Assembly: GCA_028275825.1 (NCBI GenBank)
Contig: JAPWTX010000015.1
Span: forward strand, 1-37,208
Origin: Ignisphaera sp.
GTDB taxonomy: Archaea > Thermoproteota > Thermoprotei_A > Sulfolobales > Ignisphaeraceae
Direction: 5' to 3'
DNA: 37,208 nt
A model generated the notes under the pieces. The model worked only from the letters and a program-made list of their open reading frames with translations, had not been told where the DNA came from and did no database searches. Below are positions 1-37,208 of this stretch, piece by piece. Each line of letters opens with the position of its first letter. Within the stretch, counting starts at the first letter, position 1. Made by a program: the position numbers and the translations under genes.

Positions 1-1
1 T

Positions 2-1106
2 TTAGATGATACCCCATCTGAAAAGAGTCTGCATAAAATGTTTTACAACGAGTTGAAGAGGCTTGGTTTTAGGGCTCATCATGTATCTGAAATCTATAAG
101 AGGGCTAGAGAGGTTGTTGAGGGTGCTAAGAGGAATAACGGTTCTAAACCTGTATTGAGAAGGTTAACTGCTAGAATATATCCACTAGACTATAGAGTAG
201 ACTTCAGCTCAAAAACATTGAGAATAGCTGTTTTGAATGATGAGTGGGTTGGGCTGAGGCTCAAGTGGTACAACTACCTCAACAAGTATCTCGACGGCTC
301 TTGGAGACCAGGGGAGATACTTATTAGCTATAGGAATAAAGGGATATTTGTTTATATAACGTTTCACAGAGATGTTAAACCCATAGATTTTAGGGCTGTT
401 ATGGGTGTAGACATAAACTTTAATAATGTGACATACACAGTTCTAGATTTGAATGGTAGCTTGGTCTCAATAGGTGTTATACCTTTTAAAGGTCTTGGAA
501 GAGCTCTTCACCTGAAGAGGCTTTCTGAAGAGCTTCAGAAGAGGTACCCAAATTCTTGGAGGTTCATAAAATGGGTTAGAAGGGTTAGGGGTAGGTGGCT
601 TAATAAGGCTAGAAACATATTGATGGACTCAGCCCACAGAGCATCTAAAAAGCTTGTGTATATAGCCAAAGAGTATAGAGCTCTAATAGTCTTTGAGGAT
701 TTGGATAGGCTTAGAGAGAATAGCAAACATTGTTACAAACTCTCGTGGGAAAAATCCTTGTGGTGCTATAGGAGGGTGCAGATTGTTTGCAGAGTATAAA
801 GCAATGGTCTACGGAATTAAAACAATTTATGTAAACCCATTTAAAACATCCAAGAGGTCTCCAAATGGAGAAAAGCTTAGGTTCATAAACTATAGATATG
901 TTGAGCTTGGAGATGTGGTGACATCTAGAGATGTTGTAGCATCTTGGAACATAGCTTTGAGGGGTTTGAAGAAGTTAAAGCGGATGAGGGGCTCTTGGGT
1001 TTTGTTGAGCCCTGATAGCCCTGCAGATGAGGGTGTGAGAACCCGACCCAATGCAGGGAACCCCGAGGCAAGAAAAATGTATCCACAAATATTTACGGTT
1101 AATTGA
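2..1106 (+). pseudogene. tnpB: IS200/IS605-type TnpB, frameshifted and cut by the window edge
   Basis: RNA-guided nuclease/transposase-associated protein of the TnpB family (ancestor of Cas12), here broken. The first frame is open from base 2, so the N-terminus lies outside the window. It carries the RuvC-I strand (VMGVDINFNN) and the RuvC-II glutamate (ALIVFEDLDRL), then stops at 799. The rest of the protein continues in another frame to 1106, with the RuvC-III aspartate (VVTSRDVVASWNIALRG). The switch is near 781-783: removing a single A there restores RRVQ followed by LFAEYKA. The usual zinc-ribbon CxxC between RuvC-II and III is absent (TSKRSPNGEKLRF), so this is a zinc-less TnpB subtype. 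All three catalytic acids survive, so the frameshift looks recent. No TnpA transposase is visible beside it. Sequencing error is the alternative explanation for the frameshift. Confidence 0.88.
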
Positions 1107-1122
1107 AAATAATTGCCCCGGG

Positions 1123-1152
1123 AAAACCCTTTAGGGTAAAGTGGAGGTCAAA
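1123..1152 (+). repeat. Right-end repeat of the TnpB element
   Basis: CCCTTTAGGG palindrome followed by GTGGAGGTCA, 20-45 bases after the tnpB stop. It matches the other element ends in this window (core GGGTGGGGAGGAGGTCAGA) with some decay, and marks the probable right boundary of the insertion. In the TnpB family this end forms the 3' part of the guide RNA and the flanking bases act as guide; that role is inferred here. Confidence 0.6.
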
Positions 1153-1333
1153 TAAATAAAACTGTGATTGAACATGCAATTTGTTTGACGAGTTTGCCAC
1201 GTTTAGCCCCCCGCTGGCGTAGGCCTGTGTGGGTTCAAAATATTTTCCCATTGTATTAAACAAGGCATAGGATTATTTAGTCCTTTGCAAATATTTGCGA
1301 AATGTTTGGTGCAGTAATTGGGTGAGAAGTATT

Positions 1334-1630
1334 ATGAAAATGTTTAGTAAAGTTAGTAGTACTGCTTATGGGGTCTCTACTAGAATTAGAGATAGAAGTA
1401 AATGTTATCCTAAGATTGTTTATGTAGCCTGCAATAATTGTCTCTCATGCTTTAAGCTCTGTCCCTATAATGCTATATACATTGATATAGATGATTATGT
1501 TAAAATTGATTATAATAAATGCAAACTGTGTTCTGTATGTTCTCTAATATGTCCCTATGGTGCTGTTGATTGTCAGTGGGTGCCGACCTCATCATCTAAT
1601 CAGAGCGGACTAAAACATTCATCACTATGA
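1334..1630 (+). CDS. Small 2[4Fe-4S] ferredoxin
   Basis: Electron carrier of about 98 residues with two classic cluster motifs: CNNCLSCFKLCP in the first half and CKLCSVCSLICP in the second, each supplying three cysteines to one cluster and the fourth to the other. An extra cysteine lies upstream (SKCYPK). I chose the ATG at 1334, preceded by GGTGAGAAG, over an upstream start at 1295 that would add a basic leader unlike ferredoxins. The C-terminal tail after CQWV is low in complexity. It stands alone between the TnpB remnant and the convergent helicase gene, so its redox partner cannot be read from context. Soluble cytoplasmic protein. Confidence 0.85.
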   Translation: MKMFSKVSSTAYGVSTRIRDRSKCYPKIVYVACNNCLSCFKLCPYNAIYIDIDDYVKIDYNKCKLCSVCSLICPYGAVDCQWVPTSSSNQSGLKHSSL

Positions 1631-1718
1631 ACCTATGCAATTCATTTCTCTGTTACTACTAAAGGTGTTGCCACTAAGTTTAAAGTTATTTGATGCTAGT
1701 AATGTATTTCACAGTATA

Positions 1719-4442
1719 TCACGTAGCGTTGCTAGGAAGCAGAATCTCATGACAGCAAGTATTCTCTTCATCAATTCTCCTTTTTTCATCTAGAACCTTT
1801 TTAACCATGTCTTGCAGCTTTGCTATGAGTTTTCTTTTATCTTCCATTAGAACCACATCACTATATCCATAAGCTATTATATTGTGGGCTAATGGGCTTG
1901 GCGCAAAATAGCTTTCAATTACTTCTATTTCTATCTCACCATTCTCCATATTTCTCAGAACCTCTTTAGCATGGGTTAGATCCATGAAATCCTCAAGAAT
2001 CTCTCTATATGTTTCTTCTATTATTGGAAATCTATCATATTTTTCAAGCACTTGTATAACTTTCTCTGCATTTACTTGTCTTCTCGCAATCGATACATCA
2101 ACTCCTTTATAGCGTCGCAATAACATAAATGCTCTCTCAGCACAGTGTCTAAATCTTTTCTTAAACAGTTCTGTAGCTCTTACAGCTTTCCTTACAATAT
2201 TCTCTACATTCATATAAGATACTTCTAATATGAGCTTTTTAACATCTCTAGCTTTTATAGGGCTTGAAAATGTAAGCATAAATCCGTTGTCTGTTACCGT
2301 TATCTTAACACTTTCCCCAAGATGCTTCGCAAAAACATATGCATAAGCTCTGGAAAGCACATCATTTACCCTCCTACCAAACAAGCTATGGAATATTACA
2401 TTTGTAGTTCCTTTCTCATTATCAGGCCATATCTCAACTAGTACAAATTTATCTGATGGAACCTTAGTGTTTGTAAAAGCCATTTGCTGATATATATAAT
2501 CATATATATATTCAGCAGCATGCTTTTCAATATTGTACTCCTTTACAAGCCATGCTATAACATGCTCCTTAGGCATATAGCTAATGAGCTCCGCAACAAC
2601 CCTCCTAAACTTACCAACTTCTAACGCTGAGTCATAGGCTAGTGGAAGCATTTCAGAAAACCATGATGGAACTGTAGGTTTTTCTCCCTCAACAGGTTCA
2701 ACAATGACATGAGTTGGATGTAGAGCTAGAACCCTATAGGATTTACCACCTAATACAAAGATTTCCCCTGGTGCCAATATTTCTGCAAAACCCTCTTCAA
2801 GATCCCCAATATACTGCTTCTTGCCATTAACCATTGCCACAACGACTACCTTTGCCTCATCTGGTATTGCTCCAACATTAAGCTGATATATCATTCTAGC
2901 ACCCCTCTTTTTCCCAATAATTCTTGAGGATTCATCGTAACGTATCTTGGCATAAACATTGTAGTCCTCTAGACCAGGGTATCTACCACTAAGATAATTC
3001 ACTACACTCATTAACTCCTCTTCCGTAATTTCATGATAAGAATAACTCCTCTTAATGATTCTAAGAATTTCATCAAATGTTCTAGGCTTTTCAAGAGACA
3101 TTCCAACTATGTGTTGCGCTAAAATGTCAAGAGGTTTTTTAGGTATTTTTATGCGATCTATCTTTCTCTGAAGAGCTAGTTTTGCTAAGACAGTGCACTC
3201 TACCAAGTCATCTCTATCTACAACTATCATAACACCTTTGCTGACTGCATAGGCATTATGACCTGCTCTACCAACTCTTTGCAAAAGTCTTGTAACACTT
3301 TTTGGGCTGCTTAAAAGTACTACAAGATCTATATACCCTATATCAATGCCTAGCTCTAAGCTTGTTGAAGATACTGCTACACGTAAAAGCCCTTTCTTAA
3401 GCTTATCTTCAACCTCAAGTCTTAAATCTCTACTTAAGCTACTATGATGCGCCTCAATTTCATCAGCATTGAGCACACCATTTAAGCTAAGGCTCTTTTT
3501 AAGCTTGTACACAACCTTTTCTGTAGCACTTCTCGTATTCGTAAAAACTAGCGTTGTTCTATGCTGTAAAATGAGCTTCACCAACTCTTCATATATTGCT
3601 TCGTTAAGTGTAGAAGCAGGTGTATAAACTAGGTCAAAGCGAGGAACAGCAACTCTTATGTCTATGGGTTTCGAGAACCTGGCATCAGCTATGACTATGG
3701 GTCTTGGGGAATTGTTATCATCGTATCCAGCTAAAAACCTTGCGACATCTTCAAGAGGAGCTATTGTTGCACTCAAACCTATTCTCTGATAATCTCTACC
3801 AGCGAGGTCGACAAGCCTTTCAAGAGACAAAGATAAATGCGCTCCTCTTTTACTTGATGCAAGTTCGTGAACCTCATCTACAACAACCCACTTAACTGTA
3901 GCAAGCTTCTCTCTAAATTTAGGCGCATTTAATGCTAGTGCAAAGCTTTCTGGAGTTGTAATAAGGATGTGGGGAGGCATTCTAACCATTTTAGATTTTT
4001 CATGGGGTAAGGTATCGCTAGTTCTCACACCAATCCTAATATCTATATCAACTCCTAGCTCCTTTCTTATATGTTCCCCAATATCAGAAAGTGGTTGTAC
4101 AAGGTTTTTCTGCATGTCATTATTCAAAGCCCTTAAGGGTGAGATATATATCACATATACCTGATCTCTTAGCTCATTATTTAATGCATATCGATAAAGC
4201 TCATCTATTATGGGTAGAAAAACTGCCAAGGTTTTTCCAGTACCTGTAGGGCTCGATATTAGAACATTGTAATGAGATTTTATATAGGGTATGGCCATTT
4301 TCTGTGGAGGAGTTAGAGAACCATACCTGTTTTTAAACCATTGGGCAATTTGGGGAAGAAGAAACTTTAGAACCTCGTCATCCTCAAACTCATGTGCATA
4401 TGCAAAGCCATTTAGAAAATCAAGCTCCAATATTAACACCAA
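1719..4442 (-). CDS. lhr: Lhr-type superfamily 2 DNA/RNA helicase
   Basis: ATP-dependent 3'-5' helicase of the archaeal Lhr (large helicase-related) family, linked to DNA repair and transcription-associated functions. It has 907 residues, the usual size of archaeal Lhr. Visible motifs in order: Q-motif region (SLTPPQKMAI, about 42-51), Walker A SPTGTGKT (64-71), DEVH box (189-192), motif III SAT (224-226), motif V region SLELGIDIG (361-369) and motif VI QRVGRAGH (388-395). The remainder holds the winged-helix and Lhr-specific C-terminal core. It is the last gene of a minus-strand set with the two small genes at 4525-5500, with a gap of 82 bases. I cannot separate aLhr1 from aLhr2 by eye. Confidence 0.93.
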   Translation of the reverse strand: MVLILELDFLNGFAYAHEFEDDEVLKFLLPQIAQWFKNRYGSLTPPQKMAIPYIKSHYNVLISSPTGTGKTLAVFLPIIDELYRYALNNELRDQVYVIYISPLRALNNDMQKNLVQPLSDIGEHIRKELGVDIDIRIGVRTSDTLPHEKSKMVRMPPHILITTPESFALALNAPKFREKLATVKWVVVDEVHELASSKRGAHLSLSLERLVDLAGRDYQRIGLSATIAPLEDVARFLAGYDDNNSPRPIVIADARFSKPIDIRVAVPRFDLVYTPASTLNEAIYEELVKLILQHRTTLVFTNTRSATEKVVYKLKKSLSLNGVLNADEIEAHHSSLSRDLRLEVEDKLKKGLLRVAVSSTSLELGIDIGYIDLVVLLSSPKSVTRLLQRVGRAGHNAYAVSKGVMIVVDRDDLVECTVLAKLALQRKIDRIKIPKKPLDILAQHIVGMSLEKPRTFDEILRIIKRSYSYHEITEEELMSVVNYLSGRYPGLEDYNVYAKIRYDESSRIIGKKRGARMIYQLNVGAIPDEAKVVVVAMVNGKKQYIGDLEEGFAEILAPGEIFVLGGKSYRVLALHPTHVIVEPVEGEKPTVPSWFSEMLPLAYDSALEVGKFRRVVAELISYMPKEHVIAWLVKEYNIEKHAAEYIYDYIYQQMAFTNTKVPSDKFVLVEIWPDNEKGTTNVIFHSLFGRRVNDVLSRAYAYVFAKHLGESVKITVTDNGFMLTFSSPIKARDVKKLILEVSYMNVENIVRKAVRATELFKKRFRHCAERAFMLLRRYKGVDVSIARRQVNAEKVIQVLEKYDRFPIIEETYREILEDFMDLTHAKEVLRNMENGEIEIEVIESYFAPSPLAHNIIAYGYSDVVLMEDKRKLIAKLQDMVKKVLDEKRRIDEENTCCHEILLPSNAT

Positions 4443-4524
4443 AAGCTGAGCCGAAGCATCTTTCCTATAGTCTTTTTAGATTTAGTTAGAACCTTTATTA
4501 AATGTCAGATTCGTGACACTACAT

Positions 4525-4770
4525 TCAAATACCTGCCTTAGATAGTGCTTCTCTTACGTTCTGCGGCAGCGCCATATAATCAATTTCTTCTGCATCTTTT
4601 GCATCATACTCCCATTCTTTTTCAGAACCATCTGATGCAACATATACGTGTTTAGTAATGTACATAGGAACTACAAACAGTTTGCCATCTTGGGATCTGC
4701 ACAACTCTATGACAACTCTTTTATCACCCTTCTTAACAATGTACTTTTTCTCAATAGATATTCTATACAT
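4525..4770 (-). CDS. Unrecognised small conserved-looking protein
   Basis: About 81 residues, soluble, charged, beginning MYRISIEKKYIVKKGDKR and rich in beta-strand-like alternation (RVVIELC, LFVVPMYI). It could belong to one of the small crenarchaeal DUF families (DUF5622 came to mind), but I cannot confirm that. The ATG at 4770 is preferred over the GTG at 4779 because GGGTGA sits 6-7 bases before it. It overlaps the end of the upstream gene by 8 bases, which indicates translational coupling. Its place between that gene and lhr suggests co-transcription with the helicase. Function unknown. Confidence 0.65.
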   Translation of the reverse strand: MYRISIEKKYIVKKGDKRVVIELCRSQDGKLFVVPMYITKHVYVASDGSEKEWEYDAKDAEEIDYMALPQNVREALSKAGI

Positions 4771-5500
4771 CAAATTCACCCTTTCCCTCTTTTTTATCCT
4801 CTGTTTTCAGCAAGTTCTTGACTATACTATTTGGCAGAGTAAAAAAGTGTTTGCTAACTTCAACTATGTAACTTGTAGACGGAACCGCCTTTGGTATACC
4901 TATGTTGAGTGCCAGCAAATTTTTCTCCATGTTCAGCTCTAAAGCTGTCTTGAGTTTGCCTGAGTCAATTCTAACCCCTATTTCATAAGCTATGACAAAT
5001 TTTGTGAATCTTCTTACAGTGTCTTGCAGATTTTCAAAAAAGCTGTATAGCTTCTTCAGTAGGGAGACGAGTTCTTCAAACTTTATGAATCCGAAATAAT
5101 ATAGCGTGAAGATGAACCTAAGAAATCTTGCGGCTAAGCCCTCATCTAGTCTATTACATAAATCTCCCAGTTCTTTGCAAAACCCCTCTTTTGAAGTAGC
5201 TTCTCTAAGTGCATTCCACATTAATTCAAATTGTATTTCCAATGAGAATACCTTTCTAAGTACATCTTCCTGAAGGTCTTTGTCTATTCCAAGCCCCCAC
5301 TTGCCAATAACATATAGTGAGGAAAGTTCTTTGTCGTACAGATCTGGAGGATTGCCTACTCCTCTAATCGGCTCTATACTCTTGGATTCGTAAACACTTC
5401 TCAAGATCTCTACCACCTCCTCTCTTTTCAGATCAGGCTTTGAGATCACTATGCTCCAAACAGTTGTTAGTGCTTCTATTCTCTTTCTCCTCAAATTCAT
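4763..5500 (-). CDS. Unrecognised 245-residue helical protein
   Basis: A soluble, mostly helical protein without obvious catalytic motifs, membrane segments or signal peptide. It starts with a basic stretch (MNLRRKRIEAL) and ends in a charged tail (TEDKKEGKGEFDV). The composition resembles an archaeal conserved hypothetical; DUF2192 is a possible family, offered as a low-confidence memory rather than a match. It is the first gene of the minus-strand set leading into the 81-residue protein and the Lhr helicase. It is divergent from the radical SAM gene at 5622, with 121 bases between the two starts for both promoters. Confidence 0.7.
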   Translation of the reverse strand: MNLRRKRIEALTTVWSIVISKPDLKREEVVEILRSVYESKSIEPIRGVGNPPDLYDKELSSLYVIGKWGLGIDKDLQEDVLRKVFSLEIQFELMWNALREATSKEGFCKELGDLCNRLDEGLAARFLRFIFTLYYFGFIKFEELVSLLKKLYSFFENLQDTVRRFTKFVIAYEIGVRIDSGKLKTALELNMEKNLLALNIGIPKAVPSTSYIVEVSKHFFTLPNSIVKNLLKTEDKKEGKGEFDV

Positions 5501-5564
5501 TCAATAGCACCTTAAAGCCCATATTGTGTATCAAATACTGCTTTACTATTTCTTATGGTGACTA

Positions 5565-5575
5565 GATATATATAC
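5565..5575 (+). promoter_or_regulatory. TATA-like box for the radical SAM gene
   Basis: GATATATATAC about 50 bases before the ATG at 5622, in the divergent intergenic region. Position and composition fit an archaeal TATA box with a short leader. Being near-palindromic, it could serve either direction. Confidence 0.45.
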
Positions 5576-5621
5576 CCTTGATATTTTACCTCAATTTAGA
5601 TGTGGAAATAGGTTCAGCACT

Positions 5622-7163
5622 ATGAAAAGCCTGAATGTAGATATAGCTATAACAACGGATAGAAGTATGATGACAAATCACCACAGAAGGGAGTTCTTAG
5701 GGTTCTTGGCAACAGGGCCCGCAATGTATGTTCCTGAAGAGGTATGGATGTATTTATGCTGTCCAAAGCCTGAGATAGATGAATTTGGGAGGCCTGTAGA
5801 AGCTCCATATGGCTTGAGAAAAATTGAGGCAGCACTACAAGATGCTGGTTTTGAAGCACATATAATAGATCCTGACTACCTAGGCAAGTATGTTGATAAG
5901 GTAAAGATTCTCATGATAGGTCACCACGACTTTTTTGCTTTTGGGCCTCCAAGTTCTGAATGGTGGCTCATTACAGGAAAAGAGCCTGTAAATAGAAAGA
6001 GCTTCTTTAAGTTAATGGAGAGTGAGAGTATAAAGAAAATGAGGCAACGTGGTGTGAAGGTAGTTGTTGGAGGTCCAGCGGCATGGCAATGGCTTTGGGA
6101 GCCTGAACTTGTAGAGAAATGGGGTATTGATGTCATAGTTGAGGGTGAAGCTGATGAAGTCATAATTGATGTTGCTAGAAAAATTTTAAATGGTGAAGAA
6201 GTGCCTAGGTACATATCTGTAGGAGCCTATGAATCTCCGCCAATAGATAGAATACCTTTAATAAAGGGTGCTAGTGTTAATGGACTTGTTGAAATTATGA
6301 GAGGGTGTCCAAGGGGCTGCAAATTCTGTAGTGTTACGTTAAGACCCTTAAGACATATTCCGATAGACAGGATTTTAAAGGAAATTGAAGTAAATAAAGG
6401 TTTTGGCATAAATGGTGCTATTTTGCATAGTGAGGACATTTTGCTATATGGTGCAAGGGGTATAGAAGTAAATGAGGAGGCTTTGATCAGACTTCATGAC
6501 GCTGTAACGAAAAGTGTAAAGAGTGTGGCATGGGCTCACGCATCTTTAGCTGCTATAGTCTACTCCCAGAGAAAATACAAGTTGATAACAAAGATAACTG
6601 ATATGATTTATTCGCGTTTAGATCAAAACTACTTAGGTGTTGAAGTAGGTATTGAGACGGGGTCACCAAGATTAGCAAAAATAATAATGCCTGCCAAATC
6701 AGCACCGTTTAAAGCTGAGGAATGGCCAGATATTGTTGAAGAGGCTTTTGCTATAATGCATGACCATAGAATAATACCTGCAGCAACCTTTATCTTGGGG
6801 TTTCCAGGCGAGGAGCCTGATGATGTTATTAAGACTATAGAGCTATTGGATCGCTTGAAGAACTACAGAAGCCTTATAGTTCCAATGCTATTCGTGCCTA
6901 TGGGTATTTTAAAGAGCGAAGAAGGTGGTGTTGTAGGTATGAAGATTATGCAAGAACATGCAGAGGCTATGAGAAAAGCTTTTTGGCATACAGTTACATG
7001 GGCTGAAGACATAGTGTACAACTTCTATATGAAGGGGCTGAGGTATGAACCTCTAAAGTTTATAATAAAGATCTTTCTGTGGTATGCTAAAAAGAAAATG
7101 AGTGAATTAGAGAAAAAATTATTGCCAAAGTTTAGCGGCAAAGAACTATCGCTAAAGGTTTAA
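5622..7163 (+). CDS. B12-binding-domain radical SAM protein
   Basis: Radical S-adenosylmethionine enzyme with an N-terminal cobalamin-binding-like region (about 60-200, containing VVVGGPAAW and VIVEGEADE, the typical surroundings of the B12 fold) and the [4Fe-4S] motif RGCPRGCKFC (C229, C233, C236). The later GVEIGTETGS-like segment (EVGIETGSPRL) and FILGFPGE are normal for this class. It has 513 residues. Substrate unknown; relatives act in lipid, cofactor and methylthiolation chemistry. The usual DxHxxG cobalamin-ligand motif is not obvious, so the N-terminal domain may bind B12 base-off or not at all. It is a single gene, followed by a 490-base non-coding stretch. Confidence 0.88.
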   Translation: MKSLNVDIAITTDRSMMTNHHRREFLGFLATGPAMYVPEEVWMYLCCPKPEIDEFGRPVEAPYGLRKIEAALQDAGFEAHIIDPDYLGKYVDKVKILMIGHHDFFAFGPPSSEWWLITGKEPVNRKSFFKLMESESIKKMRQRGVKVVVGGPAAWQWLWEPELVEKWGIDVIVEGEADEVIIDVARKILNGEEVPRYISVGAYESPPIDRIPLIKGASVNGLVEIMRGCPRGCKFCSVTLRPLRHIPIDRILKEIEVNKGFGINGAILHSEDILLYGARGIEVNEEALIRLHDAVTKSVKSVAWAHASLAAIVYSQRKYKLITKITDMIYSRLDQNYLGVEVGIETGSPRLAKIIMPAKSAPFKAEEWPDIVEEAFAIMHDHRIIPAATFILGFPGEEPDDVIKTIELLDRLKNYRSLIVPMLFVPMGILKSEEGGVVGMKIMQEHAEAMRKAFWHTVTWAEDIVYNFYMKGLRYEPLKFIIKIFLWYAKKKMSELEKKLLPKFSGKELSLKV

Positions 7164-7650
7164 ACTAAATGTGTTTTCACTTCCTCGAGAATAGTTGTTT
7201 ATGGTGTTTCAGAGTTGTTTATGACCATCCCTGTTCCTTACTATTTACTTATGAGCTGTGGTTCAAGGCATTTTATAGTTGTTTAACACCATCTTCATAT
7301 TCATCGCGGCTCTTCTAATTCTCCTTACCACTATTCTTAAGCTGTTCTCGGGGGATCTAAAGTTGTTAGCAAGTCTATGGGTTGCAATGGCATGTAATTC
7401 TTCTCATAGTGCTGAAAAACTCAACTCAAATATATGTGAGGAACCTGTGAAAATCCTAATAGGAATACTTATCTCCTAGGGGTGGGGAGGAAGTCAGATA
7501 TGACTAGTAAGACATCTTTATCGAGATTAGTTTTGTTGAATAGTGTTTCCAAGCTTTTCATCCCTATTCTTGGAGAATGAGCTTAGTTTGAGATATAAAC
7601 CTATTGTTGCACATCTTTAATACTCTTGAAAACAGATTTTAGATATTGGA
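7164..7650 (+). other. Non-coding gap with mobile-element remnant
   Basis: About 490 bases without a credible gene. The only open frame (66 codons at 7279) has low-complexity content and no family resemblance. The recognisable part is a decayed element end at 7471-7499. The rest is AT-rich sequence that may be an eroded insertion; nothing else is identifiable. Confidence 0.5.
7471..7499 (+). repeat. IS200/IS605-like end, solo copy
   Basis: ATCTCCTAGGGGTGGGGAGG followed by AAGTCAGAT, matching the end found at 34105-34132 and 9283-9312 apart from the left stem arm. No transposase gene is attached, so it is a remnant or a non-autonomous copy. Confidence 0.6.
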
Positions 7651-7656
7651 GTGCAT

Positions 7657-8133
7657 ATGTACACAAAGTCAAAGCTAATGTTAAGTCTCGCACTTTTAAA
7701 AGATTTGCATAACAAGATAGAGTATTATAAAACTATGGTTAATAACAATATTAGAAGGCTAGAGCTTCTCACACATAGTGATATAAGGGGTAGAAAAATT
7801 GATGTGAGTAGGGAATTGCGAAACTTAATGGAGCTAAAAAAAGGGATTGAGGGAATCGACGTTTTTCTGGAAAATATCATCATGAGATTAGAGACCTTGT
7901 TAATATCTGAACAAGTAATTTTATCAGCAATGCTTATTAAGGAGCTTTCAAAAGAGTTGAAGCATACTATTGGCAACACCATCCCGGTTATAGATGTCTA
8001 TATTGATAAGCTTAATATCATTGCAAATGATGTTGTAAATCAATTGCGAATGCAGGAAAGCAAAGGAGAAATTATTACAGCATCTGAAGAAGCCAAAAAA
8101 ATTATTAGAGAAGCAAAGCAATTCTTTACTTAA
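7657..8133 (+). CDS. Short ESCRT-III/CdvB-like protein
   Basis: A 158-residue all-helical protein resembling archaeal CdvB (ESCRT-III, Snf7 superfamily), which polymerises on membranes during cell division and vesicle release. The diagnostic stretch is the MRLETLLISEQVILSAMLIK segment followed by PVIDVYIDKLNIIANDV, which matches the helix 2-4 region of CdvB proteins (RLETI..., P-x-V...). It has no winged-helix or clear MIM2 tail, so it would be a short paralog like CdvB1-B3 rather than full CdvB. The ATG at 7657 is preferred; a GTG at 7651 is in frame, and GGAGTG just before is a weak ribosome site. CdvA and CdvC are not nearby. The family call comes from pattern recognition only. Confidence 0.65.
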   Translation: MYTKSKLMLSLALLKDLHNKIEYYKTMVNNNIRRLELLTHSDIRGRKIDVSRELRNLMELKKGIEGIDVFLENIIMRLETLLISEQVILSAMLIKELSKELKHTIGNTIPVIDVYIDKLNIIANDVVNQLRMQESKGEIITASEEAKKIIREAKQFFT

Positions 8134-8153
8134 AGCTAATTAAGAGTTGTGTT

Positions 8154-8205
8154 CCCCGCTAACGGTACTCGATGTTATCTGTGAATTGTGATCCCGTTAG
8201 TGGGG
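8154..8205 (+). repeat. 12-bp stem-loop of the TTCCCCGCTAACGG family
   Basis: CCCCGCTAACGG (8154-8165) pairs with CCGTTAGTGGGG (8194-8205) over 12 base pairs with one G-U, around a 28-base loop containing TATCTGTGAAT. It starts 20 bases after the stop of the CdvB-like gene. Related copies lie at 30081-30136 and 37171-37208. Confidence 0.6.
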
Positions 8206-8206
8206 T

Positions 8207-8292
8207 TGCACCTCTGTGGGGGTTCATTTGCTTTGCCTGTACTTCATGAATGCCTGTAGAGCCAAACGCCACGAGGCCCCCACTTGAGGTCT
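8207..8292 (+). other. GC-rich long hairpin between convergent genes
   Basis: ACCTC plus GTGGGGG (8210-8222) pair with CCCCCAC plus GAGGT (8277-8290), 12 pairs with a 1x2 internal loop, enclosing about 54 bases. It follows directly on the preceding stem-loop in the 3' region shared by the CdvB-like gene and the convergent methyltransferase gene. In an AT-rich hyperthermophile such a GC-rich fold is either a structured RNA or a mobile-element end. The two cannot be told apart from the sequence alone. Confidence 0.45.
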
Positions 8293-8368
8293 CTATATGT
8301 CACCGCAGTGCGGATCATCCGAGAAACTATAAAGTATAGAGTTATTTAAACATTATTCTATAGAGCCA

Positions 8369-8399
8369 GGTATTTACAGCTATTCACAGATATTTAAAC
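8369..8399 (-). repeat. Loop part of the stem-loop repeat, reverse orientation
   Basis: GGTATTTACAGCTATTCACA followed by GATATTTAAAC; the reverse complement is the same AATATCTGTGAATAGCTGTAAATACC motif as at 37183-37208. It is an isolated copy without the GC arms, downstream of the methyltransferase gene. Confidence 0.4.
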
Positions 8400-8422
8400 C
8401 TACAGTCAACTCTGTAACAGCC

Positions 8423-8956
8423 TTACTTATCACTAACACCTTTGATGTATAGAAACAGCCTTGCTGTTCTCATGGGTAAAGCTATCTCAATGATTTGAAC
8501 AGGCTTCCATCCAGGTATTTCAAAGTCTAGCGTTACTATTCTTGTGCCATCCTTTAATTCGCTCTCAAGCTTGGGTCTCAAAGCTCTATTAACAGATGTG
8601 AGGAGGTACATATATATTACTGTAGCATTAGATAGATTAACCTTAAAGAAGTCCTCGTTTATGAACTCTATTCTATCCAGTGCATTCTCTACCTTAGCAC
8701 TTTCCCTTGCCCTTTCTATTAACGTAGGATTTATTTCTACACATATAGCTTTCTTAACACCCTCTTTTGCCGCCTTTAAAGCTACACGCCCATCCCCACA
8801 ACCAAGATCATAAAATATATCTGTAGGTTTTACACTAGCTAACTTCATAATAGTATCAAGCAACTCCTCTCTTGTAGGAACCCAAGGTACTCGAGCACCT
8901 TCATAATAAGCTGATACCAAGCCCAGCACCTCTTCAGAGTTCCACAAATCACTCAT
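8423..8956 (-). CDS. aKMT-like protein lysine methyltransferase
   Basis: SAM-dependent class I methyltransferase closely resembling crenarchaeal aKMT (Dot1-like fold), which methylates lysines on many proteins, including chromatin proteins and replication factors. The family signature VPWVPTREELL precedes motif I FYDLGCGDGRV, the acidic motif II end CVEIN, the segment NEDFFKVNLSNATVIYMYLL, and the LDFEIPGW motif. Length is about 177 residues against about 160 for aKMT; the extra 20 residues are N-terminal. The ATG at 8956 is preferred over the GTG at 8965, though a start further downstream is possible. It is convergent with the CdvB-like gene and transcribed alone. Confidence 0.82.
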   Translation of the reverse strand: MSDLWNSEEVLGLVSAYYEGARVPWVPTREELLDTIMKLASVKPTDIFYDLGCGDGRVALKAAKEGVKKAICVEINPTLIERARESAKVENALDRIEFINEDFFKVNLSNATVIYMYLLTSVNRALRPKLESELKDGTRIVTLDFEIPGWKPVQIIEIALPMRTARLFLYIKGVSDK

Positions 8957-9065
8957 CTTAAGCACTCGCTTATAAATCTTTACAACTTGAAAGTCTATGA
9001 AAGGTTTTAAATAATAATGTTGAAGGTTTTCTGACTATAAATAATAGCTAGAGCATTTAATTTAT

Positions 9066-9312
9066 TACAACTGAAAGCCTTGCCTTTTAAGGTGGGGATG
9101 GATGGAAAGGTTTATAAGATGCGTTTCTTGTTTTAGTTGCTTTAGTTGCCCCTAAGCACATGGATGCGGGGTTGGCAACTACATAGAGATGTGGGGAGCT
9201 CTGACCACCCTGAATGCTCCTCAAATGACAGATGTAGCTCCGAATAGATGAGGGGAACCAATGAACCACCCAAAGGGAACCCTCGCCCTTTAGGGCGGGG
9301 AGAAGGTCAGAT
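9066..9312 (+). repeat. Pair of IS200/IS605-like ends flanking a short core
   Basis: The left copy reads ACAACTGAAAGCCTTGCC then TTTTAAGGTGGGGATGG. The right copy is CGCCCTTTAGGGCGGGGA then GAAGGTCAGA, preceded by an arm with GAATAGATGAGG and AACCACCCAAAGGGAACCC. A reverse copy fragment (CTGACCACCCTGAATG) lies at 9201. The same arm occurs in reverse at 28010-28060 and 34048-34090, so the unit is a repeated element. There is no transposase between the ends: either a non-autonomous element or nested remnants. Confidence 0.6.
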
Positions 9313-9599
9313 CTATTCAGGTCTATACCTAGTGTATCTAACCTCCTCACCTAAAAGATGGGATGCTGAGAAAAGCTTGTTAGAGCTTAGTTTGTAGATA
9401 TTTATGTCTGCAAATACTTATCTTCTTGTCTTTGCTGATAAGAGTTTAAATGCTTCTGCACTTACTGCATATCTTTGGATGACACGCTCTCTAGTGTTTC
9501 AAAAACTTGTATGGGAGTAGCCCATGGCTTTGGGCTCTATAGCTGTCCATGAACTCAGGGTGCTCTCTAGAGGTAGCTGTGCTGTCTAAGAGGGGGTGG

Positions 9600-9660
9600 G
9601 TAGGGGGAAATCTCTGGATGCAATAAACAAGCATGAATTGATGGGGATGGACATCTAAGG
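9600..9660 (+). repeat. Eroded 3' fragment shared with 28600-28650
   Basis: GAATTGATGGGGATGGACAT then CTAA, compared with GAATTGATGAGAATGGGCAT then CTAG at 28625. Both read in one frame as NK-(R/H)-ELM-(R/G)-M-(G/D)-I-stop, which suggests the decayed end of the same coding sequence, possibly a transposon-encoded protein. Confidence 0.45.
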
Positions 9661-9686
9661 ACAAACGATATAGGTAGCAGATAATT

Positions 9687-10610
9687 ATGTTGATTAGGGT
9701 TATTAGAGGAATAGACTATGGACTTTCATTATATTACTCCTACACTCTCCCTCTTTATGATGTTAAGCCTGTTGACAATGGCTTTGTGTTTATAAAAACT
9801 GTTGGTCTATGTAAAGGGCTTGAATGTAGGTTTCAGAGGAGTTCTTTGGAAACAATTTGTGTTGTTCCGCAGTGTTGTGAGGGATATGCTGAAAAGCTCC
9901 TGGGCTTGGATTCTAGGTGGGGTTTTGAGGAGCTGTGTAGAGTTATTGGTTGGGGGAAGTGTATTTTGTCTAACATAACACTTCTCTATAGTCCTGGAGA
10001 TGCGGATCTCATTCTATATGCAATTCTCTTATCTAGAAACACAGATTATTTTACAAATACACTTCGTTGGTTTAAGCAGTTTGTGGATAGGGGTGTAGTT
10101 GAAGACAGAAGTTATATTCCTCAGCAAGTACTTATGCTAGCGCCTAAGGTAAAGAAGCTGTTTACAGATGCTAAGAATGCTAAAGACATTATTATCTCCC
10201 TTCTTACTCTAAAAGGTATTGGTGTAAAAAGTGTTACGGCTTTATTGCTTCACGCCTATGGAGAGACAGAATATGCCCCTGTAGATAGGCATTATAAGAG
10301 ATACTTAGAAGCTATATATGGAGAGCTGAGGGAGCCTATAAAGAAGATTTGCATAGCTACTAAACTGAACTGCTTAGTGTGTAAATATAAGGGCAAGTGT
10401 TTTTATGGTGTTGCAAGGAGTTTAGGAAAGTTAAATGGATATCTGCAATCTCTAACCTACCTTTCTGAAAGACTGAGCTTTGCCAGGAGTCGGTTTGAGG
10501 AAGTACTTGTTCCTAAGGATTATAGAGATGTAAAAGCTTTAAGGAAAGTAACAGCTTTAGCTATAGAGACTCTCACTAGAGAAGCTGGGCTACGGCATGC
10601 AAGGATATGA
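9687..10610 (+). CDS. HhH-GPD DNA glycosylase with [4Fe-4S] cluster
   Basis: Base-excision-repair glycosylase of the endonuclease III/AlkA superfamily, 307 residues. The helix-hairpin-helix is TLKGIGVKSVTA (174-185) with a lysine (K181) at the catalytic position of bifunctional glycosylase/lyases. The catalytic aspartate is D200 (YAPVDRHYKRYL). Cysteines at 222, 229, 232 and 238 give the exact C-x6-C-x2-C-x5-C spacing of the endonuclease III cluster. The N-terminal 110 residues resemble the AlkA/Ogg-type extra domain more than Nth, and carry several further cysteines (C42, C47, C58, C63, C64). Lesion specificity cannot be read from the sequence. The gene overlaps the next (radical SAM) by 14 bases, so the two are translated together. 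Confidence 0.85.
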   Translation: MLIRVIRGIDYGLSLYYSYTLPLYDVKPVDNGFVFIKTVGLCKGLECRFQRSSLETICVVPQCCEGYAEKLLGLDSRWGFEELCRVIGWGKCILSNITLLYSPGDADLILYAILLSRNTDYFTNTLRWFKQFVDRGVVEDRSYIPQQVLMLAPKVKKLFTDAKNAKDIIISLLTLKGIGVKSVTALLLHAYGETEYAPVDRHYKRYLEAIYGELREPIKKICIATKLNCLVCKYKGKCFYGVARSLGKLNGYLQSLTYLSERLSFARSRFEEVLVPKDYRDVKALRKVTALAIETLTREAGLRHARI

Positions 10611-11373
10611 CCCATTTCAGCTAGGGGAAGCTGTTAGGAGGTTTGTAACTAGAGCAGTTTTTGGAATTGAAGAGAGGAAGTACTATAGGTTTAGGGGTGG
10701 GAAGTGGTATGGTGGTATATCTACAGGAGACGTTGTTGGCTGCAATCTTAGATGCAAATTCTGCTGGAGCTGGAAATACACTCACACAACAGATAAGGGA
10801 GAATTCTATGATCCCAGCAAAGCATTTGAGAAAATGCATAGCATAGCTAAGGAGAGGGGTTATAGCTATGTGAGGATCAGCGGTGGCGAACCAACACTAT
10901 CATTTAACCACTTACTAGAACTTCTAAAGCTATTCAATGAAACAAATCTTACATTTATTTTAGAAACCAATGGGCTTTTGCTGGGAAAGGAAAAAAGCTA
11001 TGTAAAAGCGTTGGCAAATTACAATGTAGTTGTTAGAGTTTCTTTTAAGGGAGCCACAGAAGATGAGTTTGCTATACTAACAAGTGCAAGACCAGAATTC
11101 TATGAGTATCAGTTCAAAGCATTAGAAAACCTTGTGGAAGCAGGATTTAGACCAGGTGTGGATGTATATCCAGCAATAATGCTAAGCTTCAGCACGGATG
11201 AGAGCTACTCCAGATTCAAGGAAAGGCTAAGGAAAATAGATCCAAAATTCGCTGAAGCTATAGATGAAGAGTACGTAATTCTCTACCCACATGTGATAGA
11301 GATTCTCAAGAGAAACAAACTCAGACCCAGGATAGCCTTTACACCAGATAACATACCAACCTCAATGATTTAA
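10597..11373 (+). CDS. Radical SAM protein paired with the glycosylase
   Basis: A 258-residue radical SAM enzyme. The cluster motif is CNLRCKFC (C49, C53, C56), followed by RISGGEPTLSF (about 93-103), the SAM-binding GGEP motif. There is no C-terminal SPASM or TRAM domain, so it is a minimal enzyme. Sequences with GDVVGCNLRCKFCW are widespread in archaea but uncharacterised as far as I know. The ATG at 10597 lies inside the end of the glycosylase gene, 14 bases of overlap, a strong sign of an operon and possibly of linked function in nucleic acid modification or repair. Substrate unknown. Confidence 0.85.
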   Translation: MQGYDPFQLGEAVRRFVTRAVFGIEERKYYRFRGGKWYGGISTGDVVGCNLRCKFCWSWKYTHTTDKGEFYDPSKAFEKMHSIAKERGYSYVRISGGEPTLSFNHLLELLKLFNETNLTFILETNGLLLGKEKSYVKALANYNVVVRVSFKGATEDEFAILTSARPEFYEYQFKALENLVEAGFRPGVDVYPAIMLSFSTDESYSRFKERLRKIDPKFAEAIDEEYVILYPHVIEILKRNKLRPRIAFTPDNIPTSMI

Positions 11374-11413
11374 AGCATATCCAATGAGATAAGATGCAAA
11401 ATTTTGTTTAAGG

Positions 11414-12853
11414 TTAGGGTGCTATGTTTCTATATCTGAATACATTATTTCTATATCTCATAGCTTTAGCTAATCTCTCTATAAGTAAATATACCTCTCC
11501 TTCATACACCTTCTGAAGATCTCTGTTCTCCATGTAATGCTCTACAAGTCTTTCTCTCAAGTATCTCTTCCCTTTTTCATCTCTCAAAACTTGGAACACA
11601 TAGAAATAATGTCTGAAGATATCAGTCCTTGGATCGCTACAGCATGTCACGCATTTTTCGTAAGTTTTGAGAAGGTTCTCTAACTCTGGAGAATATAGTG
11701 CTAGCCTTAATGAAACAACTTTTCTCAGATGCTCTATGACATCATAATATATTTCTTCATATAATCTCCTAGTTGCAGACCCCTTGGGGAACCTTGACAT
11801 TGTTTCTAGGAGTAATTGTATTAGAACTCCAGACATTTTGTACTTAACCATGCCCCTCAACGCCTCTCCAACAACACTCCACACCCCAAAACCTTTATCA
11901 CTGTACGGGTTGTGCCCACTGCCAGAGTGTATAGATATAAGTACGTTGTTTGAGTACAGAATTGTATGTATGTTCCTCAGATTCTCGTACAATTCTCTCA
12001 AGTCGCCATTGTAATCCTCTCGTTTTCTGAAACCTATATTTGGAGCTAGGAAATCTGGTTCTATACCCATTCTCTTCAGTTCATACACGTAGAAGAAAAC
12101 TTCATTAGGTGGCGAAACCTTGGGAGTCTCATCGAAGGCTATCTCGATTCCAAAAGGCTTGTCGTTATACTTCATTACTATGTCTAGCACCTTCTTCACG
12201 TATTCGAGGCTTTTACGGTACTTTAAAACAAGCCTAGCTAGCGTTGGTCTGCTGAACCTAAGTGTTAGTTGTCTATCGCTAGAAATGAATGTAAATGTTT
12301 TTTCAAGGTATCTCTCTTCCATCTCTCTTCTTTCATCAAATTCCACATTATTTTCATAGAACTCCACAACCTCTCTATCGCTTAATGTGTCTATGCTATA
12401 ATCTATGAGCTCACATGTATCTATGGTAACAAAATCCACTCCACCACTCTTCTTAACTTCGCTAAACTCCTCTTCAATGTAGGAAAGAGATGTGGCAATC
12501 TCATCATCGCTAATAGGCTTGGTCATAGGAACCCCTGCTATCTTCTTTAAAGCTCTCTCTACACTACCCATAATAGATACGTGGTCAGCCTCTATCTCTA
12601 TCACAGCTCCGAATGCCTCTCCGAATCTCCTACCCTTAGTTATATACTCTTCTATAGATGTCCCAGTATGGCCAAAGTATAGAAGATCCGGATTAGTAGA
12701 ATTAATGTAACTTGATGGAGCAGTTTCTCTATTGAATGAAAGCATTAACGTACCTGCAATACCAAGACTTTTAAACGCCTTTAGTATAGGAGGTATAACT
12801 ATGTCTGGTATTCTTACTCCAAATGCAGGTCTAGGTAGCTTACCTAAATACAT
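11414..12853 (-). CDS. UxaE-family tagaturonate/fructuronate epimerase-like protein
   Basis: 479 residues resembling the UxaE family (D-tagaturonate 3-epimerase to D-fructuronate in thermophiles such as Thermotoga). Supporting segments: EIEADHVS, then FVTIDTCELIDYSIDTLS (the FTIDP...DTLS region of the family), FGIEIAFDETP, LAPNIGFRKREDYNGDL, and the SIHSGSGHNPYS motif containing conserved His residues. An upstream start at 12985 would overlap the divergent gene; the ATG at 12853 has GGGGGT before it and a TATA-like box about 37 bases upstream. The N-terminus MYLGKLPRPAFGVR looks natural. It shares a divergent promoter with the TIM-barrel gene, suggesting common control. Members on other ketoses are possible, so the substrate is inferred. 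Confidence 0.72.
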   Translation of the reverse strand: MYLGKLPRPAFGVRIPDIVIPPILKAFKSLGIAGTLMLSFNRETAPSSYINSTNPDLLYFGHTGTSIEEYITKGRRFGEAFGAVIEIEADHVSIMGSVERALKKIAGVPMTKPISDDEIATSLSYIEEEFSEVKKSGGVDFVTIDTCELIDYSIDTLSDREVVEFYENNVEFDERREMEERYLEKTFTFISSDRQLTLRFSRPTLARLVLKYRKSLEYVKKVLDIVMKYNDKPFGIEIAFDETPKVSPPNEVFFYVYELKRMGIEPDFLAPNIGFRKREDYNGDLRELYENLRNIHTILYSNNVLISIHSGSGHNPYSDKGFGVWSVVGEALRGMVKYKMSGVLIQLLLETMSRFPKGSATRRLYEEIYYDVIEHLRKVVSLRLALYSPELENLLKTYEKCVTCCSDPRTDIFRHYFYVFQVLRDEKGKRYLRERLVEHYMENRDLQKVYEGEVYLLIERLAKAMRYRNNVFRYRNIAP

Positions 12854-12884
12854 TAAAACCCCCACACCACTGTCAGTAGAGAAA

Positions 12885-12901
12885 AATTTAAATATTTTTA
12901 A
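12885..12901. promoter_or_regulatory. Divergent TATA-like region for the sugar-acid cluster
   Basis: AAATTTAAATATTTTTAA lies between the UxaE-like gene (minus, ATG 12853) and the TIM-barrel gene (plus, TTG 12970). The minus-strand reading gives a TATA box centred about 37 bases from that ATG. The sequence is nearly symmetric and could serve both directions. The same AAAATTTAAATA word precedes the transaldolase-like gene at 13947. Confidence 0.5.
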
Positions 12902-12969
12902 CCTTGTATTCTTCTGAAAGGTGAAACAAAATACTGTATGGCTATCTAAAGAAGGGAAATGTTGAGATA

Positions 12970-13857
12970 TTGGCGAGGTTCCCATGGGACATAGGAATAA
13001 TAAGTTTTATGGTGTTTCCAGAGCTCATGAGATCTTCGGAAGGAGCAGCTGATAAGATAAGGGTTCTGCTTGAAGATCCTTACTTTGATTTACTCGAAGT
13101 TATGATAATAGATGATGGTGAGTGGAGAAAGATAAGTGAGCTAAATAGAGTTTATGGCAAGAAGTTCGCATTAGGACTACAACCAGTTGTCTTGACACGT
13201 GGGGTAAATCCTAGCGCAATTAATGAAGATGAGAGAAAGAAGAGTGTTGAGATTCTGATTAAAGAGGTTAGGGTAGCTGGAGAAAGAGGCTATAGAGCTG
13301 TTGGAATATGTTCTGGTCCAAATGTTGAAGGACCTGAAAGGGAAAGGGCTAAGGAGGCTCTAATTAAAAGCCTTGTAGAACTTGGTGCAGAGGCTGCAAA
13401 ATATGGTATGAATGTATATCTAGAGACATTTGATGTGGCATGGGATAGAAAGAGGTTGGCTGGATATTTTGAAGAGACAGCTAAAATCATTGAAAAGGTG
13501 AGGGAACAGGCAAAGAATGTCTACATAATGTGGGACTTGAGCCATGCACCACTACTAAACGAATCTCCAGAAAAGCTCAGATCATATCCAGAGCTTGTTG
13601 GACACATACATATAGGTTGCGCAAAGAAGGCTGGAGATAAGCTTCTAGATACTCACCCAGGGTTCTACAGACCTGGAGCACTCAACACAGAAGTTGATGT
13701 AGCGAAGCTTCTCACAACCTTAAGCGATATAGGCTATAGGGGCGCTATAAGCTTTGAGGTCAGACCTGAAGAAGGTCAACATCCACTAGAAGTAGTAAAC
13801 TCTTCTAAAGGTGTACTACTGAGAGCTTTTCAACTATTTCTAGAGTCTCGGATATAG
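12970..13857 (+). CDS. Xylose-isomerase-like TIM-barrel isomerase/epimerase
   Basis: 295 residues of the AP-endonuclease-2/xylose-isomerase TIM-barrel superfamily, which includes hydroxypyruvate isomerase, tagatose 3-epimerase and inosose dehydratase. Likely metal ligands: E152 (VYLETFD), D189 with H192 (MWDLSH), H212/H214 (GHIHIG) and E263 (ISFEVRPE). No other domain. The start is TTG at 12970, since no ATG or GTG lies in frame upstream; TTG starts are common here. It overlaps nothing once the opposite gene is trimmed. The neighbours suggest a role on a ketose or on tartronate semialdehyde (hydroxypyruvate isomerase activity). The specific reaction is inference. Confidence 0.8.
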   Translation: MARFPWDIGIISFMVFPELMRSSEGAADKIRVLLEDPYFDLLEVMIIDDGEWRKISELNRVYGKKFALGLQPVVLTRGVNPSAINEDERKKSVEILIKEVRVAGERGYRAVGICSGPNVEGPERERAKEALIKSLVELGAEAAKYGMNVYLETFDVAWDRKRLAGYFEETAKIIEKVREQAKNVYIMWDLSHAPLLNESPEKLRSYPELVGHIHIGCAKKAGDKLLDTHPGFYRPGALNTEVDVAKLLTTLSDIGYRGAISFEVRPEEGQHPLEVVNSSKGVLLRAFQLFLESRI

Positions 13858-13946
13858 CTATATACCTCCATAACCATACAATTTTAACCAACTAATATCG
13901 TTTTTTATATATTTCTATATATACTAGTAATGGTCTTCATATAAAG

Positions 13947-13960
13947 AAAATTTAAATAGT
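13947..13960 (+). promoter_or_regulatory. TATA-like box for the transaldolase-like gene
   Basis: AAAATTTAAATAGT, centred about 28 bases before TTG 13982 and 55 before TTG 14009. Transcription would start near 13980. The motif is the same as in the 12885 divergent promoter, so shared regulation is possible, although it may just be a generic BRE/TATA. Confidence 0.5.
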
Positions 13961-14008
13961 ACTAGCAAATATAAGCCCTATTTGTGGGGCTATATAGGTG
14001 AATTTCGA

Positions 14009-16156
14009 TTGGATTCAAAGGTCGTAAAAGAAGAAGTTGTTAAAATAATAAAAAGTGCAGAAATAGAGAAACTTGTCATACCTATTCCTCCAAGAATAGA
14101 TCATGCTGATCACATAATGAAGACAGCTTTAATGGGTTGGACAAAGCTTGCAGCTGATCACATACTTCACCCCGAGTTTGTTAAGATAGCTAGGGAAGTG
14201 TTTTCAGCGCTTGTTAGAAGGATTGAGCATGTGTTGAAGAGTGAGGGTGTTCTAGATTCTAGTGGAAAGCTTATAGAGTCAGCTGTTGTGAAAAGGGCGA
14301 GGATTTATGACACTATCTTTGAGATAATATTTAATCTGGGTGGTGTTGAGAGTAAGTGGGCTGGGTATAGTGAGGAGGATGCCGAGAACTATATAAGGTA
14401 TTTAGTGAATGCATTTGATTACTGGGAGTCTCTAGAAAGAGAAGAGCTTGGCTATCCAGTAATTGTTGAGTCTGTAGTAGAGTTGCAACTCAATGAGTTA
14501 ATGAAGGTTAACAAAGGTAAGAGCCTTGTAGCTACCATAGCGCAGGAGGTCTCTAAAAAACTTGATAAAAGCTCTATTGTTAAAAGCTATGTAAATGCAA
14601 TGCTTAGCGAGATAAAGAATATTTTTTACAGAAAGGTGTATGAAGAAGGCATGTGTAAGTTTGGAAATGACTATGCACTAGGTTTGAGATTCCTAAGGCA
14701 CTTAGGCTTTGTACAAGTTTCAACCAATCCACCTCTAGCAGCCACAGCATACAATGATGATCCTGAACTTCTCGAAAAATTCAGGAAATATGCTTCAGAG
14801 GTTTTGATCAAGGAACATCCTGAGTGGTTTGAAAACCCTGAGAAATACGCTGACGACATAGCTATGGAGGCAACGAGATTTGCTCTCATGGACAATTTCT
14901 ATGTATTTAGGGTACCATTCATACTCTCAAAATATCATGATGGTTTAGTTAGCTACCAGCTAAACCCACTTTTTGCACATGATGCAAAGAAGAGTGTTGA
15001 AGATGTGAAGGTGTTTGTCTCTAGACTTGAAAGAGATCTTGCTGTTTACGATGAGTATCTGTGGTGGGGCTTTAACGTCCCTGAAAAAGGTAGAGCAGAT
15101 CTTGTTGTAAAGGTCTCAGCCGCTTATCCAGCTGCGATGGAGATAGCTGAAAAGATAAATGAGATGGGTGTAGGCCAGAATATTACTGTTAGCTTTACGG
15201 TATCGCAAGAGGTTTTAATAGCGTATGCCGCTCTGAAGGGTATGGCAAAGGCTATTAGAAAGGGTATAATACCTTCTCAAACCTATGATACTAACATGGG
15301 TGGTAGATTAGAAGATCATCTAAGAGAAGAGACCGCAACGCAACTCCTATTAAAAGCTCTTGAAGCAGTTGACGAAGCTAAGAGGTTTAGTGTTCTTGAA
15401 AAGCTTGCAAAGGGCTTGGGGGTTAAGGAGGATGCTTGGAATAAGGTTAAGAAGCAGGATTTCAAATCTATTGCAAGCTTCTTGTGTAGTAGAAGAGTCT
15501 TAGGCAGAAATCTGCTGAGAGAACCCTTCATAGATGCACTTGTCGAGTTAGGGCTATACAGATCTAGAGAAGATGGATTGCAGCATTTGAAGCCTTTAGA
15601 AGATGCATTAAAGCTTTCAGGTACTTTTGTTGCGCAGAGAGTTTATGAAATACTTTTCGCTCCCTGGAACAGGGAGAAGTGGATAAATCACTTCATCAAA
15701 GAATTTGGCTTAACGAGAGAAGAGGCAGAGATTGTGCTGGATAGAATAGATTTGCTACCAGCATCAAAGAGAAAACCCATAGACACTCTCTACACCTTTG
15801 CCTCAAGAAATATGACGAACACAGAATTTCCAGATCACCAACTGAATGTCGTTAAGGAGGTTGCAGAAAAAGGAGTCAAATTAGAGGATCTAAAGGAGTC
15901 TATATACCAGTCATTACCTAGAAAATACCTTGAAATACTGCTTCAATTAGAAGACTTTGTTAAAGCTTATGAAGCTTCGCCTGAAGTCAATGAGCTTCTA
16001 AAGAATGTTGGCATAGATAGAGACTATGGGAATAGGGGTGTATCTCCAAAGGACTGGCCTTCTTATGGGCCAAGCAAGAAGACTATGGACGAATTTAGCC
16101 ATGAATACATAGTGTTTAGAGAAAAAGTAGTAACGTTATTTAAGAGGCAGAGATAA
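14009..16156 (+). CDS. Very long transaldolase-like protein
   Basis: About 715 residues, more than twice a normal transaldolase (about 220-350). The transaldolase barrel is recognisable in the middle (numbered from TTG 13982): VQVSTNPPLAATAYN (245-259) resembles the TNP loop, SYQLNPLFAHD (324-334) resembles the VDPR strand, VVKVSAAYPAAMEIAE (375-390) carries the probable Schiff-base lysine K377, then NITVSFTVSQE (400-410), and GGRLEDHL (440-447) resembles the GRIDD ending. About 240 N-terminal and 260 C-terminal residues are unassigned. TTG 14009 has AGGTGA seven bases before it; TTG 13982 (leaderless) is the alternative. It lies between the TIM-barrel isomerase and the reductase. It probably transfers or cleaves a three-carbon ketol unit; the substrate is unknown. 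Confidence 0.75.
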   Translation: MDSKVVKEEVVKIIKSAEIEKLVIPIPPRIDHADHIMKTALMGWTKLAADHILHPEFVKIAREVFSALVRRIEHVLKSEGVLDSSGKLIESAVVKRARIYDTIFEIIFNLGGVESKWAGYSEEDAENYIRYLVNAFDYWESLEREELGYPVIVESVVELQLNELMKVNKGKSLVATIAQEVSKKLDKSSIVKSYVNAMLSEIKNIFYRKVYEEGMCKFGNDYALGLRFLRHLGFVQVSTNPPLAATAYNDDPELLEKFRKYASEVLIKEHPEWFENPEKYADDIAMEATRFALMDNFYVFRVPFILSKYHDGLVSYQLNPLFAHDAKKSVEDVKVFVSRLERDLAVYDEYLWWGFNVPEKGRADLVVKVSAAYPAAMEIAEKINEMGVGQNITVSFTVSQEVLIAYAALKGMAKAIRKGIIPSQTYDTNMGGRLEDHLREETATQLLLKALEAVDEAKRFSVLEKLAKGLGVKEDAWNKVKKQDFKSIASFLCSRRVLGRNLLREPFIDALVELGLYRSREDGLQHLKPLEDALKLSGTFVAQRVYEILFAPWNREKWINHFIKEFGLTREEAEIVLDRIDLLPASKRKPIDTLYTFASRNMTNTEFPDHQLNVVKEVAEKGVKLEDLKESIYQSLPRKYLEILLQLEDFVKAYEASPEVNELLKNVGIDRDYGNRGVSPKDWPSYGPSKKTMDEFSHEYIVFREKVVTLFKRQR

Positions 16157-16181
16157 TAAGTAATATGTGGTGTTGTGTGTA

Positions 16182-17189
16182 ATGAGGCCCAAACTGTTTG
16201 TTACTAGAGAGCTATTCACAGATGTGATAGAAAAATTGAAGAAGTATTACGATGTAGAAGTATGGGATAGGTATCAACCACCACCATATGAAACACTATT
16301 AGAGAAGGTGAAGGAAGTAGATGCCCTTGCTTCTCTGCTAAGCGATAGAATAGATTGCAACTTGCTTCAACAGGCAAAGAGGCTTAGAATAGTTGCACAG
16401 TATGCTGTAGGCTATGATAATATAGATGTGGAGTGCGCTACTAGGCTGGGGATATATGTTACAAACACCCCAGGGGTTTTAACAGAGGCAACAGCTGAGC
16501 TTACATGGGCTTTAATACTAGCTGTTGCTAGGAGGATTGTAGAGGCAGATACATTTGTTAGATGGGGTGAGTGGTGGAGAACTAAAACAGGCTGGCATCC
16601 ACACATGATGCTTGGTCTAGAGCTTAAGGGGAAAACACTTGGTATCGTGGGTTTAGGGAGAATAGGATCTAGAGTTGCTGAGATAGGCAAGGCCTTTGGC
16701 ATGAAGATAATATATTACGATCCTAGCAGAAATGAGGCTTTGGAGAAGCAGTTAGGTGTTGAATATAGGGATCTTGATACCTTGCTGCAAGAAGCCGATA
16801 TAGTGTCAATACATGTTCCGCTAACAAAGGAGACTTATCATCTTATTAATGAGGAGAAGCTGAGAAAGATGAAGAGAACAGCATTGCTAATCAACACAGC
16901 TAGAGGGGCTGTAATAGACATAAACGCATTAGTCAAAGCACTTTCAGAGGGTTGGATAGCAGGTGTAGGGTTAGATGTGTTTGAGCAAGAGCCTCTACCT
17001 CCAAATCATCCACTAACAGCATTCAAAAACGCTGTTCTTGTACCACACATAGGCTCGGCAACATATGATGCAAGACATGCAATGGCAGAGCTTGTAGCTG
17101 AAAACCTAATTGCTTTCTATGAAGGCAGAGAACCGCCAACACTAGTAAACAAAGATGTTTTGAAAGTAAGATCTCCAGGTTTCAAATAA
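16182..17189 (+). CDS. gyaR: Glyoxylate/hydroxypyruvate reductase, D-2-hydroxyacid dehydrogenase family
   Basis: NAD(P)H-dependent reductase of the archaeal GyaR type, 335 residues from the ATG at 16182. That start is chosen over the GTG at 16167 because GGTG lies upstream and RPKLFVTREL is the normal N-terminus. Nucleotide-binding GIVGLGRIGSRVAEIGKAFG; catalytic Arg in NTARGAVID, Glu in DVFEQEPLPPNHPL, and His in VPHIGSAT. The family reduces glyoxylate to glycolate and hydroxypyruvate to D-glycerate. It sits 25 bases after the transaldolase-like gene, likely in the same transcript. Here the hydroxypyruvate activity would complete the proposed route. Other D-2-hydroxyacids cannot be excluded. 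Confidence 0.85.
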   Translation: MRPKLFVTRELFTDVIEKLKKYYDVEVWDRYQPPPYETLLEKVKEVDALASLLSDRIDCNLLQQAKRLRIVAQYAVGYDNIDVECATRLGIYVTNTPGVLTEATAELTWALILAVARRIVEADTFVRWGEWWRTKTGWHPHMMLGLELKGKTLGIVGLGRIGSRVAEIGKAFGMKIIYYDPSRNEALEKQLGVEYRDLDTLLQEADIVSIHVPLTKETYHLINEEKLRKMKRTALLINTARGAVIDINALVKALSEGWIAGVGLDVFEQEPLPPNHPLTAFKNAVLVPHIGSATYDARHAMAELVAENLIAFYEGREPPTLVNKDVLKVRSPGFK

Positions 17190-17308
17190 TCTTCTAGTTT
17201 TTAACACCATTTTTTGTTGTAGGATAACATGTTCTCTATATAGTACTCCTAACACTTTCCCAATTCTAAAAAGTGGGTTTTAAGTGTAAATGTCTCTAGG
17301 ATAGAACT

Positions 17309-18565
17309 TTAACAGTATAAATAATATGCTGGTGTGTATATGGCTTTACCTATTGACATGTATAGTTTTGTTATTTGCACCATCTTTGACTTTTCTCTAT
17401 AGAGAAGTGCAATAAGGTGTTCTGAGATTTTTTCATTGCATAGAAATGTTATTGAGGTTGATGGTGTTAAGAAGATTTTTAGTTCATGTTTCTGCATTTC
17501 AAGATCTCTGTAGAGTCTCTTTAAATTCTCTATATCGAACTCGTCTTGAGGATCTATGAACAAGGCTACGAGGCATGGCTCCTTACATGTTTCAGAAACT
17601 ATGTGTTTTGTAAACCACCTTGCTATTCTATTGCTACTTGAGTAGCTACGTATCATAGCAGGGTTTTGAGGCCAAGTGACTATTGCAAATATTTTGTGTA
17701 CTTCATGAATATTCCCTTTAGATATAACATTGGTCATGCCTATGTTGTCTTCTGTTATAACACCAACCCTCACATTCATACCCCGTTTTAATGCTTTATC
17801 CACTAGATCTACTATAGCTCTTGAAATGTGTTGAATTGGTGGAGGATCTCCAGCGAAGTGCCCACTATGGAGTACTACTACAACAACTATATTCCTAAAT
17901 GACCTGCCCTCATATTCCTTAACCATTAGACGCTGAGCTTTTGCAGTTGCTTTCCAGGCAATTCTCCTAAAATCATCACCTGATACATATTCTCTAATAC
18001 CGAGGATATCTATACCCATACCTTTTCTTCTGGTTAGAGCACTCTCATAAAGCATCTCTCTTGAGAGTAAAGTCTCTATTCCAAATCTTGCTATAGCTCT
18101 GGAAGGAACTATACACACCTCAACATCTTTTTCAAAACGCATCTCTATGAAGATATTGAGTAATCCAAAGACATCTCTTAACAATAGTACTAAGCCTTTC
18201 ACACTATGGGTTCCTACAAAACCTTTTAGCATGAGAAAGAGCTGAATTTGCTCTAAATCATTGTGAAGTCTATAACTCACTAACTCTATGCCAGGATCTG
18301 AGTTTAGATGTATTTTTGAGATTCTAAGTAGCTCTAAAGCTTTCTTATTCTTAATAGTGATTGGTATGATGATTTCCTCATCCTCAATGCCACTATACCC
18401 TGTAACTTCTAGTGCAACACTTTTAGCTATGTGTTGTGCTAATGGTGTTGTAGAGAAGGAGATTATCAGAATTGAGAGGGTGGTTACAAGCGTATATACT
18501 GATATGAGGACTGAGGGGTATAGGTAAAGTGTGATCTCAAGTAGAACAAGTATTGCGAGAAGCAT
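17309..18565 (-). CDS. DUF58 membrane-associated protein of a MoxR system
   Basis: 418 residues: two N-terminal membrane segments (about 1-45), a beta-rich region, then the DUF58 signature REYVSGDDFRRIAWKATAKA (191-210) followed by VKEYEG, and a VWA-like domain. The metal-site motif usual in VWA domains (DxSxS) is replaced by VLHSGHF, so metal binding may be lost. DUF58 proteins work with MoxR AAA ATPases, probably as chaperone adaptors for envelope or secreted complexes; exact roles are unknown. It lies 47 bases after the MoxR stop, same strand. The membrane-protein group at 19619-23170 starts divergently from moxR. Confidence 0.85.
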   Translation of the reverse strand: MLLAILVLLEITLYLYPSVLISVYTLVTTLSILIISFSTTPLAQHIAKSVALEVTGYSGIEDEEIIIPITIKNKKALELLRISKIHLNSDPGIELVSYRLHNDLEQIQLFLMLKGFVGTHSVKGLVLLLRDVFGLLNIFIEMRFEKDVEVCIVPSRAIARFGIETLLSREMLYESALTRRKGMGIDILGIREYVSGDDFRRIAWKATAKAQRLMVKEYEGRSFRNIVVVVVLHSGHFAGDPPPIQHISRAIVDLVDKALKRGMNVRVGVITEDNIGMTNVISKGNIHEVHKIFAIVTWPQNPAMIRSYSSSNRIARWFTKHIVSETCKEPCLVALFIDPQDEFDIENLKRLYRDLEMQKHELKIFLTPSTSITFLCNEKISEHLIALLYREKSKMVQITKLYMSIGKAIYTPAYYLYC

Positions 18566-18612
18566 GTATAGCCTATGACTTGCACATACATATATTCTAA
18601 AGTTGTTTTTCT

Positions 18613-19557
18613 CTATGGCTTTGGCACCTCAACTTTAGTTAGTATCTCCTGTATAATCTTTTTTGTAGAGTACCCCTCAGCTATGTACTCAGGTTTTAGA
18701 AGAATTCTATGAGAAAGTACTGGCTGTGAAGCTTTCTTAACGTCGTCAGGAATGGTATACTTCCTATGGTCATAAAGAGCAAATTCCTTGGCTAGGTTAA
18801 GCAACATTAAAGCACCTCTAGGTGTAACACCCAGTCTCACGGCTTGATGCCTGTTGCTATACTCTACAATTCTTGCAATATATTCATATACATCATCATC
18901 AACATAGACCTGATTCACCTCCTCAGCTGCTACAAAAATTTGCTCAGGGCTTACAATTGGCTTCAAATTCTCAAACTCTATCTCTATGCTTCTTAACCCC
19001 TTCTTCAGCAGTTTAACTAGGGACCCCCCTTCTAGAGGCTCCATCTCAACCTTTATATAAAACCTATCGAGCTGTGCTTCTGGCAGTGGAAATGTCCCTT
19101 CAAGTTCTATAGGATTTTGCGTAGCTAAGACTGTAAATGGTTTAGGTAGTTTAACTGTCTCACCATCTATAGTGACTTGTCTCTCCTGCATAGCCTCTAA
19201 TAGAGCTGACTGTGCTCTGGGGGAAGCCCTGTTAATCTCATCAACTAACACAATATTTGCATATATTGGTCCTAGCCTTAGTTCAAAATTACTTGTCTTC
19301 TGATTAAATATCTTAGTACCAATTATATCAGATGGCAGTATGTCTACTGTGCACTGAATTCTGGAGAAGGTGAGGTTAAGCAGTTTTGCAATAGTTTTTG
19401 CAGTTAGAGTCTTAGCAATACCTGGTATGCCTTCTATGAGTATATGCCCCTCTAAGATGATTGAGAACGTTATAAGTTCAACATATTTCTGCCTACCTAC
19501 GAGCACTTTTGAAGACTCCTCAACAACTCCATCAACAATTCTGCTAAACGTGCTCAC
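18613..19557 (-). CDS. moxR: MoxR-family AAA+ ATPase
   Basis: 314 residues. Walker A is EGIPGIAKTLTAK, with alanine in the usual GK(T/S) context, typical of MoxR (GxPGxxKT). Walker B is LVDEINRASPRAQSALLEAM, with the MoxR signature. Sensor region TQNPIELEGTFPLPEAQLDRF is diagnostic. MoxR ATPases are thought to drive maturation of VWA-containing partners. It is the first gene of the pair with DUF58, and it is divergent from the DUF4129-like gene, 61 bases apart. Start GTG or ATG at 19557 with GTGAGC context. Confidence 0.93.
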   Translation of the reverse strand: MSTFSRIVDGVVEESSKVLVGRQKYVELITFSIILEGHILIEGIPGIAKTLTAKTIAKLLNLTFSRIQCTVDILPSDIIGTKIFNQKTSNFELRLGPIYANIVLVDEINRASPRAQSALLEAMQERQVTIDGETVKLPKPFTVLATQNPIELEGTFPLPEAQLDRFYIKVEMEPLEGGSLVKLLKKGLRSIEIEFENLKPIVSPEQIFVAAEEVNQVYVDDDVYEYIARIVEYSNRHQAVRLGVTPRGALMLLNLAKEFALYDHRKYTIPDDVKKASQPVLSHRILLKPEYIAEGYSTKKIIQEILTKVEVPKP

Positions 19558-19618
19558 GTCTCTTCACTTCAACAAGTTTTTTACTTCCTTTGCTAAGTAT
19601 TTAGCTTTGTGAAGCCTG

Positions 19619-21364
19619 ATGCGTATATCCAAGACCATGTTATGTGCTTTTCTTTCTCTACTTCTGGTTATATCTAATACAAGTTCTTTGCCAGTGGCAT
19701 ATGCCGAAAGACATTCTCCTCTGCTTAGTCAATACACAGGCTTTGCTATTCATGGAATGGCAATGCTGAGGACCTTGCTTTCACAGCTAAATCTAAATGC
19801 TTCTTACAATGAAATTGATTCTCGAACAGCGCAGAAGATACTCGGGCTTATTTATAGTAGGGGGGATCTAGCAATGTTTACAGGATCTTTACAACTCAGA
19901 ATTCTGAAACTCTACTCAGGAAAAGACTTTTTACTATCAGAAGAGGATGTGGCTAGCGTTCTATTAGCTGTTGCCAAAAGCCTTGGAGTAAACATAGACA
20001 ATATTAGCTGTGACAGCGCTATTTCAAAACTCATAGTAAACACATATTACGACTACGAGTTTTGCCCATATAATGTAACAGACATGGATGAGTTCATAGA
20101 TTATGTGATGTACCTAGACAAAAACTTTTCTCTAAGTATTGCAACATCTGTTGTTTCCAAGCTTCTCATTTTAAAACTTCTCTATCTAAACAAGGTTTCT
20201 GTAGATCCTGGTTTATTCTTCAACCTTTGCAACGAACTCCTTTATAACGAGTCCCTAGTTACAGCGCTATTCATCAGCAGTTTCACAACTTATCGTATGC
20301 CAAAGATAATGAATAGTAGTGCTTCAAATACTATGACATCTACAATAAAACTCCTTGGAGAATCGAGTAATGCTGTCACAAGCATTGAATCCTTTGAAAA
20401 ATTGGTGTACAACACTCTTCTCATACTAGAAAGGCATGCAGCAGATAATATAAGGCCTAGCGACATACTAACAGCTATATTTATAACGCTATCTTCAAAC
20501 CCTAGCAGAATTCTGGAGATTATGAATAGCAGTAGTATTACTAATGTAGGTTATGGTGGGGGTGCTATTGGTGAAAACCCAGAGTGGGTAGAGTATCATG
20601 ATAATGGTGCATATGTATCGCAATTCATTCAAAATGTCATTATCGAAATAGATAAAAACACATCTTCTCACTTTTCTACAGGTGTTGTGGGGCAGGGAAC
20701 AGCATTAAAGAGTAGTGATTCAAGGCAAAGTGATGTGCATTACACGCCTGCTAAGGAGCCAAGGCAACGCATTTCCATTTCTATTGAGGGCTTTAGAAGG
20801 AAAACAAAAGTTGTGGAAGATGTCATAGCAAAGTCCAACGCTGTGATGATTATGGGAATGACTAGTAAAAACAGTAATGAAACTATGATTTTGCATCACG
20901 TTATTACAATTGCTGGAGAAAATACTGCATTAAATCATGAATTAGCAGCACTAATACTTCTCATACCTTTTACCACTGTAATAATCTTTAGAAAGAGGCT
21001 CTTTGCCATCCTTAGCCGAAGCACCTCTACTGCACGTAGGTTACTAGCAGAGAGTGGTAAGACTAAAAATAGCAATCCCCTATATTTAGATAAAAGGTAT
21101 TTGGTGTTGAAAAAATTCTGGGATATTATGACGGGTTTAGCTAGGGGAAGGGGTATATCTCTAGAGGCATGCAATACCCATAGAGAGGTTTTGGAGGGGC
21201 TCAAAAGAAGCAATATTGATGGCAATGCTATAAAGCTTATTGAGAAAGCCACGCTAAAGTATGAGATTATTAGGTATGCTGGAAGGTGGGAGAAGGAGGA
21301 TTTGGAGTTTCTCAACAGCATGTTAATTGAGCTTGAAAAGAGATGGTTAGATAATGTTAGATAG
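19619..21364 (+). CDS. Secreted/membrane protein with DUF4129-like C-terminus
   Basis: 581 residues. A clear signal peptide (MRISKTMLCAFLSLLLVIS with cleavage near AYA, residue 29), a long extracytoplasmic region of about 400 residues with no known fold that I recognise, one membrane helix (about 440-457, LAALILLIPFTTVIIF) and a cytoplasmic tail of about 120 residues with the helical pattern of DUF4129 (THREVLEGLKRS ... WEKEDLEFLNSMLIELEKRW). DUF4129 proteins travel with MoxR and DUF58. The outer region is probably a transglutaminase-like or unknown domain; no Cys-His-Asp triad is evident. It overlaps the next gene by 11 bases. Confidence 0.75.
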   Translation: MRISKTMLCAFLSLLLVISNTSSLPVAYAERHSPLLSQYTGFAIHGMAMLRTLLSQLNLNASYNEIDSRTAQKILGLIYSRGDLAMFTGSLQLRILKLYSGKDFLLSEEDVASVLLAVAKSLGVNIDNISCDSAISKLIVNTYYDYEFCPYNVTDMDEFIDYVMYLDKNFSLSIATSVVSKLLILKLLYLNKVSVDPGLFFNLCNELLYNESLVTALFISSFTTYRMPKIMNSSASNTMTSTIKLLGESSNAVTSIESFEKLVYNTLLILERHAADNIRPSDILTAIFITLSSNPSRILEIMNSSSITNVGYGGGAIGENPEWVEYHDNGAYVSQFIQNVIIEIDKNTSSHFSTGVVGQGTALKSSDSRQSDVHYTPAKEPRQRISISIEGFRRKTKVVEDVIAKSNAVMIMGMTSKNSNETMILHHVITIAGENTALNHELAALILLIPFTTVIIFRKRLFAILSRSTSTARRLLAESGKTKNSNPLYLDKRYLVLKKFWDIMTGLARGRGISLEACNTHREVLEGLKRSNIDGNAIKLIEKATLKYEIIRYAGRWEKEDLEFLNSMLIELEKRWLDNVR

Positions 21365-21875
21365 CTTTAGAAGAGTATTTCTAGTTCTAAACATATCCTC
21401 TGGCATTGCTGTAGCCACACTACTTCTATTCACACAGCAGAGTTACATAAATTATACAACTACGGTGTTTATGTACATTGCAGCGATGTTTTTTATTAAT
21501 AGAGCTCTTCTGATGCTATATCTAAACACATCTTTCACTACTCCTAAAATCCCTAGAATTTTGATAAGGTTTCAAAGGGTGAAGGTATATGTATATCAAT
21601 TGCTATTATTTACTGTCACTTCAACAGTATTAGAATCAATCTTAAGGTTAATGCTTAGAAGCAGTATATATTCTGCATTAGCATCTCTGCCAGCATCTAT
21701 CCTAATACTTTATACATTGAACAGATTGTCACCAGAGGTAAGGTTTTTAAGGTACTACTCCATAGCCATTGTCATCCTAGCTTTTGTGCTTTACCTAGCT
21801 AAGTTTTTAGATGAGAGTGTGTATAGCACTGTAGATTCTCAGCTTAGATTCTTAGAGGTGTTGCTAAGTGGATAG
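21354..21875 (+). CDS. Four-helix membrane protein of the MoxR cluster
   Basis: 173 residues with about four to five membrane-spanning helices (around 12-28, 35-55, 78-95, 105-120, 133-148). No recognisable domain. It overlaps the preceding DUF4129-like gene by 11 bases and the next small gene by 8 bases, so it belongs to the same operon. Its role is probably in the membrane part of the MoxR-DUF58-DUF4129-DUF4350 complex; this is inferred from context only. Confidence 0.75.
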   Translation: MLDSFRRVFLVLNISSGIAVATLLLFTQQSYINYTTTVFMYIAAMFFINRALLMLYLNTSFTTPKIPRILIRFQRVKVYVYQLLLFTVTSTVLESILRLMLRSSIYSALASLPASILILYTLNRLSPEVRFLRYYSIAIVILAFVLYLAKFLDESVYSTVDSQLRFLEVLLSG

Positions 21876-22038
21876 AGAATCTCTGCAGAAGTTGCTGGCA
21901 TTTACAGCGCTTGCAATTTTAGTGACATCAATAGCTCTTGCAGTACTACAGAGATATGTTGCATCCTTCATTTCCCTCTTAGCAGGAATAATAGTATTGT
22001 CTTATGCTAGTGAGCTGCACCATGCAGAAAAGGCTTAG
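21868..22038 (+). CDS. 56-residue membrane protein in the MoxR operon
   Basis: A short gene below common length cut-offs. GTG at 21868 overlaps the previous stop by 8 bases. The translation begins MDRESLQKLLAFTALAIL and continues through two hydrophobic helices (about 9-26 and 31-46), ending ASELHHAEKA. It fills the otherwise empty space between its neighbours and overlaps the next gene's ATG (22022) by 17 bases. The tight overlaps on both sides, plus the two-helix topology, argue that it is real. Function unknown; a small subunit of the membrane complex is plausible. Confidence 0.65.
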   Translation: MDRESLQKLLAFTALAILVTSIALAVLQRYVASFISLLAGIIVLSYASELHHAEKA

Positions 22039-23170
22039 CTTTGCACTCCTCTTGTTAGCGATAATAGTTGTTGTATTGGTTTTAGAGGCACTTGAGCCAG
22101 GAGATTATGGTATTACATATTCTGGTGCATCCCCCCTTAACACGTTATGGGATGGAACTTCAGTTTTTGTGCATGTTCTTTCACAGGAAGGTGATGTAGT
22201 TATAGTTAAGGACTGGAGCCAGGCGAAAAATATCGAAGTAAATGGTTATGGATGCACTCTCCTATTCTTCATATCACCTGAAAAAAGTTATTCAAGTAGA
22301 GATTTGTCAACTATTAGAGATATTTTTGGAAAGAGAAATGTTGCTGTGATTGTACTTGATGAAGGGGATTATGGAAATCAGATTCTGAAAGCTATAGGTG
22401 CTCCTGTTAAGATCCAAGCATTTAGATACATTGGGGGATTGAGCAACTCCTCTATCGTATATGGTTATGTAAATATCTCGTCAAAAGTAATTTACCTTGC
22501 ATACGCCTTTGTATCGCCAGTAGTGTTGCAAGGGGGTAGCGAATGCTATGAGATAGCCCATGTTCAGAACTACACTGTAGGGGTGCTTTGCAGAGCTAAT
22601 GGCAAGTCTATTATAGTGTTTGGGGACGGCTCTATAGCGATTAATGCAGCTCTACAAGATCCAAATCCACTAAATCCATATAGACAGCTTCTAGCACTTC
22701 TAATAAATGTTGTTTGTAAAAACAGTTCTTCACGTTTATTTCTTGTAGATGCCTCTAGTTATGGGACAAGGCTTATGACGCTAGAGGAGTTGACCAGCGT
22801 TTATGGACTTCAAAAAGCCTTGTCTTTATACATAAACCCTGTCAGATACCTACACTACACGTTTTACTCTTTACCCGAGTCAATAACATCAATAGTTTTT
22901 TCAATAACATGCTTCGCATTGGCATTGTTCTTGGTTATGAGATATGCGAAAAAGTTTAGTAAAGGAGCTAGTTCAAGGCGCATTGTTGAAGAGGTGCTGC
23001 CAAAAACTCTTGTAGAGGTTCTTAAAAATATTTGTCTAGAGGATTTTGCATGTAGAAGAACTATTCCCTGCATCTCTAAAACTAAGCTTAGCTATGATTG
23101 TATTAAAAAGGTTATTAAGTTTGCTGAAGAAAATAAACAGTTTAGGAAAGAGCTCCTTAGCGCATTTTAA
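22022..23170 (+). CDS. DUF4350-like membrane protein
   Basis: 382 residues from the ATG at 22022 (an in-frame ATG at 22004 is possible). One N-terminal helix (about 5-22), an outer domain, and a C-terminal helix (about 290-310), then a cytoplasmic tail with cysteines (ICLEDFACRRTIPCIS). The outer domain reads like DUF4350: SGASPLNTLWDGTSVFVHVL, LLFFISPEKSYSSRDL, VLDEGDYGNQIL and IIVFGDGSIAINAAL, which is the glutamine-amidotransferase-like fold. DUF4350 is a regular partner of MoxR, DUF58 and DUF4129. It is the last gene of the operon. Confidence 0.75.
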   Translation: MQKRLSFALLLLAIIVVVLVLEALEPGDYGITYSGASPLNTLWDGTSVFVHVLSQEGDVVIVKDWSQAKNIEVNGYGCTLLFFISPEKSYSSRDLSTIRDIFGKRNVAVIVLDEGDYGNQILKAIGAPVKIQAFRYIGGLSNSSIVYGYVNISSKVIYLAYAFVSPVVLQGGSECYEIAHVQNYTVGVLCRANGKSIIVFGDGSIAINAALQDPNPLNPYRQLLALLINVVCKNSSSRLFLVDASSYGTRLMTLEELTSVYGLQKALSLYINPVRYLHYTFYSLPESITSIVFSITCFALALFLVMRYAKKFSKGASSRRIVEEVLPKTLVEVLKNICLEDFACRRTIPCISKTKLSYDCIKKVIKFAEENKQFRKELLSAF

Positions 23171-23273
23171 CCTCTTCCTCATATCAAAAGATGAACCCTA
23201 TTCTATTTAATCACTATTATTTATTTGGATAACCCTGAAAAGTATCTACATTTTAAGAATTTCAATTCTTTGC

Positions 23274-23972
23274 TCACAACTGCTTGCACAGTTCCTTCAC
23301 TTCTTTAACAAGCTTTTCACTACTTTGTTGCATCAACTCTACAGCTGTTTTTAAACCCCTTCTCTTAACAAATTCATCTAGTGCTTTATATGATGCACAC
23401 CCCTCTTTCTCAATATCCTTTAGCTTCGATACCAGCATACTTTGGATGAACTCACCAAACCTTGCGTCTATAGAGTCTGCTAAGTGTACTACAAAACCTT
23501 CTAGTGTTGAAAAAGGTGCTAGTCCATGCGCTTCTGAAACAACTCTTATAAGCTCATCTGGAGCACCCCTCTTAGCAAGCTCTGCCACGATAGCATAGTC
23601 ATGGCTTAGATACCAGTCATCCCTAGCCCTATACCCACCATTAACAGGATCTGAAATGTACTGATAAAACTTGAATATATCGTGAAGCAGTGCCCCAGCT
23701 ATTACAAGGTCTTCATTTATGTTAATGCCATAGACTTCTTTGAGAATTTCAGCAAGTCTCTTGGCTATTAAAGCAACAGACAATGTGTGTAGCACCAAGC
23801 CTCCTGTAAAGAAGTGGTGTTTTCTTGGCGCAGCTGGAGCTTGGCATAAATCTATCAAAGGCTTTGCCTCAGTAAAACTAAGCCTGGGATCGCTCAATAC
23901 ATTTGATACTATTCTCCCATAGTTTTCTTTCTTAATTTCTTTAGCTACATTCCATAATGCATCAATGCACAA
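23274..23972 (-). CDS. HD-domain phosphohydrolase
   Basis: 232 residues. Metal-binding HD pattern: KHHFFTGGLVLHTLS (H52/H53, H62), ALLHDIFKF (H97-D98), LSHDYAIVAELA (H124) and SEAHGL (H149). The order and spacing match the HD domain of YhaM-type 3'-5' exoribonucleases and related nucleotide or cyclic-nucleotide hydrolases. No OB-fold or second domain is present, so substrate specificity is open. TTG at 23972 is preceded by GAGGAG, a strong ribosome site, and is accepted as start. It is transcribed alone, convergent with the DUF4350-like gene and divergent from the ABC membrane gene. Confidence 0.8.
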   Translation of the reverse strand: MCIDALWNVAKEIKKENYGRIVSNVLSDPRLSFTEAKPLIDLCQAPAAPRKHHFFTGGLVLHTLSVALIAKRLAEILKEVYGININEDLVIAGALLHDIFKFYQYISDPVNGGYRARDDWYLSHDYAIVAELAKRGAPDELIRVVSEAHGLAPFSTLEGFVVHLADSIDARFGEFIQSMLVSKLKDIEKEGCASYKALDEFVKRRGLKTAVELMQQSSEKLVKEVKELCKQL

Positions 23973-24165
23973 GGTTTTCTCCTCGAGCAGAGTCTTTTAT
24001 TCTTTAGGGTGAAGAGATTTTACACTATAAGCTTTTCAACGCTTTTCGTTAAGTGTAAATATGTTTTAGTAAGCAGTAGACAAGCACCTTCCGAGTTAAT
24101 AAGTGAGTTTATCAGCTTATAAATTTCTACATATCTAAAGCACTAAATTTAAGGGGTATTACCAA

Positions 24166-25206
24166 ATGCTGAAATCTGCAAACATAGTTGTTGCTAGGGT
24201 TAAGATACTAAGTGATCTTATTACTATAACTAGATTTATCAAGAACGGAGTAGCGAAGCACGTTAATGGTTTTGTAAAGGCGTTTCTAATAATGATTGCT
24301 GTTTTTGGAATCAGAGCTGCTATGGGTGGTTATGCAATTCCACAGGCAGTGGCAAACATTGTTAATGCTGTTAGAAATGGTGCTTCTGATGCGCTGTTCA
24401 TGAATAGGCTTCTAACTGGAGTTTTTCTATTGCTGGCATCTGCAGTAATTTTCTTTGCAACCGAGTTTGCATTGATGAAATACTTCGCGAAGTTGGCTGA
24501 CACCATAGTGGTTCTAAAAGATGTTATGCTAAAGCGCATTAAGATGCGGGGTAATGATGGTTCTCCTGAGGATGTTGTAGGTAGGATTAGTAGTGATGTT
24601 GATTTCACTATTTGGAACATTAACGCTGTTCTCACAACCCTCATACCCAATCTTTTCAGCAGTGTAGCATCCATAGCCTCTGTCTTCAGCTTTAATGCCG
24701 TAATAGGCTATATATCTCTAGCATCTCTTGCACCATATATGATAATTGCTGAGTATTATAGTAGAAGAGTTGAGCCTGTGAGAACCGATGAGAGAAGAGC
24801 TTATAGTGTGAGTATTGTTCGTATTAGGAATGCTGTTTATGAGTACAATGACTTCGATGTCCTAAGCAATGTGTTTTCCTGGTGGAGAAAAGCTATAACA
24901 GCTCTGATGTGGTATGATAGAGTGTACTGGGGCTATTCACTATTCACACAATATGCTTCTGTCTCAGCTATAGCTTACCTATCTGTAGATAAGACTAGGA
25001 GGGGAGAAATAGATGTTGGGGCACTGGCCGGGATTCTCTCAGCAGTGTTTGGAGCACATGGAGCCATAATGAATGCTATGTGGGCTCTCTGTATACAGAG
25101 TCAGACTGTTGCTGCAATAAAGAGGGTTTCAGAATATCTTTTCGCTGACAAGGAGCTGAAGAAAGCAGAGGCTCCATTGCAGGCTCTTCCCATCGTCAAG
25201 AGATAA
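24166..25206 (+). CDS. ABC exporter membrane domain without ATPase
   Basis: 346 residues with five to six membrane helices and the arrangement of an ABC type-1 exporter membrane domain. The segment DVVGRISSDVDFTIWNINAVLTT (about 140-162) is the conserved RISxDVxxI coupling region. The usual nucleotide-binding domain is absent: the frame ends at 25206 soon after KRVSEYLFADKE, the normal linker position, and no Walker A or signature motif follows before the next gene at 25249. Either the ATPase is encoded elsewhere, or the protein has lost transport. Start ATG at 24166 with AAGGGGT upstream. Possibly linked to the downstream VOC-LarB genes, but the gap and function give no proof. Confidence 0.78.
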   Translation: MLKSANIVVARVKILSDLITITRFIKNGVAKHVNGFVKAFLIMIAVFGIRAAMGGYAIPQAVANIVNAVRNGASDALFMNRLLTGVFLLLASAVIFFATEFALMKYFAKLADTIVVLKDVMLKRIKMRGNDGSPEDVVGRISSDVDFTIWNINAVLTTLIPNLFSSVASIASVFSFNAVIGYISLASLAPYMIIAEYYSRRVEPVRTDERRAYSVSIVRIRNAVYEYNDFDVLSNVFSWWRKAITALMWYDRVYWGYSLFTQYASVSAIAYLSVDKTRRGEIDVGALAGILSAVFGAHGAIMNAMWALCIQSQTVAAIKRVSEYLFADKELKKAEAPLQALPIVKR

Positions 25207-25248
25207 AAACTTTTCCTCTACAGAAAAACTGTTTTGGGGTGCAGCTCT

Positions 25249-25704
25249 ATGGCATATTGTGAAAATGGTTTTAGGAAAGCTATTCAGATTGGAATTGTGA
25301 TTAGGGATATTGAAGAAGCGTTGAATCGCTGGTGTAAGTTGTTGGGAATTGAAAAGCCTAGGGTTATAGAGACAGAGGAGTGGGAAAAGACTAAGGCAAT
25401 GTACATGGGTGTGCCTACTAGGGGGAGGGCTAAGCTAGCATTTATAGATCTAGATAATATAACTATAGAGTTGATACAGCCCATTGATGGGCCTAGCACA
25501 TGGGAGTCCCAGCTAAGTGCCTATGGTCAGGGAGTCCATCACATAGCATTTGTGGTAAAGGATGCTGATGGCTGTGCGAAGAAGTTGGAAGGTTTTGGTG
25601 GTATTAGGGAACAGGAGGGGTTATTTGAGGGTGGCAGATACATATATGTAGATCTTTTAAAGAGTCTGGGTGTGAGAGTAGAGTTGTTGCAATTCTTTAA
25701 ATAA
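25249..25704 (+). CDS. VOC-fold metalloenzyme (glyoxalase/methylmalonyl-CoA epimerase-like)
   Basis: 152 residues from the ATG at 25249, with GGGGTG eight bases upstream. Two beta-alpha-beta-beta-beta repeats. Candidate metal ligands: Q in AIQIGIVIRD, E in ITIELIQP, H in GVHHIAFVV and E in RVELLQFF, in the order of methylmalonyl-CoA epimerase. The position of the first histidine is taken by Gln, as in some epimerases and in other VOC enzymes. It overlaps nothing, but its stop (25704) is directly followed by larB, so they are co-transcribed. The specific reaction is not known; coupling to lactate/2-hydroxyacid metabolism through LarB and LarC is an inference. Confidence 0.78.
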   Translation: MAYCENGFRKAIQIGIVIRDIEEALNRWCKLLGIEKPRVIETEEWEKTKAMYMGVPTRGRAKLAFIDLDNITIELIQPIDGPSTWESQLSAYGQGVHHIAFVVKDADGCAKKLEGFGGIREQEGLFEGGRYIYVDLLKSLGVRVELLQFFK

Positions 25705-25714
25705 GGTGTATTCA

Positions 25715-26497
25715 TTGGATTTGAGAAGAATCCTTGAATACGTTGCGAAAGGTGTTATAACAGTTGATGAGGCTCTTAAAGAGGTGAGGCTCTTTGCATT
25801 AGAGCAAATAGAGAATTCTATACGGTTCGATATTGGAAGGGAGCTTAGAAGAGATGTGCCTGAAATCATTTTTGGCGAGGGTAAATCTGTAGAGGAGTTG
25901 CTGAAGCTCGTTACAGCTGTTACGCCAAAGATTGGTAGGGTTATTGTTTCAAGGCTTCGTAAAGACCATGTAGAGGTCTTGAAGAACTTGGGTGCTGAGG
26001 GTTTTTCTGTTGAGGTTAATGAGAGGGGTAGGATAGCTGTTATCAGGGTGAGAAACTATGAGAAGCCTGTGTACAACTGTAAGGTGGGTGTTGTAACTGC
26101 TGGAACTGCTGATATAGGTGTTGCTGAAGAGGCTAGAACCATTGTTGAGGAGATGGGGTGTAGAACTATAGCGTTATATGATGTTGGTATTGCGGGGTTT
26201 CAAAGAGTTTTAGAGGCTGTGAAAACCCTTAAGAAAGAGGATGTTGATGTGGTTATTGTGGTGGCTGGTATGGAGGGAGCCCTACCATCAGTAATAGCTG
26301 CACTCCTCGATATACCGGTTATAGGTGTTCCCACATCCGTTGGCTATGGTGCTGGAGGAGGTGGAATGGCAGCGCTATACTCAATGCTACAAGCATGTCC
26401 ATTGGGATTAGCTGTGGTCAACATAGATAACGGTGTTAATGCAGGTATTGTAGCAGGGTTAATTGGGAGAAGAATAGCATTCTATAAGCAGAGATAA
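25715..26497 (+). CDS. larB: Nickel-pincer cofactor biosynthesis protein LarB
   Basis: Pyridinium-3-carboxylate (nicotinate adenine dinucleotide) carboxylase/hydrolase, first enzyme of the nickel-pincer nucleotide cofactor made for lactate racemase (LarA) and relatives. 260 residues. The AIR-carboxylase-like domain is clear: VVTAGTADIGVAEEART, VIVVAGMEGALPSVIAALL, VIGVPTSVGYGAGGGG and the LarB-specific ACPLGLAVVNIDNG with the catalytic-region cysteine. N-terminus DLRRILEYVAKGVITVDEAL matches the family's start, which favours TTG 25715 (AAGGTG upstream) over GTG 25706. It follows the VOC gene by a few bases and precedes larC by 97 bases. Confidence 0.9.
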   Translation: MDLRRILEYVAKGVITVDEALKEVRLFALEQIENSIRFDIGRELRRDVPEIIFGEGKSVEELLKLVTAVTPKIGRVIVSRLRKDHVEVLKNLGAEGFSVEVNERGRIAVIRVRNYEKPVYNCKVGVVTAGTADIGVAEEARTIVEEMGCRTIALYDVGIAGFQRVLEAVKTLKKEDVDVVIVVAGMEGALPSVIAALLDIPVIGVPTSVGYGAGGGGMAALYSMLQACPLGLAVVNIDNGVNAGIVAGLIGRRIAFYKQR

Positions 26498-26594
26498 GCT
26501 GTTTCAGTGAGCAGTTGTAGACATTAGTAGTTTGTCACATCAAAAAACTTTATATTACCTGCCATAGTCTTTAAGCTGTGTAAGGGGTGTTTCA

Positions 26595-27851
26595 TTGAAT
26601 AGAGTTATTGTTATAGACCCTTCAATATCGGGGATATCGGGCGATATGCTTTTAGCTGCACTTATTGATATTGGTGCAGATCTTGATATTCTTAGTAAGC
26701 TTGGTAAAGCTGTTGCTAGGGTTGTAGATGGTGTTGAAGATGTTAATATAAGTGTTGAAGATGTTGTGAGAGGGGGTATAAGAGCAAAGGCTTTGAAGGT
26801 AAATCTCGTTGAAAAACATGTAGAGAGGAGTGGAACTGAATTGCTACAGTACGTAGAGGCTGTTGTCGATGAGGTTGGTTTGGGGGATAAAGCGAAGAGA
26901 ATAGCGCTTAGCGCTATTAGGGCTCTTGTCGAGGCTGAGGCTATAGTACACAGCTCAAGTGTTGATGAAGTGCATCTACATGAGGTTGGATCTGCTGATA
27001 CTGTGATTGATATTGTTGGCACTGCCATGGCTTTAGAGAACCTCGGTCTTTTAGAATCCTCTTTCTACTCTCTTCCAATTGCTGTTGGTGGGGGGTATAT
27101 CGAAATACATCATGGCACATACCCGGTTCCAGCCCCTGTAGTACTAGAGTTGCTGAGAAGAGGAAATGCAATGTTTTTTGGTGGTACTGTTGAAGGAGAA
27201 CTCGCAACACCAACTGGTGTAGCTATACTCATATCTCTTGTTAACAGCTTTGTAAAGGCTTTGCCAATGATCAGCATAGAGAAGATTGGTTATGGTGCTG
27301 GTCAAAGAGATTTTACTACACATCCAAATGTTCTTAGAATTCTTGTTGGGAGGTCTGCTGAGAATGTTGAGGGGCTTGAAGCTGAGGATATCGCTGTGTT
27401 AGAAACAGATGTAGATGATGTCTCAGGAGAGCTAGTGGGATACGTTATTGAAAAGTTATTTGAACTAGGGGCAAAGGATGTCTCTGTACAGCCTCTATAC
27501 ATGAAGAAGAATAGACCTGGTTACACAGTTAAGGTGTTATCTGATTTAATTATTTATCCAATACTCGTCAAAACATTGATTAATGAGCTCGGCACACTTG
27601 GTGTTAGGGTATACATAATGAAGAGGTTGAAGGTTCCTACAAGGGAGCGTAAGACCATCGATGTAGAGATAGATGGCAAAAGGTATAGAGTCGATGTCAA
27701 GGTGTCCACAGATCACATGGGCAATGTAGTAAACATAAAGCCTGAATACGAATCTGTAAAAAGTGTTGCAAAAGAACTTGGAGTGCCATTTAGAAAAGTG
27801 TTTAACAATGTGCAAAAAGCAATTGAAAAGCACCTCAATAATGAAACATAA
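26595..27851 (+). CDS. larC: Nickel-pincer cofactor biosynthesis protein LarC
   Basis: Nickel insertase that inserts Ni into the pincer ligand, using CTP. 418 residues, the full length: N-terminal DPSISGISGDMLLAALIDIG, HLHEVGSADTVIDIVGTA (about 125-142), and the C-terminal domain LETDVDDVSGELVGYVIEKL (about 269-288) with PLYMKKNRPGYTVKVL. In Lactobacillus plantarum larC is split and rejoined by programmed frameshift, but here it is one frame. TTG at 26595 has GGGGTG before it. It is the second step partner of LarB, yet LarE (sulfur transfer) and LarA are not in this window. Confidence 0.92.
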   Translation: MNRVIVIDPSISGISGDMLLAALIDIGADLDILSKLGKAVARVVDGVEDVNISVEDVVRGGIRAKALKVNLVEKHVERSGTELLQYVEAVVDEVGLGDKAKRIALSAIRALVEAEAIVHSSSVDEVHLHEVGSADTVIDIVGTAMALENLGLLESSFYSLPIAVGGGYIEIHHGTYPVPAPVVLELLRRGNAMFFGGTVEGELATPTGVAILISLVNSFVKALPMISIEKIGYGAGQRDFTTHPNVLRILVGRSAENVEGLEAEDIAVLETDVDDVSGELVGYVIEKLFELGAKDVSVQPLYMKKNRPGYTVKVLSDLIIYPILVKTLINELGTLGVRVYIMKRLKVPTRERKTIDVEIDGKRYRVDVKVSTDHMGNVVNIKPEYESVKSVAKELGVPFRKVFNNVQKAIEKHLNNET

Positions 27852-27980
27852 TAAGATCTGAGAACTATCTATAAAACTTTAAGACGTTACAACCAAACTC
27901 TCCGCACCTCATAAATAAGTAGAAAGCAATATATTTAACAAAATCCTTAGCAAAAGGTTTCATAGATATATCTCGTGATT

Positions 27981-28073
27981 TCTGACCTCCTCCCCACCCT
28001 GAAGGGCGGGGGTTCTCTTTGGGCGACTCACAGGCTCCCCATCTATTCGGGGTTTACATCTGTTATGTAAACC
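27981..28073 (-). repeat. IS200/IS605-like end with perfect terminal hairpin
   Basis: Reverse-strand copy of the element end: TCTGACCTCCTCCCCACCCT then GAAGGGCGGGGGTTCTC at 27981-28017, followed by CTCCCCATCTATTCGGGG and a 9-bp perfect hairpin GGTTTACAT/ATGTAAACC (28051-28059 with 28065-28073, loop CTGTT). The arm matches 9228-9290 in the opposite orientation. Confidence 0.65.
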
Positions 28074-28559
28074 TCTCTATGTTGTGTGGTAGATGTTAAA
28101 GTTCTTTGTTTAGATTTGGAGGAGTTGAAAGAGTTTTGTTGTGAGCTTAAGTCAGTTGGTAAAAGTGTTTAGTTAATGTATTTGCAAGATTTTTAAATAC
28201 CTGGATGTTTGTCCATGTTTTGTTTGAGTTACAGCTATTCTTGGTTGTGTCATTATTTTGTTGGTGGTGTGTTATGAGCTGTGTGTGGCAAGAATTCGAG
28301 GAATTGCAAGGATAGAAGGGGGTTTGGTAGGAAGGTAGGTGGCAAAGGTCATAAACTATATGATAAAGGTCATTTGTTTGAATCTCTTATTGCAAAGTTT
28401 TTGAGTATAGAGCTATTTCAGAGTTGTTGATTAGAAGTTAGTTGGGTTTCTAAGCTGTGGTTTTATATATCTATGCTGATGAAGAGCTGTGCTCTGATAA
28501 ATTGTTAGCTCAAATCCTAAGGGCTTGTTCCGTTAATCTCAATGCTTGTTGAACCCACT

Positions 28560-28650
28560 TCAGAGGTAGCAATACTACCAATGGGGAGTGGGGGAGGAAG
28601 CTCATGGATTTAGCGAACAAACGTGAATTGATGAGAATGGGCATCTAGGG
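28560..28650 (+). repeat. Eroded 3' fragment homologous to 9600-9660
   Basis: AACAAACGTGAATTGATGAG then AATGGGCATCTAG, matching the 9600-9660 copy. A reading frame ending MDLANKRELMRMGI-stop runs over it. Both copies look like the tail of a decayed mobile-element gene. Low complexity and short length prevent a family call. Confidence 0.45.
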
Positions 28651-28924
28651 ATAAAAGGATAGCGATAAATGTTTATAAGCTATTTTGTGCAAGCTGTTCT
28701 TGGTGATGAGTATTAGAATTCATAGGACTTGGATGATGACGCTTGATAGATTCACAGCTTCGAGCTCTGTTTGGGATAGGGTTAGTGGGTTGGAGGCTCG
28801 ATCTAGAGCAAAATTCTCCAAAAGAAGGTATAGTCCTAAACCTCCTCACAATATTAGGAACTTTCAGCGTTCACGGTGGAGAGGAGGTTAGAGTAAATTA
28901 ATAGTACTTAGCACAGGTGTCTAA

Positions 28925-29389
28925 ATGGCTTTTCCGGGAAAGAGAGTCGCTGTTGGAGCTGATGACCTTTACCCAGCTGTAAATGCTGTTGTTAGATATT
29001 TGAAGGAGAAGGGCTTTGAGATAATACCTGTTGGTTCTGTGAGAACTGGTAGACCAGAACCATGGCCTTTTGTAGGCTATGAAGTGGGGAAGCTTGTTGC
29101 AAGTGGGGATGCTGACTGGGGTATTGTAGTTTGTTATACAGGCACAGGGGTGTCCATGGCTGCAAATAAGGTTAGGGGGGTTAGGGCTGCGCTCTGTAAT
29201 GATGCTGAGACTGCTAAGGGTGCTAGGCTTTGGAATGATGCCAATGTGCTTGCTATGAGTGGGAGGCTTGTAACAGAGTATCTAGCCAAGGAGATTCTCG
29301 ATGTTTGGATAAGCACTGTTAAGATTGATGAGAGTGAAGCTAAGAATATAGAGCTTTTGAAGAGGCTTGATGCTGAAGGGAAGTTGTAG
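28925..29389 (+). CDS. RpiB/LacAB-family sugar-phosphate isomerase
   Basis: 154 residues of the ribose-5-phosphate isomerase B/galactose-6-phosphate isomerase family. Supporting motifs: VAVGADDLYPAVNAVVRYLKE N-terminal strand and helix, VVCYTGTGVSMAANKVRGVR with the catalytic cysteine in the CxTGxG loop, and ARLWNDANVLAMSGRLV. It catalyses aldose-ketose phosphate isomerisation, typically ribose-5-P/ribulose-5-P. Some relatives act on allose or other sugars, and crenarchaea often use RpiA instead, so the physiological substrate is uncertain. ATG at 28925 with AGGTG upstream. It runs directly into the next gene (13 bases). Confidence 0.85.
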   Translation: MAFPGKRVAVGADDLYPAVNAVVRYLKEKGFEIIPVGSVRTGRPEPWPFVGYEVGKLVASGDADWGIVVCYTGTGVSMAANKVRGVRAALCNDAETAKGARLWNDANVLAMSGRLVTEYLAKEILDVWISTVKIDESEAKNIELLKRLDAEGKL

Positions 29390-29402
29390 AGAGGGTAAGA
29401 CT

Positions 29403-30077
29403 ATGTACAAGTTTATATATGTTGATAAAGAGGTTTTGAAGAAACTTCCCAACAATGTTTACGAGTTTTTCTGGATGCCCATGCTAATGACCAGGCTCCT
29501 CAACTGTAAACCAAAGAACTTGTACCTATTTGACTGCATCTTTACACAGGTTACTGAAAACCCCTATGCACTACTCATGCTACTCAGTAAAATACCTCAG
29601 AAAACACGTGTTGTGGATACCATGCCATTCAATGCAAGGAAGATAACTGGCATAAAGTGTAGCGTTGTAGACGTTGTTCAAAATCTCAACGCGATGGCCA
29701 ACGAGATTACAAGCAACAATTATACAAGGCTCTACCAAATTATTGAGAAAGTATCTGAGTTTGAAGATGTTGTAATCTCCTATAGAGTTTTCCTCAGAAC
29801 TAAGAGATATGTTATACCAGCTGAAAAAGTAAAGGAGTCTACACTTAGAATAGCTTCAAAGAGTGCTAAAAAAGCTTTAGAGCATCTATGCTGCATAGAG
29901 AAGGACATGGCTAAAGGCATTGAGATAGAAGAAGCACAACCAGTCTACACACTAGCCTTCTTCTCAAAGGATTTTAGCGATGGTGGAATTGTTGTAGGCA
30001 AGAAAATCATCAGATTCAAGTCCTTGGCAAAATTCATGAAGTCTTTCAAAGAGTATATAGCGAAAGCTATTGTATAA
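29403..30077 (+). CDS. Unrecognised 224-residue protein after rpiB
   Basis: Soluble, mixed alpha/beta-looking protein without recognisable catalytic motif, signal or membrane segment. The ATG at 29403 has GAGGGTAAG upstream and begins MYKFIYVDKEVLKKL; a start at 29367 would overlap the preceding gene heavily and lacks a ribosome site. Distinct segments are LLNCKPKNLYLFDCIFTQ, IEKVSEFEDVVISYRVF and QPVYTLAFFSKDF. It is 13 bases after the RpiB-like gene, so probably co-transcribed. Function unknown. Confidence 0.65.
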   Translation: MYKFIYVDKEVLKKLPNNVYEFFWMPMLMTRLLNCKPKNLYLFDCIFTQVTENPYALLMLLSKIPQKTRVVDTMPFNARKITGIKCSVVDVVQNLNAMANEITSNNYTRLYQIIEKVSEFEDVVISYRVFLRTKRYVIPAEKVKESTLRIASKSAKKALEHLCCIEKDMAKGIEIEEAQPVYTLAFFSKDFSDGGIVVGKKIIRFKSLAKFMKSFKEYIAKAIV

Positions 30078-30080
30078 GTG

Positions 30081-30136
30081 TTTCCCGCTAATGGCATGTG
30101 ATGGTGTCTGTAAATACCTATAGTTCTGTTAACGAG
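30081..30136 (+). repeat. Decayed copy of the TTTCCCCGCTAACGG stem-loop
   Basis: TTTCCCGCTAATGG (30081-30094), TCTGTAAATACCTATAG in the loop and TTCTGTTAACGAG as the eroded opposite arm. It starts four bases after the stop of the preceding gene, like the copy at 8154. Pairing is imperfect here, so this copy is degraded or diverged. Confidence 0.5.
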
Positions 30137-30426
30137 ATTGCTTCTCTATGCATGTTCGCTAACCTCACCCACACCCCGTGAATAAGTTTTTGAGTTGCTT
30201 CAGTAGTTGTGTAGTGTGTTTGTGATGCACTAAACTTTTGTTAGTGGAAAACAAAGAGTCAAAACTTACATGTTATTCAGACTAACCACAAAACTGCTTT
30301 AAGCCTGTAACAGATTTGAAGAGATCTGTAGATGTCCTTTATCTTCCCTTTGCTTCTTCAGACGAGGCCTTTTTCAGTTATTAGCAGGTTTTGTGAATAT
30401 GGGTACTTGGAGAGCGGTGAGTATTA
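30137..30426. other. Intergenic region without a gene
   Basis: About 290 AT-rich bases between the stem-loop remnant and the end of the IMPase-family gene. No frame of useful length, no tRNA-like fold and no element end seen. It is the 3' side of two convergent transcription units. Confidence 0.5.
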
Positions 30427-31227
30427 TTAAAGAGATGCTAAAACCTTTTTAAGCTGTTCATCGTTATAGGTTGCAACCAGACACCCAATCCTCTTCTCAC
30501 TGTCTATTTCGATATCGAGTGCATCCCTAAGGTTTTCTGAACATTCTATAGCTTTTGCCCCCAGGGCTGTTGCTATCCTTAAAGCTGCTGCAACATCGAC
30601 ATTCCTAAGCTTAGCCCTAGCATCTATGAATACCTCTGCGTTTCCAAGCCCGACATAGACTATATCGAGAGCGGCGCTACCTAAAGATCTTATGGCCAGT
30701 CTCTTTGTGTGGCTAGAGGCATATTTGAGTAATGGTTTGTAAGAATTCTCATTCTCAAAATACCCCAGCATTATTGGGGCTGGTTGTGCTCTTCTACTAT
30801 ACTGCCTACCTCCAAGCACCTCAACAAGTCCATCCCTATAAACGTAGGTCACATCTCTAAACACCTCTGCTACAATAGCTAACTCAACATCCCTTACCCT
30901 AGCACCTTTTTTATAAGGGGCTATAGCTAGTGATATAGAGGCCCATGGTATTTCGTAGGCAAAGTTTGTACTACCATCAACAGGGTCTATAACAGCAATC
31001 CATTTTGGGTTTTTCGAAATCAAGAGCCCAGTTTCCTCACTAAGGAAAGCAACCTCGCCTAGTACTTGAGCTAAGCACTTCTCTACAATTCTCTCTGCTT
31101 CAACATCGAAACTCTTTGACACATCTCCAAAAGGATTTTGCCCAACAACATCGTAGCTTACAGACGAAGACCTCAAATATGCTCTCACGCTCTCTACACA
31201 ATTCAAGATCTCTCTCCAGAGCCTCAT
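30427..31227 (-). CDS. Inositol monophosphatase/FBPase-family phosphatase
   Basis: 266 residues from the ATG at 31227, which has GTGAT upstream; a longer start at 31317 would add a hydrophobic leader unusual for the family. Motifs: EAERIVE region, FLSEETG (E64/E65), VIDPVDGSTNF (D81, D84, S86), and LRNVDVAAAL (the WDxAA site). Family members dephosphorylate inositol-1-phosphate and often fructose-1,6-bisphosphate in archaea. In a DIPP-making organism this enzyme can also release inositol or dephosphorylate DIPP-phosphate. Transcribed divergently from guaA (141 bases between the starts). Substrate is inferred. Confidence 0.88.
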   Translation of the reverse strand: MRLWREILNCVESVRAYLRSSSVSYDVVGQNPFGDVSKSFDVEAERIVEKCLAQVLGEVAFLSEETGLLISKNPKWIAVIDPVDGSTNFAYEIPWASISLAIAPYKKGARVRDVELAIVAEVFRDVTYVYRDGLVEVLGGRQYSRRAQPAPIMLGYFENENSYKPLLKYASSHTKRLAIRSLGSAALDIVYVGLGNAEVFIDARAKLRNVDVAAALRIATALGAKAIECSENLRDALDIEIDSEKRIGCLVATYNDEQLKKVLASL

Positions 31228-31323
31228 AAAAATCACACAGAAAGCTTTTTGATTTTTGAAGAGTAAAAATGTTTTCATATTTTCAACAGCTATGTAAATA
31301 TAGCTTGACTTTTGCAATACAAG

Positions 31324-31333
31324 TATTTATATA
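31324..31333 (+). promoter_or_regulatory. TATA-like box for guaA
   Basis: TATTTATATA centred about 40 bases before the ATG at 31369, giving transcription start near 31355 and a 14-base leader. It lies in the intergenic region shared with the divergent phosphatase gene. Confidence 0.5.
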
Positions 31334-31368
31334 GGTCTCTGCAATTGGGTATGTTGAGGCTCTAAGCA

Positions 31369-32922
31369 ATGAATAGTTCAGGCAGTTTTGAAGGGGTTCT
31401 CATAGTTAGTTTTGGAGGTCAGTATACGCATCTCATAGCTAGAAGGGTTAGGGAGCTCAATGTCTATAGCGAGATTGTTAGCTATTCAGAGGTTTCTCAG
31501 AAGCTCATTGACGAGCTGAGGCCCAGGGCTGTGATACTATCTGGAGGGCCTAGCAGTATATATGCTGAGAATGCTCCGAGGGTTGATAGCTGGTTACTTG
31601 AACTCGGCTTGCCTGTGCTAGGGATTTGCTATGGGCATCAGCTGATAGCTTCTATGATAGGTGGTAGGGTTGAGAGGGGGCTTGGGGAATATGGTAAAAC
31701 GGAGATAGAGATCATGTCCATGGATCCAATCTTCAGTGGTTGGAATAGCAAAGAAATTGTTTGGATGAGTCACAGAGATTATGTAGCTACGCTTCCCGAG
31801 GATAAGGCAGTTATACTTGCAAGATCTGTAGAAACAGGGTACATAGCAGCATTTAGGCTTAGAAATAGACCTGTCTATGGTGTTCAGTTCCATCCAGAAG
31901 TTATCCACACTCCAAAGGGTAGAAGGCTTCTAGAGAACTTCGTCATAGGTATTGCTAAAGCGCAGAGAAACTGGGTTTTAGGAAACATAATAGATACTAT
32001 TGTTGAGGAACTTAGGAAAACACTACCACAAGGTGAGAAGGTGTTGTGCGCTGTTAGTGGTGGTGTAGACTCAACAACAACAGCGTTACTGCTTAAAAAG
32101 GCTGTGGGGGATAGACTGGTAGTTGTATTTGTAGATCACGGGCTCTTGAGAGAGGGTGAGGCTGAGGCAGTTTTAAACATGCTAAGAAACCTAGGGCTAA
32201 ACCCGATATACATAGACTCTTCAAAGGAGTTTCTCAGAGCATTAAAAGGTGTGAAAGACTGTGAAGAGAAGAGGAGGATCATAGGTGAGCTCTTTGCAAA
32301 GATATTTAAAGATATTGCAGAGAGTGATAAAGATATTAAGTGGCTTGCCCAAGGAACAACATATCCAGATGTAATTGAGAGTGGCTTTGCTCCTGGGGCA
32401 GATAAAATCAAGAGTCATCATAATGTAGCTGGTTTGCCAAAGTGGCTAGGACTCAAAGTTGTAGAGCCCTTGAGGTACTTGTATAAGGATGAGGTTAGGA
32501 GAATAGCCATTGCTCTAGGAGCTCCAGAAGACTGGGCCTATAGACACCCATTCCCAGGACCAGGTCTAGCAGTGAGGATAATAGGGGAGGTAACAGAGGA
32601 GAAGTTAAAAATAGTGAGAAAAGCTTCAAAGATAGTTGAGGAAGAACTCATGAAAACAGGTCTTTATAGAAGAGTTTGGCAAGCCTTTGCTGTTGTTGGT
32701 GAGGATAGGTGGGTGGGGGTTGAGGGTGATAAGAGAGCTGTTGGCTACATTGTGACAATAAGAATTGTAGAGAGCGAAGATGGCATGACTGCAGATTGGA
32801 GCAGAGTGCCTTACGATGTTCTAGAGAAAATTGCTAGTAGGATAACCAGAGAGATACCAGAGGTCACAATGGTCACCTATGCAGTAACATCAAAACCTCC
32901 TTCAACAATAGAGCCCTGCTAA
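31369..32922 (+). CDS. guaA: GMP synthase (glutamine-hydrolysing), single chain
   Basis: Converts XMP to GMP with glutamine. 517 residues with both parts in one chain: glutamine amidotransferase (ICYGHQ, C87; GVQFHPE, H175/E177) and the ATP-pyrophosphatase domain with the P-loop AVSGGVDSTT (230-235), then the C-terminal dimerisation domain ending VTSKPPSTIE. Many archaea split GuaA into two proteins (GuaAA and GuaAB), so the fused form is notable here but not unusual. ATG at 31369. The next gene is 400 bases away, so it is probably transcribed alone. Confidence 0.97.
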   Translation: MNSSGSFEGVLIVSFGGQYTHLIARRVRELNVYSEIVSYSEVSQKLIDELRPRAVILSGGPSSIYAENAPRVDSWLLELGLPVLGICYGHQLIASMIGGRVERGLGEYGKTEIEIMSMDPIFSGWNSKEIVWMSHRDYVATLPEDKAVILARSVETGYIAAFRLRNRPVYGVQFHPEVIHTPKGRRLLENFVIGIAKAQRNWVLGNIIDTIVEELRKTLPQGEKVLCAVSGGVDSTTTALLLKKAVGDRLVVVFVDHGLLREGEAEAVLNMLRNLGLNPIYIDSSKEFLRALKGVKDCEEKRRIIGELFAKIFKDIAESDKDIKWLAQGTTYPDVIESGFAPGADKIKSHHNVAGLPKWLGLKVVEPLRYLYKDEVRRIAIALGAPEDWAYRHPFPGPGLAVRIIGEVTEEKLKIVRKASKIVEEELMKTGLYRRVWQAFAVVGEDRWVGVEGDKRAVGYIVTIRIVESEDGMTADWSRVPYDVLEKIASRITREIPEVTMVTYAVTSKPPSTIEPC

Positions 32923-33088
32923 ACATGAACCGAGCCTAAACATATTAAAAATAAAAATTAAAAAACTTAAATTACATTGACTAAAAGGATAAAGAGGAAG
33001 AGAATCATGGCGCGCAGCAATTATAAATTCAAGTAAGACATGAACAGTATACGACTAACTCTAAATAGCGAAATGTCTAACAAGTGCT

Positions 33089-33256
33089 GACGGTTCCCCG
33101 CTATAAGTGGCGAGAGCTCTGCACCCACTAGGGCTCTCCCTCATCTATCAAGAGTTCCTCACGGGCGCGGCATCATGGTTTCAGGCTCTGTGGCTATCTC
33201 CAGGAAACGCAGGCCCATAGCTTACTACGCTCACATCCGACACCAAGCGTAGGCGC
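33089..33256 (+). other. GC-rich region with several predicted stems upstream of queT
   Basis: A 170-base stretch much richer in G and C than its surroundings. Stems visible: GAGAGC/GCTCTC (33112-33117 with 33133-33138), CTACGCT/AGCGTAG (33225-33231 with 33246-33252, 14-base loop), and GTTTC/GAAAC. It begins with TTCCCCGCTATAAGTGG, partly like the stem-loop repeats. The likely queT TATA box (33269) lies downstream of it, so it is not the queT leader. It may be a structured RNA, a guaA 3' region or an eroded element. Confidence 0.4.
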
Positions 33257-33268
33257 TGTAACAAAAGG

Positions 33269-33276
33269 TTTATAAG
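33269..33276 (+). promoter_or_regulatory. TATA-like box for queT
   Basis: TTTATAAG about 50-60 bases before the QueT start, giving transcription start near 33298. It overlaps the start of an IS-like end (33285-33310, reverse orientation: TCTCTCCACCCTGAAGAGC), so the element lies in the queT promoter/leader. Confidence 0.4.
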
Positions 33277-33330
33277 TATTTACAGTCTCTCCACCCTGAA
33301 GAGCAAAGTCTCAAACAAGTGGTGAAACCA

Positions 33331-33846
33331 TTGGCTGAAATGCGCTTTAAGTTACAGAGAGTTGCCATGAGATCTATTACAGCAATTGTATTAGCAGCAA
33401 CCTATGCTGCTTTAGTTTTGGTGCTACCTAGCATTAGTTATGCAGCTATTCAAATAAGGATAGCGGATATATTATCACCGCTACCATACATAATGGGTTT
33501 CGAGAGTGTGCTTGGACTTGCGCTAGGAACTCTAATAGCAAACGCATATTCACCTTTTTGGCCATGGGATATCGCAATAGGCACTTTATGCACCTTTACA
33601 TATGCCTTAATTGACTGGGTGCTGGGCAGAGTCTTTGGGTATAGGAGATGGATGCTTGCTATAATAACAGTTGTGAACTCTGTTATTGTAGGGCTTTACA
33701 TAGGTGCTCTAATGCTGGGATTTATAGTTAAGAATGGCGATCCTCTAGAGCTCTTCCTGCTGCTCACAGGAGAAAGCCTTATACCAATGGGTATAGGAAG
33801 CTTTATACTAATTCCCACTGTTAAGAGATATCTAAGGAGATTTTGA
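33331..33846 (+). CDS. queT: QueT-family ECF transporter S component
   Basis: 172 residues with five to six membrane helices. RIADILSPLPYIMGFESVLGLALGTLIANAYSPF (about 45-80) is the QueT signature, matching the R-x-x-E/D-L-x-x-L-P-Y pattern. QueT imports queuosine/archaeosine precursors, such as preQ0, for tRNA modification. The energising ECF module (EcfA, EcfT) is not nearby. Starts are possible at GTG 33319, TTG 33331 and ATG 33340; GGTGA just before favours TTG 33331. Substrate is inferred from family. Confidence 0.8.
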   Translation: MAEMRFKLQRVAMRSITAIVLAATYAALVLVLPSISYAAIQIRIADILSPLPYIMGFESVLGLALGTLIANAYSPFWPWDIAIGTLCTFTYALIDWVLGRVFGYRRWMLAIITVVNSVIVGLYIGALMLGFIVKNGDPLELFLLLTGESLIPMGIGSFILIPTVKRYLRRF

Positions 33847-34019
33847 TTGACACTCCATTTAGGATTTTTCTAAGAGCTAAAAACACTAATTCTCTATTCA
33901 AGAAAACAGGAATTTATAGTTTAGCACAAATAGAATTAGATGAGTAGCTAGAGCTCGCTTTGGAGAACTCTACGGTTCGTGTCGGCTTAGTGAAACCTGT
34001 TAAGATTAGGGTTGGCTGG

Positions 34020-34132
34020 TTGACCCTCCTCACCCTGAATGGCTGAGGCCTCCTCAAGTGGTTCACTGATTCCCCTTATCTATTCGTGTTTACAACCGAA
34101 AGCCTCGCCCTTCAGGGTGGGGAGGAGGTCAG
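34020..34132. repeat. Inverted pair of IS200/IS605-like ends
   Basis: A reverse end at 34020-34048 (TTGACCCTCCTCACCCTGAA then TGGCTGAGG), arm ATCTATTCGTGTTTAC, then a forward end at 34086-34132 (ACAACCGAAAGCCTCGCCC then TTCAGGGTGGGGAGGAGGTC). The forward end overlaps the last codons of the iron transporter gene. No transposase is present between or beside them. Confidence 0.65.
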
Positions 34133-35005
34133 ACCAAGTATTTTTCCAAGTATTGACCCTAGTACGTATAGCAGTATCGATACACTGAATATCAGTATAG
34201 TTGTTTCGCTGAATTCTTTTATATAGCTTCTATTATGTAGAATAGCTACGTAAAACGTTAGATAAGATACAACAGCTAACGCTATTACCACCATAGTTAT
34301 GAAAGCTATCATCAAGTTGTTTATGATGAAGTAAGGTGTTGCTAAGAGAAGTGCTACAGATATGTATGCCAGTAATGTGTAGATAGCTGCTAAACCTGGA
34401 CTAGCTCTATCCTCATTTTTTGCCTGCGTATAGGAGGCTATACCCATAGATATTGATGCCGCTATACCTGCTAGAAGACCTGTTAAACCTGCGCTCAACG
34501 TGTTTTCGAATGCACCTAGAGAACCTGTATAGATACCTGTAAGCTCTACTAATGCATCTGAAACTCCAAGAGTTATAGCACCTATATACTTAACCCTCCC
34601 CTCATCTATACTCGATAGGAACTCTTTTTCATGCTCTTCTTCATCTAAAATTATCCTTTCAACCTCTTCCCTCAGCCCTGGTCTCAGCTTAACCATCTCT
34701 CTATAGATAGCTGTAGCTGACCTCTCTTTAGCTTCGAGAATCTTTAGTAGAACTGTTAAACCGAATAGATAGAACATAACTGTATAGATAAACACCTTAA
34801 ACATATGTGCCCTTGAAGAACATTCACCTACAACACTTCTCCAGAAAAGATAATGTTTATATTCATCCTCAGCTGCTCTCAAGAGTGCTTCTCTCAAATT
34901 CTTTTTCATAAAAGGTTTTCCAGCGAGAGATCTGTACAGATGATGCGAAAAATATTCGTCTCTACACATCTCCCGAACAACACCACCTATATCCACAGCT
35001 AACAC
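34112..35005 (-). CDS. Ferritin-like/VIT1 fusion iron transporter
   Basis: About 297 residues. N-terminal ferritin-like (erythrin) domain with EMCRDEYFSHHLYR, AEDEYKHYLFW and DEEEHEKEFL metal-binding helices (about 10-130), then a VIT1/CCC1 membrane domain starting GAITLGVSDALVELTGIYTG (about 140-160) and four to five helices. Fe(II)/Mn(II) transport into or out of the cell or across a membrane; the ferritin part probably senses or delivers iron, as in MbfA. GTG 35005 directly follows the TAG of the upstream gene; GTG 34996 (SD TAGGTG) is an alternative. The last residues (LTSSPP) and stop are encoded by the element end at 34105-34132. Confidence 0.85.
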   Translation of the reverse strand: MLAVDIGGVVREMCRDEYFSHHLYRSLAGKPFMKKNLREALLRAAEDEYKHYLFWRSVVGECSSRAHMFKVFIYTVMFYLFGLTVLLKILEAKERSATAIYREMVKLRPGLREEVERIILDEEEHEKEFLSSIDEGRVKYIGAITLGVSDALVELTGIYTGSLGAFENTLSAGLTGLLAGIAASISMGIASYTQAKNEDRASPGLAAIYTLLAYISVALLLATPYFIINNLMIAFITMVVIALAVVSYLTFYVAILHNRSYIKEFSETTILIFSVSILLYVLGSILGKILGLTSSPP

Positions 35006-36919
35006 CTAGTGTTTTACTCTACGTATACGATCCTTAACCAGATGTTCAAAAGCTTTAGCAATATCTACAACTAGCAGTACTAAGAGTATGAGGATGATGG
35101 CTGTCACTGTGTAATTACTCAAATCAACAAGATCTTTTTCTGCATTACTTAGAGCTAGAACGAATTTTAGCGGGTATATGGATAGAGATGCTATGATTAT
35201 GAGTATAGCTCTCTTTATAATCTTCTGGTAGACTGAGGGTGTAACCCATAGCTTCTCGACAACTCTATCTCTTAAAGCTGTGAATAGAGCTACAAGGTTT
35301 TTGAGTAAGTTGTAAGCGAAGTAGATTATTAGAGCTATCTCTATAGATGATATGAACTGCCATAGAAATGTATATAGATAAGATCCTCCAGAGATTTGGT
35401 AAAAGCTAATCTTATCTAAAGCCACGCTGGAGAGATACACTAACACTATTAGGAGAGCTAAGTTTAAGAGCATCTTCTCCACTATCAACCCTATCGAAGG
35501 TTTTACAACAGGTTTAGCCATAGGTACTTCTATACGTGGCAACATTATCTTCTTCCTAAACCTTATCTCCTCCCTCATTCTATATGTCAATGTTCTCACT
35601 ATGAAGAACCAACTAGAGAACGCTATATACATAAACCCTACTTCGTACATGTTCAAGATAGTTGATATAGCTAGAACTGTTATCCTAACATCTCTTGTAG
35701 CCCAAGGGAATGAGTTCCTCAGTTTAGCTATGAACTCTCTATCCTCTACAATATTACTAACGTAACTTACGCATATAGAGCCTAAGAGAGTTAAACTGAA
35801 TAACGATGTGAATAAGACTAGGTGAATTATATCTACAGCATGAGACACTATTATCTTGGTGATTAGTTGGTAAAACATTGCTGCCATAATCATGGTGTCT
35901 ACAACTCTATCAAGTAGGGTATCGAGGAAAGCTCCAAACCTGCTCTGTGCTTTGAATAACCTAGCTAGTTCTCCATCAACGCCGTCTAGGATTGAGGATA
36001 GAATGGCTAGAACTGCTCCTACCAAGTTCTTACCTAAGAATATGAAGAACGAAGCTAGTATACCTATGGAGAAAACTATGAGTGTAACTATGTTTGGATC
36101 TACATATATTCTTGATCTGTATAGAGCAAGACTTATCTTTGTCGATATCTTTCTGTTTATATACCTAGAAACAATACCGTCGCTCTCCTTGACAAGGTTT
36201 TTAGCTAAGATTTTCCAGTATAGTTCCCTAGCTCTCTCAACATCCTCAGGAGTGTCTATATCTTGCCATAGATAACCAGATACATCTACGTAGCTGACAA
36301 GACCTTCTCTAGCTAGGGTGTTGATGAGATCTGATAGAGATGCTTTTCTACCTTTCTCAGCAACCACCTTCTCTACATAGCTATAGATATTCCTAGGTAT
36401 ATAGAATAAACCTGTATCTATACCGCTATAAGGAGGTATATTCTTACCTGATAAAACAACTGTATTACCATCGATAACTATCTTCAGACCTTCAACAGCA
36501 TCCCTACCCCTAATCAGTCTATCTAAGCAGAGATAGATCTGTGAAGAGCCTTTAGCAGTTTTAACAAGTTTTCTAAGAATAGCAATTTCATATATATGGT
36601 CAGACATAGATAGAACAATATCATCCTCAACACCTCTACTCTTCAAAACTCTTAGAGCTTGGTAAAAAGTCCAGAGATTACCATCACCTTCAGCAACATC
36701 TATAACTAGAACCTCGACATCACCTCTACCTCTAAAGAATTGCTCAAACTCAGACCTAGTCACAACATATATATCCTTAACACCAACTTCGCGGAAAACA
36801 CCAACAACATAATCTAGAATAGTTACACCAGGTTCAAGCTCGATCAAAGTCTTAGGGATACCTGAAACGACAGATCTTAAACGAGTAGCAAAACCAGCTG
36901 CAAGTATAACCCCAATCAA
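35006..36919 (-). CDS. Bifunctional CTP:inositol-1-phosphate cytidylyltransferase/DIPP synthase, C-terminally extended
   Basis: Makes di-myo-inositol-1,1'-phosphate phosphate (DIPP), the heat-stress solute of hyperthermophiles. N-terminal nucleotidyltransferase (1-235): LAAGFATRL and IPKTLIELEP, with SDH at about 106-108. Then the CDP-alcohol phosphotransferase motif D312-x2-DG-x2-AR-x8-G-x3-D-x3-D337 (DGVDGELAR). The archaeal enzyme is usually about 430-450 residues; this one is 637, with an extra region (about 455-637) holding four more predicted membrane helices and no known motif. TTG at 36919 is preceded by GGGTG. It abuts the ferritin-VIT gene (no gap). Confidence 0.92.
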   Translation of the reverse strand: MIGVILAAGFATRLRSVVSGIPKTLIELEPGVTILDYVVGVFREVGVKDIYVVTRSEFEQFFRGRGDVEVLVIDVAEGDGNLWTFYQALRVLKSRGVEDDIVLSMSDHIYEIAILRKLVKTAKGSSQIYLCLDRLIRGRDAVEGLKIVIDGNTVVLSGKNIPPYSGIDTGLFYIPRNIYSYVEKVVAEKGRKASLSDLINTLAREGLVSYVDVSGYLWQDIDTPEDVERARELYWKILAKNLVKESDGIVSRYINRKISTKISLALYRSRIYVDPNIVTLIVFSIGILASFFIFLGKNLVGAVLAILSSILDGVDGELARLFKAQSRFGAFLDTLLDRVVDTMIMAAMFYQLITKIIVSHAVDIIHLVLFTSLFSLTLLGSICVSYVSNIVEDREFIAKLRNSFPWATRDVRITVLAISTILNMYEVGFMYIAFSSWFFIVRTLTYRMREEIRFRKKIMLPRIEVPMAKPVVKPSIGLIVEKMLLNLALLIVLVYLSSVALDKISFYQISGGSYLYTFLWQFISSIEIALIIYFAYNLLKNLVALFTALRDRVVEKLWVTPSVYQKIIKRAILIIIASLSIYPLKFVLALSNAEKDLVDLSNYTVTAIILILLVLLVVDIAKAFEHLVKDRIRRVKH

Positions 36920-36977
36920 ATTAACACCCTAACCCTCTCTCAGCACAAAGAACTACCTAATACATATCAACTGCGAT

Positions 36978-36990
36978 ACTTATATACTTA
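36978..36990 (-). promoter_or_regulatory. TATA-like box for the DIPP synthase operon
   Basis: TAAGTATATAAGT on the minus strand, centred about 65 bases upstream of the TTG at 36919, giving a leader of about 39 bases. It fits an archaeal TATA box. Confidence 0.5.
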
Positions 36991-37170
36991 TCTGATTAAC
37001 CTCAGACCACGTATCATAAGAAACAGATGCAACACATGTTGTAGTTAAGCAATTGATGAACTTCTCCAGTAAATCTAAAATTGTTTAGAGATAGGGTCTA
37101 TTGTCATTTGTCCCCAGATACTCATCTTCATCAGCTTATGTTTGTTGCATCTAGGGGCTTCTACCTCGCG

Positions 37171-37208
37171 TTTCCCCGCTTTCAATATTTGTGAATAGCT
37201 GTAGATAG
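37171..37208 (+). repeat. Stem-loop repeat truncated by window end
   Basis: TTTCCCCGCTTTCAATATTT then GTGAATAGCTGTAGATAG. The start matches the 8151 and 30081 copies, and the end matches the loop motif (TCTGTGAATAGCTGTAAATA, also in reverse at 8369-8399). The element continues beyond the window. Confidence 0.45.

Follow-up and report, generated by a model that had tools for sequence, protein, structure and literature searches.

The locus analysed here raises the question of whether four neighbouring archaeal genes, encoding a UxaE-family epimerase, a xylose-isomerase-like TIM barrel protein (TIM), a large transaldolase-family protein (TAL) and a GyaR-type reductase, constitute a route for the degradation of hexuronates. 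The genes are located in a stretch of 37,208 nucleotides (referred to as the window), corresponding to contig 25 in the 1.81 Mb genome of an Ignisphaera-like hyperthermophilic archaeon (Thermoproteota). We consider it rather probable that the four genes represent the middle and the end of an archaeal pathway for degradation of hexuronates, and in relatives also of myo-inositol, that operates without the KDG branch. This reading builds on gene families, co-location, co-occurrence, the missing classic enzymes, and the fold and conserved active site of TAL, from which we infer every substrate and product.

Methods

Two genome samples were used, 60 relatives and a phylum sample of 398 Thermoproteota genomes. 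ORFs surrounding TAL were clustered and then named using HMMs. For the enzymes of the classic route, UxuA and UxuB/UxaB were searched for genome-wide, and KDG kinase and KDG aldolase in the gene neighbourhoods. The alignment of TAL to PDB sequences rests on a 38-sequence profile.

Results

Organization of the locus

The four genes of the families named in the original prediction are all present as ORFs with Pfam or NCBIfam scores above the cut-offs, and that part of it is thus upheld. The gene for the UxaE-family tagaturonate/fructuronate epimerase is on the minus strand (11414..12853, with the ORF extending to 12985) and its true start is probably Met45 (position ≈12853), because the alignments with the closest solved structure, 9kcs, and with most relatives begin near that residue. 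The divergently oriented TIM gene (12931..13857, plus strand; ORF from 12970) probably starts upstream of 12970, since the proteins of its relatives open with MLYGY... some 13 residues earlier. Between these two genes a BRE/TATA-like box, GAAAAATTTAAATAT (12881..12895), was read directly, and a box of the same form, GAAAATTTAAATAG (13946..13959, plus strand), is positioned 5' of the TAL gene (13982..16156, plus strand; 724 aa). The GyaR gene (16167..17189, plus strand) follows after a gap of 10 bp, and TAL and GyaR are probably co-transcribed. As judged from their sequences the two archaeal boxes may act as promoters. A scan for sigma-70 promoters gave a match count not above that of shuffled sequence.

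TAL has a transaldolase fold and an altered predicted active site

TAL belongs to PF00923 (TAL_FSA; 35.8 bits, cut-off 27), and a PDB search using the single sequence gave no match at E≤1. The AlphaFold (AF2) model has a pLDDT of 94 and a pTM of 0.91, and of the 36 PDB entries that a Foldseek search with it matched at E≤0.001, one is named "an aldolase" and all others are transaldolases by name. TAL is roughly twice the usual transaldolase length and the model predicts an N-terminal helical domain and a long insertion that separates strand 6 from strand 7. Hence, TAL is not an ordinary transaldolase.

The predicted active site comprises D230, N249, Q326, K377, N400, T402, R442, S595 and R597. 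Seven of these (D230, K377, N400, T402, R442, S595 and R597) do not vary among 53 TAL sequences and N249 is present in 52, the remaining sequence being unread at this position. In the profile alignment K377 corresponds to the Schiff-base Lys of PDB transaldolases, and Q326, found in 53 of 53 sequences, is opposite the catalytic Glu of 3r5e and 3clm. Specifically, the acid-base Glu of transaldolase sensu stricto (EC 2.2.1.2; TalB E96) is missing in TAL, which has the invariant Gln326 instead. In FsaA the catalytic water is held by Gln59 and Tyr131 together with Thr109, and of these FsaA-type water-holding residues Gln and Thr are present in TAL; the position of FSA Tyr131 (Phe in TalB) is presumably occupied by Met439, according to a manual motif alignment. 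Moreover, S595-K-R597 on strand 7 is, by strand order, what we take to be the place of the phosphate-binding Ser/Arg of TalB. The replacement of Glu by Gln326 and, probably, of Phe/Tyr by Met439 makes the acid-base chemistry of TAL ambiguous and counts against the pathway. Exchange of the residues that position the catalytic water is reported to interconvert aldolase and transaldolase activity (PMC13259622). With Gln326 at the place of the transaldolase Glu, the dihydroxyacetone unit may therefore either be transferred to glyceraldehyde-3-phosphate (GAP) or be released as free dihydroxyacetone. Genes for DeoC-type aldolases near TAL in seven genomes and GlpK-like genes in three are compatible with transfer as well as with release.

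The epimerase, the TIM barrel and the reductase

The epimerase matches PF16257 (107.9 bits, cut-off 27.1), and the NCBIfam profile search returned no name for it. The E-value to 9kcs ("ISOMERASE") is 1.5e-118 across residues 45-516, and that to the characterised UxaE structures 9lhw and 6ilb is ≈1e-12, with the DET and SIHSGS motifs in common. Possibly 9kcs is the structure of Thar-T4Ease, a fructose/tagatose 4-epimerase of a Thermoprotei archaeon, which would count against the pathway. UxaE is known to convert D-tagaturonate to D-fructuronate (PMC6353982). Family membership is clear from the profile score, and a specificity for uronates as opposed to fructose/tagatose is putative.

For TIM, PF01261 scored 77.3 bits (cut-off 31.1), and the metal-site residues E152, D189, H214 and E263 are invariant in 19 sequences. 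By fold TIM is closest to ketose 3-epimerases, and E. coli 1k77 ranks lower. TIM is below the equivalog cut-offs both for hydroxypyruvate isomerase (TIGR03234; 39.5 vs 353 bits) and for IolO, the 5-keto-L-gluconate epimerase (NF041099; 40.7 vs 300 bits). In the tree the window-type TIM proteins form a clade of their own separate from IolO, and three genomes (G019, G374 and G012) carry both a window-type TIM and an IolO-like protein; on the tree placement and the missed cut-off, we reject IolO as the identity of TIM. Its proposed role is to isomerise tartronate semialdehyde and hydroxypyruvate, since the pathway needs such a step between TAL and GyaR. GyaR is assigned by NF009714 (NCBIfam equivalog; 610.8 bits, cut-off 455) and by Pfam as a 2-hydroxyacid dehydrogenase, and it aligns with the solved glyoxylate reductases 6bii, 5aov and 2dbq at E≈1e-126.

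Co-occurrence and missing classic enzymes

Among the 60 relatives TAL is present in 14 and UxaE in 14, with both in 12 (counting the genome of the window). The corresponding numbers in the phylum sample (n=398) are 53, 38 and 35. TAL is thus present in 35 of the 38 UxaE genomes (Fisher p 2e-33) and in 27 of the 31 genomes with UxaC-like genes (p 4e-23); neither value is corrected for kinship, and p is only a guide. Counted by family, TAL is also present in 14 of the 15 families that have UxaE, and UxaE, UxaC-like genes or both are present in 44 of the 53 TAL genomes. Such co-occurrence of TAL and UxaE across Thermoproteota is not due to chance.

The statement that mannonate dehydratase is missing at the locus extends to whole genomes: UxuA (PF03786) was detected neither in the genome of the window nor in any of the 60 relatives, and the same applies to the UxuB/UxaB domain (PF08125, Mannitol_dh_C). 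The controls, E. coli, B. subtilis and T. maritima, were positive.

Gene neighbourhoods of TAL

In six Ignisphaera genomes a GH2 beta-glucuronidase gene (GUS; 451 bits vs a cut-off of 544) is beside or near TAL. All seven GUS copies that reach the relevant region have an NRK motif, which we take to be the counterpart of the uronate-binding NxK motif of E. coli GUS. A UxaC-like gene is near TAL in four Ignisphaera genomes; its product is below the cut-off for glucuronate isomerase UxaC (NF002794; 35.5 vs 387 bits) and is a remote full-length homologue (E 5.6e-9 over residues 6-425) that has kept the DxHxHL motif. In the genus-mate I. aggregans (one contig of 1,875,953 bases) TAL adjoins a glycerate 2-kinase gene (338 bits vs a cut-off of 670), and a glycerate kinase gene is also near TAL in four genomes that belong to another family (G064, G072, G107 and G132). 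The mere presence of a glycerate kinase was dropped as evidence since 43 of the 60 relatives have one, and for this reason only its adjacency to TAL counts. In the genome of the window, GUS, the UxaC-like gene and glycerate kinase are on contigs C33, C27 and C21, respectively.

The UxaE gene of I. aggregans is interrupted by a frameshift and an in-frame stop, whereas this species has intact reading frames for TAL, TIM, glycerate kinase, glucuronidase and reductase; two other genomes (G003 and G005) have kept TAL and TIM and are missing UxaE. Since TAL and TIM are retained in these three genomes without an intact UxaE, the losses fit a role for UxaE as feeder of the tagaturonate branch only.

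In two genomes of other lineages (G277, L109; G374, L096) IolG, IolM, IolN, an IolO-like gene, UxaE, TAL, a GyaR-like gene and a window-type TIM form one cluster. All four inositol steps (IolG-M-N-O) are present in these two and in G019, and part of them in G038; Iol representatives from related genomes scored 532 vs 450 (IolM), 341 vs 355 (IolG), 237 vs 245 (IolN) and 225 vs 300 (IolO). The Thermotoga inositol pathway reportedly ends at D-tagaturonate according to Rodionova et al. (2013), a study cited in PMC3750489. The glucuronide and inositol routes would therefore meet at fructuronate, with TAL as the common next enzyme.

The expected neighbourhood, i.e. TAL clustered with UxaE, TIM and a GyaR-like gene, does recur elsewhere, and one TAL sub-clade departs from it by lying beside galactan/galactoside genes. 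UxaE and a close UxaC-like gene are both missing from nine of the 53 TAL genomes, and in five of these (G229, G246, G272, G278 and G313) TAL adjoins a DeoC-type aldolase gene, some also having GH53 galactanase or GH42. Judging from these neighbours, this sub-clade probably acts on neutral sugars, and its TAL substrate may be another ketose. Since it lacks UxaE and a close UxaC-like gene, the substrate may not be a uronate in every lineage. Several f35 family members have TAL beside a CTP synthase gene (named by eye), with UxaE elsewhere. The f35 gene order, the nine genomes without UxaE/UxaC-like genes and the missed cut-off of TIM count against the pathway.

Discussion

Proposed pathway

In the route that we propose, the GH2 beta-glucuronidase would cleave glucuronides and the UxaC-like enzyme would convert glucuronate to D-fructuronate. 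D-tagaturonate, derived from galacturonate or from inositol via IolG-IolM-IolN-IolO, would enter at the UxaE-family epimerase, which would also yield D-fructuronate. Lys377 of TAL would form a Schiff base and the C3-C4 bond of fructuronate would be broken with C4-C6 leaving as tartronate semialdehyde; the dihydroxyacetone unit would be transferred to GAP, yielding fructose 6-phosphate, or freed as dihydroxyacetone. TIM would then isomerise tartronate semialdehyde to hydroxypyruvate, GyaR would reduce this to D-glycerate and the glycerate 2-kinase would generate 2-phosphoglycerate. By established transaldolase chemistry, fructuronate that is cut between C3 and C4 falls into a dihydroxyacetone unit and OHC-CHOH-COO-, which is tartronate semialdehyde, and the best reading of TAL is that it cleaves fructuronate in this way. 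The original prediction of a route from hexuronate through fructuronate and C3-C4 cleavage to glycerate gains from the GUS, UxaC-like, glycerate 2-kinase and IolG-M-N-O neighbours and from the absence of UxuA and UxuB/UxaB; its isomerase step and its transfer to GAP are less certain, as TIM misses the hydroxypyruvate isomerase cut-off and is closest in fold to ketose 3-epimerases, and TAL has Gln326 in place of the transaldolase Glu.

On balance we lean towards a complete, previously undescribed archaeal pathway for hexuronate and myo-inositol, in about one tenth of the sampled Thermoproteota, that converges at D-fructuronate, which a new large class I family, a fructuronate transaldolase or aldolase, would cut, with the carboxylated half recycled to D-glycerate. 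In the open-access literature, to which our survey applied, we found no account of a route combining fructuronate, a transaldolase and tartronate semialdehyde, and the text of a 2019 review on hexuronates does not mention transaldolase (PMC6353982). Growth on uronates is not mentioned in the description of I. aggregans (PMC3035270), a point against the pathway.

Alternative explanations

TAL could serve the same pathway as an aldolase that forms tartronate semialdehyde and free dihydroxyacetone, the latter then being phosphorylated by a glycerol/dihydroxyacetone kinase; this is a sub-version of the pathway above, not exclusive of it. Gln326, invariant in the 53 sequences at the transaldolase Glu position, the interconversion by residue swaps (PMC13259622) and a GlpK-like FGGY kinase near TAL in three genomes of three families (G251, G252 and G321) all speak for release. 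However, with Met439 probably at the place of Tyr131 the FSA chemistry is not fully kept, the invariant R442 and S595/R597 resemble a transaldolase phosphate site as for a phosphorylated acceptor, and no GlpK is beside TAL in Ignisphaera, and we regard the aldolase version as somewhat doubtful. Another explanation is that TAL and UxaE act on fructose/tagatose, fructose giving a dihydroxyacetone unit and glyceraldehyde that is oxidised to glycerate, with the uronate genes as mere neighbours. It draws on 9kcs as the nearest solved relative of UxaE and the existence of a Thermoprotei tagatose 4-epimerase (PMC12042125), on GH53/GH42 and IolO/psicose-epimerase-like TIM genes near TAL in other clades, and on growth of I. 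aggregans on galactose and lactose (PMC3035270). It is nevertheless unlikely, as GUS with its NRK motif, the UxaC-like gene, the IolG-M-N-O clusters and the hydroxypyruvate reductase gene that follows TAL after 10 bp are left unexplained and the UxaE-UxaC-TAL association extends over many families.

That TAL should instead be the missing transaldolase of the non-oxidative pentose phosphate pathway, without any tie to uronates, appears improbable to us. It does have the PF00923 family membership and fold, and Transketolase_N is present in TAL-bearing Ignisphaera genomes (31 of the 60 relatives overall), which is compatible with such a role; but no transketolase is beside TAL, and the two are only weakly associated (11 of the 14 TAL genomes, p 0.018) as compared to 12 of 14 for UxaE (p 4e-9). 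Moreover, the genes around TAL are those of uronate, inositol and glycerate metabolism, and TAL lacks the transaldolase Glu. Equally, we give little credence to a KDG-type uronate route that uses unrecognised dehydratases and reductases and in which TAL has some other nearby role. Non-orthologous replacements are frequent in Archaea, DHDPS-family genes are near TAL in three genomes (G073, G080 and G252), and KDG kinase and aldolase were covered in neighbourhoods only; against this, UxuA and Mannitol_dh_C are present in none of the 60 relatives and TAL is the sole C-C cleaving family found whose distribution over the families follows that of UxaE and UxaC.

Implications and relation to known systems

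If the proposed pathway is correct, it provides a further route for breakdown of uronic acids and inositol, involves an uncharacterised transaldolase-fold family of ≈700 aa in 53 sampled Thermoproteota genomes, and accounts for the use of glucuronides by hot-spring archaea that lack mannonate dehydratase and fructuronate reductase. It would also show that carboxylated sugars can be handled by the logic of transaldolase sulfoglycolysis, and offer heat-stable enzymes for uronate conversion. The glucuronate branch is present in I. aggregans, whose type strain is in culture and whose genome is finished, so that the pathway can be tested directly.

The logic of the probable uronate pathway matches that of sulfo-TAL sulfoglycolysis (SqvA/SftT). 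There a PF00923 enzyme cuts a ketose that has an anionic group at C6 between C3 and C4 and transfers glycerone to GAP (PMC9594981), releasing an anionic C3 aldehyde as proposed for TAL. Its substrate is a sulfonate, whereas that of TAL, which is archaeal, would be a carboxylate, with the C3 product recycled to glycerate; BmSF-TAL matched TAL only at E 0.56 in the profile alignment and TAL is thus not classed as an SftT/SqvA orthologue. The bacterial isomerase pathway (UxaC-UxaB/UxuB-UxaA/UxuA-KdgK-KdgA) has the isomerisation of glucuronate/galacturonate in common with the Ignisphaera proposal (PMC6353982), in which transaldolase-family cleavage would replace reduction, dehydration and aldol cleavage of KDG. 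Thermotoga UxaE links tagaturonate and fructuronate as suggested here (PMC6353982). Thar-T4Ease, whose structure is possibly the one closest to the UxaE of the window, converts fructose to tagatose; it was assayed on fructose and its native substrate was not shown (PMC12042125). The genes of the Thermotoga myo-inositol pathway (IolG-IolM-IolN-IolO) are present in relatives and not beside the four genes of the window, and in these relatives the pathway would continue via UxaE and TAL to glycerate. Finally, TAL is like TalB transaldolase and FsaA in having a class I barrel, the Schiff-base Lys and the supporting Asp, Asn and Thr positions, but it differs from them in its roughly doubled length, the strand 6-7 insertion and the N-terminal helical domain, and in having an invariant Gln for the transaldolase Glu and probably Met for the FSA Tyr.

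Gene start and variation among related loci

Where the xylose-isomerase-like TIM-barrel gene of relatives begins (MLYGY), the corresponding position in the window (12931-12970) reads ATA CTG TAT and seems to offer no ATG, GTG or TTG; the start codon would be ATA/CTG, or else TTG at 12970. Next to the UxaE-family epimerase gene lies a pair (9687-11373) encoding a radical SAM protein and a 307-aa protein, for which no family match was found; two relatives, G004 and G006, also keep this pair. In the window's own genome the UxaC-like gene also has a second copy (G000:C8:18904-19371), which is truncated and contains a TGA in frame.

In I. aggregans the UxaE relative (L027:7514-8966) is a broken gene, in which a frameshift occurs together with an in-frame stop codon; it adjoins intact TAL (transaldolase-family), TIM-barrel and glycerate kinase genes. 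Two very diverged TAL copies are present in G012 on different contigs (L029:3872-6160 and L030:1-1404), with approximately 28% identity over the barrel; the QISLQLNP motif is kept, and UxaE and TIM-barrel genes still adjoin TAL. Inositol/UxaE clusters repeatedly include a cyclophilin-like PF04126 gene (L109:13623-14069, L096:12190-12918, L050:13214-13951 and L052:4241-4969).

Finally, a DeoC/LacD-type aldolase gene adjoins TAL at three loci (L094:1648-2481, L095:8142-8948 and L097:10590-11423), which possibly represent a neutral-sugar version of the proposed hexuronate pathway; some loci with this combination also have an IolO-like TIM barrel and a GH53 galactanase.
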